Of a DNA stretch of 64,000 nt, positions 1-64,000 are shown in pieces (position 1 is the stretch's first letter; the number at the start of each line of letters is the position of its first letter). The notes beneath the pieces are model-generated. The model did not search any database and was not told the DNA's origin. It worked only from the letters and a program-made list of their open reading frames with translations. Origin of the DNA: Anaeramoeba flamelloides (taxonomy: Eukaryota; Metamonada; Anaeramoebidae). A program made the translations under genes and the position numbers. The stretch covers positions 6,159,001 through 6,223,000 of the forward strand of contig JANTQA010000036.1 of assembly GCA_027625915.1 (NCBI GenBank), given 5' to 3'.

Positions 1-66
1 ATGAAATTGTATTATTAGGATTCTTTTGAATGTTTTAACTGTGTAGAAAATTTTGAATTTTAGTTA
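1..66 (-). repeat. Partial copy of the TA-flanked 534-560 bp MITE (family TA-1)
   Basis: The first bases match, in the same orientation, the right end of the copy at 54127-54686: a run resembling attgcattattgtgattg, then tttaactgtgt, then an end resembling gaattttagttta. The rest of the element lies outside the window. It is listed because it shows the family is also present beyond the left edge. Confidence 0.6.
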
Positions 67-540
67 AAATCTTATTTATTTATTGAGAGAAAGGAGTAAT
101 TAAAGAAAATTTATCAAATATAAAAAAAAAGAGAAGAAGAAAAATATAGTTTAGATCCTCCATTTGTTAACTTTATTTTCAGATTTTTCTTCAACAGTTT
201 ATTTTATTGAAATCTAAAAAAATACCAAAGAAAAAAAAATAAAAAAAAAAGAAAAGATCAAATTCAAAAACCTTTTCACAACTAGGTGACTAGATTTTTG
301 AAATTTCAAAAAAAAACAACAAAAATAAAAATTATCAATTCTCATTCACAAAAATCTACACATTAGATGCTTAATGGATTGTTTGTAAAGGCCTTTAAAT
401 ATACATGCATCTTTATTCTTATTTTTTCATATAGTAACGACCACTTAATTTAAATTTCCCTTATTAGATAACCCATCTACTTGAAGATCAAGATTTATCC
501 TAAAAAAAAAACAATTACATTTCTGTCTTTATTATTTTTT
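67..540. other. No gene seen; AT-rich intron or intergenic DNA
   Basis: Homopolymer-rich sequence with no ORF, splice-flanked exon or recognised repeat. Because the RBR exon at 1921 begins in mid-domain, this stretch is probably part of its upstream intron. Confidence 0.4.
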
Positions 541-1490
541 TTATTATTGAAGAGAGGTGATTCAACAAAATCACCTTCTGTTTGTTGTTAGGTTTTCCAG
601 AATTTAAAAGAATCGAGTAATATCTTTGATTTTTCTCTATTCTTTTGATTCTGAAAAACCACCTTCAGCTTTTCTTGAGTTTTCTGTTTATTTCGAAAAT
701 CGATATATTTTCGTTAGGTTTTTTTGAGTTTTCTATTTGTTTAGAAAATCAATAGATTTTCTTTAGGTTTTTTTGAGTTTTCTATTTTATTTGGAAAACC
801 CCAAGAAAAGCTAGGCACTTGACGGCACTTTTCCTTAGTTTTTTTTTTAATTTCACAAATAAAAAGAAAAATTCAAGAAAACCTAGAACACTTAAGAAAT
901 AAAATAGAAAACACCAAGAAAACTTCTGTTAGGTTTTTTTTTTTAATTTTTGAAATAAAACGAAAATTTATTTAATTTTGGGTTTATTTCCCAAATTAAA
1001 AAAAACTGTAGACACCAAACTTGGATAATTCAGCAACTCATTATATTTATATTTATATATTTCTTTCTGTTCATGTTTTAAATATAGAATAAAGAATTGA
1101 TTTGAGTTTTTATCTATTACTAAATTTTTGGTTTATTTCGAAAAATTAATTATCTTTTTTATTCGGTTTTTCAAGAATTCTAAAAAAATTGAGTTAAATC
1201 TTTGATTTTACCCCATTCTTTTGAATTATGGAAAACCTAGGCACTTGATGGCACTCTACGACACTTTACGGGACTTTTCATTAGGTTTTTTTTTTTTTTT
1301 TTTTTTATTTTTATGGGAAACTCAAAAGATTTTCAAAAAAAAAAACAAGAATTAAAAAAAAACAAACGGCACTTTTCCAGAATTCAAAAGAAAAGAGATA
1401 AATCCTATATTTTACTTACTACTTCTGAATTCTGAAAAAGATAAGCACTTGACGGAACTTAACTGCACTTAATGAAACTTACCGAATTCC
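541..1490 (-). mobile_element. LINE 3' tail built of tandem self-complementary modules
   Basis: Read on the + strand it starts with ttattattgaagagaggt and ends with repeated GGCACTT / GACGGCACTT units. Between these lie two kinds of hairpin module: one is CCAGAATTyAAAAGAATyGA followed by its reverse complement around a short centre (about 590-655, 1170-1240 and 1378-1440). The other is GTTAGGTTTTTT plus an aaataaac/gtttattt palindrome closing with AAAAAACCTA. The same architecture recurs at seven other places, and the GGCACTT side repeatedly abuts reverse-transcriptase tail remnants in minus orientation. I therefore read it as the 3' UTR of a minus-strand LINE. Confidence 0.6.
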
Positions 1491-1920
1491 TATATTTTTA
1501 TTTATAAATTTAATAAAAGATTCAAACATATTTTTATTATCCACTTGATCGACTAAAGATATTGTATCTTTTTTATTAATAATATCAAAAATACTATCTT
1601 TTTTTAAAATAATTGAAAAATTATTTTTTTCAAAATCCACATTTTATGATTATTTTCACAGAAAAACTTTTTTAGTTTCCAAAAGAAAATCAAAAAAATA
1701 CTCATCAAATGAACCAAAATTACCCTGATTTTTTTTTATTTCCTAATTGAACTTAATTATTTTTTAAATTTGATTGTTAATGCTGGTTTTAATATTATTT
1801 TGATAATTTAACAACTTCCACATTTTATAATTTTACAATTTTTTATTATACTCAATTTTCTCTTCAAATTGATTAATATTAAAAAAATCAAAAAAAAAAT
1901 AAAAATTAAAATCTGTATAG
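1491..1920 (-). mobile_element. Degraded LINE coding tail inside the RBR intron
   Basis: The stretch after cgaattccta matches the one following the tail array at 52790-52990, including the shared block attttatgattattttca at about 1640. That second copy continues into a recognisable zinc-binding reverse-transcriptase C-terminus. This copy is too worn to show the protein motif. It ends at a probable splice acceptor (ctgtatag, 1913-1920) of the RBR gene. Confidence 0.4.
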
Positions 1921-3109
<1,189 letters not shown>

Positions 3110-3723
3110 TAATTTATTACTACAATACTTTTAATTTTATGAAAAATTTACAAAATTTTAGAATAATTATAATAGAAATAAGGATTATCTTTATTTGAAA
3201 AAAATTTTTTAACTCTCATCTATTATTATTATTATTTAAATTATAATTTCTTTATTAAAAAAAGAATCGAAATTTTTAATTTTTTTTTTATAGTCTTTTG
3301 AAAAATTTTTACTTTAAAAAATTTAAAGAAACGTAATAGTTATTAAAAACTTTTTTAGAACGATAAATAAATAATATAAATTAACACACAAAATAATTTT
3401 GAGTATATTTTTAATATTTATTAATTTATTTTTTATTCAAACAAAAAATAAATTTGAAAATATTAAATCCACTATTTATCATTTAATTTAAGAATTCAAT
3501 TCAAATTATTTAAGTACCAAATTAATAATAAAAAGTTTCAAAAAATATATTTTGGAAAATTTACTCGAATTATATTCTTACATTACAATTAGTAAAATTG
3601 TGTTATCTCGTCAATAAGATTCAATTTATTTGACAAATGTTACAAATATCAATTCCAGAGAGTATTATAAGGTTTTTTTTACAACTAATTCTTCTTAAGG
3701 TTTATAAAAATATCAAACTCCAA
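3110..3723. other. Intergenic, nothing recognised
   Basis: AT-rich spacer downstream of the RBR stop. No ORF, splice-bounded exon or repeat shared with other parts of the window was seen. Confidence 0.4.
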
Positions 3724-4165
3724 CCTATATTTGAATTCTAATTGCTACAGCTGTTCCAAGGCTACCGTGAAATTTTTTCAATATCAAATTTTGATGTTGA
3801 TCTAGATTTTTAAATATAAGAATATAAGAATAAGAAAGCTTATATTGAAAATATTTTTTCATTAATGAGTTGATATGAAAAATATTTTTCTAATGTGATC
3901 AAAAATAAATTCATTTTTTAGAGTATATTTTATGTAGTTTCTTAATGAATTTTCAATGTATAAAATCATTTTGTACTAAAATTTATTTTTTGAAAGTCAG
4001 ATAAAATTCTTGAATATTAGCTCATTTAGGAATTTTTTTTCAATATTAGCTTTATTATACTTATATTCTTCGATTTAAAAAATTTTTATCAACATCAAAA
4101 TTTGATATTGATAAAATTTCAAAATAGCTATGGATCGACTGTAGCATTTTGATACAAAATATGGG
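3724..4165. repeat. Imperfect palindromic element, about 440 bp
   Basis: The left arm (tgctacag, then caatatcaaattttgatgtt at about 3780-3800) is matched inverted by the right arm (aacatcaaaatttgatattg at about 4092-4111, then ctgtagca at 4138-4145). The arms extend outwards to a shared accyatatttgaa-like block. The centre is unique. Arms have diverged, so this is an old foldback or MITE copy. A one-arm relative may lie near 34400-34490 (ccacatcaaattttaatatc). Confidence 0.6.
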
Positions 4166-5082
4166 AAAAAAAAGTTTTTTCTGTTCAAAAAAATTTTGAT
4201 TGAGAGATTTAATGAACAAATTTTCAAACTCTTTAAATAATTTTTTGAAATTTAAAAAAAAAAATTTTTGGTGATGTTTAAAATAAAATATTATCACTTA
4301 ACAACCAATTAATCATGTATTTTACAATCGATCTAAAAAATCAACAAATGAAATACAAGGTCATTTTTAGAAAAAATAGTCAAAGACCAAAACTCAATTT
4401 CCAATTAGAATAGTTGATGAATTATTATTTTTTAAACAGTTGTGTTATTTTCGAATGGTCACTTTGGTGCGCTTTTTGAGTTATCGGTGATTTTTTTTTC
4501 TTTTTTTTCATTTTTCAAATTAATTAATTTTATCTCAAAAATTTTACAAAATCCTTAATTTATAAATTTTAGAGGGTTACAAGATAACCACAAATTATAG
4601 TAAATCGAATGAAAGTTATTTTATTCTTAAAATAAAAACAATTTGTTTTAAATTGAAGAAATTTAATCATTTGGAAAGATAAAAAATGAAACTATTAATT
4701 GTTTTTTTTTTAAATTTTGAATTTTTTGAATTACTTCAAATAAACAAAAGTAATAAGATATTAAAGAATAATATTCTTTTTATTTTTCTCCAGTAAAAAT
4801 ATTAAAAAAATGATGATATATTTTTCAGATCTACATCACTTAATATATTAGTTATTATTCGAAACAAAGACTCCTTATTTATTTTATCATTAGTTAATGA
4901 TAAAGAAATATATGACTCTTTATTGAAATTTAGAAAAACAAAAATTTTGAAATCAGGGCTGTAAGAGGAAACTAATTTCCTCCCTTCAAAATAAAAAAAA
5001 ATAAAAATTTGAATTGTTTCAAATTGAGAATACTTTATTGTTTTAAAAATTAGATTTTTTGAAATTAATCTTGTGGCAATCA
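4166..5082. other. Intergenic, nothing recognised
   Basis: No gene supported. Short minus-strand ORFs of fewer than 100 residues here are low-complexity (F/K/I/N) and lack homologues I recognise. Confidence 0.35.
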
Positions 5083-5165
5083 AAAGTTGTGCAATTACAC
5101 AAAAGTCTTTTTGGTTTCAAGCCACACCTCGAGCATGTTGAAAAACCATGGTAAGTGACTAGAGC
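5083..5165 (+). other. High-complexity island ending in a strong splice-donor sequence
   Basis: An unusually GC-balanced 80-base block ending CCATG|GTAAGTGACT. One + frame reads VVQLHKSLFGFKPHLEHVEK, which looks like coding sequence. A minus frame entered from ctctag reads HLPWFFNMLEVWLETKKTFV and then stops. I cannot decide the strand or name a family. It could be a short exon of an unrecognised gene, a gene relic, or part of a transposon. Confidence 0.25.
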
Positions 5166-5249
5166 CTTAAAAAAGATATCATTAAATTTATTGAAATTGA
5201 TAAAATATTTTTCAAATAGAACTTCTCCCTTAATTTCAAAAAGTAGAAA

Positions 5250-5935
5250 CTATTTTTCAGAAAACCCAAAAAACTAAAAAGGTATATAAATTGGGAGTTT
5301 TAAAAAATTTGAAATGTGAAAACTTTTCAATTCAAAGTTCTTCGATTCTGATTTTTAGTATTTTTCATAATATGAATTAAATACAAAAAACAAACAAGCG
5401 TGCATTAATAAAAGTAACTAATTTTTTTCTCATAATATAATTTTAATAGCACTACAAGAATAATATAATCGATATAAATACTTTCAAGACTTTTTCGTAC
5501 TTTCAGACTGACAGTCTGCCAGATTTCAGTTTCTGATATTCTTGTATATTTTTTCAAATACCAAATACTTATACAAAACTTTTATAAGCCTAAAAAGGGA
5601 GCAAAAAATAATAATTTTAATATGGATAAACATTTTGAATTTAAAGGAAATTCATTTAAAGCCATCTTAAATAGAAAAATATTTGTTAACTTTCAATAAC
5701 CTGAACTCTTGTTATGAGAACCAAAATGTGCAGGTTATCCAAATTAGATGTTTTTATAAGTTTTACTTGTAAAAATTTTTAAATTGAAAGTTGTTGAATT
5801 TTGATCTTGTAATTCCTTTCAAAATATGAAACAATTTGAAAAAAACAAATTGTAGTCAAGTTATTGAAGTAACTATAATTTTTCTTCCATTTTTATTGTG
5901 AATATTACTCGAAAAAATCATTTTTTTGATTTGTA
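5250..5935 (+). repeat. Two copies of a repeat unit directly upstream of the carboxypeptidase start
   Basis: Units at about 5260-5450 and 5690-5900 resemble each other: an aaaacttttcaattcaaagtt / aaatttttaaattgaaagtt core, then ttgatcttgtaattcctttc or an equivalent, then a-rich sequence and a tail like gtaactataatttttctt. A third, similar unit lies at about 35980-36200, just 5' of another ATG (36239). The promoter and 5' leader of two unrelated genes therefore share a repeated sequence. Confidence 0.5.
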
Positions 5936-6208
5936 ATGATCAACCAATTGTTTTTCCTTTTTATTTTATTTCCCATATTAATTTTCAGCCACCCTTTTGT
6001 TGTGATCAATGATGTTTCCGTGGATGAAATTTGGGATGTGACGAGAACAACTTATGCATCTCATGAAGCATTTACTGGCTATGTCAAGGTAAATTCTACA
6101 ACAAATGCCAATATGTTTTATATGCTCTTTGAATCACAGGATGGCAATCAGGATGCACCATTGGCAATTTGGCTTCAAGGAGGACCAGGTTGCTCTTCTT
6201 TACTTGGG
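5936..6208 (+). CDS. Carboxypeptidase exon 1 (signal peptide and GGPGCSS)
   Basis: The ATG at 5936 is the only start giving a clean signal peptide. The exon covers the secreted N-terminus (GYVKVNSTTNANMFYMLFES, then LAIWLQGGPGCSSLLG). The next in-frame codons are GTT TGA, so splicing must occur here; the only GT is at 6209. Confidence 0.85.
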
Positions 6209-9200
6209 GTTTGACTTTTTTGCTTTCTTTTGAAAACAACTAACCCATATTAGTGTTACTAAAAACTTGTTTATCCATTTTTCTTTTAAATAGTTTGATT
6301 TCATTTTTTTCTCTTTTTCTATTCTTCAATTGATTTTAGGGGAATAACAAATTAAACCAAAAGACATCGAATACTCCAAGGATTGAACACACTTTCATTT
6401 AGTTCACCAAAATTAGTTTCCATTTTATCGAACACAAAGTTCGTCAAATTGCACAAAAAATAGTTTCTCCTTGCTTGTTTAGCTTTTTCAAAAAACAACA
6501 ATGAAAGAAAAGAACAAAGTTTTCGTTTCAAAAAGCACTCACAAAAATCATATAAACCATTCTTAATTTCTTGACTGAATTTACATGTCACATTTGTTTG
6601 TTTAAGTTTCGAGATCCAAATAAGATCAAAATGTAATACACATGAATTTCAAATCATTTGACAATTTTTTTGAACATTGTTACAAAATCGAATTGAAGCC
6701 TTTAAAAGTACTTTTATTGAAAATTTTATTGACTGTTTTCTTGGTGACAATTATTATTATGTCTAAATCAAGTACAGGTGCTTTAAAAAAGTTCAGATTC
6801 AAAGTTTTATCAACATATCCCTTCAAAAGTTATAAAAATATAAATTAGCACCAAAAAGTTCAAAAAATACCAAATTGAAAAAACAGTAACAAAAACCTGT
6901 AAAATGATTGTAGTTATTTTAAAAGTCATCTAAGCAATTGGTTAGGGGGGAAATATAAAGAGAAAAGGGTTTAAAATTTAAACATTTTCTGTAAAAAAAA
7001 ATTCTAAAACTGAAGACTTCAAATTTTGAGAAAATATAAAAATCTTCCAGGTTTTGATTATTTTCTTGTGAATAAGACCAGTAATGAGAAAAAACTTTCT
7101 TTTTTTGAGAATCTGATAGTGTTTTTTTCAAATATTTTACAATTATTCAATTGAAACACAAAAAGGAGGGCACATTCTCAAAAAAAAAAAAAAAAAATAT
7201 TTTCATTACCTTTTAAAAATCTTTTAAAATCATCTATATGAAATCCTCCAGTGTTAAATAATTATCTAAACACCAAAACGCGATCTGATGAAAAAACTGT
7301 TATTTTTACACTTTTATATAATTCAATATTTTGATTTTATTAATTATTTTAGTCAATTTTGGATTCAAAAACCTTCTAAAAGTTAAATTCAAATATTTAA
7401 TTTAGAATTACACTTTTGGAAATGTCTTTAAATCGATACTATTAAGAATTTCATTTCTCTCTGGACGTAATTAAACAAAAAAAAGGGTACATTTGAAGAA
7501 ATGGACTTTTTTTTCTTCATATTGAAAATATGAACATAAAGAAATAAATGAAAAATTTCTCAATCATTAACGAAAATATCAAAACCATAATACAATTATT
7601 GGTAGTGATTTTAATTGAAACAAAAATTAAATAACTTTTTTATCAAAATTCACTTAGCAAATTATTTTTTAATAATAAACCAAATTGAAAAAATAATAAC
7701 TTGTTTTATTTCATTTCAATATTCAAAAACTTAAAATCCAAAAGAATTAAAAATAAAATTAGTTATCATCATAGAATTTTAAATAAATTCAATATTTTTT
7801 TTTATTTATTTTTGAAGAGGGAAAATTACTTTTCTCCCGTATATCATTAGCTTTTTCCCAAATAACAAAAGAATAGAGAAAAATCATATATTTTAGTCAA
7901 TTCTTTTGAATTCTTGAAAAGTTTCTTTAGGTTTTTTTACTTATTGAAATGAAAAGAAAATTTATTAATTTTTTGGTTTATTCCAAAAATTAAAAAAAAT
8001 CGTCCTTAGCTTTTCCAGAATTTAAAAGAATTGAGCAAAATCTTTGATTTTTCTCCATTCTTTTAAATGCCGGAAAAGCTAGGCACTCTACGGCACTTGG
8101 CAACACTCGATGACACTTCCCTAATTTCAAATTTTTTTTTTTTTTTTGAATTTTTTTTAAATAATCACAAATTTTATTATCACTAACCAATGATAAGAAA
8201 AATGAAAAAATTTTTTTCTTAATAATACCTCCGATATTATTTATTTTTTTATTATTTTTATAAAATTGAGATATCTAGATTTTTCGATTTTTTTCATAGT
8301 CCGAATCCGTTAGCTTTTTTTTAATTTAGGAAATAAACAGAAAATTTATTTAATTTTCTGTGTATTTCTCAAAAAAAAAAAAAAAAAAAAAAATAGATAC
8401 TTAACAAAATATCTAAAAATAATTTCTATTCAAAATAATATTAACAAACAATCGTGTTGTCAAGTGTCGCCAAGTGCCTAGGTTTTCTTGGGGTTTTCTA
8501 GGATTCAAAAGAATTGAGTGAAATCAGGGGTTACACTCAATTCTTTTAAATTTTAGTAAACTGCCTTTATCTTTTTTTTCAATTTAAGAAATAAACTAAA
8601 ATTCAAAATTTTCCACACAGCTAAAACGTTCCAAACAATCACAATAATACAATTTCATTGAAATTGGAGATAATTTTGATTTTTGAAAAATATGAAAATC
8701 ATTTTTTCATCTTTTAGTTTTTGTTTTCATTTCATTGTTTAAATTACGTAATTTGCTTCGTTGGATCAAAATTTTTCTACAAGGTTTATATTATGTTAAA
8801 GTTGAGTTGTTCAAAATAGAAGAACTCAAATAAAATTAGTTGGTAGTATCTAACCATTTGATCGATCAATAATCCTAATAGAATTTAAACAAATTTACTA
8901 ATGTATTTTTTGTTTTGCTCTCTCCAAAATTTTTAACACACCCATGATTTATTTGTATTGATAATTATTTATTTTTTGTTTTGTGAGTATTTTATTTTAT
9001 AAAAAGGTGTTAACATTTCAATTAGTGAATGGTTCTAATTTGGTAAATCTTCGAGAAGTGATTAAATAAGTTTTAATTTTCACAAATCGAATTTTGGTGT
9101 GTTAAAAATTTTGAATTGGGGTTTAGTAAGAAAATTTCTTAAATTTTCTTTTTATTTCCCAAATTAAAAACAACTTAGGAACTTGACGACCATTGACGGC

Positions 9201-12200
9201 ACGGTTTATCAAAAAAATTATCCAAGTCTTCAATGAAATCAATATTTAACTTTTCTTTACATAAATCACAATTTTTATTTTTATTATTGCTTGTTACATA
9301 AGAGTACCTTTTTAAACAATTAGTAAAATTATGAAATTTTAGAATTGTTTTTGAAGCTTCACAGTTTAAATATTTTTGTTGTTTGAAATTGCAATTTTGT
9401 TGTTTTATAATTTTTAGATTTTGTTGAACTTTCCAACTAATTGGATTTCCCAATTTGGTTAATCGAAAAACTTTTAATTCTAAATCTAATAATTTTAAAC
9501 CCTCAGTATACCAATTAATATTTTCATTTTCCAGTGTTCAAAAATTTAATACCGTTTTTAATTTTTTTTTTTAATTTAAGAAATATAATTTTTCAATCAA
9601 TTTATATTTTCTTTGGTAGATTTAAAATCTCCAAAAGATCAATTTTTACTTCAGTTTTATAAATTAATCTTCGTGAATGAATATTAATTTGTTAGAAATT
9701 TGTAACTGATATATTGATAAATCTATCAATTCTTTCAAAATAACTTTTTGTCAAATCAAATATTTTGAGTACATTAAAAAGTTGTCTTAAAATGAGAGCT
9801 TTTAAAGAAGTTATTTTGACCCCATTATTGGGTTTATTTTGTTGAAACAATTAATTAAGTATTTCCAAGAACTTTTCGACTTTTTTGGAATTATATTCAA
9901 GATTGGTGTTTTTTTTCTAACTAAATTCCAAGATAAAAAATATATTTTAATTCTTTTTTATATTTAGTTTTTTTATTATGTCGGTTCACCCCGAATCTTT
10001 TTTTTATTTCAAAAATCCTTTCTAAATTAATTTATACTGAGATTAAAGTATCCCTTTATAATGGGAATAAGATCATATGCATACATTAAAACACGAACAG
10101 CTAAAGTTTTTAACTTTTCTAGTAGGAAATGAGATATAAATGTGAAGAGAATTGGTGATAAGGGATACCTACCCTTGATAAACCCCAATCCCTTCTTTTT
10201 TATAATATCTTAAGAGCAAATTTTTGATTTTTTCAATTTTTTATAAAAATTTTCATAGATTGATATATTAATGAGTGTTGTATAGAAAAAAACATTTTTG
10301 TATGTCTATAGTAACTACAAAATATTCTGTATTTTTATTTTTATTTTTTATTTTTTAAAATTTTCTTAATAAATTTAAAACAGCAATTCTTGTTCCAAAA
10401 TATTTTATTAAATTTATTTTGTTTTTTTGAAATTAAATCCCAAGAGTCATGAATTCTCTATTTATATCAAATTTTTAAAAAAATATTGGAATAGATTGAT
10501 TTATAGAGATTATTCTAGAGTTCATTGGTTCACCTTCATCCCCTGATTTATGAATAAATAATAAATTTCTTTTTTTAATAAAAATTATACTTTTTTTCAG
10601 TTTCGTAGATTATCCAATTTTAAAAAAAATATTTTGAGGTGTTTTAATAAAACTATTATAAACAAATAAATATTGTAAGGACTAGTTTTTTATAAATATT
10701 TAATTTTTTTATTTTGTCAAATTCATCAACTGATTTATTTTTTTTGAAATTTGATTATTTCTTTAATTTTATCTTGATCAAAAATATCCTAAAAGTCAAT
10801 TGGAGTTAATGAATTTTTATTAATTTTTAATTTTTTAATATAATTAATAAAATTAGTATTAGGTTTTTTACCAACTGATTTTACAAAATCGTTATATACT
10901 TCGAATATGGTTTCATTATTTAAAAAAAATTTTTTGTAGAGGTTTCTCTTATTTTATTTAATGTTTTCCAAAAGTTTTTTATTTTTATTATATTCTTCAT
11001 TAAGTAATTTTAAGTTATTTAATTCATTATTTTTTTTTGTAATAGTTCATTTTTTATCAAAAAAATTTATAAAGTAAATTATTAATTTTTAATGCATTTT
11101 GTTTGATAAGAAAAAACTATTCTTTCCTTTTGTTTACTATTTTTTTCAAAATAAATTGAACAAAATTCCCATTCAGCTTTCCACAAAAAGATTTTTAAGT
11201 TAGGTAACTTTTCAAATTTTTAATTCTTAAAATCAGTTTAATTTTTTATTTCCCCTTTTTAGAATTGTAGACTTTTATGATTTATTTTGATTCTATGGTA
11301 AGTGATTTTTTCGGAAAGTTTAATGAAAATTTTTTTCTTTTTATTTTGAAAGCTACAGTATACTTTAAAATAAATTCTTTTTCAGTCAAAGGGGCACAGT
11401 TTTATTGAAGAAATAGATAATATTCTTTGAGTTTAATTCATTATTCTTCTCAAAATAAATTTCAAATTTTTTGATCAAAATCATTTTTTCTCATTTTGTA
11501 TAATTTTTTTTTTCTTTTTCTTTTTTCTTTTGAAGCTTTTTTTTTTCTTCTTCTTTACTTTTTATTTTTTTTGTTTTTAAAAAATTCAATTTTATTTGAA
11601 AAAAAAAAAATGTTTGAAACTCCAAATTAACATTAAGAAAAGTTAGGCTTTGTATGTTCTTTTAAAATGTTTATATATACAATAAAAATATCTTATTGTC
11701 AACAATTTGTAATTTCCTAAAGAAATTGAGGAATTTTTCATGAGGCATTTCTATGAAAGAGGCTCAAAATTTTTTTAACATATTATTTTTTCGAAATTTA
11801 TGGTTTGTTCAGGTATTTCTTTTATGATTATCAATTCTAATATGGGGGTTTATTAATTCTATTATTTCTAAACAATCCTAGTTTGGTTGATTCTTAAAAA
11901 AAAGTGAATTTTTGATTTTTGGCTGGGAATCTTTGAGTGAAATCGAGTTTATTATATTTTAGAAATAGATTAAAGATATCAATCATTTTTTATTGAATTT
12001 CCATTCTATCAAAAAAATCGAAAAATTTGGATCAAAGAAGTAATCATAAAAAAATAATAATAATAATCAACTAAAGAATAATATCATTTTTATTATTCAA
12101 AATAAATACTTATTATTTATCCTGTTGTTTGTAAATGATGAAGAAAATTATGATTCTTAAATAAAATTTCTGAAAAAAAAACTCGGAATTATAGACGCAA

Positions 12201-15200
12201 AAGGAAATTAATGTGTTTCCTTAAAAATTAAAAAAAAAATCGCATTTTTTACTTGGCAAAGCAAAAAATTATCTACTAATCTGAAATTCCCGTTGTTGGT
12301 ATAAAAACAAAAAAAAATCAAGGCATTATGTTCCAATTCCATTGAGAGTTCGATTTTTATAAAATTCCAAAATATTATTCAAATCATTCAAACAATTTTT
12401 TCAAAGAATTAGCAATTCTATGAAGTATAAGTGTGATAGATTTTTAATTCAAATATTCTTTGTTTGATTTTGTAATATTTAGAAAAATGAATTATTACTT
12501 TTGAAAATTGATGCTTATCGTGGATTTCAAACCTTTTATCTTCATATTTAACATTTTACACATTACCACCATAACCATTCAACCTTTTATTTTATTGGTG
12601 ATGTAAACATATTTCAATAACAAATTAAAATATTTGTATTAAATTATTTAAAAATATATTTTTTTTTTATTATTTTTAGAATGATATATGAAAATGGACC
12701 AGCTTTAATCAACGAAAATGGAGATCTAATAGATAACCCTTATTCTTGGAACAAAAATTTAAATATTGTTTATATCGATAATCCGGTAGGAAGTGGTTAC
12801 TCTTATGTTGAAGATTCAAATGGTTACATTAAAGATGAAATTGAAATGGCAAATCAGCTTGAAATAATGATTTCTGTGTTTTATTCAAAATATACAAAAT
12901 TTAATGGAAAGCAATTATATATTTTTGGAGAAAGTTATGCAGGTAAAAATTCTTTTTAAATTAACTTTTTGTGATAATCAATTTTTTTTTTTTAAAAATT
13001 ATTTATGAAATAGAGAATGAAATAAATTGATATAGATTCTTACAGTAGAAAAGGGTTTTAATTCATTTTTACCGTATTTTGTTCACTAATTACACCATAA
13101 ATTGTCTTTATAGAAATAAATATTAATTGAAGAATTACTTTTCTTTTTTGAGAAAATTTTTTTGGTTAGTTCAAAAATTCTTTGATCCAAACAATGTAAA
13201 ATATTTGTCTTATTTTCAGAAGGATAGTTTTAACCATTAAAAATCTAAAAACTTTTTACCAAGCCTTGTGTTTTAATTTTAATATAAATTAGATTTTTCG
13301 ATATAAAATTTTCTTGAAGATATTTTGGAATTAGGTATTTTTATATTTGAAATTCTAAATCATTTTTTTATTTACAAAAATGATTTAAATTGTTATAATG
13401 ATTCTTCTGAATAAGACCAAAACAATTTTTTAAAAAAATTTTTCAAAATTTGACATTTTTTTGCAGTTTTTTTTTCTTTTTTCAAACTTGAAAGAATAAT
13501 AAAATTATACTTTATAGATCTGTTTTTATTGACAATATTTCGTTAAGATTCGATCAAATTTTCATTTATTTTATTCCCTATACCTCAATTGTTTTTATTG
13601 ACTGATGTTTGAATTGAAATATTAACAATATCAAAGAATAACAAAATAAATTTTTTTTTTAAAATTAAATGATGTTTAGAAAAGAAAAAACTAAAAATAT
13701 TAAAGATCTTTTTCAATAATTAATTTAATTGTTAATAAAAATAATCAGTTAATTTTTTTGGTTTTAGAATGGAAAAATGTGAATTTTGGATTTCAAAAAA
13801 GAGACCCCAATTAATAAATTGTTTAAATGAGGTTAACTCATCATTCCCTAATCCAAAACACAAATTAAAAAAAAAAATTCTTTTTTTGGATCTTTTCAAC
13901 AAGATTATCTTTTATTTTTAAAAAATACTTGTGGTTTAACGGAGTAAGTACATTTTAAAAATTTTAAGTATAATCATTTATACGAAATGGAATCCTTAAA
14001 ATTATTTCTTTAACTAAATAAATGAAAATTTAAAGAAAAAAGGCAGAGGAGAATATATCCAAGTATAATAGTTTAGATCTCAATTAAAAAAAATTGAAAT
14101 CAAAATAATGAAAAAATAAAAAATAATCATTTATTTCTTGATCTTATCTGATGTATACTATTTGAAATAATTACTTCTTCTTTACTTCAATTTTATTTTT
14201 AATTCTAGAAACGAGAATTTTTTTATTGAACATATTTTTTAGAAATATAATAATTAAAATTTCTAAAGAATTTCCAAAAATGAAATCTAATTCTAATTTT
14301 CCTTTAATTCATCAAAATTAGATTTAGTTTTGGTTCAAGAAAATATGATATTTTTTTAACCCGTCTTCAGAGATATAGGGTTATTGGGATTTATTAATTT
14401 CTTGAAAATAAATTTATCTAAAAATACTAAATTTTTGACGTTATAAGCTTGTCTAAATAATTGATAGGATAAAAAAACTCTAAATATATTTTAGAGTTTC
14501 AGGAAGTGCAGTCAATTGCATTGGTTTTCTTGAGGTTTTCTGTTTTATTTTTGAAGTGTTCTAGGTTTTTTTTACTTTTTGAAATAAACAGAAAATTTTA
14601 ATAAATTTTCCGTTTATTTCGAAAAGTAAAAAAAACCTAACGAAAATCTATTGATTTTCCAAATAAAAAAAAAAATCAAGAAAATCTAACTGCAGTTTTC
14701 GAAAATTTAATAGAATCCTGTAAAACCAAAGATTTTTACTCAATTCTTTCAAATTCTTGAAAAAATATAGATTTTTATTGTTCTTTTTATTTCTCAAATT
14801 AAAAAAACCCTAATGGAAGTGTCTTCAAGTGTCGTCAAGTACCTGGGTTTTCTTGAGGTTTTCTTTTTTATTTGTGAAGTGTTCTAGGTTTTTTTTTACC
14901 TTTTTGAAATAAACATAAAATTTTAATAAATTTTCGGTTTATTTTGAAAAAAAAAACCTAACGAAAATATATTAATTTTCAAAATAAACAGAAAACCTCA
15001 AGAAAAACCTAGAACACTTTACAAATAAAATAATATAACCCAAAAAAAACCTAGAACACTTAACAAATAAATCGAAAACTCAAAAAAATCTAACGAAAAT
15101 CAATTTATTTTCCAAATAAACAGAAAACTCAAGTTAAGCTAACGGTGTTTTTTTTTCGTTTTTTGTTATTGTTTCGAAAATCTATTGATTTTTGAATCAA

Positions 15201-15502
15201 AACAAAAATTCAAAAAAGCTTACTTCAAACAGAAAAATGTTTTTTATATAAATTGTCTCTCTTCAATAATAATAAAAAAAATACTATTTTTTTCTTTTAT
15301 TAAATGAAAATAATTCTTTCTCTTTTTTTCCTCTCTTCAAGATTAAAAATAATTTTTTATTTATTTTTACGTAAAAAGAAAATAAGGATTTTTTTTCTCT
15401 TACAATAAAATTAATCAAAACCAATCAAAACCAAAATCAAATACTAATTTTTTTTTTGCAATTGGTTATATTCGATTTTATTTGATATATTTTGTAAGTT
15501 AT

Positions 15503-15578
<76 letters not shown>

Positions 15579-16498
15579 TTACAATGAGATGATAAATAAT
15601 CGATATACCTTGTGAAACAAAAAAATTTTATCTCAAAATACAATAATTACAGATTATGATTTTATAACCTTGAAAAATAGACCGAATTTATTTATTATTA
15701 TCTTGTACATGTATTTCTAAATATTAACTTTTATAAATAGGAAAATATATTCCTGCGATATCCTATAGAATCCATCAAAAAGGAAACAAATATAATTTAA
15801 AAGGATTTGCAATTGGTGATGGTTTAACAGATCCAATTTATCAAATTCCCCACTGGGGAGAATATGCATATTCTGTGGGTCTAATTGACAATTTACAAAA
15901 ACAAAAAATTATTCAAATTGAAAATCAAGCAGTCGAAGCCATCAAATCTAAAGATTGGATAAATGCTTATTGGTTATTTACCTCTGCTTTAGATACAACA
16001 ACTAGTTTAGCAGGAAATATTAATGAAGATGATTTTAGAAAATATTCGGATTATGATTTTAATCCTGGCATTAAATATTTTAATGATGAAGCAGTCAAAA
16101 AGAAATTTGGTGCTAACAGTAATTGGAATTTATGCTATAACGTTTCCCGCAAAGCAATGTATGCCGATTTTTGTCAAAGTATAAAGCCACTTGTTGATGT
16201 TCTAATACAAGCAGGCTATAAGGCATTATTTTATAACGGGCAATTTGATTTAGCTATAAATTCAATGGGCTCAAATGCTTGGATCAATAATATCAATTGG
16301 AATGGGAAACAAAATTATTATAATACCCCAAACAAAATATGGAAAACAGATAATAAAATTTCAGGATATGTAAAAAATTACAAAAATTTATACCGTATAA
16401 TTATTCTTGCTGCGGGGCATATGTCGCCTATAGACCAACCAAAAAATTTACTGGATATGATAACTCGTTTTACTACTGATCAGCCATTTGAAAGATAA
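5936..16498 (+). CDS. S10 serine carboxypeptidase (CPVL/cathepsin A-like), three exons over 10.5 kb
   Basis: Peptidase family S10 enzymes remove C-terminal residues, usually in lysosomes or the secretory route. Exons 5936-6208, 12680-12942 and 15741-16498 give about 430 residues, the usual family size. Residues 1-20 form a signal peptide (hydrophobic after MINQ). The oxyanion block GGPGCSS, the nucleophile serine in GESYAG, the catalytic Asp in YNGQFDLAIN and the His in AAGHMSPIDQP are all present, so the triad is complete. The join GESYAG|KYIPAI is in phase. The first join aligns perfectly as protein (SSLLG then MIYENGP), but canonical GT-AG boundaries leave one base too many in a GGGG run at 6206-6209. 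A homopolymer error or an unusual donor could explain this. Intron 1 (6.5 kb) and intron 2 (2.8 kb) are full of repeats. Confidence 0.85.
6209..6739. other. Start of carboxypeptidase intron 1, nothing recognised
   Basis: Intronic AT-rich sequence with no exon-like frame and no repeat I could match elsewhere in the window. Confidence 0.4.
6740..7600 (+). repeat. Long repeat (family E), copy 1, in carboxypeptidase intron 1
   Basis: Matches the reverse complement of about 53290-54720 over most of its length. Shared landmarks include caacatatccc and aaattagcacca at about 6810-6850, gtagttattttaaaagtcat at 6909-6928, gacttcaaatt at about 7014, a poly-A run at about 7181, and taattatctaaacaccaaaa at about 7259-7278. 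No clear coding capacity; probably a non-autonomous transposon. Ends are approximate. Confidence 0.65.
7601..7805. other. Intron 1 spacer, nothing recognised
   Basis: Short AT-rich spacer between repeat family E and the LINE tail. Confidence 0.35.
7806..8300 (-). mobile_element. LINE 3' tail with hairpin modules, then a worn coding remnant
   Basis: Begins with the tttgaagaggga boundary. It carries the aaaagaat / attcttttgaattct hairpin at about 7865-7920 and again at about 8020-8075, then CTAGGCACTCTACGGCACTT units to about 8120. The sequence to about 8300 resembles the region next to other tail arrays (ttattatcactaa) but shows no clear frame. Confidence 0.5.
8301..9190. mobile_element. Further LINE-tail modules, interrupted by a MITE
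   Basis: Hairpin modules run on from about 8310, with GTCGCCAAGTGCCTAGG at about 8463 and a gattcaaaagaattgagtg hairpin at about 8500-8560. The module aatttaagaaata...ttcttaaattttc is split by the MITE at 8592-9125 and resumes at 9126. The tail ends in GACGGCAC just before the LINE coding fossil. The left and right parts have GTGCC units in opposite orientation, so two tails may be juxtaposed. Confidence 0.5.
8592..9125 (+). mobile_element. TA-flanked MITE (family TA-1), 534 bp, complete
   Basis: Terminal inverted repeats of about 27 bp: the left end TAAACTAAAATTCAAAATTT matches the inverted right end TAAACCCCAATTCAAAATTT, and both continue to ACAC. No ORF. The insertion splits a palindromic LINE-tail module and leaves TA at both edges, so TA is the likely target duplication, as in Tc1/mariner-type elements. 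Other copies are at 54127-54686 (inverted), 58783-59150 (3' part), 28915-29078 (fragment) and 1-66 (edge). Confidence 0.8.
9191..11370 (-). mobile_element. Decayed LINE (non-LTR retrotransposon) reverse-transcriptase region
   Basis: Reading the minus strand from right to left, a fingers block (LLFIHKSGDEGEPMNSRIIS, about 10500-10580) resembles the LINE 'KxGd...nyRPIsl' segment. Then GRYPLSPILF at about 10150-10180 resembles the 'RQGdPLSP.LF' motif. MYAYDLI at about 10060-10085 occupies the place of the catalytic YADD, with one Asp lost. A zinc-binding C-terminus follows (NCDLCKEKLN...DLDNFF, about 9210-9290). Frames are broken several times. It sits wholly in carboxypeptidase intron 1, opposite to that gene. 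The clade is undetermined. Confidence 0.7.
11371..11951 (+). mobile_element. TA-flanked MITE (family TA-2), 581 bp
   Basis: Ends TAAATTCTTTTTCAGTCAAAG and the inverted TTTGAGTGAAATCGAGTTTA form imperfect terminal repeats. The interior, with its long pyrimidine tract, matches the copy at 49301-49857 throughout; shared blocks include aatttttttaaca, tttgttcaggtatttctttt and gtgaattttt. No ORF. Confidence 0.75.
11952..12679. other. End of carboxypeptidase intron 1
   Basis: AT-rich intron sequence with no repeat recognised. The last bases are a pyrimidine-rich tract and an AG at 12678-12679 that serves as acceptor. Confidence 0.5.
12680..12942 (+). CDS. Carboxypeptidase exon 2 (nucleophile serine)
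   Basis: Encodes MIYENGPALINENGDL, then the family block NLNIVYIDNPVGSGYSY, and ends GESYAG with the catalytic Ser. The donor is gcag|gtaaaaa. The ATG at 12681 is internal Met, not a start: the upstream residues are supplied by exon 1. Confidence 0.88.
12943..14340. other. First part of carboxypeptidase intron 2, nothing recognised
   Basis: Long AT-rich intronic stretch. I found no exon-like frame; the protein alignment needs none, since exon 2 joins exon 3 directly. Confidence 0.4.
14341..15275 (+). mobile_element. LINE 3' tail in the opposite (plus) orientation
   Basis: Here the module order is inverted relative to the other arrays. A block with gtttcaggaagtgc (about 14498) resembles the reverse complement of 61410-61490. 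Then come GTCGTCAAGTACCTGGGTTT (about 14830), the hairpin modules with AAAACCTAGAACACTT at several points, and finally ctctcttcaataataataa at 15258-15276, the inverted form of the ttattattgaagagag boundary. The AATAATAA end resembles the simple 3' repeat tail of many LINEs. Confidence 0.6.
15505..15573. repeat. (GA)n microsatellite
   Basis: A nearly pure GA dinucleotide run of about 68 bases in carboxypeptidase intron 2, roughly 170 bases before the exon 3 acceptor. Confidence 0.95.
15741..16498 (+). CDS. Carboxypeptidase exon 3 (Asp and His of the triad)
   Basis: Starts after ttataaatag with G|GA AAA TAT, completing AG-KYIPAISYRIHQKGNKYN. Then LKGFAIGDGLTDP and YAYSVGLIDNLQKQ match the CPVL branch. 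The catalytic Asp (YNGQFDLAINSMG) and His (AAGHMSPIDQP) follow. TAA stop. The exon begins well before the first internal ATG. Confidence 0.88.
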
Positions 16499-16599
16499 AT
16501 AAATTTTTCAATCCAAATTATACAGAAATACTTATTTTAATATATACTATTTAGTTAATTTTTTTCTTTTTTTTTTTTTAACGAAAGTTTCTAAATTTT

Positions 16600-16900
16600 T
16601 ATTTTTCAAAAAACCAGTACAGCATACCGAATTAACAGTATTAACCCTTCCAAGTACCGCTTCGATAAATTGTACGGAAAGTTTAATTCAGTTCACTTCA
16701 GTTGGCTTCATTTTTGCAAGTTTTTCAAATATCTAATGATCTAAGTTCCCATTATCTAAGATCAAATTAGAAGATTTTCAATTTAATTAAGATCTAAACA
16801 CCAAAAAGTTTTTCAATTTTTATAATGATTTTTTTTATGACTTTTAACCCTTCCAAATACCTTCAAAAGAACAAAAAAAAAATAACAAAACAAACAATTT
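16600..16900 (+). repeat. Repeat shared with 45515-45800, downstream of a gene
   Basis: Contains the blocks ccagtacagcataccgaatt, acagtattaaccctt, agtacc, and TTCAGTTcaCTTCAGTTgG, then tataatgatt and ccttccaaatacct. The same blocks in the same order occur at 45515-45800. Both copies lie 100-150 bases after a stop codon on the + strand. The TTCAGTTnG motif is locally repeated. Confidence 0.55.
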
Positions 16901-17635
16901 AAAAAATGGTATTTATAAAAAAAGGGATAAAAAAAAATATATTTCGATTTCTTGAAGTTGTATTTTTAGAATGTACAAAAAGGATTCTGATAAAATTTTT
17001 AATTTAATGTTTGAGTTTTTTTTTCAATATTTTTTTGTTCAACCAAAAGAAAAAATTGATTTGAACAATTCTTTGAATTACGAAATTAGATTATTTTCAA
17101 ATTTAAAAAAAAATTTTAATCTTTTTTGAATCAAAGTATATTTTTAATATGAAAGTTATTTTTTTTTTGAGAACTGTTAAAAAATCGATAAAAAATAACC
17201 TATATTGGATGCATATTTATATGCGTTATTTCAAGATAAAAAGATCTTTATTGGTTAACACTCTACTGTTTATGATAATAATTGTTTTTTTCTCCTGTTT
17301 TTTGTTTTTTTTTTTCTTTGGTAAATAATTATTTTTGTTTTTCGTTAAAGTCTATATATATATATATATATATAAGAAGAGACAGATGGATAGAAGAAAT
17401 GTGAAATTTATCTTGATCTTAATTATTCAGATATGTTTTTTATTAGAAAAAAAATTAATTTAAAAGGTTTTGTTTTTGGCCAGTGTTATTCTTTTTGAGG
17501 GTTTAAAGACGATTTAAAAAATAACCTTTAAAAAAGGTTGTAATTTAGATATAGCTGATTTTTAGTTAAGAGTAATTACTTTTAATACTTTTATTAGAAT
17601 TTCAAAATTCGTCTAGCTTTAATAATCTAAAACTA
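16901..17635. other. Intergenic, with a short (TA)n run
   Basis: AT-rich spacer holding a (TA)n run at about 17353-17373. Nothing else recognised. Confidence 0.4.
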
Positions 17636-17839
17636 ATGAAAAAAAAAAAACCACAAATAATATTTTTCTTTTTAATTTTTATCTATTTTATTCAAGATCC
17701 TCACATTTCAACCTTTAATAACTCAAACAATTTGACACATTGTTTTGACAAAAAACAAAATATTTTTCTATCAGGGTCCTATAATTATTACCATACCAAA
17801 AATAATATATTGCTTATTTTCTCAACTTGGCATCAATAA
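17636..17839 (+). CDS. Possible small secreted or membrane protein, 67 residues
   Basis: An ORF starting MKKKKPQ followed by a hydrophobic IIFFFLIFIYFI stretch, the shape of a signal peptide or N-terminal anchor. A polar tail follows with one Cys. No homologue recognised, no neighbour supports it, and AT-rich DNA easily yields Phe/Ile-rich ORFs. It may also be a 5' exon. Treat as hypothetical. Confidence 0.2.
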   Translation: MKKKKPQIIFFFLIFIYFIQDPHISTFNNSNNLTHCFDKKQNIFLSGSYNYYHTKNNILLIFSTWHQ

Positions 17840-18245
17840 CGACAGTTATCTATTGTATTAAATTTTAAACTTGTTATAAATTTTGATAGAAACTCGTCAA
17901 AATACCATTATTTAATATATTGATAACTTTTTATGAAAAAATAAACTAATTTAAATAAAAAAAAAACCAAAAATGAAATTTTTTTTAAAAAATTGTTACA
18001 TTTATTCCAAAAAAAAAAAAACAATTCGTAAAAATAGAGAATTTATATTTATATCTATTGTTAATATTGTATATAGTGTGTATGTATATTATTTCATAAT
18101 TGGTAAATGTTTGATAACAATAAAAATTTGTTAAAATGAGAAAGTTTTATTATTTTCATTAATTTTTTTCTTTTCTGATTTAGATATTTTATCTCTCTTG
18201 ACAAATATCCAAATAGAAATAGAAAAAAATAATAATAGTCATAAT

Positions 18246-18563
18246 TTATAATTCTAATTCTTCTAGTAGTAGGTTTAGCCATTTTAAGATTCTTGTGTCG
18301 TTTCCAATTAAATCAATAAAAGTGCCATCCTTTAATGGTTGAGGAAGTGTTTGCTTGAGTGCCTCTCTTGCTCTAGAGTTGTCTGCCAATCGGAAATAGC
18401 ACCTAACAATATGTTTTAACAGTTCTATTGAGGGCTCTTCAAGTAAGTAATTGACCATATTGCCAATTACTGAAGAAACAGCTAAAAATCTTTCGTATGT
18501 TTCACAAATATACGTTAGCCCATTTTCATTTAATAAAATTTTTAATATAATAAAGGTTGAGAT
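18246..18563 (-). CDS. CNOT9: CNOT9 exon 2
   Basis: The acceptor AG lies at 18564-18565 on the minus strand. The coding frame is open well upstream of the first ATG (18458) and encodes STFIILKILLNENGLTYICE, so the true exon is longer than the ATG-initiated ORF suggests. Confidence 0.92.
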   Translation of the reverse strand: MSTFIILKILLNENGLTYICETYERFLAVSSVIGNMVNYLLEEPSIELLKHIVRCYFRLADNSRAREALKQTLPQPLKDGTFIDLIGNDTRILKWLNLLLEELEL

Positions 18564-20604
18564 CTAAAAGTCAAACCAAAAAAAGAAAACGAGTATCAAA
18601 GTATTTGTTTTAAAAAAAAAAAAAGTTATCAAGATATCAAAGATATTAGAAAGGTGAAAAAAAAAAGAATACAATTAAACGAGAAATATTGAATTTGGCG
18701 AAAAACGGCAACGGCGAAATTTGGCAAATTGAACTTTTATTTTTAAAGTTAAATTTCAATCAATTTATTGTATTGTTTAGTTGATTATTTGAGATATATC
18801 TATCGTTTAAATGAAATTCCGATAAAAATCCGATAAGTAATTGTTGAGAAAATAAATAAAATAAAAACGCCAAAAGTCGGTTTTTACATGTTTTTTGCCA
18901 AAGATTTTCTAGTTGGCGAAAACTAATTTTTCATAATTCAGATTTTTTTTAACAAAATTTTGATATTTATAAGACTTTCTTGATTTCAGTATATTTAAAT
19001 TCTGAATATTTGGAATTATTGTGATCAAAAATCAATTTTCAACCATTATTTTATCAAAATTTCACATAATAATGTAAAAATATTGATTAATAATTTGATA
19101 ATTTTGATTTTTAACATATATTTAAGACTAGTAAATTTAGTCAATTTGAAATTTTTTTTAATCAAAATAATAATTTATATTTTAGAAAACTCAAAATCTT
19201 CTAATATTTGTCAAAATATTTTGATAAATATGAATAGATTAGTCATAAATATATGTTAAAAATCAAAATTATCAAATAAATAATCAATATTTATACATTA
19301 TTATGTGAAATTTTGACAAAATAATGGTTGAAAATTGATTTTTGATCAAAATATCACTCAAATTATAATAATAATATACAAAATATTGAAATTTACTCAC
19401 GAAATTTTGACAAATATTACATTTTTTTGAGTTATCTAAAATATCAAATTATAATTTTGATTAAAAAAAATTTCAAATTGACTAAATTTACTAGTCTTAA
19501 ATATATGTTAAAAATCAAAATTATCAAATTATTAATCAATATTTTTTACATTATTTATGAAAAATTTTGATAAAATATTGCTTGTAAATTGATTTTTGAT
19601 CAAAATAATTCCAAAATATTCAGAATTTAACTCAATTGAAATCAAGAAAGTCTTATAAATATCAAAATTTACGAGAAAAAATCTGAATTATCAAAAATTA
19701 GTTTTCGCCAACTAGAAAATCTTTGGCAAAAAACATGTAAAAACCGACTTTTGGCGTTTTTATTTTATTTATTTTCTCAACAATTACTTATCGGATTTTT
19801 ATCGGAATTTCATTTAAACGATAGATATATCTCAAATAACCAACAAAGCAATACAATAAATTGATTGAAATTTAACTTTAAAAATAAAAGTTCAATTTGC
19901 CAAATTTAGCCGTTGCCAAATTTCGCCAATTTATAACATATCCCAATTAAACAAAATGAACAAAAAACCCAAAACTGACAAAACTGAGAAAGTGAATAAA
20001 AAAAATGAGAGAATAAGAATAAAAAAGCACTTACAATTTTCTCTTGTTCTCCACCAATTTCCATAGCATGTAAACAAAGAGGAATGATCTCTGTTGACAA
20101 AAGGAAATTCACAAAACTGTCTTCTTCTGTTTTGACAAGCGAAGCAATTACGCCAAGACTCGTTACACGTAAGATTTCAAAAGATGGAGATTTGTGTGAT
20201 GAAGAAAGAAATGGGTAAATGTATAACGGGATGCTTGATCTTAGAAACAGGGTTCTTGTTTCTTGGTTTGAAGCAATAGTTTGGAAAAGTGAAAGAGCAA
20301 GGCAAGCTTTTTCGGATTGCTTTGTTGTCAATGTAGGTGGTGATAAAAATGGATAAATTGAGATGATCTCCCGTAAAAGAGCAGCTAAACAACCGGTTGA
20401 ATACCAAAGAATTGGCGCAACAATGTCAACGTCATTGCGAATGGAGCTTAATTGGATCAGTGCTTGATCAGAATCGTTTTTAATGAGATCCAAAACTAAC
20501 GACGAAACTAAAATTAACTCTTTTTCATTGGTAGACTGTTGTTTGTTCTGTTCTTCAACTGTTTCTTTTTGTAACCCAATTCCAGAATTTTCAAAATATG
20601 TCAT
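18246..20604 (-). CDS. CNOT9: CCR4-NOT complex subunit 9 (Rcd1/RQCD1), two exons
   Basis: CNOT9 is the armadillo-fold subunit of the CCR4-NOT deadenylase and binds CNOT1 and GW/W-containing partners in mRNA decay. Exon 1 (20604-20035) gives APILWYSTGCLAALLREIIS, NIYP-like IYPFLSPPTLT, SEKACLALSLFQTIASNQET and TSLGVIASLVKTEEDSFVNF. The donor is att|gtaagt, and exon 2 (18563-18246) begins after tttttag with ISTFIILKILLNENGLTYIC, then ETYERF, LLKHIVRCYFRLADNSRARE and a TAA stop. The spliced product is about 295 residues, close to the human 299. The join is phase 0 and falls in the conserved 'TFILQKILL' segment. The 1471-bp intron is almost entirely a foldback element. Confidence 0.93.
18693..19930. 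mobile_element. 1.24 kb foldback (long inverted repeat) element in the CNOT9 intron
   Basis: The left arm begins TTGGCGAAAAACGGCAACGG and the inverted right arm begins TTGGCGAAATTTGGCAACGG. Both continue to aaatttggcaaattgaac and remain alignable to near the centre: aaaacgccaaaagtcgg at about 18865 against ccgacttttggcgtttt at 19743-19759, and attttagaaaactcaaaat (about 19183) against its inverse at about 19430-19447. Arms are about 500 bases each around a short centre, with scattered differences. No ORF. No convincing target duplication seen. Further short inverted motifs lie inside the arms. Confidence 0.85.
20035..20604 (-). CDS. CNOT9: CNOT9 exon 1
   Basis: ATG at 20604, with a short non-conserved N-terminus (ENSGIGLQKETVEEQNKQQS) before the family core starting at ELILVSSLVLDLI. 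It ends GGEQEKI at a consensus donor gtaagt. The frame runs on into intron for about 40 codons, which are not CNOT9-like. Confidence 0.92.
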
Positions 20605-21440
20605 ATTAAGAACGTTTTTGTTGAGATTTTATTAATAGACCTTGATTTGGTTCTAAAAAGTAAAAATGAAAAAATGATTTTATTAGAACATTCTACATCC
20701 TTATTTCCCAAAAGTCTTCAAATCAGGAGTGAAATGAAATTCATGCTTCTCTTTTTAAACCAGATCCAATCTATTTCGAATTGTCTATAAAATAGTTGTT
20801 TAAGATTCAGATCATCTTACAAATATTAAAGTTTCCAAAAATATCGGATTGAAAAATTTCAAAATCCTATGTTTAAAATAAAACTCAGGTTTTTTTCTTC
20901 TTGTTTCAATACTAAAATCTAATTTAATTTTAAATAATACAGTCAAGTTCAAATCAATTTTGAAAGTAAACTCCTGGATTTATTGGGTGTATTTTAAATT
21001 ATGAAGTGAATTTGTTTAAAATTCTAAGTAATTATCTAATTTTTAACAAATTTATTCTTGTTTTTTATGATAAATTTTTTATTCTGAAAAATTAACAATA
21101 GTTTAATGAGAAGATATTTTTCTTTGATTTTCATTTTTAAAATGGATTTAATTTTACAAATAAAATTTCTACCCATCATTGATTCTTTCTTTTATTAGTT
21201 ATTATGAACTCAAAATAAGTGAATGTAAACAATATAATAACATTCTTTGTCAAACAAAAATAAAAAATTATCGATTATTTATATTAAATCCAAGATTTTT
21301 AAGAAGAAAATTTAATCTTAAATTTTTCTCTATTCCTTAAATTCAAGAAAAATGTGTTCAATTTTTTTTAATTTTTGTAATTCAAAAAAATAATTGAAGA
21401 AAATTTCGTTTTTATTTCTTATGATTAAAACAACATAGGA
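20605..21440. repeat. Spacer with a partial copy of the 32.4 kb palindromic element
   Basis: At about 20885-21080 the sequence ttttcttcttgtttcaatac, then caaatcaattttgaaagtaaa, matches one arm of the element at 32405-33165 inverted. The rest of the spacer, including the CNOT9 5' flank, shows nothing I can name. Confidence 0.5.
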
Positions 21441-22480
21441 AATTAAAATAGTTTTAGGTTATTTGAAAAAATTAAGTAAAATCCTTGATTTTACTAAATT
21501 CTTTTTAATTCTAGAAAACCACCGTTAGCGTTTTTTTAATTTGAGAAATAACAAAAAATAATTTAAGAAAATTTCGGTTTATTTCTTAAATTAAAAAAAA
21601 CTTTTGTTAGATTTTCTTGAGTTTTCTGTTTATTTGGAGAATTAATAGATTTTCCTTCGTTTTTTTGAGGTTTCTATTTATTTGTGAAGTGTTCTAGGTT
21701 TTTTTGAAGTTTTATATTTTATTTGTAAAATCAAAAGAATTTTAAAAAAAACCGAGAAAACTTAACAAATAAAACAGAAAATCTCAAGAAAAAAACAAGT
21801 TACCTTTTCCAGAATTCAAAAGAATTAAGTTAAATCTTTACTTCTACTAAATTCTTTTGAATTCTCGAAAACCAACGTTATCTTTTGTTTAATTTAAGAA
21901 TTTAAAAAGAAAATTTCATAAATTTTATGTTTATTTCTTAAATTAAAAAAAATTCATAGACGCATTTGGTTTGTTTTTAATTTTTGGAATACAGTTAAAT
22001 CAAATATTTAATAGAATTCTTTTAAATTTCTAAAAATCATTATTAACTTTTCTTTGGGTTTTTCTTTATTTTGAATCTTGATAGATTTTCTGAATGAAAA
22101 AAAAGCCATAGAAGATCCCAGGTAAAATTTTCCAAAATTTAAAAGAAATGTACAAAATATTTGATTTTTCTCTATTCTTTTAAACAGTGAAAAAGTTTTG
22201 TTAGATTTTTTTTAATTTTTTGAAAAATAATTAAAATTTTTGATTATTTTAAACCGAGGAACCCTGGCACAATATCTGAATTAACAGGAGGAACAAAAAC
22301 TCTATAGAAATATTATTCATTAAAAATTAGAACCCGACGATTGGTTATTTATAATTAGTATTAAGATGTCTTTATGTTTTTTTTTTAAATTTAAAAGAGT
22401 CAAGTAAAATTTATAATTTCGCTCAATTCTTTTTTAATTAAAAAAAACCTAGTCTAAACATCAAAGAGCAGGGAACTAGG
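21441..22480 (-). mobile_element. LINE 3' tail with many hairpin modules
   Basis: Modules at about 21470-21540 (attgaa...ttctttttaattctag), 21600-21760 (GTTAGATTTTCTTGAGTTTT and the GTTCTAGG variant) and 21800-21870 (ccagaattcaaaagaatta paired with attcttttgaattct). Others lie at 21895-21960, 22130-22200 and 22385-22450. GGCAC units are rare, so this is a divergent or internally rearranged array. Confidence 0.5.
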
Positions 22481-22874
22481 TTCCCAAATTTGTATATTTT
22501 TTTCACCACTTTTAAATAATTTTTTATTTAAAATTTTTTATTACTAGTTTTTCTTTATTCCCTTAAGTTTTCTAACAATAAGAACTTTGATAAAAATTCT
22601 TGAAAAGATCTTTAAATTTCCTAATGAATTCAAATATGTAATATTTCATTTCCTTAACAAAAACCAATTAAAAATATAACACTTAATCATTAAATATAAA
22701 CTTCTTGTTTAAAATAAAGGAATTAAAAAAAAAAAAAAAAAAAAAAAAACGAACAATTAAAAAGATGTAAAATTTTTTTATAAAAAAATACCTTTTTCAA
22801 TTTTTATGGAAATAATATAAACAAATAAAATTATGCATAATAAAGTTGTTCAAAAATTATAGAATTTAGTATTG

Positions 22875-22906
<32 letters not shown>

Positions 22907-22975
22907 AAGTTGGAAGAAAATAAAAATTAAAATTCTTTACATTTACTCAAAAAAACAATAATTTTGTTTAAAAAT
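22481..22975. other. 3' flank of the kinase gene; (TA)n run
   Basis: AT-rich, with a poly-A run at about 22729-22749 and a (TA)n run at about 22877-22905. No gene seen. Confidence 0.4.
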
Positions 22976-25900
22976 TTAATTTTTAAATTTTTTTGTTAAT
23001 ATTAAAACAATTTTTAATAAATCTTTTAATTCTTTTATTTGATTTTGCTTTGAATTTTGTATTCTCTGTGAAACAATTTCTAAGGCTTTAAAAATGCCCA
23101 ATTTTTTAGCTAGTTGTATATTATCTTTGTCCCTTTGAGATACTAGTTCTGATAATAAAGATAAAGCTTTGATAAGGAAAATTATTGTGGTATTTTCATT
23201 TTTGGAGAATTTAATGATTTGAGGCATGACTTCAATTTTTTCACCTAGTTTAACAAATTCCAAAAGGGCATTTAAAGATTTTATTGAAAAATTATGTAAA
23301 TTATTTTTACCATTATTCTCGTTCCCACTGCCATTCATTGAATTTTCTTGATATAATTTGAAAATTTTTTCATTAAAAGCTAATAATGTTAAATTTTGGA
23401 TCACTCTACTTTCTTTCATGATCCTGAGTGCGTCTTTATCCTTGGCTAATACAATAATGATTGGAATGACCTTTTTAAATATCAAATAGTTTTTAGAATT
23501 TACCAATGTTATTAATGAAAAAAGAGATCCCGACTCTATTATGGATTCGATGTATTGTGGGTGTTTCGAAATGTTGTTAATGAAAGTTAATGAAGATAAT
23601 TTGATATCCATTTCTTCATGAGAAATTAATCCTGAACAAATAGGAATTAAATTAATTTGTGAAATAATATTTGCGCCTTCGATTAGTTTTGCGCAACAGC
23701 CTAAAATCGTTAGGGTGTTTTTTAAAATAATTTCATTACTTTTATGCAAAAATTTGGCAATTATTGTAATTGAATTTTTTTTACACAATTGCCTTGTACA
23801 ATTATCGGAATTGCAAACAATGATTGATAATATTTTTAATAAATCTAGTTTGGCTCTAGTTGGTGTGGAATGTATAGAATTGATTGTTTTTGATATTAAT
23901 TGTGTATTTTCAATAAAATTGTAGTCAAGGTCATTGTAATTTTGTATTAGGCCTCTCATAAAGGAGCTGCATTCGATGATTACCCTGGAGGGTGCTGTTA
24001 AATCGATGCAATTGTCAATAATTGAATTTATTTCTTCGCCACAATTCCATATAATTCCAATTATTGGCTTATTATCATTTGAAAGATTTCTAAGAAGATT
24101 CAGTGAATGCAATATCTGTTCATTTTTCCATTTTTTTAATTCAATTTTTTCTGGATTTGATTCAATGGCATTTTGACAAAATTTTAAAATGGTTTTTATA
24201 AATTGTGAATAATTATCAAAATTTTGTTGTTTCGCCCATTTAAAATTAATTAATTTCGAGATCACACGAATGGCATGGCTCCTTGTCGATGACTCTTTGG
24301 AATTTAATAAATTTATTGAAGTTTCCAGTAAATTGGTTGACTTGAGTTTTAATTCGATATTCTCATCAAGGCAAAAGTTTGCGATAATTTCTAAATTTTT
24401 TTCAATGTTAAGAAACAAAAATTTTAATAAGGATCTGGCTTTAAATTTATCCCTAATCACCTTGTCTCGAGACAATTTCGAAATTAATCGAAATATTATT
24501 TTGTCTGTTGGGTTAAGTTGAAATCGTTTCACAAGCCAGGGGAATAGCCGTTTTTCAGTTCTTAAAAATATTAAAGTTTTATCTGTGATCACTAAGTAAG
24601 ATAAAGTTAAACAACATAATTTTGCTATTGATCTTATTTCTGATTTGCTGTTGTGATTAATTAGCAAAGTTAATTGATTTGGCAATGCTTTAATTGTGGT
24701 TGTAGAAACTAATAATGAACATACCCCAGTTAACCCGCCTGATTTTGAAAAGGTAATCGCAAATTCTGGAAATTCTTCTTCATTTTTTGATTTTTCTTTT
24801 AAAAAGCGTACTAATTTCGTTAAAATTGGTACGGGCTTTTCAATTAAATATTTTTCGTCTTTTTTATTTTGAGGATGATTAGGTTTTTGTTTTTCCTTTT
24901 CCTTTTCATTTTGGTTTTCGTTTTTGTTTTCTTTTTCTTTTTCCTGTCCATGTTTTTTTTCTTGTTCTTGTTCTTGTTCTTGTTCTTTTTTGATTTTTTG
25001 TACTTGAGAATTTGGGAGATATAATGAATCTGAAAAATTAATAGCTTCTTTCTCAGATTTGGAAAATTCTTTTGGTAAATTATCTTGTTCTTCCTTTCTT
25101 CTCCTAAAGTCTTTTCGGACTTGTGAAAAGATTTTTCTATTATATTTTGGGAAAATAAAATTTTCTGTACTAATTAATTTGAGAATTTCTTTAAAAGTTG
25201 GTCGTTTAAATGGTCTATGGTCCAAACACTTTGAAATCAATTCCTTTAATTCCAATGAAACATCATCAGTTTCAATGAACCTTGGACGCAAACGATCATT
25301 AACAACCGCAAAGGCTATTTGGATCGGGGTGTAGTTTAATTCCTTATAAGGGATCCTTCGTGTTGCCAATTCATAAAGGAGAATCCCATAGCTGTACACA
25401 TCACATTTGATATCGTATGCCGAACCTGCTAAAACCTCTGGTGCCATCCAAAAGGTTGTTCCGATTTGTGCAGTCATTAATAATTTATTTTGCATCCGAT
25501 TTTGTCTGACCCTCGCCATGCCGAAATCACAGATTTGGACACTTGCATAATTTTCGTCAAGTAAGACATTTAAAGATTTCAAATCGCGATGAATGATGCC
25601 ATAACTATGTAAATAATCCATACCATTTGCAATTTCAATCGCAATGCCTTTAATTTGGTTATTGGCCAAATTGATGTTCCTGTTTTTATGAATTAAGCTA
25701 AATAAGGATCCCCCAGAGACAAATTCGGTAACAACGCAATAGGGCTCCTTCAGTAATGAGGCTCCCAAAAATTGAATAATATTCTGATGCTTTAAAGTGC
25801 TTAGTAGATAGATTTCTTTCCGAAATGCTTTCAAATTTTCTTTGTTAATCAATTCCTTTAAAATGATCTTGATCGCGACCTCTTTCCCTTTCCAGGTACC

Positions 25901-26173
25901 TCGAAATACTCTCCCAAAGCCGCCTTTGCCAATTAATTTCCCAAAAATGAATTCTTCAGGATCTACTAGAAATAATTCTTTTTTTGGATCCTGTAAGCCA
26001 TTTGAGTTTTTTAATTGGTTTTCCAATTCTTGCAATTCATGGAAGTGTTTTTTTTTTTCTTTTTTCCTTTTTATGTTCAATGGCTCTTTTTTCTTCTTCT
26101 TTTGTTTCTGGTTTTGTCTTTGTCTTTGCCTTTGTTTTTGTTGATCTTTTTTTTGTTTTACTTTTGATTGATC

Positions 26174-26206
<33 letters not shown>

Positions 26207-26728
26207 TTTAGTATTTTTAACCAATTCTTTTTTTAATTCAACCTTTAATTCTTGTTCGATTATTTTGATTTTATTTTTAATCAATTTGAAGACTTCTGAA
26301 TTATCTTGTTTTTTTTTTTTTTGCTTCAGCAACAACAACAATTTGTCTCGAATTTGTGCGAGATCCTTAATATTGTCTTCCACACTTAACTTGAATTGAA
26401 GTGCAGAAGAGCTTTCAGAAAGCCCAATTAACAAAGAAACCTGGTGTAGCTCTTCATTTAATTTTTTCAAATTCGAAGAGACCCTTTCATCAGACTGCAA
26501 TAAATTTTGTAACCACTCACTTGTATTGAATTTCTTTATCATTTGTTTTAAGTTTTCTAAAATTTGTTGAAAAGATTTTACATGCAGATCCTGAACCACA
26601 AACCCTTTTGATTCCTTTAAAATTCGAAGTAATTTCTTTAAGATCGCTTTGAACTTCAATTTGTGGATTTCTAATGTTTTTGCTTCCTCGATAATTTTTA
26701 ACAATAAATTCACAAGATTTTCGCTCAT
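22976..26728 (-). CDS. TKL-family protein kinase with MLKL-like N-terminus and ARM-type repeats
   Basis: About 1250 residues. Residues 1-150 are amphipathic helices (FQQILENLKQMIKKFNTSEW, then NLKKLNEELHQV) resembling the four-helix N-domain of MLKL/HeLo proteins. Residues 155-255 are Q/K-rich. The kinase domain, about 262-515, has GKGGFGRVFRG, Lys in VAIKI, HRDLKSLN, CDFGMAR and WMAPEVL, so it should be active. It is of the TKL type (VYSYGILLYELATRRIPY). A K/E/Q linker (about 545-620) leads to roughly 600 residues of helical ARM/HEAT-like repeats (SSLTFINNISKHPQYIESII). I chose ATG 26728: the longer ORF to 26809 runs through a poly-pyrimidine tract ending tttgacag, a splice acceptor, so an upstream 5' exon is likely. 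Otherwise intronless. TAA stop. Confidence 0.88.
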
Positions 26729-26952
26729 CCCTGATCTCTTTTTAATCTCTAATTTTTCTTTTTTTTGTCTGTCAAAGAAAAAAAAAAAATGTTTAAAATG
26801 ATTTATCAAAAGTGTAGCAATTGGAAAATTCTAAAAATCATTTTCAACCAAATTATTATTTCAAAATAACTCGACTAACATTAAAACATTGAAAATTTTG
26901 TCATTTCGTTTCTATTAAGTAAATAATTTATTTTTTACAGATATTTACCTAA

Positions 26953-27707
26953 TTAAGGGATTAGCGTCTACCAAGGAGTAGCCTAGGATCAAAGTATGTT
27001 GTTATTGGACCTAACCAAATTAGTGTTACATGGTTCAAATGTCTCTAAAAAATCGATTAGTCAAGCCGTAATATTTATTGATCTCCTCAATTAAAAATGA
27101 TCTATATATTAGTAAAAAACCCAAAAAATTCAGAATAAAATCTGCATTTTGCCATAAATTTTATGGTTGAATTATCAATATTCAGACTACAAAGTCATAA
27201 AATATCTATCTTAAATTTATGGCGAAATGTAGATTAGTTACTAAAAAATTCGTTTTTTTTTAAAAATTAAATAATTAACAAATAAAGTTTTTTGTCAAAT
27301 TATTTCTCAAATCATGCAAATATATTGATGCTATAATTATACTTATCAAAAGCAAACAAAACTAATCAGTCTTTGTACTTTTATGTTGATGATTATTGAG
27401 TTAAACCTTGAAATTCAAAAATTCTATAAATAGTTACTTTTGTAAGTTCTAAATCTAAATTATTAAATACCAGAATCCTGTATTTTGGGTTTTTATTTTT
27501 AGATTTGGAAAAGTAATTAAAAAAAAAGTTTTCAAAATGAAACTTTTTTAATTGAGATCATTAGTTAAAAATGTAATAATTTATTGTGCAATAAGATTTA
27601 TTATAGATTTTTTAGAGCTATTCGAGCCATGGTGCACTAATATCATTTACACCCAATTACAACATACTTTGATTATAGAGAAATCTATGGTGAAGTTAAT
27701 CCCTTAA
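26953..27707. mobile_element. TTAA-flanked palindromic MITE (family TTAA-1), copy A, 755 bp
   Basis: Ends TTAAGGGATTAGCGTCTACC and the inverted right end TTAAGGGATTAACTTCACC. Further in, atcaaagtatgttgttattgg on the left pairs with ccaattacaacatactttgat on the right. No ORF. TTAA at both ends suggests piggyBac-type targeting. Copy B at 33536-34295 has the same ends and interior. It lies 225 bases upstream of the kinase start. Confidence 0.82.
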
Positions 27708-27900
27708 ATGGGAAAAAATTTTCACTTTAACATTTAATTTTTCTTTTTCTAAAGAGAGTTTTCAAAATAATTAGCTGACATTTGTAAGTTCTATTTGTAT
27801 GTTTGATATTTTTTGATGATATTTCTCGTATTGACAATAGTGATCTCTTTTTGAAAAAGAAAAAGAAGTGAAAATTTTTTCACATTTTTTAATGTTGACT

Positions 27901-28612
27901 ATTCCTGAAGGACAAAAAAAGTTAATCTTGTATAAGATATTGGTAGATGCTATTTTAGGTTATTAGTTGATCGATCTTTGAACTTTGTTTTAACAATAAG
28001 AGGAGTTAAAAAATGAAATTTTGAAATTTTTTTTTTCCAAAATCCAGATTGATATGTTTAAGAGGTATAGGTTGGTAGATATTTAATTAAAAAAAAAGTA
28101 TTTTTATTCTATATCTTAATTTTTGATTTTATTTTGTGCTTTAAAAATAAGATCAAATAATTTTCACTTCTAAGGTACAAACTTTCAACCAAAATTAAGG
28201 TATAAATAAAATCTCAAATTAAGGCAGAAAATTTGTATTATAGTAAAATAAAATTGTGTAAAAAAAAAATTCTAAAAAAATATACATCGTTTTGGTTTTT
28301 TTTTGTGCCTTAAATTTCGGAGAAGTTTATTCCTTAAAGGTGGAACTGACAGTAGATTATTTTTTTTGAAATTCAGGTAAAGAGTAACAAATATTTGATT
28401 TAGCGCCTAAAATAAATTTTTTTTTAATTAAATATCTACCAACCTGTCCCTCTTAAACATATCAATCTGGATTTTGGAAAAAAAAAATTTCAAAATTTCA
28501 TTTTTTAACTCCTCTTATTGTTAAAACAAAGTTCAAAGATCGATCAACTAATAACCTAAAATAGCATCTACTTACCACAAACGCACGATAACTTTTTTTG
28601 TCCTTCAGGAAT
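27901..28612. mobile_element. Palindromic element, 712 bp, carrying a nested 200-bp MITE
   Basis: The left arm ATTCCTGAAGGACAAAAAAA through agttgatcgatctttgaact and aatccagattgatatgttta is repeated inverted on the right, ending ttttttgtccttcaggaat. Arms are about 200-230 bases with few differences, so the copy looks young. The interior holds a CAGTCA-family MITE (about 28150-28356). The TGATCGATCTTTGAACTTTG part of the arm recurs at 39700 and 63540. Confidence 0.8.
28150..28356. mobile_element. CAGTCA-ended mini-element, copy 2 (nested)
   Basis: Matches 40417-40617: ttttcacttctaaggtacaaactttcaacc on the left and ggtggaactgacag on the right, with aaatctcaaattaagg and gtgccttaaatt inside. The left end has lost the CAGTCA. 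It lies at the centre of the 27901-28612 palindrome. Confidence 0.65.
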
Positions 28613-28914
28613 TGTAATTGTTAAATCTATAAAAGTTCTAAAAATGATTTCTTTCTGTTATAATTTAAGGGGGTAGTAAATTGTTAAACTAAACCCCATT
28701 CCAAAAATTTGAACAGACCCAAAATCAAAAATAATAAAAAAAAACCATCAATTTATTATAGTTTTCCAAGCTTTATGTAAAACCACTTTTAAGTTATTTT
28801 GTCTCATTAATGTTTTTTTATAAGTAATCATTTCAATCTAAATAAAAGAAATATATATATATATATATATATAATAAAAATAAGTGTGCCCAAAACAAAG
28901 AAAAGAGTGAAAAA
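28613..28914. other. Intergenic, (TA)n run
   Basis: Nothing recognised except a (TA)n run at about 28851-28872. Confidence 0.35.
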
Positions 28915-29078
28915 TAAAAATGTATTGGTAAATTTGTTGAAATTTTACCAACTATTTGTGATTCATCAAATGGTTAGATACCGTCAACCAATTGTAGGTT
29001 ATTTTTCAATTAAACAAACTCAACACTAACCTTCTATCAACCATTAAAAAAAAATTCCAGATCTAACAAAACATATCA
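28915..29078 (-). repeat. Fragment of the TA-1 MITE
   Basis: Shares atcaaatggttagataccrt, then ttaaac/acaacccaac-like sequence, and ccattaaaaaaaaattc, with the inverted copy at 54127-54686. Both ends are missing; it abuts LINE-tail modules on the right. Confidence 0.55.
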
Positions 29079-29290
29079 AAAAAACCTAGAAAACTTAACA
29101 AATAAAACAGTATTTCTCAAGAAAACCCACTTTAATTTTTTTTTAATTTTAAAATAAAAAGAAAATTTCTTATTTTTTTTTTTTTATTTCTTAAATTAAA
29201 AAAAAAACTAGGAGCGTTACATCACTTTAGAGTACTTTAAATCACTTTTTGTACTCTCCAGAACTTTTTAGTACTTCCATAATTTATATA
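29079..29290 (-). mobile_element. Short LINE 3' tail
   Basis: An AAAACCTAGAAAACTTAACA module, an aaataaaaagaaaatttctt palindrome, then ACTAGGAGCGTTACATCACTT and degenerate ACTT units, followed by ttccataatttatatatttt as at the end of other arrays. Confidence 0.5.
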
Positions 29291-29880
29291 TTTTATATTA
29301 AGAACTTTTAATAAAGAATTATAATTTTCTTTAAGTTTAATCAAAGGAAAAGAAAAAATAATGGGTTTTAAATAAAAATAATATCAAAGTTATTATTATT
29401 TCCGTTGTTATTTTATTTTTATTAATTCTTCAATCCAGATTTTTACATTTTTTTATAAGATGGATAGTCCCAGAATAAATCACTGAAATATTCAATGATT
29501 TTCTCAATCTTTTATTTTTTTTTACATGAATATTTTGATTTTTTTTTATTTTTATCATATATATATAAGCCAAATTTCAAAATTCAGGTAAAACTTTTTT
29601 ATTATTATTTTTTTCTTTTTTCATTTGTCTTACAAAAAATAAAATGATTACACTATATTTTTATTTATTAATCTATATTGACTAATGTCTCTAAAAAATT
29701 TCGTAAAATACATTATTCTTCAAAAAAAAAACAATTAAATTAATTTTTTTCTGATAAAAAATCTGCCCCTATTTTTGAAATTAAGCTTAGAATATCTGTT
29801 TAAATAATTTGTGACTATTCAAAATTCTAAAATAGGGGTTAATTCTGTATATTTAATACATTACATGGTGTTATTTTTTT
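29291..29880. other. Intergenic, nothing recognised
   Basis: Possibly further LINE-derived sequence next to the tail array, but no frame or motif survives. (TA)n-like run at about 29557-29569. Confidence 0.35.
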
Positions 29881-30330
29881 TTTTAATTTGACTAATAAAC
29901 AGAATATCTTCGAAATTTTTTTTATATCTCAAATTCAAAAGAAAAAGCCTTTAGTTTTTCTAGAATTCAAAAGAATAGAGTAAAATCTTTGATTTAACTC
30001 AATTCTTTTGAATTCTAGAAAAGTTGGGCACTTGTAGGTACTTTACAGTGCTCTACAGCATTTAAAGACACAACTATTTATTGGCATTATTATTATCACT
30101 AATAATTTTTCAATATTCTTGAACTTTCCATCCAGAACTATTTATTATCAAATTTTGTCTAAAATTATTTAGATTTGCTTTTTATATTATTAAATTTTCT
30201 ATTTCCCAATTAATATTTTTGTTGTTCTTTTTTTAAAAACTTTTAATCGGTGTGAAATGTGTTCTCAAATCCTAGAATTTCTGATTTTTTTTTGAGCTTA
30301 TTTCTTGTTTTGAATATTGAAATTATGACT
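29881..30330 (-). mobile_element. LINE 3' tail plus remnant of the reverse-transcriptase C-terminus
   Basis: A hairpin ctagaattcaaaagaatag with its inverse attcttttgaattctag (about 29957-30020), then GGGCACTTGTAGGTACTT units. On the minus strand the following block reads NINWEIENLI...SSGWKVQEY. This parallels ENINWYTEGL...ISWKVQQN next to the LINE fossil at 9400-9530. The zinc-binding motif is lost. The remnant lies just 3' of POLD2. Confidence 0.55.
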
Positions 30331-30708
30331 TGGCCTATTTTTGAATCAGTTTTGTATATTATTTTTTGTATAAGAGTGTGATTTAAATTTTAAAAATTTT
30401 TAACTTTTCTTTTGATCCGAAATATCAGACGATTCACATTTTTTTTTTGATTTAAATTAAATATAAATAATCTATAAAATAATTGGCGAATGTATATTGA
30501 TTTGAACGGTTTAACAATTTATCCTTCTCCTATTGGCGAATATACTACATTTAATTTCCCAACATTATAGTTTGAAAGTAGTTGTAAAAAAAAATAAAAA
30601 ATATTAATAAGAAAATAACTAAAGAATAAAAATAATAAATGAAATTACTCTTTATTGGAAAGGCAGAAATTATAAAAAAAAAAAAAATAATTAAATTGTA
30701 AAGGAGAC
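30331..30708. other. 3' flank of POLD2
   Basis: AT-rich. The block ttggcgaatgtatattgatt at about 30483 and a second ttggcgaatatac at about 30534 form a small direct repeat of unknown meaning. Confidence 0.35.
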
Positions 30709-32136
30709 TTAAAAATTAAAAGAGACTGTTGAGGATTCTAAAGTTTCTATATCTACTAAAACAATTTCTGAAGTCTGATAAAATTTCGGCACAAATATAC
30801 AAGAAATTGTTTTATTTCCTGTAGTGTAACTCTTTTTATGAATGATTTCAGAAGAGAACTGGTCTTGGTTGCCTGCGAAATACACATGTGGTGTATTTTT
30901 AATAATGAACGGATCTGAATTTTCAAAAGGGTGGCAGGGCAGGGTATCTGGGCAAGTTGGCGAAAGGTGACACCAATTAAGAGAATTTTGGAAAACTTGG
31001 AATTTGACTTCATTTAGGTCGCCGTTTTTGTAGTATTTCGCTATATCGTTAATAGCTTCGCCAGAGTTGCCCACAAAGATTGTGTTGTCTATTTTGCATT
31101 CGTAAGGATTAGTTACTCGGTTAAAGGTCTTTATTTTGCGTGAGAATGGGAACAATACAGGGTGGAATGGTTGCTGTGGTAAAAATAAATTGGAAGGGTC
31201 ACTTTCGCCTGGCATCAAGTCAACTGGCATTGATGAAGACAGTCGTGAAATAAATTGATCTAACGATTTTGAATCGGAACACACCAAATTGCCATCTTTC
31301 TTCCTGTTTTCAAAGGTTGTGCTTTTTTGGTTGACCTTTGGCTTGGGCCTAAATAAGGAGTTCCCACACACGATCGCCCTCACAATTTGGGTTTGGATTC
31401 CGTTTTCATTGGACTCCTCAAGAAAGCCAGTTAAATATTCGAGAAGTAATTCCAATTTTTGAGGATCCGATTTTGGGTTTCCAATTTCCAATCCTGAGAT
31501 TAAAGCAACATATTTTTTAATTTTTTTTTCTTCTTTTTCTTTTTTGATTTCCTTTTCGTTTGTTAGTAGCAAATTGTTTAACGAGGATTGCTTTGGTAAT
31601 CCAGGATAGCAAATTTCATTGACCTCAAATTTGTCTCCATCAATGATCCCTTTAACGGCGACGACGATCCCTGTGACTAAGGAATTTAATAAATATGAGT
31701 CGCCAATGAGGTAGATCCTGCCATTCTCATCCTCAAGTACAATTTGATCCTCTTTTGAAAAGTATGAGTCAACTTTAAAATCTGAATAACTTTGATCTAT
31801 CACGTTTTGGTAGCCTTGTGAATACTCATCAAGAATGTTTGGTTTCTTCGAGGTGTCCTTATACACGGTTCCAATTAGGACGTATTCTTTCGAAATCAAA
31901 TTTTCTTTTGTCTTTACTTCTTCTTCTTGTTCAGAGACATCAATAACCCTTTTTAAAATCTTGGGTGGATAGTCTTGATCGTTGATCCATTTTGCGGCAA
32001 TGTTTTTCTCCAAAATTGGCCGAAGTGACTTAATTCGATAGACATAGATCGAATTAAATTGCTTTAATTCTTGAGTTGTCTTGGGTAATTTAAATCTTTC
32101 ATATAAAGGAGTGTATTTACAATTTAATCGGTTCAT
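30709..32136 (-). CDS. POLD2: DNA polymerase delta small (B) subunit
   Basis: The B subunit bridges the catalytic subunit and the rest of Pol delta in leading and lagging strand synthesis and repair. The 475-residue product, against 469 in human, aligns end to end. The N-terminal part (YTPLYERFKLPKTTQELKQF, IYVYRIKSLRPILEKN) leads to the OB fold (VLIGTVYKDTSKKPNILDEY, SYFSKEDQIVLEDENGRIYL, LVTGIVVAVKG). The inactive phosphodiesterase-like domain follows (YVALISGLEIGNPKSD, SSMPVDLMPGESDPSN, FRPKP, VTNPYECKI, SPTCPDTLPCHPFENSDPFI, PHVYFAGNQ). As in other eukaryotic B subunits, the metal-binding residues of archaeal relatives are not kept. A K/E-rich insert lies before YVALISG. Intronless; the ATG at 32136 fits the family start. 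TAA stop. Confidence 0.95.
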   Translation of the reverse strand: MNRLNCKYTPLYERFKLPKTTQELKQFNSIYVYRIKSLRPILEKNIAAKWINDQDYPPKILKRVIDVSEQEEEVKTKENLISKEYVLIGTVYKDTSKKPNILDEYSQGYQNVIDQSYSDFKVDSYFSKEDQIVLEDENGRIYLIGDSYLLNSLVTGIVVAVKGIIDGDKFEVNEICYPGLPKQSSLNNLLLTNEKEIKKEKEEKKIKKYVALISGLEIGNPKSDPQKLELLLEYLTGFLEESNENGIQTQIVRAIVCGNSLFRPKPKVNQKSTTFENRKKDGNLVCSDSKSLDQFISRLSSSMPVDLMPGESDPSNLFLPQQPFHPVLFPFSRKIKTFNRVTNPYECKIDNTIFVGNSGEAINDIAKYYKNGDLNEVKFQVFQNSLNWCHLSPTCPDTLPCHPFENSDPFIIKNTPHVYFAGNQDQFSSEIIHKKSYTTGNKTISCIFVPKFYQTSEIVLVDIETLESSTVSFNF

Positions 32137-32404
32137 CGTTTTGTAATTGACAACAAAAAGTTATACGTTAATAATTTAATAAAATAAAAAACAATTTTAA
32201 AAAAATGATAAAAATTAAAATAATTACAGCTGCTAACTATTACTAGTTTTTTATCAATTTACTGATGGGTTTCAAGATAAAGAATATTTTGTAATATCAC
32301 TTTAAAGTTGTTAAAATAAGCAGGTGAATTCTTCGAAAAATATGAGGCAAAATAAAAGTACAGTGATCAAAATAATTCGTTCTGAACGACTATAATCCGT
32401 GTTT
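32137..32404. promoter_or_regulatory. 5' flank of POLD2, nothing specific
   Basis: AT-rich upstream sequence. No recognisable promoter element. Confidence 0.25.
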
Positions 32405-33165
32405 CAAAATATTATCTGTGCTTTTTTTTTTTCTTGTACCAAGGTAACATACAATCTACTACTAAATAGTATACCTAAGTTCAATTCAATTTTGAAAGTA
32501 AAGGTCTGGTTATTTTGAGTAAATTTTAAATTATTCATTTAAATAGTTGAAAATTTTTTCCAAATAATCTCAATTTTTTTGAAATTTTTCGTTTTTTTGA
32601 TTTAAATTTTGCAATTTGATCCTTCATTTTTAGAATTTCTTTGTAAATAATAGAACTTTAGGAAACCAATACCATATTTTTTTAGGGTTTATTATTGTTT
32701 TCTTTTCTTGGTTAATGTATTGGTCAGCTATAACACAAAAAAACACGCTTTTTATTTTAAAACACGCATTTAATTTGTTTGCACACTTTATTTTGACTAC
32801 AGTAATGTTTGGTTTTTGATTGAAGACCTATACATTAATCGATCAAAGAAACAACAATAAGCTCTAAGTAAACAACACGTTGGCTTCTATAAGTCTACAA
32901 TTCAAAAGAAAATTTTTCAATAAAAAGATCGAATAAAAAATGTCTCATATTTCTGTTAATTTTTATAAATTTCAAAAAATACAAATTAAAAAAATTTCAA
33001 ATTAACTTGAGAATATTAGGAAAAAATTTTGAACAAACTAAATATCTAATTTAAAATTTTACTGAAAATATCAAGAGGTTTACTTTCAAAATTGATTTGA
33101 TCTTAGGTTTCCTACTGAATATTGAAATTTGCTGTTGTATTGGAACAAGAAGAAAAAAAACAACA
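32405..33165. mobile_element. Palindromic element, about 760 bp
   Basis: The left arm (tttttttcttgtaccaaggt, agtatacctaagttcaattc, aattttgaaagtaaa, ttttgagtaaattttaaatt) is matched inverted on the right (aattttaaattagatatt... , tttactttcaaaattgattt, gatcttaggtttcctact, ggaacaagaagaaaaaaaac). Arms are about 200 bases and clearly diverged. A one-arm copy lies at about 20885-21080. No ORF; the ends are approximate and no target duplication is evident. Confidence 0.65.
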
Positions 33166-33535
33166 ATTTAATTCAAAAAATTGATTTTGTGCTCTTGTCT
33201 TCTTCTAATTCTTTTTTAACAGGAAAATCAATATCATTGTACAGAAATAAAGTGAACTGAACAAGAAAACAGCAATTAAACAAAGTCAATTAAACCATTA
33301 AAAGATATAAATATTTATTATCTATTTATATTACTTTCATAACAAAAAAATAGATTAGTTTGTAAAAAAGAATATTGTGCCAAGAGATCTTACTTAAAAG
33401 TTACAATTTTTTTTTATTTTTGGTTTTTTCTTATTTTTTAAAAAACTTTCTTTTTTGTATAATATAGATTGTGAAATGAAGGGGTTTAAATTTAGAGTTC
33501 ATTAAATTTGTTGTTATACTATATAAAATTTTCTA
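33166..33535. other. Intergenic, nothing recognised
   Basis: AT-rich spacer between two palindromic elements. Confidence 0.35.
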
Positions 33536-34295
33536 TTAAAAGATTAGAGTCTACAGAGAAGAAACCTAAGACCAGAGTATGCCGTTATTGGGTGTAAATC
33601 ACATTAGTGATCAATGGTTCAAAATGTCTCGAAAAAATCCGATTTGTGAAGTATTGATCTGTGTTGATTTCATCAATTAAAAATGATCATTATATTAGTA
33701 AAAATCTCAACAATTTCAGAAAAGTATCTTCATTTCGTCACAAATTTAAAGGTTGGATTATCAATTTTCAGACGACAAAGTTGTTAAATATCTTTTTTAT
33801 ATTTGTGACAAAATTTAGATTAGTAGGTAAAATTATCAATTTTTTTTCATAAATTTAATAATTAACCAATAGATTTTTAAACCAATTATTTCTCAAATAT
33901 TCAACAAATATTGATATTCCAATTCCTTTCTCAAAAAGGAAACAAAACTAATCATTCTTTGGGATTTTTTTATTAATGATTATCAAGTTGATCTCACAAA
34001 TTAAAAAATTCACAAAATAGTTACTTTTGGAGTTTTTTAAGATGAAATTATTAATTACTAGAATATTATTATTTTGATATTCTATTTTTAGTTTTTGGAA
34101 AAGGAATTAAAAAAAAAATTATCAAAATTACAATTTTTAATAGTGATCATTAGTAAAAAATCTAATATTTTATTGTGTAATAAGATTTTTAATAGATTTT
34201 TTAGAGCTAAATATACCATGGTACATTAATATCATTTACATATAATAAATACATCTTTGATTATAAATAAATCTCTAATGGCTTTAATCCCTTAA
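33536..34295. mobile_element. TTAA-flanked palindromic MITE (family TTAA-1), copy B, 760 bp
   Basis: Left end TTAAAAGATTAGAGTCTACA, right end GGCTTTAATCCCTTAA. The interior parallels copy A at 26953-27707: agagtatgccgttattggg, tggttcaaaatgtct, aaaaatgatcattatattag, and the inverted gattttttagagctaaat and catggtacattaatatc. TTAA at both edges (33536-33539, 34292-34295). No ORF of note. Confidence 0.8.
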
Positions 34296-35940
34296 GAACA
34301 AATCTTTTTTTTTTGATTATATTGAAAGAATTTATTCCATATAAACTCATTTACAAAAAATTTATTCTAACATGAGCTTTCTTATTCTGGTTATAAAGTT
34401 TTTTAAACGCTATATCCACATCAAATTTTAATATCAAAAAAATTTACCCTGTAACCTTGGGATATCTTTACAAAAATTTCAAGATCCAAAAATTATTTAA
34501 AAAACGATAAAAATTACTAAACAACTTGAAATATATTCAAGAAAAAAGGAATATCTTTTTGTAATGTTTTACAGAAATTTTTTGAAAACATGTTAATTTA
34601 TTGATTTTTTTTTTTTTTTCAGAATATCCATTTTCTTATTTTGATTGAAAAAAATGAATTAAAATATAAAACTTAATAGATAAAAAAAACATATGGTAAG
34701 CTTAGAAAGGGCAAATTTCTGAAATTGGGATTATTTGCGATGCGATTATTTGCGAGAAAAACATTTTTTTTTTATTTTGTGTCTGTATTAATTTCTAAAC
34801 TATCAACAAATATGTCAATTTTTTTTTAAGTTCTGAACCCATTCCAGCCATAAACTAAAAAATAATTATTTTTTCTTAGAACTAATAGACTTGCAAATAA
34901 TCACAATTTTGGTATATTCCCCATAGAATGACTGTATAATATAAAAAATCAGAAAATTTATGAAATAGGCACATTTAAATATTATTCAAGTTTGTTATTG
35001 ATTCTCGAAATGATCAAAAAATTCTTATTCCATCATCCAAATTTTAAGAAATTATTGAAAATAAAACAATATATATTTAAAAATAATTTCTGAATTTTTG
35101 ATGTTTTTTTGTTGAATTTATGTTTTTTGCTTTAAATGTGATACTTTTCTGGTATCCCTTCAAGAAACTTGATGAATGTATTTGATGTGTTTCGTAATAT
35201 TATATTGTATTTAAAAAAGAAAGGAAGTGATTTGCCGTAGAAACATCAAGAGAAAATTGAAAATACTTTTTTCTTAATTCAAAACAAATCCAAAAATCTC
35301 CAATGGTTTTTTAAAGGAAATTTGTTTTCATTTAAAACGTTAAATAAACTGATAAGTTTCCTGGCCTTGAGGGGCATACAAGAAAAGTATTACATTAAAT
35401 GAAAAATCACAATTTACTTAAAAAAACATGATAAATTCCAAATTCATTTTTAGAAATGTAAAAGACTCTATTTTTTCTGATCTAGAATTATTAAATATTT
35501 TATTTATTTTATTTTTATTTAAAATTAAAATTATCTTTAAAATATTATTTGTTCCGAAATGAAAATCAGAATAACAAAAAGTCAGATTTGATAAAAATAA
35601 AATTGTTTTTGAAATTTTTTCGTTTATTTCTGAGATCTAATAATCCCAAAAAAAAGGAAAAGATCTTTTTTAATGAAAATTAATCTGGCAAAATAAAATT
35701 CCTTGAAAAAGTATAACTCTTTCCAGTAACCATTCCAAAAAAATTTATTTCATTAAAAAAAATTGTGTTCATCAAAAATTTGTGTTGGTTTTTTAAATAG
35801 TAAAGTTGAGAAATGAGTTTATTTTTCAAACTTTTTTTTAAATCTTTGTACATATAAGTATTCAATTACTTTAAAGGTAAAAACATGAATGGCAATTGTT
35901 AGTCCCTAAAAAAAAGAGAATATTTAGTATTTTTTAAAGT
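34296..35940. other. Intergenic, mostly unassigned; one weak inverted repeat
   Basis: A block around 34370-34490 resembles one arm of the 3724-4165 palindrome. At about 34700-34935 a weak inverted repeat pairs gggattatttgcg with gcaaataatcac. No gene supported; the small minus ORF at 35680-35865 is Phe/Asn/Lys-rich without recognised homology. Confidence 0.35.
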
Positions 35941-36238
35941 TAATTAAATGGAAAAGATTTTTGACTTTGAAAAACCAAAACTATTTTTCTGAAAATCTAA
36001 AAGGGAAAGTTGTTGAAAGTGCATGTATTTAAAAGTTCAAATTGTAAAAACTTTTTGATTGAAAGTTTGTTGATCTTAGTCATGTAATTCTTTTCTAAAT
36101 TCAGAAACAATTTCAAAAAAAGAAAATGTTATCAAGTAAAAAAGGTGACAACAATTTTTATGTATGTCTTATTTTGGTTTTGTAAAAAATTTTCATTTTT
36201 TTTTCCGTTTTGATTGTTAATAATACCTCAAAGGAAAA
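35941..36238 (+). promoter_or_regulatory. 5' flank of the 36239 gene, made of a repeat shared with the carboxypeptidase 5' flank
   Basis: ctatttttctgaaaatctaaaagg, then aaactttttgattgaaagtttgttgatctt, gtaattcttttctaaattcag and aacaatttcaaaaaaag parallel the units at 5250-5900. The unit ends just upstream of the ATG in both genes, so it may contribute a leader or core promoter, or may be a transposon that both genes adjoin. Confidence 0.4.
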
Positions 36239-36682
36239 ATGGGCGGAACAGTTGCAAAAAACGAAAACTTGAATCAATTATCTTGTACGACATTTGTTTC
36301 AACCGATCCAGGTCAAAGTGAAGCAAAGTATCTTTTTTCTACAATGACAAGAAAGAATTTAAACAAAACAGCAACCAACAAAAATGAAGAAAAAAAAAAG
36401 GAAAAAAAGAAAGTAGAAAAAGAAGAAAAAGAAGAAAAAGAAGAAAAACAAACAAATGAAACAACAATAAACCCAATTTTAGTAAAGGGTGATCCACAAA
36501 AAAAATCGTTCAACAAACAACTAAACGAAATGAATCTTGAAAGTTCTAGCGACAACGACACTGAATCTGATTTTGAAGATAATTCTGAATTTTTTACCGA
36601 TAATATTCAAATCACAGAATCAGAAAATTATGACGATGACCTTGATTCTGATCCTTTTTCAGAAGAATCGTCTGATTATTAG
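36239..36682 (+). CDS. Small acidic low-complexity protein, 147 residues, possible N-myristoylation site
   Basis: Family not recognised. The N-terminus MGGTVAKN fits a permissive N-myristoylation pattern (Gly2, small residue at 6). Residues about 55-78 are a K/E run (KKVEKEEKEEKEEK), probably a single charged helix. The C-terminal third is rich in S, D and E (SSSDNDTESDFEDN, DPFSEESSDY), typical of casein-kinase-2-type phosphorylation regions. No structured domain is visible. Intronless, ATG well placed after ctcaaaggaaaa, TAG stop. A neighbouring gene (38339) also starts MG. Function unknown; a membrane-attached disordered protein is an inference only. Confidence 0.6.
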   Translation: MGGTVAKNENLNQLSCTTFVSTDPGQSEAKYLFSTMTRKNLNKTATNKNEEKKKEKKKVEKEEKEEKEEKQTNETTINPILVKGDPQKKSFNKQLNEMNLESSSDNDTESDFEDNSEFFTDNIQITESENYDDDLDSDPFSEESSDY

Positions 36683-37514
36683 TTTTGAACGTAGCTTTAT
36701 TGTTTAGGTTTAAAAATTTTATTAACCATATTGTTCCATACCAGAAAATGTTTACTCTTTTTGAGTTTCTTTTTTGTTTTTTCTTTTCATTTTCTATCTT
36801 TTTTTACTCTGCGTTATGTTGACATAACAGTTCAAAATAATCTATACCAAAATATAATTGATATTCAAGAGGAGGAATATTACCCATCCTTAACAATTCT
36901 TTTTTTATTGCCATCTCTTTCAATTTGAATGAAAATCAAATAAAAAAATCTATTCTTTTTTTCTTTAATCAAATTCTTTTTTACATTTGCAATTCTACCA
37001 ACATCACAAATTCTTTGTTACTGTTAATTTTATAATAAAAGGATCAAAATTTTCATTCAGCTTTTCAAAAAAATAATCATTTCACGAATTAAAATAAATC
37101 ATCAAATTCCCACAATTCTAAAAGAGGTAAATTAAGACTTTAAGCTGGTTTTAAGAATTCCAAAATTTGAAATGGGTATATCTCTGTTAAATCTTTATTG
37201 GGAAAGCTGAATGAATATTTTGATCTTTTTATTTTGAAACAAATAGTAAGTGGGGGGGGGCTTAAAAATATTCCTTGAACAACTTTTGAATTTTCAATAA
37301 TCATTTTTTTAACCTTCTTTCCCAGCAATTACTCGTCTATCGCGATCTTTTTTGAGTATTTTCATCCGGAAAATTATTTTAAAGATTTAAACATAATTGT
37401 CTAAAGGGGGATATTCGTCCTCAAGGTTTAGAAAAGTACAGTTGACATTCTACAGGTTAATCATTTTTTTATCTTTATTAACAGAGGTCTCATATTTATT
37501 TCCCTTTTCAAATT

Positions 37515-37546
<32 letters not shown>

Positions 37547-38338
37547 CTTGATGTTTTGCAATCTTTCTTTTCAAGAAGAATTCTCAGTCAAACCAAAATA
37601 AACAATATAAAGTCAAACAGTAAGAGAATTAAATTCCCCCAATTCATTTTATTTCACAATTATTTGAATTAAGTAGAATAAAAAAGAATCAAAAAAAATT
37701 TTTCCCCATTTGAAATCTAAAAAACATCAATTTGAAAAAACGAACTAATTTTAAGAAAACTCTTTGAAGTAAAGTTGTAATAAAGAGGTTGTTGAAACTT
37801 TTAATAAAAAATAGACAACAAATTTATAAAGATGGTTCAAAGAAAATATTAAAAACTTCTTTTGGGAATTGTTTTTATCAAAGAGTTTTATTGAAGTGCA
37901 ATTGTCAAAAGAGAAAAGATCATGAGTCTTCAACATTATGATTTTAGACAATCAAGTTTAAAACAAGTCGTTTGAAATAGGTTTTCTTGTTTTGATTTCG
38001 AATGACCTTGATTTTTTGAACTTTTAGAACTACATTTCCTCTTTTTATTTAAGACTGATAATCCAAAAAAGGTATAATACAAAATGAAAAGAGATATAAA
38101 AAGAGACAAATAAGTTCCCACAGTTCAATAGAAACAAAATTCTGGATCAACAATAAAAAAATCTACAAAAACCAATGATTAGATTGCAAACTGAATAAAA
38201 AAGCAAAAAAAAACAAATTGAACATCTAATTTAACAAAATTTCATTGTTAAAAATCAAAGAAAATAGTTAATGATTGATTTGCAATTTCTTTTTATTTTT
38301 TTCAATTTTTGCACCCATATCAAAATTAGTTACTCACT
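36683..38338. other. Intergenic; poly-T and poly-G runs
   Basis: Holds a G8 run at about 37252-37260 and a long T run at about 37518-37546. Several short ORFs on either strand are low-complexity. No gene supported. Confidence 0.35.
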
Positions 38339-39014
38339 ATGGGTAACCGTTCAAACTCAACTCTGATCAAAATAGATGGCCGAACTTTCAAGGATTATAA
38401 AAAAATGATTAAGAAGTCACCAGATTGCTATATGCAGATTGACTCTTCGGGTGATATTGTTGATGTAAATCGATCAACAGTCAAGCTATTTAAAGCACGC
38501 TCAAGAAAAAAATTCAACAAATTTAAGCTAAATGAGATCACTCCTAAAGTTCAACCGCACCTCAAACAAGAAACTGAAAAGGCCATTGTAAATAAGATTA
38601 TTCAGACACTTGAAAGGTAATTATTATTTTTTCTTTTTAACTTGTTTTTCCTAAACAATTTTTTCCACCACAATATTTTACAAGAAATTAGGGAATGGTG
38701 ACAAAAATTAAAAAGAAAATTTGAGGTTGTTATTATTGTACCAAAACTAAATGAACTTTTTTGAATGGGACTTTTTGGTGTGTTGCCAATTAAATTTTCT
38801 TCTCATTTTTTCTTTATCTGTAATACTTTCTAAATGCAAACAAATAATGATTAGAGCAAAACAAGGAAAGGGAAATGAATTTGTTTGGTTATATAAAGAC
38901 TGTGAAGATCAGGAATTGTGGGTACACATTAGACTGAGAGGTACTTATCCACACCGTTTTCTTTTTCCTTTTTTCTTTTCTTTTCATTTTTTCTTCTCAG
39001 GTTTAGCTTTCTGA
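38339..39014 (+). CDS. PAS-domain protein, at least two exons, 3' end uncertain
   Basis: PAS domains sense small ligands or mediate signalling contacts. Exon 1 (38339-38616) gives MGNRSNST and then a PAS core (CYMQIDSSGDIVDVNRSTVK, FKLNEITPKVQPHLKQETEK). It ends at cttgaaag|gtaatt. Exon 2 (38855-38940) starts after gattag and continues FVWLYKDCEDQELWVHIRLR, the PAS beta strands, to donor gagag|gtactt. A third exon after ttcttctcag (39001) gives only GLAF and a TGA at 39012, about 125 residues in all. One base off, the same exon reads FLTKPICVTSSPNLKRF, a more PAS-like ending. Either the protein is short, a boundary is non-canonical, or there is a one-base error. Gly2 could be myristoylated (weak). 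Confidence 0.65.
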
Positions 39015-39325
39015 CCAAACCTATTTGTGTGACTTCCAGTCCAAATTTGAAGCGTTTTGTGACACAATAAAAGAATTTATGGAAAAAACCCTTATTTTTT
39101 GTCTACATTTAAGGACTATCCGAATTTTGTGGTAAGATAAGATTACTTTTATGACAAACAACATATTTTCTGAATTAAAAGAGTGTTGAGTCGAGGGAGA
39201 TCTTTTTGAAAGTCAAAATTTAGATTTTTTTTTGTTTTTTTATTTAAGGGGGAGTTGTTACGGTTTACATCCCTGAAACTCCGAAAAAAGATTATCTGGT
39301 ATTAGGTGTGGCAATTTCACAAGTG
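39015..39325. other. Possible further PAS-gene exons
   Basis: Two blocks look exon-like on the + strand: about 39041-39138 (SKFEAFCDTIKEFMEK, later a gtaaga donor at 39132) and about 39249-39310 after a ttaag acceptor (GVVTVYIPETPKKDYLVLGV). I could not join them in phase to the PAS exons, so they are not called. Confidence 0.25.
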
Positions 39326-39690
39326 TAAATATGACTGTTGTAAAAAATATATTTTTACAATTTTAGAGATAAATAAAGAGTTACTTGCATTTATCCAAAT
39401 TTTGGTAATAGTTGACCAAACGCCCATTTTGATTTTTGAGTTCAAAGGGATTTTCAATATAAAATCGTTTGGTGAATACCAAAACTTTGTTTGAAAAATT
39501 GTTTTTTTTTTTTTAAATTTAAAGATTGGTTTTTACCAAACGATCTTTTGATTAAAATTATTATTAGTCTATTAAGATAATCAGATATTATATTTACTAT
39601 GACCAAAATTTGGATAAATGAATGGACCTCTTTATTTATCTCTAAAATTGAAAAAATATATTTTTTACAACATTCATATTTACTCTAGTG
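39326..39690. mobile_element. Palindromic element, about 365 bp
   Basis: The left arm agtgtaaatatgactgttgt, tttttacaattttagagataaa, atccaaattttggt is repeated inverted on the right (accaaaatttggat, tttatctctaaaattg, acaacattcatatttact). The centre holds a second inverted motif accaaacg / cgtttggt. No coding meaning for the small ORFs here. Confidence 0.7.
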
Positions 39691-40381
39691 TTGTTGTTTT
39701 GGTTTTTGGCTGATCGATCTTAAACTTAGTATTATAATATTTAAAAAAATTCCCGAACAAGAAAATAATCTCTTGCAAGATTTTTAATTTATAATATTAG
39801 GAAAATTGTTGTGTTATTTTTTTGATTTAACATCTCAAATCCTTTTTTTTTTTAAGAATCAAACTTTGAAAATTATAACTCGCTCTCTTATTAGAACGAT
39901 GACTCATTAAATTATACTTATCCAAAACACTATTCAATCAATCTAAAAACTAAGAATAAAAATATATCATTTTCCATATTCATCACAAACCTCTATAAAA
40001 CTCTATTATTTTTTCGAAAAAAGTAGATCTAATTTGGGTTATTAAACAATTAAATGAGTATTCTATAGACACCTCACTTTGATGAACTTTAGGTAGGTTT
40101 ATTACTTTGCTCAAAAAAAAATTTCGGCTAGTTTAAAAAGGATTTAATTTTAAATAAAAGCTATTACACACCAATTTTCCTAATATTAAGAATTACCAAC
40201 CTTGGCATGGATTATTTTAAATTCAGGCATTTTTTTCCCTACAATATTTGTAATTAATCAACAATTTTGCAAATATGATCAATTAATAATTGTTTCACAC
40301 TTATTTTTTATACCACATATTTTTTTCAATATTATAATACAAAGTTTAATACCAATCAGCCAAGAACCAAAATAACAGGTT
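39688..40381. mobile_element. Palindromic element, about 690 bp, TGATCGATCTT family
   Basis: Left end ttttggtttttggctgatcg, right end inverted ttttggttcttggctgattg, both followed by taaact and tattataat. The interior at about 39880-40110 (aactcgctctcttattagaa through agtattctatagacacctc) matches 54800-55040 inverted. It directly abuts the previous palindrome. The TGATCGATCT terminal motif is also in 27901-28612 and at 63540. Confidence 0.65.
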
Positions 40382-40416
40382 ACTACACATAATACCATAT
40401 AATCTTTTTTTCAATA

Positions 40417-40617
40417 CAGTCATTTTCACTTTTAAGACATAAACTTTCAACGAAATTTAAGGCACAGAAAAAATCTCAAATTAAAGCATATTTTTTGGAA
40501 TTTTTTTTTTTCACAAATTATATTTTACTAGAATTTGAATTTTGTGCCTTAATTTGAAATTTTATCTGTTATCTTAAATTTACTTGAAAGTTTATGTCTT
40601 AAAAGTGGGACTGACTG
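40417..40617. mobile_element. CAGTCA-ended mini-element, 201 bp, complete
   Basis: TA (40415-40416), then CAGTCATTTTCACTTTTAAG and, inverted at the other end, CAGTCAGTCCCACTTTTAAG, then TA (40618-40619). Arms run on through acataaactttcaa and aatttaaggcaca. TA flanks and CAGT ends are typical of Tc1/mariner/pogo-type non-autonomous elements. Second copy nested at about 28150-28356. Confidence 0.82.
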
Positions 40618-40619
40618 TA

Positions 40620-43600
40620 CTATAATTTTAATAGTGATTCAAAAAGGCAATTTTTTACAATTTATTTTACATCTTTATATTTTTTGAAGGGCGGTGCTAT
40701 TGTGGCGAGGAAAAACGACAGAATTCCTTTCTGCCTCTTTCTAATATGTATAAATTAGATTCTTTGATGTTGAATTTTCTTTTTTTAAATTAATCAGAGT
40801 TCATGTTTTGATTCCCTTTTGAAAAAACTCTCAATTAATTCTAATTTTTATTCCATGGAATCGAATGATTCTTTGTTATATTAATGAACAATCTCAACTT
40901 ATTTCTTGTTTAAATTCAGTTTTTCATAGAAACTAATTATTCTCAAAATTTAATAATTAATATTTTTTTTTAAAAATTAAATTTTAAAAGATTTAATATT
41001 TCTCAAATAAATAAATATTTGAAGTTTTTCTTCTTGAGATTTTAGTTTTAATCATCATTTCATCAACCCTGATATTTTTATGTTTATACTTGATAGGAAA
41101 ATTATTTTATTTTGAAATAGAATCAAAATTATCTTTTTTTTTTTTGAATAAATTTTTGGTACCAAAAAAAAATTCAATTTTTGATTCCATAAAACCAAAA
41201 GAAAATAATTGAATATTTTTAAAAAATTCTTTGAAAAAGAACTTTAACAAGTAGAAAATGTTGATAAAAATCGATTACATTTGAATCATTTTAATATTAT
41301 GATTCCAAATTTTAAATTTTTGTGATTCTAAAAATTCCAAAAATGGAATCATATTGGGAACTCTAAAATTAGTTTTATGATGGAGGTGTTTGAAAGTAAA
41401 AGTTAATGGATTTGGTCCTGGAATTGTTCTTTTTGAAAGCAAAAAAACCCGCTTCAAATCCTACATACAAAAACATGTATGATGGAAAAGTTATTTATTG
41501 TATTTTGGTATTTGCTTTAATATCTTATTTTTTTAAAGCAATACTTAAGGAACTAGTCTCTATTATTTTTTTTTTTTGACCAATTTCGAAATAAGGATTA
41601 CTTATCTAGAAATGTGTTTAATATTGAAAATAAACAGGGCCTTCAAATCGAAGTAATTGTCAAAAATTTTTCTCAATCTCGATTAAATTTAGGTAAAAAA
41701 ATTTAAGTAAGAATAGATCCTTAATGAAAAAATACATGTTGACTTGATAAAAACCCATTTGTTACTTGTTTTGATTTATAAACCCCCTTTCAAATAAAAG
41801 GGTACATAAAATTTCAATAATTATTCATAATTGAATCAAATTAATTGTGGTATCATTCTAAAATATAAGAAACTCTTTAAAACATAAAAAAAAAAAAATA
41901 TTCAACTGAATATTTAAAACTCATTGAAGCAAAACAATAAAAATTCAAATTAAATATTTTAAAAATTGTGGTGCCCTTTTATTTGAAATGAGAAATCTCG
42001 TTTTGGAAATTGTAAAGAAAAAAAAATATAAAATCAAGAAAAACTGTTGAACAAGGTGAATTCGGAAATAGTTCTTTACATTTTATTGTTAACTCTTTAA
42101 ACTTCAAATTTTTGTTCTTTAAAGTCCCATTTTCAAGATAAAGCCGCAATTCATCTGGGTATTTTGTTGGAATTGTTTTTTTTTTTCTTTATTTTCTTTT
42201 TTCTTTGTTTAATACATCAACCCAATAAATGGTATTTCAAAATTCCTATATCTAGCTCATTTGAAATCAAACTTAAACTGTTTCCATTTTCCTACTTGTA
42301 GATTATTTCCAAATTGATTTCTTCTTATCTTGTTTTTTTTTTCATTTTCCAACTGTTCAGTATCCATAAATAAAAAAAAAAAAAAAAATGAAAAAATGAA
42401 TAATTAAAATGAAAATCACCAATAAGTAATTATCTTATTAACAATGAAATTCAATAGTATTGATGATTTGAGAGGTGTACCCTTTTGTTTGAAAAGGATT
42501 TTATTTTTTTGTTTTCTGTTCTTTTTGAGATCAAAAAGTTCCTTTTTTATTCAAATTATTCTTTGTAATTGGCGTTTTGTGTTTATTCAAGTCTTATAAT
42601 TCTCCCAATTAGTATTAAAATTATTACAAATTCAGAGATTTGATTGGCTATAAGTAGGTGGTGGTATCCAATAATATCCATCCCAATCTTTCTTGATCAT
42701 GATCGTGGAATTGGATTATCTTACTATATTACTACACCAAACACAAAATTTTCCAATTCTTTTCGGGCAACCAATTATACTTTGTTTATTCTCCCTTTAT
42801 TTATAATATTGAAAGGTTTAGAATTTAGTCTGGGTGGATCTTTATAATTTCGAAAAAGGGATTGAAACTGTTGCTTTCATTACCCTTTCAACCTAATAAT
42901 ATGAAAATTGAAATTGTTATTAATCTTTTTAAAAATTAGTTTGATAAAAAGGTTCGGGCCTTAGCGAAATTAGGAAAAAACAAATTTATTTGATTAATAA
43001 AAATATATAAAAAAAAAATTATTTACAACTTTGAACAAAAAAAAAACCAAAATTTAACTGTTTTTTGAAAATGAAATAAACCCTAAAAGAAGAAAATTTA
43101 AGGGAAAATAAGACCCCAATTTACGATCCTTTCAAAATCAAAATTTTAAATTTTGACCATTTCCAAATCCAAAATGCATCAGTAAATTTTCCAAAATCTG
43201 GAGGACCTTTCGAAAAGGTAACCCCACTTTCTTTTCTAGTTTTATAGTGTTTAGGTTAAGTGTATAAATATTCTGGAAAATAAAATGAGTGTACTTTTCA
43301 TAATGGGCAAATAAAATCGATTTTTCACCCAATTCATTGCAAAATACAATATTTATAAATACATTAACACATAAAAATCATAATCAATAAAAAAGGATTT
43401 TTGGAAGAAGAAAAAACCCACTTTTGAATCTTTTCTTTGATAAAACCCTAATATTTATTAAAAAGATTTTAAAAAAGAATTTTGTTTCAATTTATTTTTT
43501 TGATCGTTTTTATTTCATAGATGGGGTCAATATATCAATATTTAGATGAAACAACATTTGAATCCAATTTCAATTTTCCTATTCCCAACATCTTAAACGA

Positions 43601-44285
43601 TAATTTATTATATTTTTACTTAATTGAAATTGTTTAGCATTTTTTCTTTCATTTTTTATCTTTTTCTTTTATCTTATTGAAAAGAAAGTTGGTGATAATA
43701 GGATCCATAAATTATTTATCAATAACAAGTTAGCCCCCTTTTTTTATAAAAAAATGAACCCATATATCAGCAATAACTTTTCACTAAAAAAAATAATTAA
43801 ATTTTATTTGATAGAATTTCCCACTTCCAAATTCCAACAAACAAAAAATGTTCGAGGCCATTTATTCACTTTCATCTAGTGTTTTAGATCAATTGAAAAT
43901 TCTCCTTTAAATCTATGAAAGAGAAAAATTTAAAACCATTTTTTCGAATAGTATTCCAAATTGTAAAAAAAATTTGAAAGATTGCAAATTTTTTTTTTTT
44001 TTAATAACCTTTCAAAATAAAAATTAGCTTGCAAAAAAAAAATTTAAGTTAAATGCGGAAAAATGTAAAAATATGTTATAATAAAAAAATAATTTTTATA
44101 AACAAGTCGAAAAATTAAAAACAATAAGCTTAAATTCGATCATTTTAGTTCTAAATCGACCAAATTTCTTTTTAAAACAGATTTTAAATCTCAATAAATT
44201 AATTAATTTTTTTTTTTACTTTTTTAAAAAAATTTTGTAATATTATTTCTAAATAAATTTATATTTATATATATATCATACTTTT
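40620..44285. other. Long intergenic stretch, nothing assignable
   Basis: Two slightly more complex islands, about 42640-42845 and 43138-43340, have short open frames on both strands (for example WSKF/FGFGNGQN on minus, WWYPIISIPIFLDHDRG on plus). I recognise neither. They may be gene relics. The rest is AT-rich with poly-A and poly-T runs. Confidence 0.35.
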
Positions 44286-45383
44286 ATGAATTTAAAAGCA
44301 ATTAATCTCGTTGGTAGTTTTGTAATTGAAGGGTTACTGAAACCTATTGACAATCCTGAAGAAGTACATAAAAAATTAAGTAAAATGAAAAATTCAGGAA
44401 ATGAACAAAAAAACAACAAAAAGCAATCCAAATCTGATTCTGAATCTTCTGAAGAAGAAGAAAGTGAAGATTCAGAATCTTTAGACAATGAGGGGAATTA
44501 TTCTGATAAAATGAATGAAATTTCTGATCGCATGTTAAATTTACAAGATTCGGATAATTTATCACAAATATTTGAAACGTTATCAAAAATTAAATTTTTA
44601 GTTCGTGATGCAGAAAACATTGAATTAGAAAAGCTAGTTGTTGACAAATTAAATGGTATCGATAATTTTTTTAATGAAGTACTTGACAATCGCAATCATC
44701 ATATTTCTCATCTTGGTGAAAGATTGATGAATGAAAGAAGCGAAAACAGAAAGAAATATAAACAATTAGAAGAACATTTGCAAAGAAGATTGGGGGGGAT
44801 GGATTATGAAAATGAAAAAAAGAGAGAAATTGAAATTTCAAATGAAAATTTAACTGAAAATATAAAAAAATGGCAAGAATTATTATCAGCTCAGATTTCT
44901 TTACAAAAATCGATTAAAAAAAAAAAAAAAAAATTAAATAAAGATAAAAATACAGATCAAGAAAATGCTGAAGATACTTCAACAAGTATTTCAATAAGCG
45001 ATAGCGATGGTTTTGATATTTTAAATTATTCAAATAACTCTCTATCTTCTTCTTCTTATTCTTCTCCTTCTCCTTCTCCTTCTTCTGATAAGTCTCAGAT
45101 ACATCCAAATTCAAATAGCAAAACTAATTCCGAAGACAATTCAGATTCTAACTCTAATTCGCAATTAAAATTGCAATTAGAATCCGATTTGGATTCAATT
45201 ACAAAAACAAAAACCGATAAAATAATAAATAACACTCAGTCCAATAACATAGAAACAAATAATTCCAAAAATGAAAATATAGAAAATTTGAAAGAAAAAA
45301 AGAAAAATAATAAAAATTTCAAAAAAGAAAAATTTATGAAAGAAAAAAAGAAATTAAAAAAATCAAATGTGAAAAAAAAATAG
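44286..45383 (+). CDS. Coiled-coil S/E/K-rich protein, 365 residues, paralogue of the 60232 gene
   Basis: Family not recognised. After MNLKAINLVGSFVIEGLLKP and an S/E-rich acidic stretch (about 50-75), residues 85-215 are predicted coiled coil by eye (MNEISDRMLNLQDSDNLSQI, KLVVDKLNGIDNFFNEVL). They include YKQLEEHLQRRLGGMD, which is closely echoed by YDNLESHLQRRMDGLE in the minus-strand gene at 60232. The C-terminal 150 residues are disordered: a K8 run, Ser-rich DSDGFDILNYSNNSLSSSS, N/S-rich sequence and a Lys-rich end. Single exon as seen; an upstream exon cannot be excluded. TAG stop. The K/S-rich composition hints at a nuclear or cytoskeletal role, which is inference only. Confidence 0.7.
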   Translation: MNLKAINLVGSFVIEGLLKPIDNPEEVHKKLSKMKNSGNEQKNNKKQSKSDSESSEEEESEDSESLDNEGNYSDKMNEISDRMLNLQDSDNLSQIFETLSKIKFLVRDAENIELEKLVVDKLNGIDNFFNEVLDNRNHHISHLGERLMNERSENRKKYKQLEEHLQRRLGGMDYENEKKREIEISNENLTENIKKWQELLSAQISLQKSIKKKKKKLNKDKNTDQENAEDTSTSISISDSDGFDILNYSNNSLSSSSYSSPSPSPSSDKSQIHPNSNSKTNSEDNSDSNSNSQLKLQLESDLDSITKTKTDKIINNTQSNNIETNNSKNENIENLKEKKKNNKNFKKEKFMKEKKKLKKSNVKKK

Positions 45384-45514
45384 TTTTACGTGGTATTTTA
45401 TATTTTTTAAAAAATAAATAAAAAAATTAATTTTATCTATAAATATTTTCTCAAATTATTCTTCACAGTATTTTTTTTTGATTTTTTTTAAAAGTTTCCC
45501 AAATCTTGTTTTCA

Positions 45515-45800
45515 CAAATATCCCAGTATAATGTACCGATTAGACAGTATTAACCCTGGTCAAAGTACCCAACTGTACAAATTGCCCCAGTTGGATTCAG
45601 TTTACTTCAGTTTGTTTCAAATCACATTAGTTGGATTCAGTTCGCCTCAGCTACATAACTTCAGCTAAAGTTCAATGTGTTAAAAAATCCAATCACTAAT
45701 AAGTTTATCAATTCTTATAATGATTATTTATACCTTTTACCTCCTCCAAATACCTATAAAAAAAACATAAAGAGGAGGAACCTAAGGAACCCAAACAACT
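45515..45800 (+). repeat. Repeat shared with 16600-16900, downstream of a gene
   Basis: cccagtataatgtaccgatt, acagtattaaccctgg, aagtaccc, then TTGGATTCAGTTTACTTCAG and a second TTGGATTCAGTTCGCCTCAG, then tataatgatt and cctccaaatacct. Parallels the copy after the carboxypeptidase. Here the distance from the stop codon (45383) is about 130 bases. Confidence 0.55.
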
Positions 45801-46025
45801 GAAAAAAGGGAATTCGGAAAAGGTAAAAATTCGAAAAAATAAAAGCTCATATTATTTAACATAATCAAACTTAACTTTAAAGAATATTTTAAGAAAAATA
45901 AAAACAGATTCTAAAATTCAAAAAACTTTGAAATTAAATTATTGTTTATTGTTATATTTATTCATTTATTTTTATTTTATTAGAAAAGGTGGTAGTTTAT
46001 TTTAAATAAAACAAGATTTTTTTAT

Positions 46026-47091
46026 TTAATATTGATATCTTTCCCAAATTTCTTCTAATAATGATCTTCTAAAATTGACAAATCTATCAAAAAATTTCCC
46101 ACTTTTTTGTGCAATTCTTTCGCCTTGACAAGCTATTGATAATTAACAAGAAAAATGAATGATAAAAAAGTATAAGTTGAAATTTTTTAGTAAATTTTAA
46201 ATTTCTATTTTTTTTGTTTTAAGAAAAAATAAATAAGGTATTTCCAAAAAAAGTGTCGAATTTTTTTTTACATTTCATAAAAAATAATCTTTGTTAGTGG
46301 TACTGTTCCTGAATTAGTAATACCGAATTAAGAGTGAAATATTAAGACTGGTTGAATAAATACCTTTTTTATTTATTTCAATATATATATAGATCAAAAT
46401 ATTTCCAAAAATGGGAAAAAAATTGCCACTTTTTTGGAGAAAACAATGAACAACCAATTTCAATAAAAAACTGAACAATATGGTAACAGCATAAATGATT
46501 TTTTAAACAATAAAATACAGTTATATGTTTTTCATTCTATTTGAAAATTTGTTGAGATTAAATAAGTTATGAAAACGATTTTTTCGATCAAAAAGAAAAT
46601 AATAAACACCAATTTTCACCCCAAAAAAATATCGTATAAAATCGAGATTAGAAATTTTTATATCTTTAATTTATGTAATGTTGTACTAACAAGCAAATTG
46701 AATTACTATTAAGAATTAATATATGATTTTTAATAATTTTAAATAGTTTTATGACGATTGAGTTCAAGAAAGATATTTTAAAAATGAAATTTCCCAGCTT
46801 TTTTGGAAATAGCTTGGATTAAAATATTCAAAATTAATTTATTTTTTTTTGAAATAAAGCTTTTAGAGAAAAAAGAGAAAGTATTGTTAGCATTTCATAT
46901 TTTCCTATCATTACAATTTTTTTGTACAAATTTTGAAAATTAAATATTTTTTCATATTTGGAGATTGACATTAAAAGAAAAGTCCCATCACAACCAAAAA
47001 TAATTAAGAAAATTATATTAAGGTGAATACAATGAAACTTACTTGATTTTAATTTTGATAAGAATAAATTGAAAATCTGTTCCTTTTCCAT
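46026..47091 (-). CDS. Unrecognised 51-residue protein in two exons
   Basis: Exon 1 (47091-47043) reads MEKEQIFNLFLSKLKS plus one base and stops at a consensus donor a|gtaagt. Exon 2 (46132-46026) begins after ttatcaatag and, in exactly the required phase, gives TCQGERIAQKSGKFFDRF, then VNFRRSLLEEIWERYQY and a TAA stop. The peptide is amphipathic and basic, with aromatic and charged residues spaced as in a helix, and no signal peptide. Evidence is the matching splice phase, the strong donor and normal amino-acid composition in a region otherwise full of stops. I cannot name a family. The 910-base intron holds an inverted-repeat element. A longer gene with extra exons is possible. Confidence 0.5.
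46240..46815. repeat. Weak inverted repeat in the small-gene intron
   Basis: aaggtatttccaaaaaaagtg near 46237 is matched inverted by agcttttttggaaatagctt near 46796-46815, and a related atttccaaaaatggg block lies at about 46400. Probably an old MITE; arms are short and uncertain. Confidence 0.4.
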
Positions 47092-49300
47092 TTTAGAAAT
47101 TATTTTTTTTCAAGTGTAAATTAAATTTAATCTTGGTAACAAATTCTTTCAATAAATTTTATTTTTGGAGTTACTGATATATAAAAACAAAAGATAATAA
47201 ATCTTAACCTAATGTTCCAAAATAGTTTTAGTTAAAACAAAAAGACTAGAAACTCATCTTTGAAGAATTTCCATGTATTGGGGCATAAAATAGTAAATGT
47301 GTAATATCTAAAATTCTTTTTTTGGGTCTTGTATAAAATTAGACTATTCTTGTTCAAAATCAAATTGAAATTGTATTCGAAATTTTAATTCGTTTTCAGA
47401 GAAAAACCAACAAAATCACATCCTAAATTCAACTTGATTTTAGAACACTTAAATTTGAAAAAAGTATTAAAAATCTACAAAATTTAGTCTTTAAAGAAGT
47501 AAAAAAAGAAAAGAAAAATAATTTTTAAAAATAAAAAATTTTTTGTCATTCTTTGAACAATTAGCCCACATTAACAAACCAAAATTTAAAACAAGAAAAC
47601 AAACCAAGATCTTGAGAGATCTTTGATTCTAAAAGTTCAAAAGAAGTCAGAATAATTTAATTACTTTTTTAAGTTGTAAACCCAAATGACAGAAACCTGA
47701 ATCTCAAATTTTGATAACGTTTTTATTTCCTTTTCTCATATGTCAGTTCAGTCACTTTGGTGTTTTAATAATTTTAAATTAGTTTTATAAGGTTTCTGAA
47801 AAATAATAAAATTTTGAATTATCTCAAACTAGAAGATTTTAGTTTAGGATTGAAAACAAAATTAATTTTCCAGTAAGACGTTTAATGGAGGAAATATAGC
47901 CTTTTCATGCTTGATAAAATACTTTTTTATTGTTAAAAAGTATTTTTTTATTTCCAAAAAGAAAATCATTGTTTTTTTTTTTTTTGGGCAGATTAGGAAG
48001 ATTTGATTTAAATTGTATATCAAAGTTTTTGTTCATTGAAAAAACAATGATCTACTTTTAAAAAAATTAAAATTAAACATTTCGGTCCATTATTTTTTTC
48101 CAAAATATTGAACATAAAGAATCCTAAAAGTTTAAAAATGAATAATTTTTGATGAAATAACAAATTGGTATTTTTGTTATTTTGTACACTACCAAAGTAT
48201 AAACTATTAAAATGAAAATTTTAACTTTTGGAAAAAAAACAAAAAATAATTAATGATCTAAATTATTTTTAATTAAGTTTTGATAACGAATCAACTAATT
48301 ATAATTACCAGTTTATTATTTTCTATTCAAAGGAAACTTGATTATTGGGATTAACATATTTATTAAATTTTGAGAAAATGAAAATTTAATTTTAAAATTC
48401 TTAATTCCTTTTTAAAATTAAACAAAAAATACAAAATAAATTGAAATGAATATATAATATTATAATGAAATTTTCATTTTTTAATTCTAAACCTTAAAAG
48501 AATCACTAAAAACTGAAAAAGAGAACACTTTTGAATTATTATTTTCCTTATAAATAAAAAAAATGGAATTATATGATATATCCCATCTCTATTATATTTT
48601 CATTTTTTTTAAAAACTTTCAAAAACAACTTTGTTTTTTTTTGAAGGTTTGAATATTTTATTTTTAAGAAAGTAGGCACATTTTCTCATTTTTGAAAATT
48701 ATAATTGCGAGAATATTACTGTATTTTTTTTTTTTTTTGGAAGACACAAGATATTGTAACTTTTAAATCAGAATACAATTCACTGCTGTATTAGTGAAAA
48801 GAACCCAAAGTAAAGAGGTTTTGAATTTTTAATTTTTTAGAAAATTTTTTTGATTAAATTTTTGGTTTTATTAAATTATGTTTTGGATCAAGAATTGTAT
48901 TTTGATGGATAACTTGGAATCAATGAAAAAAACAAACCAATAATACAGATCTTTGAAGGTGTGTATTACAAACAAATCTTTTCTTTTTTAAAGACTAAAC
49001 AAAAAGATCACCTTTCCAGATATAAATTTGATGAAATCCAGAAATGAAAATAAATTTCAAAGTAAAATATTTTTTAGATTTATTTCATACTTATCTTCTT
49101 AATTTAGGTGGGAATAAACAATTTATTTAACTTGAATTTCTCGCCCCAGGCCTATTCCAAATTATTATATTACTGAAAATACAATTTATTTTCAAAATTC
49201 TTTTTCAAATATTGTTATCAAACTACACTAAAAACAAAGTGTATTGTTTCAAAGATTAAAGAAAAAGGATTGAATTATTTAAATCCAAAAAAAAAACAAC
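47092..49300. other. Intergenic, nothing recognised
   Basis: About 2.2 kb of AT-rich sequence without a supportable ORF or a repeat that I could match. Confidence 0.35.
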
Positions 49301-49857
49301 TAAACTCTTTTTCAGTCAAAGAGTGCAGTTTTATTGAAAGAATAGAACATATTCTATGCATTTAATTCATTATTCTTCTCAAAATATAAATTTTCAATTT
49401 TTAAATCTCATCATTTTTTCTAATTTTGTTAATTTTTTTTTTGTTTGCTTTTCTCTTTTCTTTTTCCTTTTGCTTTTTCATATTTTTTTTTTTGTTTTTA
49501 AAAAAAGTCAATTTGAAAAAATGAAAATGTTTTAAACTCCAAATCAACTTTCAGAAAATTGAGGCTTTGTATATTCTTTTAAAATCATACATTTACTATT
49601 AAAAAAAACTTATTCTAACAATTTTAATTTCCAAAAAAATTGAGAAATTTTGCATGAGACATTTTAATGAAAGGGTCCAAAAATTTTTTTAACATTTTTT
49701 TTTTTTGAAAATTTCAAGTTTGTTCAGGTATTTCTTTTACGAATACCAACTTTCATTTGAAGTTAATTATTTCTAAACAATCGTATGTTGGTTGGTTCAT
49801 AAAAAAAAAGTGAATTTTTCATTTTTGGCTGGGACACTTTGAGTGAAATAGAGTTTA
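49301..49857 (+). mobile_element. TA-flanked MITE (family TA-2), 557 bp
   Basis: Ends TAAACTCTTTTTCAGTCAAAG and, inverted, TAAACTCTATTTCACTCAAAG, better preserved than in the copy at 11371-11951. The interior has the same pyrimidine tract and blocks. No ORF. Confidence 0.8.
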
Positions 49858-50404
49858 CAAAATTTTCAACTCAAAGAAAAAAAATAATATTGATAAAAAT
49901 TAAAAACAAAATTCGAAATTCTTTTTGTTTTTAAATAAATGGAAAATAAACAATGATTTTGAAATCAAAAAAAATTCATTTAATAAATCTATATTCGAGA
50001 GTAGAATTTAAAAACTATCATATTTTCTTTAATCAATCTAGAATTCGATGAATTAAATGAAAATTGGAATTAAAATTCATTTTTGAAATTCTTTAGAAAT
50101 AGAAAGTAATTTGTTATCAAAAATTTTTCAAATAATAGTTTTTCAATTCAGAATTAAAAATAAAAACTCAGTAAAGAAGAAGTCATTGTATAAAATATTA
50201 AACATGAGATAAAGAAATAAAAGATTTTTATTTTTTCTTGATCAATTTTTTAATTATTTTGATTTCCATTTTTTATTAATTTTTATGTTAATATATTATA
50301 CGAGGATACCTTCTGAAACTCTTTTTATTAAAAACATTCAATGTATTTAGTTGAAGAAATTATTTTAATTGTTCAATTTCAAATAAGTTGATAGTACTCA
50401 AAAT
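49858..50404. other. 3' flank of the RapGAP gene, nothing recognised
   Basis: AT-rich; no gene or matched repeat. Confidence 0.35.
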
Positions 50405-50436
50405 TCATAAAATATACTGACCCTCCTTAATCATTA
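50405..50436 (-). CDS. RapGAP last exon (tentative)
   Basis: Acceptor ttttttcag, then 32 bases in the correct phase ending TGA. It encodes about ten residues at the place where relatives read LINAEYACYKAEKF; similarity is slight. Support is the splice site and phase only. Confidence 0.4.
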
Positions 50437-53400
50437 CTGAAAAATAAAAAAATTAAATAAATTATAAATGAGTTTTGTATAATTGATCTAGTTATATTAT
50501 TAAGATTCAGAATAAAAGAAAATTCAATATATCGTAAAAAAAAAAAAAAAAAAAAAATTTACCTTTTGTAAGTAGAAAATCTCTGAGTTCATCTTTCTTA
50601 ATAATTGGAGGAAGAGGTAAAAATGGTTCATATTGTGGAACACAATTTCTCATAGAAACTTCCAACCTAATTGCATTATATATAATAATGTTTATATTTA
50701 ACAAAATAAAAAAATTAAAGACGGAAAAAAAACAATTTAATTTAAAAAAATAAAAATAAAAATTCAAAATAAAGGCTCATACTGGTATTTGATAATTTCA
50801 TCATCTTTTAAAGGCTTTACTGCAATGAAAATATGATTTTGTTTACTTTTGAAACTAGACGGTACAAATGTAGTATTACCATCAATAAAGACAATAACGA
50901 CCACATCATTGCCAATATGTTTTTTTCTGGTAACTTGCTGCGAATCTTTTTCATTATATGGGAGAATAGTCAAGACATGGAACATAATCGAAAAATCGTT
51001 CCATTCTGTATAAATGCTAGTTTCTCCACTTGCATTATGTTTTACATCTAACCCTCCTCTATATTTTTTCCAACCTAAAAGGGTTATTGGCTCACCAAGA
51101 ATATCTAAAAAATCTTGGAATTCCTTGCTAGTTTCAACGTTTGTTATATATTCTTCTTGTGTTTTTTGTTGGTCTTTTATATATAAAACACCAAATTTAT
51201 AATTTCTTGGAATCTTTAAGAAATTAAGATAATTATTTTTTAAAAATATAAATTGAGAAATATATATTAATAGATAAAAGCCATTAATATATATATATAT
51301 AAATTTCAATGAATTGATATTATGGAACGAAGAAAAATAAAAAAAAAAATGAATTAATGATTTATTAAGCTGGAAAAATAGATCAAAAAAAAAAATATAG
51401 ATTGAAAGTGAATTTAAAAAAAACTTTGTTCAATTGAAAATTATTGTATAAAGTAAGCTATATTTCAAAAAATGTGACTCGCCTGTAATCATAAATTGAA
51501 AAAAAAACTATATTCTTTAGTATTCAAAAACTAAGAATTATTAAATTTTATTAATAATTCCCTTTTAAAGTATTTCTAACCACATAAAAACCTGATATTT
51601 GAAAAAATTACAAAAAAAATAAAATCAAAAACTAAAAAAAAGCAAATCACATTTTTTGAAATGAGTATTTACCGATTCTTTATTACTGAACTTTCACTGA
51701 AAAAAAGTTAAACAAAAAGATTTTTTGCGAAATATTAAATTCATTTTAAAAGACATTTCTTAGTCTCTGTTTTCTTAGTTATTATTTGTCTTTTCTAAGA
51801 TCTGTTTTTTTTTTAAACTTGGATTAATGATTAATTAAATAAAAATTGAAAAAAAAAAAAAGTAAAATGAGAAAAAATGATTTCAATTTCGAATTGTCCA
51901 AAATTAAATTTTTTCAAGTTTAAAATAATTATTGGGAATTTTTTGTTGTTGTGGTTTTTTTTATACCATGTTGGTTTATAACTCGGTTATTTTATTTTTA
52001 ATGTTAATTTTTGTACACTTCCTTCACATATATTATGATTTTTTTCTTATTGAATTAAAATAATTTTGTTTAAAGTCCTTTTATAAAAGCGTGACAAAAA
52101 AGTGTACAAAAATTATCTTTAAAATTGAGATAAATAAACATCAATATCCTTATTTTTCAGACTCGATTAAAAAAATTTTTTCTCGCACTTTTTGAAAATT
52201 ACTTTAGAAATATTTAGATAAAGTGTTGAATTTTGAGCTTTTTCAAAAAATGTAAAAAATAGACTAAACTTTTCATAAACAATAATTAATTTTTTAAAAA
52301 TATGAATTGAAGAAAGGTTGATATTCAGAGTAGTAATAGCGTGTAAAAATTAAAAATGAAAAAGTAATTATTATTATTATTATTATTATTTAAGGGAGAG
52401 TTATTAATTCCTCTTGTTAGCCGTTATGTTTTTTTTGATTTGAGAAATAAAAAGGTAAATTTATTTAATTTTCCTTTAATTTCTAAAATTAAAAAAAACC
52501 GCCATTAGGTTTTCCATAATTTAAAAGAATTGAGTAAAATTAAAGATTTTACTCTATTCTTTTTAAATTTTGGAAAACCTAGGCACTCTACGGCACTTCA
52601 GGTTAGGTTTTCTTGAGTTTTCTGCTTATTTATAAAATCAATAGATTTTATAAATAAAACAGAAAACCCGAAGAAAACCCCAGTTAGGTTTTCCAGAATT
52701 TAAAAGAATTGAGAAAAATCTTTGATTGTACTATATTCTTTTGAATTAAAAAAAAAACATAAGCACTTTACGGCACTCTGCAGCACTTTCCCGAATTCCT
52801 AAATTTTTATTTAAAAATTTTTTTAAAATACTAAAAAAAAATTTATTACCCACTAAAGCTTATAAACATGTTAAATTTTGTTTTATAATAATATTAAAAA
52901 TTTTATTATTTTTTAATATATAAGAGATATATTAATTTTTTTTAATTCTGATATTCGGATTTTATGATTATTTTCATAGGCTGAGCAATTAAATAGAAAA
53001 TGGTCTAAATCTTCAATGGTATCTAAATTATTTGGTTTTTTACATAGTTCACAATTTTTTTGATTTTTTTTATAACATCAGAAGTAATTTATTGTTATTA
53101 TTATTACTCGAGAAGTGTGAAATACACTCTATTTGGCATTATACTTTTTATTTTTCGTAAAGAAATTTATGATTTAAAATCAGAGATTTCCCGATTGATA
53201 ATTAATGAAAATAATTTCAAACTATTTTGATTTATAATTAATTAAAAAAGGTTTTTTTCTTTTGATTTGTTTTTAAATATTAATATATTATTTTTCATAA
53301 GAAAGGATATAGCCATAAAAAATGATTAATATTTTCTATTATTTCGTTATGTTCATATTTTCAACATAAAAGGCTAAATTTTATTTTCTTCAAAAGTAAC

Positions 53401-56400
53401 TTTTTTTTGTTGAATTCAATTGAGAGAAACCACACTCTTAATAGTATTGATTTAAAGACTTTTTCAATAATTATGTAATTTTAATTTAATTATTTGAATT
53501 TGATTGGATGTAAATTTCTAAACAACAAACTAATAACTCAATTAATGAAATCAAAATATTAAATTTCAGGAAAGCGTAAAAATAAGACTTTTTTCACGAG
53601 ATCAAATTTTGGTGTTTAGATAATTATTTAACATTGATATATTGTATCTCGATGATTTAAATTGACTTTTAAAAGGCAATAAAATATTTTTTTTTTTTTT
53701 TTTTTTTTTTAGAGAAAGTGCCCTTTTTTTACGTGTATAAATCGAATAATAAGGGGTTAAATCTGAAAGAATATATCAATAAACTTTAAATAATAAAGTT
53801 TTGCATCATTACATGGCCTTATCAATCAGAAAAGACTAGAAATTTCAAAAAAATTTATGTTTTCTATAAATTTGAAGTCTTTAGTTTCAGAATTTTTTTT
53901 TTACAGAAAATATTTAAATTTTAAACCATTTCCGCCTTTTGTTCTCAACTAAACAATTGTTTAGATGACTTTTAAAATAACTACAATTATGATGCAGGTT
54001 TTTGTTACTTTTTTTTCTTTTTGGTATATTTTCTGCACTGTATGGTGCTAATTTAGATTTTTATAACTTTTGACGGGATATGTTGAGATTATAGTACTGT
54101 CTTGAAAAAAAATCTAGACATAAAAATAAACCCCAATTCAAAATTTTTAAAACGCCATAATTCAATTTTTGAAAAAAAAGATCTTATTTAATCAATTCTA
54201 GAACAAATACCAAATTAGAATCACACATTAATTGGAATGTTAGCAATTGTTTATAAATTATAATATTCACCAAACAAAAAATAAATAATTATCAAAAAAT
54301 AAATAATTATCAATACTAATAAATTATCGGTGTGTTAAAAATTTTGGAGATGGGCAAAACAAAAAATACATTGACAAATTTATTTAAATTCTATTAGGAA
54401 TATTGATCGATCAAATGGTTAGATACCATAAACTAATTTTATTTGAGTTCTTCTATTTTGAACAACCCAACTTTAACCTAATATCAATCATTGAAAAAAA
54501 TTTTGATCGAACAAAACAAGTTAGGTAATTCAAAAAATCAAAGGAATTAAAAACTAAAACTAAAAGATGAAAAAATTATTTTCAATATTTTACAAAAATC
54601 AAAATTATTTCCAATTTGAATGAAATTGCATTATTGTGATTGTTTGGGCCATTTTAACTGTGTGGAAAGTTGTGAATTTTAGTTTAAGTCCTGACATCAT
54701 TATTAATTGTTAATATTAATGAAATTCTTTTGTAATTTCTTTTTAGATAAAAAGAAATCGTTTTAATAACTAACCGAAATTTTTTATGAACTCAGTAATA
54801 AACTACATAAAGTCCATTAAAGTGGGGTATCTCGAGAATACTCATTTAATTATTTGATAGTTGGGGTAGATCTAACTATTTTGAAAAAAATAGTGTTTTA
54901 TAGAGGTTTGCTATGAATTTGGGAAAATGATAAATTTTTATTCTTGTTTTTGACTGATTTGTTGAAAATTATTTTGAACAACTGTAATTTAATTAATCAT
55001 CATTCTAATCAGTGCGTGAGTTACAATTTTTAAAGTTTCATTCTTAAATAAAACAAATTATTCAGTAATTATATAACAAATTTCCTAATATTCACAATTA
55101 AAAATCATGCAAGGAATTATTTTCAGGTCAGGTATTTTTTTTAATACATTAATCATATTTTTACTTTATTTTTGATTTCTTAAAATGTTGCAAAAAATTT
55201 CATGTTATTTACTATTAGATTCACTATCAAATAAGTTTAGGTTATTAATTTCTTAACTGTATTATAGAAACGGGGAATTTTTGAATAATTGTAAATATAG
55301 CAGTTTAATTTTTTTGGAGGATTTTGATTTTTAGGTTGATTACTTTTAAAAAAAATCCAAAAGATCTTGTCAAATCAATGAAAAAGAAAAACTTTTTTTC
55401 TTTTTAGCTCAACACTGATTAAACTTTGGGCTTTGGAATCAAGTATAAAATATTTTTGAATTTGAAAAGAATATTTCTAATTTGTGTAGGGTTTAATAAA
55501 AAGAAAAAAGATAAAAGATATTACCTCCAAATTCTCCATTTGTAATAATTCCTTTTCTTCATTTTCTTGTAAACATTTTTTGATCATAGATCCGTCAAAT
55601 TCAAGATCAAAGGCTTTGATAAGTGACTGAGGCTTTGGGCCCAATGAAAATAGTTTTCTCCAAATAGAATAAGTAATATCCAGTTTCTTGATTCTTTTAA
55701 ATTTTGATTCACTTTCTGTAGAGCACATTATTAAAAGCTCTTTATTGTCTTCATCTTCAAAAATTGTAAATAAATAAAAAGAGTTCATTGACTGACAAAC
55801 AGAAAAACAACTGTAATCTAGGAGAATATAATTAAATACAATAAATAAAAAAAAAACAAAAAGAAAAAGAGAAAGTTTCAAAAGTTATATTTGGTCAACC
55901 AAAGAAGTGAAATTACAAAAGAAAAGATCTCTTGAAGAAAATCAAAAACAAATCAAAACAAAATCTCTCTGTATTCTATTTTCCAGTTTTTAATTTTGTA
56001 ATTTGTTTTTTTGTTTTTTTGTTTTGTAAGGCTTTTCTCTTGCAAAATAGTTCATATAAAAAATCTGTTTTTTTTTGTTTCCAGAATTCGTAAATTTGTT
56101 TCTCTTTTGGAAATTTTCTTTTAATAGCAGCACAGAAAAGGCATCACCAAAAAGAAAAAAGAAAACTTCAATAAAACTAAGATGGAAAAAATTGGTACCC
56201 TGATTTAAAAAGTAGTCACTAAAAATCGTTTTGTTATTAAAAACATCCAAATTGGTAGTTTTTTGTTCTTCATTAAAATGATCGACTTTCCAACCCTCGG
56301 TTGGTTCAAATAATGAATAATTCATCAACTCTTTCAGATCTAGCTTCTTTTCTTCAATATCTAGGCTGTCTTCGGAAAATTCCCCAAATTCTAAGATTTG

Positions 56401-56430
56401 TTTGTCGAGTTCTTTTTCAAGCTCGTTCAT
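50405..56430 (-). CDS. Rap GTPase-activating protein (Rap_GAP domain), five exons
   Basis: Rap_GAP proteins speed GTP hydrolysis on Rap-type GTPases using an Asn 'thumb'. Exons: 56430-56199, 55817-55525, 51213-50783, 50666-50563 and, tentatively, 50436-50405; all junctions are in phase. Exon 1 ends KTIFSDYFLNQ and exon 2 opens DYSCFSVCQSMNSF, the RapGAP N-subdomain ('FlgkeHfnYYslD'). Exon 3 gives IPRNYKFGVLYIKDQQKTQE, ILGEPITLLGWKKYRGGLDV, IMFHVLTILPY, QQVTRKKHIGNDVVVIVF (Asn thumb in HIGND) and HIFIAVKP. Exon 4 gives QLEVSMRNCVPQYEPFLPLP and ELRDFLLTK. The last exon adds only VMIKEGQYIL and TGA. About 363 residues, essentially a bare GAP domain. Intron 2 (4.3 kb) contains LINE and MITE copies. 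Confidence 0.87.
50563..50666 (-). CDS. RapGAP exon 4
   Basis: Acceptor gcaattag, donor acaaaag|gtaaat. It carries the conserved end of the domain: PFLPLPPIIKKDELRDFLLT. Confidence 0.85.
50783..51213 (-). CDS. RapGAP exon 3 (catalytic core)
   Basis: Begins after ttcttaaag with ATT CCA AGA and ends at aaatacca|gtatga, completing Gln with the next exon. Contains the RGGLD, FHV and RKKHIGND motifs. The upstream MKFIYIYI... part of the longer ORF is intron. Confidence 0.9.
51214..52369. repeat. Part of RapGAP intron 2, with a 380-bp repeat shared with 59250-59640
   Basis: About 51440-51820 matches 59250-59640 in the same orientation. Shared blocks are tgactc(r)cctg, ataaattgaaaaaaa, ttattactgaac(t/a)tt, and tttcttag...ttctaagatct. 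On the minus strand the block ends cagg(t/c)gagtc, which looks like a splice donor in one copy and a mutated one in the other. The remainder is AT-rich. Confidence 0.55.
52370..53100 (-). mobile_element. LINE 3' tail plus zinc-binding reverse-transcriptase C-terminus
   Basis: Starts after an ATT run with aagggagagttattaatt. It has hairpins at about 52505-52580 and 52690-52750, CTAGGCACTCTACGGCACTT and GGCACTCTGCAGCACTT units, then cgaattcctaaatttttatt. On the minus strand at about 52960-53090 it reads NCELCKKPNNLDTIEDLDHF followed by LFNCSAYENN. This closely parallels the LINE fossil at 9191-11370 and fixes the order: coding end, GGCACTT units, hairpin modules, A/T tail. Confidence 0.7.
53290..54720 (-). 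repeat. Long repeat (family E), copy 2, inverted and split by a MITE
   Basis: Matches 6740-7600 inverted: ttttggtgtttagataatta at about 53612-53631, a poly-T run at 53690-53711, gaagtctttagtttcagaa at about 53873, atgacttttaaaataactac at 53965-53984, and ggtgctaatttagattttta at about 54043. The match appears to resume after the MITE at 54127-54686 with gacatcattattaattgtt. Confidence 0.6.
54127..54686 (-). mobile_element. TA-flanked MITE (family TA-1), 560 bp, complete, inverted
   Basis: Ends TAAACCCCAATTCAAAATTT and GTGAATTTTAGTTTA. Interior blocks atttgagttcttctattttg, tgatcgatcaaatggttaga and attgcattattgtgattgtt match 8592-9125 inverted. It contains a small tandem duplication (ataaataattatcaa twice at about 54280-54315). 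It is inserted into repeat family E. Confidence 0.8.
54800..55100 (-). repeat. Internal segment of the 39688-40381 palindromic element, inverted
   Basis: gagaatactcatttaattat, gtttgctatgaatttgggaaaatg, gtgagttacaatttttaaag and atttcctaatattcac match about 39880-40190 inverted. The TGATCGATCTT ends are absent, so it is a fragment. Confidence 0.6.
55525..55817 (-). CDS. RapGAP exon 2
   Basis: Acceptor ctcctag, donor ttggag|gtaata, phase 1 to 0. Encodes CFSVCQSMNSFYLFTIFEDE, the stretch KELLIMCSTESESKFKRIKK, and LIKAFDLEF, the N-terminal half of the GAP fold. The poly-F/L N-terminus of the longer ORF is intron. Confidence 0.8.
56199..56430 (-). CDS. RapGAP exon 1 with start codon
   Basis: ATG at 56430 after aatacgaacacac. 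Acidic N-terminus (MNELEKELDKQILEFGEFSE, SLDIEEKKLDLKELM), then EPTEGWKVDHF and FSDYFLNQ. Donor cagg|gtacca. No upstream in-frame coding sequence was seen. Confidence 0.8.
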
Positions 56431-58782
56431 GTGTGTTCGTATTTTGAGGTTTGTTAAACTTGGAACAAAGATTCTTTTTCAAAAAAAAATCGATTTTTGA
56501 TTGGGAATAAAGAGCAAAAAAGAAATTTCAAACAAACAAAAAAGAAGAAAAATGGGTTTGCTTAAAGTGTTTTTTCTGAAATATAACAATTTTTTAAAGA
56601 GAATAGAGTAAAGATGATGACAAATGCACACGTGGGTATTTAAAAGGAAATCAAAAAAAGAGCGAAAATTGAATTATACAATGGACTGTTTTTTTCAATT
56701 AAAAAAGGAAATTATTTACTTTAATAGAGAAAAAAGTAGAAAATATGACTGAGTAAGAAGAAAAAACATTTGAAGGGGATAAAAAGAGGTTTTTACTGAC
56801 AAGAGTTTTCTTTTTTAATTAATTGCTAGGGTCAAACAAAATCAGAAATTCTGAAAAATGATTGGTGTTAACTTTTCTCTTAATTAAAAAAATTTCAAAG
56901 TTGATAGTATTTGAAGGAAGACCAAATTTTATGTTCAGTGAATTTCAATTTTGATAAATAGCTTATTTATCACATTAAAAGAATTTAGAGTCAAGAACTC
57001 TTGATTAATTTTTTATTTTATTAAAATTTTGGACAATTTACAATATAATTTTCAATCGAAATTCGAAATTTAACTTAAAAATGTTCGCAAATCAATTAAT
57101 TCTAACTTCACTTACTTTCAACTTCATTTTAAAAACTAATAGAGTAAGTTTAAGGGTCTAAATATACTTGAATATGAAGTGGGAAGTTAGTGAAATTAGA
57201 TAGAAATAAAAGTAATTTTAATATTATTGTGTGTTTTTCATTGAGAATTTTTGAAAAAGTTTTTGATCAATAATTTTGGTTTAATATTCATCAAAAAACC
57301 AAAAAAAAACTAAGAAAAATTAAAATTTGTCATTTTTTGATTTTTTATATATGAGAAATTTTTGAACCATTTTTTTTTATTTATTTATTATATTGAATTT
57401 CAACACTAACTAAACATATAATTATGGTAATTTTCCATAAATGCATAATACCCCTTTAAGAGATATCTTGAATTAAAACAGGCCTTAAAAGGGAATTCTT
57501 TTTCTTAATTTCATGAAATTTATTCAGAGTACAATTCTTTAGGAATTAGTAACTCTTAATTCTTTATTGATTTTTTCCCAATAGATATTAGAGTACATTT
57601 TCCCACATTGTTACTTATACAATTAAACCAGATAACCAAACTCAATTATCAACTTTAGAGAAAAAAATTATCATTTATTCAAGAATTCAATTTTTCCCAA
57701 TTAATTTTATCAAAAAATAGCTAATTTGTTTTAGTTTTATTGATTTATGTTTTAGGATTAAATTTAAAAAAAAAAAAATAAATAAATTAGCTATTAAATT
57801 GAAAAAATTGAAGTTGCCAATTTTATAAATTCTAATTCATGGGGGGGGGGGTAAAAACCCTCATTATGATGTATTTTAAATTAATTTTTTTTCTAAAATG
57901 AAATTAGAATTAAGTTAAAGTTCAAAAAAAAATGAAAGAATAACAAATGAAGAATTAATAAAAAAATGAGTATAAAGATAAAGAAGAAAAAAAGTACAAG
58001 ATTTGGGAAATTGTGATAAAAATATATGCTTTTTTTATCCAAAATTATTCGGATTTTTGAATTTTTCTACTTTTAAAATGTTGAGAAATCTTGGTCAAAA
58101 AAGTATTATATAACGAACGACATAGAATTTTTTTGTATTCTTTTTCTTCAGTAATTCATCTGTATAATCTTTCTAAACAATCTTAGTACAAAATTTTGGG
58201 ATTTTTTTGATGTGATTTTTTTATTAATTTCTAGTTTTAACTTATTATTTATCTTTTGAATCATCATATAAATTTTTCATCAATATCAAAAAAAAAAAAA
58301 AAAAAAATATAATACTAACATATTTAGGATTTTACTCTCTTTTTCATCTTTATATATCTATATATCTATATATATATATATATATATTCGAAAATTTGAA
58401 GGGGGTGTTTCATCTAGAGTCTTTTTTAATTATTTTCAGTTAGGTATTGCTATTTTTTATGAATTTTTCTATAAATTTTAGGATTTTTTGGTAATTTTTC
58501 TGTTTCCAGTTTTTTTCTTCTTGTGGGGATTCTTTTTTTATGTATGGTTTGAATGTAAAACTCGGAAAGACTTACCTTAATATCTTCTTTTTCCATATTT
58601 TTCCAGCTAATTTTCTTGATTTGGTGAATTAAAAAAAAAAAACATAGTGATTATTATAGTCTTGGAATTTTATTTTTGTTCATGGATTTATTTTGTATTG
58701 TTTAATAGTATTGTATGTTGTAGCTGATCGAATCTAGTTTCAATTTTGGAAACAGTACCAACACATTTATAATTTGATTAGT
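56431..58782. other. Intergenic, with homopolymers and one start-plus-donor candidate
   Basis: Contains a G10 run at 57841-57850, a poly-A run at 58291-58307 and (TA)n at about 58355-58388. At 58596-58576 (minus) ATGGAAAAAGAAGATATTAAG meets a consensus donor gtaagt (MEKEDIK). I found no second exon in phase, so no gene is called. Confidence 0.35.
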
Positions 58783-59150
58783 TTTTTTTTTTTTTTGATG
58801 ATTGTTACTTAACACTGTGTTACAGTTGATTTTTTCAAAATAGAAGAACTCAAATATAATTAGTTGATCGTATCTAACCATTTGATCGATCAAATATTCC
58901 TAATAGAAACTAAACAATTTAACCAATATAATTTTATTATTTGCTCATCTCAAACGTTTTTAAAACACCGATAATTTATCAGTATTGGTAATTATTTATT
59001 TTTTGTTTTGTGAATATGTAATTTATAAAAAAGTGTTAACATGTCAATTAGTCAACGGTTCTAATTTGGTATTTCTTTGTGAATTAATAAAATAAGATTT
59101 TTTATTCAAAAATTGCACTATGTGGGTTAAAAATTTTGAATTGGGGTTTA
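58783..59150 (+). mobile_element. TA-1 MITE, 5'-truncated copy
   Basis: caaaatagaagaactcaaat, gtatctaaccatttgatcga, ttaacatgtcaattagtcaac and the right end gttaaaaattttgaattggggttta match 8592-9125. The first 170 or so bases are missing. Confidence 0.7.
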
Positions 59151-59249
59151 GATTGTTATCACCTTTACATTGTATAACATATCTAAATTTCCCTCTAAGA
59201 TTATTTTTTTACTTGTTACAACTAAATAAGAGTATTGACGTAACTAAAA

Positions 59250-59640
59250 ATTTTTTAACAATTTATTAACACAATTTGTAAAAATTTGACTCACCTGAAA
59301 TAATAAATTGAAAAAAAAAATATGTCTACCAGTGTTCAAGAACAGCTAATAATTAAATCTGATTCATAATTCACTTTTAAATCATTCTAAAAATAGTAAA
59401 ACTCGGACATTTTAAAAAGTAAAAAAAAATAAAACAAAAAACTAAAAAAAAGTTAGGAAAAATTTTTGTAATAAGGATTATGTATTTTTTATTACTGAAC
59501 TATTACTGAATAAAAGTTAACAACAGAGATTTTTTTCTGACAAAATAAATTTATTTTAAAATAACTACACATTCTCAATTTTCTTAGTGATTCTTTGTAT
59601 TTTCGAAGATCTTTTTTTATCAGATTGGATCTTGCTAAAA
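59250..59640. repeat. 380-bp repeat shared with RapGAP intron 2
   Basis: Second copy of the segment at 51440-51820. On the minus strand it runs from ctagcaagatcc through a short open frame (DLRKYKESLRKLRM) to tttcaggtgagtc. Not recognised as coding. Confidence 0.55.
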
Positions 59641-60231
59641 AAAAAAAGTAACAAGAAAAAAAAATGAGATCAAAAAAAAAAAGAAAAAGAAAAAAAAAAA
59701 AATTTGAAAAAGAAAAACAAAACAAAAATTTGCAAAAGCAAAAAAAAAATTTACAAAATTAGAAAAAATGATTCTGATCCAAAAATTTGAAAAAAATTTT
59801 TTTTAAAAATCTGAAATAAACCCTCAAAACAACTTCCAATAACTTTATAACGTGATTCAAAATTTTTTGAAAAATAGCTTTGTTTTTTTTCCGTTTTAAT
59901 CCATTCCCAGATAAAATAAATCTTTACTATTTTCAATTTTAATAATTATCCTTAACCAAATATTGTTTATTGTTTAAAAAAAGGAATTGTTTGCATATTT
60001 TCAGAACAATTTTGATGATTTCGTTTCAAAAAAAAAAAAAAAAAAAAAAAATTTAAAAATAGATAATTGTAAAAACAAAGCCTTATCATCTTTTTTTTAT
60101 CAATATTATTTATTGTACTTTTCAAATAAAATCCATTTGTTTAAACCTGTAAATTTAATATATACCTATATTGATTAGATTCAAAAAATTATCAAATATG
60201 AAAGAGAGATTAATAATTTTGAAAAATAGAA
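59641..60231. other. Spacer with long A runs
   Basis: A-rich low-complexity sequence (about 59640-59750 and 60030-60050). No gene. Confidence 0.35.
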
Positions 60232-60668
60232 TTAATTTTCATCACTATTGCTATCGCTTTCATTCTCGCTTTCATCTTCGCTGTCTTCAAGTAATTCATT
60301 GATCTTTTCTATGGTTTTTTGGTGGTTTTCCATAAGTTTTGTGTATTTGTTTACTTTATTTCTTAAACCCATACTTTTTTTCATCAATTTGTTTTTGGTA
60401 TTTTTATTATTTTCTAAGCCATCCATTCTTCGTTGTAAATGTGACTCTAAGTTATCATATTTAGATTTATATTTCTTTCTTTCAACCTTCAATTTTTGAT
60501 TAAAATTTTCAATTTTAGTATTCTTCTTTTCAACTAATTCATTATAAATTTTAATCAGATTTTCGAGATGGCTCAAAAAACTTTCGGAAAATTCTTTGTT
60601 ATTGGTTTGACCGATAATTTTCTTGATTGAGTCGGTTTCAAATTGGAATTTATCTTCATAGCAATCAT
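60232..60668 (-). CDS. 3' exon of a coiled-coil protein, paralogue of the 44286 gene
   Basis: The minus frame is open from an acceptor cctattag (AG at 60669-60670) to a TAA at 60232, about 145 residues. The apparent start at 60576 is a TTG, so the protein must come from upstream exons. It reads DDCYEDKFQFETDSIKKIIG, then SFLSHLENLIKIYNELVEKK, then YDNLESHLQRRMDGLE, a helical middle and an acidic end (LLEDSEDESENESDSNSDEN). The HLQRR block and the surrounding heptad pattern match the 44286 protein. No 5' exon was found in the 3.3 kb upstream inside the window: it lies further out or the copy is truncated. Family unknown. Confidence 0.55.
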
Positions 60669-60829
60669 CTAATAGGTTTATTTCAAAAAATATAATTAAA
60701 AATAAAAAAATTACGAGAAAAAATAAACATTATAATTTTATATTATTTGGTAAATTTTGTAATAAAAGGGTTAAAAAATCATCATACATAATTACTTCAA
60801 AACAGAGAATAAAATTAAAGTCTATTTTT
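60669..60829. other. Upstream intron or flank
   Basis: AT-rich; nothing recognised. Confidence 0.3.
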
Positions 60830-61450
60830 TTTATTTTTTTTTTTTTTTATTGAAGAGAGGTAATTAAATAAAATTTCCTCGTGTTTGCCTTTAGGTTTTC
60901 CAAAATTTAAAACAATTGAGTAAAATCTATGATTTTTCTCTATTCTTTTGAATTCTGGAAAAGCGCCGTTAGGTTTTTTTTACTTTGGAAATAAACTGAA
61001 AATTAAATTTAATTTTCGTTTTTATTTCTCAAAATTAAAAAAACCTAGGCACTCTATGGTACTTGACGGCTGTTTTCGTTCGATTTTTTTTTAATTTTTG
61101 TTTTGATTAGAAAACCAATAGATTTTCGTTAGGTTTTTTTTACTTTAGAAATAAACAGAAAATTTATTAAAATTTTCTGTTTATTTCTAAAGTAAAAAAA
61201 ACCTAGAACACTTCAAAAAAAAAACAAAAAGTAAAAAAAAAATGACGTTAGCTTTTCCAGAATTTAAAAGAATTGAGTAAAAATCTTTGGTTTTTCTCTA
61301 TTATTTTGAATTCTGGAAAAGCGCCGTTAGGTTTTTTTTAATTTGTGAAATAAAAAAAAAATTTCAAAAATTTTCTTTTAATTTCTTAAATTAAAAAAAA
61401 CCTAGGCACTCTACGGCTCTTGACGACACTTGGTGGAACTTCCTGAAACA
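60830..61450 (-). mobile_element. LINE 3' tail, the clearest module array
   Basis: ttattgaagagaggtaatta at 60848, then CCAAAATTTAAAACAATTGA with its inverse (about 60899-60962). Next comes GTTAGGTTTTTTTTACTTT with aaataaacagaaaatttatt and its exact inverse (about 61129-61203). A second hairpin follows at 61256-61320, a further module at 61328-61400, and GGCACTCTACGGCTCTTGACG at about 61405. The internal palindromes here are near-perfect. Confidence 0.65.
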
Positions 61451-63160
61451 TTAAATTTATTTAAAGTTTTTTATACTAGCAATAGTTTAGACTGCATTTT
61501 AACTGATAGGATAACTTTTCTTTAAAAAATGTAAAGAAAAAATTTTATTTTTAAAACATGAACAGAAAAAGAGAAAAAAAGCAAAAAAAAAGGATATTCT
61601 TAGGCTTTATTGGTAAGAGTGAAGTGCTCCAGAGCTCTTAATCTGTTAAAGGGAGAGTTTTGATGTGACTAAATTTTTGACTCCTAATTCAAAGAGTAGT
61701 CAAAAGAACCTTTTAATTACAGCCATTAGAAGTGTTTTAAACTCAATTTAGTTTTCTGAAACAAAAGATATTCAAAAAATAGAAAAAAAAAGTAAATATT
61801 TCAAAAAATGTTTTTTTTTTTTTTTTTTGTTTCCAGAGTTTTGAATGGGTTATGGTTGTTCCCTTTGAAAAGTCTGTTTTTGAAAAAAAAAATTATAGGG
61901 GAATTGATTAAATATCAATTAAAAAAATATTCTACAATAATTATATTTTTTTGAGATGGTTCAATATACGGAAATATGAGTTTTTTCAAAACATTTTTTT
62001 TAAAATGAATTTTTACACTTGTATTGATTGAAAATTTATTTTTATTTATTTTGATGGTTAAACCAAGGATTATTAAACTTTAAAAATAAAATAAATATTG
62101 ACAATAATTATATTCTGTTTTTTTTTTTTTTTTTTTTTGATTATTGATAATCAAATAAATTTGAATTTGAATCACAAAAAAAAAAATAAAAAGAATGTTT
62201 GGGCTTTAAAAGAATTTTATCAATTTAAAAAAATTATTTTTTAAATAAAGTTAATTGAAAATATTTTTACAATATCATAATTATGTATATATATATTTCT
62301 TTATATGGGAAAACAAGTTTTTTATAATTTTTCTTTTCTTAAACTATTTTCTCTGGTAAATTAGTAAATTTTCTAAAAAAACCCAAAAAAAAATTTTTAG
62401 GAAATTTTTTAACTTCTTATTTCAAGTAATTTATGATAGCTGGACTTGGTTTTTTTTATTAGTTGACTTTTAGTAACTTAAATTTCAAATTTTATTTCCA
62501 AGATCAAATTTTTTAAAAAAGTGAAAGTAATTTTTTTCTTTGTTTTAAACTATCACATTTTGATTCTTTTTGGTAAAAAAACAAAAAATGATTCTTTTTT
62601 CGATTCAAACTGTAGAAATATCATCTAAAATTAAGATCAGCAACATGAGTATCTCTAATTCAATTATCTCTTAACAAAGAAAAAAATTGTATAATTATGA
62701 AGAATAAATTAACTATTGATAATAATTTTGGATATTTGAAAAGTTAAAATAGAATAAAGTTTGATAAAATTTTTTTTGGTTGTCTCGTTTCTCTCAAAGT
62801 ACAATTTGTTGAAACAAGGTAACTTGGGCTGAGGTTGCGTGGTAAAGGTTTTGAAGAATTTTTTATGAAAGGATCTTATGGGAATTAAATTTGTAAAAAT
62901 TATTCAGTTTTTTTTTATTTTTAAAAAAAATATTGTGTCAGTTTAAAAAAAATGATTTGAACAAAAAGATTTGATCTTTAGGGTTTTTGAAATTCCAGGA
63001 TTTAAGATTTGACAGTTAAGGAAGCTGTACTTAGAAAAATAAATTGAATTTCTTCAATTCACAGTTTTCCTTTAAACTATCAAACTAAATTCTTTGAATG
63101 GAATTATTACTGATCTAATTTGATCCTGTATATTTCGGTAATTCTTCTATTAGATTTGAC
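61451..63160. other. No gene seen; possible LINE or other relic at the left
   Basis: Follows the tail array, so the first 100 bases may be worn LINE coding tail. Poly-T runs occur at about 61810 and 62120. A more complex block at about 61600-61740 has no open frame I can name. Confidence 0.3.
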
Positions 63161-63270
63161 TAATCACGGGAATCACCAAAATCTCAGAAATCTCAGAAAT
63201 CACCAAAATCAACGAAATCAAAGTAATCTCAGAAATCTCAGAAATCTCAGAAATCACAGAAATCGCAGAA
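63161..63270 (+). repeat. Minisatellite of a 9-base unit (AATCTCAGA and variants)
   Basis: About twelve units of AATCTCAGA / AATCACCAA / AATCACAGA / AATCGCAGA run in register. Because the unit is three codons, it yields an N/L/R/H-rich peptide in one frame, but no gene is evident around it. Confidence 0.85.
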
Positions 63271-63499
63271 ACAAGTCTCATTTAAATTTATCTCTTTTTA
63301 TTTATTTTCTTACTAGTGTAATTTTTTTCCAAAGACTAGTTCGCGAAATGAGCTATTTTAAAAAAAGTGAGTACTTTAAGATTTTACAAGTTGTCACTCA
63401 AAACTACTTAAAATTGTGAATCAAAAAGTTTTTGAGTTACTTTTTCAAACTTTTAGTTCTCGTTTTTTGAAAGTTTGCGGCCCTTGAAATGGGAAAAAA

Positions 63500-64000
63500 G
63501 AATATCTTGTGTACAGTGTAAAGTCTTGTTATTTTAGTTCTTAGTTGATTGATCTGCAACTTTGTTTGAATTTTTTAGGTTGTTAAAAAAAAAAATAATT
63601 TTTTAAAAATCTGTAATCAGAAATCGGAATTTGGTCAGGAAAGTGCCATAGATTCAGAGATATTTAATAATAAATGAGGAACTAATCTTTAGTGTTGTGT
63701 TTTTTATTTAATTTTTTGTTTTATTTCACATTTTTAAAAAATTTTCAAAAATTCATTTTCTGAAATAGAGTTTTCAGTGAAAAAAACTATGAAAATTTTC
63801 TTATTTTTAGTTGAAGATTTGGAATTAATAATATGACAGTTTAACAGTTCCAAAAATAAAAAAAGTTCTTTTTACATTTCAAAAAATTATTCTTTATGAG
63901 AGATGACAATTTTTTAGATTGTAAAAAAATAACACCATTGTTTTTTTTGTATTTAGAATAATAAGAATAATTAACATTATTTTTGAGCAAAATTCAAAAA
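63500..64000. mobile_element. Left end of a TGATCGATCTT-family palindromic element, cut by the window edge
   Basis: ttattttagttcttagttgattgatctgcaactttgtttgaa at about 63532-63570 matches the terminal repeat of 39688-40381 and the arm of 27901-28612. The rest runs to the window edge and cannot be checked for an inverted partner. Confidence 0.45.

Follow-up and report, generated by a model that had tools for sequence, protein, structure and literature searches.

Clusters of palindromic cassettes, probably exchanged at a single point, in LINE-type retroelements of Anaeramoeba flamelloides

Introduction

An array of palindromic modules on the reverse strand, at positions 60830-61450 of a 64,000-nucleotide stretch of the Anaeramoeba flamelloides genome (hereafter the window, the whole stretch of DNA that was analysed), raises the question of what such arrays are and how they come to lie next to retroelements. 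An earlier note, made from the sequence of the window, had listed eight places with arrays of this kind and had proposed that they constitute the 3' untranslated region (UTR) of one LINE family, with hairpins that could be the structure recognised by its reverse transcriptase (RT). All eight places hold palindromic modules together with GGCACTT/GACGGCACTT-type units, degenerate in some of them, and both the array edge TTATTATTGAAGAGAG and the AATAATAA-type tail are real. The nature of the arrays was addressed by analysing their modules, their neighbours and the LINE 3' ends that hold them or lack them, in the window and in loci from the rest of the genome (designated here by L numbers).

Results

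Composition and folding of the arrays

Module HMMs were built for three hairpins (A, B and C), with further models representing the run of units (G), the edge at the tail (E) and the non-coding sequence that adjoins the arrays (K). They delimit 13 clusters in the window, spanning 3,897 of its 64,000 bases. Hairpin A is a 68-nt palindrome and hairpin B a 69-nt palindrome; hairpin C, a longer palindrome known from its arms, often carries another nested unit in its loop. The arrays had been described as two hairpin types in a constant order, but three types are present (A, B and the nested C), and their order, number and kind all vary from array to array. The minimal cassette encompasses 84-89 bp and reads AAAGTGCC-TAGG-hairpin-CCTA-AC-GGC, where the hairpin may be A, B or C. 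Terminal inverted repeats are present, with consensus arms complementary at 30 of 32 positions in A and at 32 of 32 in B.

Folding of the minus-strand RNA, which the earlier note had suggested as a check, revealed an extremely stable structure for 60846-61445, with an energy of -204.4 kcal/mol; shuffled sequences averaged -97.2 (sd 6.0; z = -18), and none of 100 folded as low. The pairing of the arms was also analysed for covariation. For hairpin A (46 copies), self pairing amounted to 0.816 versus 0.809 after shuffling, and 147 of 2000 shuffles scored as high, indicating no covariation, as expected for copies decaying after insertion. For hairpin B (45 copies) the values were 0.853 and 0.818, with no shuffle in 2000 as high; this modest excess of covariation involves matched changes between subfamilies.

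The modules are abundant well beyond the window. A search of the genome (254 Mb in 76 contigs) with a 28-nt A arm, allowing up to two mismatches, returned 9,918 matches (4,996 + 4,922), a count in which a well-kept palindrome can appear twice, once on each strand; the reversed pattern returned none. A simple tandem satellite was discarded as a description of the arrays, given that TRF finds only short pieces within them and that module order varies, and no match to a known structured RNA was obtained in the window with Rfam at the gathering score.

Elements adjoining the arrays

The neighbours of each array were read on the strand in which the units appear as AAGTGCC, and LINE identity was assigned by eye from translations. 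The array at the centre of this study (60886..61440, minus strand) comprises hairpins A and B, units, hairpins B, A and B, and again units. It is followed by the terminal stem-loop and tail of the element that holds it (60848..60885, minus strand), a match to the E model, and is preceded at its unit side by a constant non-coding sequence (61441..61572, minus strand) that is not a LINE ORF. This K-type element is also the host of the array at 14439..15275 (plus strand), with its tail at 15260-15275. The LINE remnant expected at the other edge is therefore absent from both 60830-61450 and 14341-15275. It is present elsewhere: translation identified the CCHC region near 52960, and LINE ORF sequence was recognised by eye at 9202, 30066, 1490, 8125 and 29280.

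In several of these cases the unit side adjoins the C-terminus of LINE ORF2, which reads like ...FLNKNLGIR (window positions 1490, 8125, 29280 and 52800, and L003:2224). The array at 541..1490 (minus strand) lies at a LINE 3' end, where the ORF ends in ...SFIKFINKNIGIR* at the unit side and the ORF2 C-terminal remnant occupies 1491..1660 (minus strand; by eye). An array of two composites at 52370..52800 (minus strand) abuts an ORF2 C-terminus with a CCHC-like motif (CELCKKPNNLDTIEDLDHFLFNCSAYENN; 52801..53060, reverse-strand translation). The arrays at 7806..8125 and 8310..9202 (both minus strand), treated before as separate tails, belong to a single LINE copy, the former at its 3' end and the latter inside its ORF, in the CCHC region. 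Likewise, the supposed single tail at 29079-30065 resolves into a 3'-end array (29079..29280) and an ORF-internal array (29860..30066), both on the minus strand of one LINE copy. A 3' end of the same LINE family without any array, that is, an empty site, is found at 4848..5000 (plus strand).

Elsewhere the unit side adjoins the interior of a LINE ORF (window 9202 and 30066; L004, L008 and L019:6266), an antisense LINE ORF (L002, L005, L033:3660 and L025:9471), the non-coding K element (e.g. 60830-61450 and 14341-15275) or a third kind of non-coding repeat (L007, L018, L031 and window 22470). The last is represented in the window by a degenerate array at 21289..22470 (minus strand), assigned by eye. 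The K elements L022, L027 and L029 have the same pair of constant ends with no module between them. The exact edge word TTATTATTGAAGAGAGGTAA was located in 17 places, 11 of them with K sequence and two (L018 and L031) beside the third repeat; in L017, L021, L026 and L030 it belongs to a different repeat family, which has both the word and its upstream stretch in common, and hence the word alone is no marker of arrays.

Repeated sequence flanks 10 of the 13 array clusters in the window, as compared to 73 of 120 random points, so that confinement of the arrays to retroelements is not established by the window, where the clusters stand out no more clearly than random points. With L017-L033 added, a sample picked for element edges and thus biased for this count, the values are 30 of 34 clusters (by eye) and 209 of 400 points.

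Two further features of the window were recorded. A dispersed repeat of about 550 bp lies at 8600-9110, inside the ORF-internal array 8310-9202, and also at positions 200-1050 of L002; it recurs in other loci (by eye), and its flanks there have 13-15 matches in the sequence examined. The segment 1910-3109 (plus strand) is a gene for an Ariadne-type RBR ubiquitin ligase, in which a perfect (AAT) repeat, 38.7 copies long, codes for polyasparagine.

LINE 3' ends are empty or filled at one nucleotide

A query with the 55 C-terminal amino acids of the LINE yielded 4,573 first-look candidates genome-wide, 150 of which were scored. Nine of the 13 best-ranked places were fetched, together with one (L053) chosen by its unit motif. 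Seven of the nine fetched top-ranked copies lack an array at the exact nucleotide that is filled in others. In these empty copies the ORF continues to ...LNKNLEIRAVRGN or ...LRFLNKNLEIRAVRGN, with IK for IR in L047 and RK for RG in L049, and its stop codon falls within a short terminal stem-loop; the empty copies L046, L048 and L052 read AATTTAGAAATTAGG-GCTGTAAGAGGAAATTGATTTCCTCCCTTCAAAATAAAA. In L044, L051 and the chosen L053 an insert is present exactly at ATTAGG^GCTG. Over all 13 best-ranked places, nine are empty (seven read, two by pattern) and four filled (L003, L044 and L051 read, one by pattern). These results suggest that presence of an array is not a property of most putatively active copies, and they show that a single nucleotide position, between the last codons of ORF2 and the terminal stem-loop, is occupied in some copies of the LINE and unoccupied in others.

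Genome-wide pattern counts, allowing up to two mismatches, returned 116 empty and 172 filled ends of all ages, with no matches for the reversed controls; the filled pattern represents one junction, of arrays ending in AAAACCTAAC only, and 100 places were listed per pattern. Ten further filled places were read, namely the six remaining perfect matches and four that differ from the pattern at one position. Among the resulting 13 filled copies, a single hairpin A constitutes the insert in L051, L054, L056 and L062, and a single hairpin B in L044, L058, L059, L060 and L061. Two hairpins are found in L055 (A then B) and in L053 and L063 (B then A), and L057 contains a complex array. The simplest inserts add 84-89 bp, and the target duplication at the insertion site comprises at most 1-2 nt (G or GG). 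As judged by eye, AAGTGCC-like units equal hairpins in number in nine of the 12 simple filled ends, with more units than hairpins in L044, L058 and L053.

Near-identical LINE copies differ in the hairpin they hold

The history of the site was analysed with a tree based on 190 nt of LINE flank alone, encompassing 18 copies. It replaces an earlier 20-row tree, with seven changes among empty, A and B, which had included L056 and L058; part of the flank of these two copies is not LINE sequence and they were left out. One clade, with support 99/97, gathers seven empty copies, two with hairpin A and two with hairpin B. LINE copies that are 96-99% alike carry nothing, hairpin A or hairpin B at the same position. 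Among the 14 copies scored as empty, A or B, at least five state changes are required, on a tree whose bootstrap had not settled and whose forks inside the young clade have little support or are left open; taken by themselves, the well-supported branches impose two changes for A and two for B.

A salient case is that of L059, the LINE flank of which has 98.4% identity to both L054, which holds hairpin A, and L045, which is empty. The insert of L059 matches that of L060, from the same young clade, at 97.8% identity and that of L061, from another clade, at 94.5%. The empty state is clustered on the tree (three changes, as low in nine of 500 shuffles), and the A and B labels are no more clustered than shuffled labels (500 of 500). 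Rank or pattern, not chance, decided which 20 LINE copies were sampled, and the frequencies of the states among them are consequently not those of the genome. The data show that near-identical LINE copies differ in the hairpin they hold.

Carriage of cassettes by the LINE

For ten filled copies that were also read upstream, the sequence following the tail was compared with that at the truncated start of the LINE in search of direct repeats. In four of them (L054, L059, L062 and L063), target duplications of 17, 13, 14 and 15 nt, respectively, end at the start of the truncated LINE, and repeats as long were obtained in 0, 1, 0 and 0 of 200 shuffles. The same comparison revealed no convincing target duplication in the other six, among which L055 has a 12-nt repeat (3 of 200 shuffles) that is not at the LINE start. 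It follows from these duplications that the LINE machinery carried the cassette: in these four copies the array lies inside a retrotransposed unit with 5' truncation. The earlier note had reasoned that arrays mostly lacking an adjacent LINE remnant, or flanked on both edges by a constant target duplication, would make up an independent element. By that reasoning the arrays are largely independent, but the duplication encloses the LINE and the array, not the array alone.

The array-bearing LINE itself is known only from its C-terminal part, and the RT domain was read in a sister LINE. A frame of L036 matches RVT_1 with E = 6.1e-27 over profile positions 1-203 of 205, this being the only domain found in the two frames scanned for domain families. 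In the PDB, the sister LINE has weak similarity to R2 proteins, with E = 5.7e-6 for the best of them. Its RT has 3,530 first-look candidates genome-wide, of which 150 were scored. No array was found between ORF and tail in the ten loci of this sister LINE (L034-L043). L034 holds an antisense array that is also present in L002, and in L041 the array of another element lies directly behind the sister-LINE tail.

The sister LINE presents two further peculiarities. Its ORF2 ends with GGGCACTTAGAGTG (L043) or GGGCACTCAGAGTG (L037), words that resemble the array unit GGCACTT and whose position corresponds to the array insertion point. In L039 and L040, another small insert, with a frame reading SVSLLRHKLSTKFKAQ...KVKLTV, breaks the LINE ORFs at different points, and part of it is also seen after the stop codon in L043 (all by eye).

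Cassettes inside LINE ORFs

Cassettes are not restricted to LINE 3' ends: they also lie within LINE ORFs, sense or antisense, and in non-coding elements whose 3' ends are of the same kind. The LINE ORF of L004 is interrupted by an insert of 304 bp; alignment with an uninterrupted stretch of the window (87% identity over 218 nt) revealed that the junction is clean and that nothing is duplicated. In L002, L005 and L033 a single ORF point is occupied by antisense inserts of 205, 419 and 244 bp, respectively, and the differences among them imply that here, too, a fixed site has changed its content. Copies without an interruption at this ORF site possess 7-8 nt at the junction that are absent from the joined flanks. 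Where the far side of ORF-internal arrays was checked (window 8313 and 29877, and L004), the LINE ORF resumes. Splicing found no support as an account of the ORF inserts, the ends of which show no GT...AG by eye.

A terminal stem-loop is common to filled and empty ends

A short stem-loop lies just before the CTTCAA(T/A)AATAA-type tail. Its sequence varies by family and its pairing is kept: the stem is GAGGTAATT/AATTACCTC at K-type ends, GAGGAAA/TTTCCTC or GAGGAGA/TCTCCTC in the array-bearing LINE and AGTGTA/TACACT in L019. It is common to filled and empty LINE copies and is present in both the LINE and its non-coding partner. Among 187 candidate sites, 20 have a hairpin score of at least 6 before a CTTCAA-like tail, versus five after shuffling; 14 of these 20 show one of the four stem types (two of them imperfectly), and the remaining six are array hairpins or chance (by eye). 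This stem-loop and the TTCAA(T/A)AATAA-type tail, rather than the array, may hence be what the RT recognises, and we consider them the better candidate.

Discussion

The proposal that prompted this analysis holds in part. In one large LINE family, arrays do occur at the 3' ends of copies, where they directly follow the final codons of ORF2 and precede the tail, and they are retrotransposed together with the LINE; yet seven of the nine fetched top-ranked copies have none, and the empty copies and the ORF inserts led us to reject a single LINE 3' UTR. The companion claim, that the array hairpins are the structure recognised by the RT, is likewise not supported, with the same seven empty copies and with cassettes also inside ORFs, in antisense and in elements other than LINEs. 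A functional 3' UTR with RT-recognised hairpins could account for the extreme stability of the fold, for the sense position at the 3' end, for the slight covariation of the B arms in 45 copies and for the larger count of filled over empty ends (172 versus 116) when all ages are pooled. Set against these points, hairpin A shows no covariation, arrays also lie within ORFs and in antisense orientation, and the part that filled and empty ends have in common is the short terminal stem-loop, which makes this reading very improbable.

We lean instead towards the view that the arrays are clusters of short palindromic passenger cassettes within LINE-type retroelements, copied by the LINE machinery and exchanged at one point. 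The junctions and the tree suggest that this exchange probably takes place by template switching. Target-primed reverse transcription would start at the tail, pass the terminal stem-loop and then meet the long hairpins, where the RT might pause and switch to the RNA of another element. Hairpins would in this manner be gained, lost or swapped at the same point, and switching could also spread them to partner elements with a common tail. Template switching is something we infer, and the antisense ORF inserts would be easier to obtain through DNA transposition. The lack of covariation in hairpin A, the six filled copies with no convincing target duplication and, in the window, array clusters that adjoin repeats no more clearly than random points do also count against this explanation.

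An alternative that fits those inserts is a miniature transposon acting at the DNA level. A MITE, a foldback element or a REPIN-like palindrome, mobilised by a transposase in trans, would insert with a strong site preference for certain LINE sites and for the loops of other hairpins, and the LINEs would copy what had landed. The common ends TAGG...CCTA of the palindromic units (partly by eye), the units nested in hairpin loops (by eye) and the presence of both orientations inside LINE ORFs agree with such an origin, which fits the antisense inserts better, and the published descriptions of Pithovirus M1/M2 and of bacterial REPINs, as far as they go, portray units alike in build. The target duplication is, however, at most 1-2 nt at the LINE 3' site and absent in L004, with no constant duplication found, and it is the same nucleotide that has been filled repeatedly. 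No transposase match was obtained in the 18 ORFs scanned out of the 19 of at least 250 aa in L017-L033. On balance, we regard this origin as unlikely, if by some way the strongest of the alternatives. A more static history, with one or a few ancestral insertions per site that were later changed only by slippage and by recombination or gene conversion between genomic copies, without continuing movement, would explain why junctions are fixed while module numbers change. Three copies that do not belong to the clade with empty and one-hairpin copies (L053, L055 and L063) carry two hairpins each, and the one-hairpin states might derive from these. Such a history is nonetheless improbable: empty, A and B alternate, at different places, among copies whose LINE flanks are 96-99% alike, seven of the 11 copies in the youngest clade are empty, and conversion would need to act within a short time.

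Exchange of passenger cassettes by the LINE machinery can be taken one step further, to a possibility that we put forward tentatively. The cassettes might be parasites at the RNA level, spreading by stalling the LINE RT and inducing a template switch at one point just upstream of the recognition stem-loop. They would move between LINE and non-coding lineages without an enzyme of their own and would grow by nesting, each added hairpin bringing its own AAGTGCC...GGC bracket.

Several parts of this picture are already known, namely hairpin repeats in mixed clusters, LINE tails with stem-loops and LINE chimeras. In stringent-type LINEs and SINEs, the 3' end signal is described as one stem-loop (PMC3747384). 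The ends studied here resemble them in having a simple tail preceded by a short terminal stem-loop, which is common to LINEs and a non-coding element and whose paired sequences are family-specific; unlike in that description, an optional and variable array of far longer hairpins may sit just upstream. The Pithovirus palindromes M1 and M2 are reported to form mixed clusters (M1-M2)n-M1 of variable number in intergenic regions, with a putative TA duplication (PMC10664404). The likeness to our arrays, two palindromes in mixed clusters of variable number, is one of build and not of sequence, and the arrays differ from that account in lying in or next to retroelements and in showing no such TA duplication. 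REPINs, as described, are likewise miniature units in which two inverted repeats form a hairpin, and some of them are clustered in tandem; they are bacterial and extragenic, in contrast to the eukaryotic, LINE-associated cassettes, and are tied to RAYT transposases (PMC3116915). The hairpin and double-hairpin elements reported from mitochondria also insert in coding sequence, as the cassettes do, and their double hairpins are attributed to tandem insertion (PMC2800124); they reside in organelle genomes, and the part of the account available to us mentions no retrotransposon carrier. Single and double template switches with site preference have been reported for a LINE (PMC2104539), and foreign RNA sequence is described as joined into LINE copies during reverse transcription (PMC2104539, PMC13174262). 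The chimeras so described consist of copies of other transcripts fused to each other, whereas the palindromic cassette occupies a constant point within the element. No LINE with such hairpin arrays was found in the literature searched on the subject. What appears to be new is a palindromic cassette at one nucleotide of a LINE 3' end that has been replaced repeatedly among near-identical copies, a combination that was not encountered in that literature.

One module arm alone has some ten thousand matches in 254 Mb, which makes these modules a large feature of the genome. Locus L023 encodes, at 3298-6981, a helicase C-terminal domain, an RNase III domain and a sub-threshold match to the Dicer dimerisation domain in adjacent frames; together they make up a Dicer-like gene, and hairpin RNAs could therefore be processed in this host. 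For LINE tails, the results separate a short stem-loop, which probably recruits the RT, from a much larger structured passenger. A site that is empty, filled with A or filled with B in copies 96-99% alike constitutes a natural record of a LINE RT meeting strong hairpins, and this exchange site could help settle whether template switching assembles retroelements piecewise.
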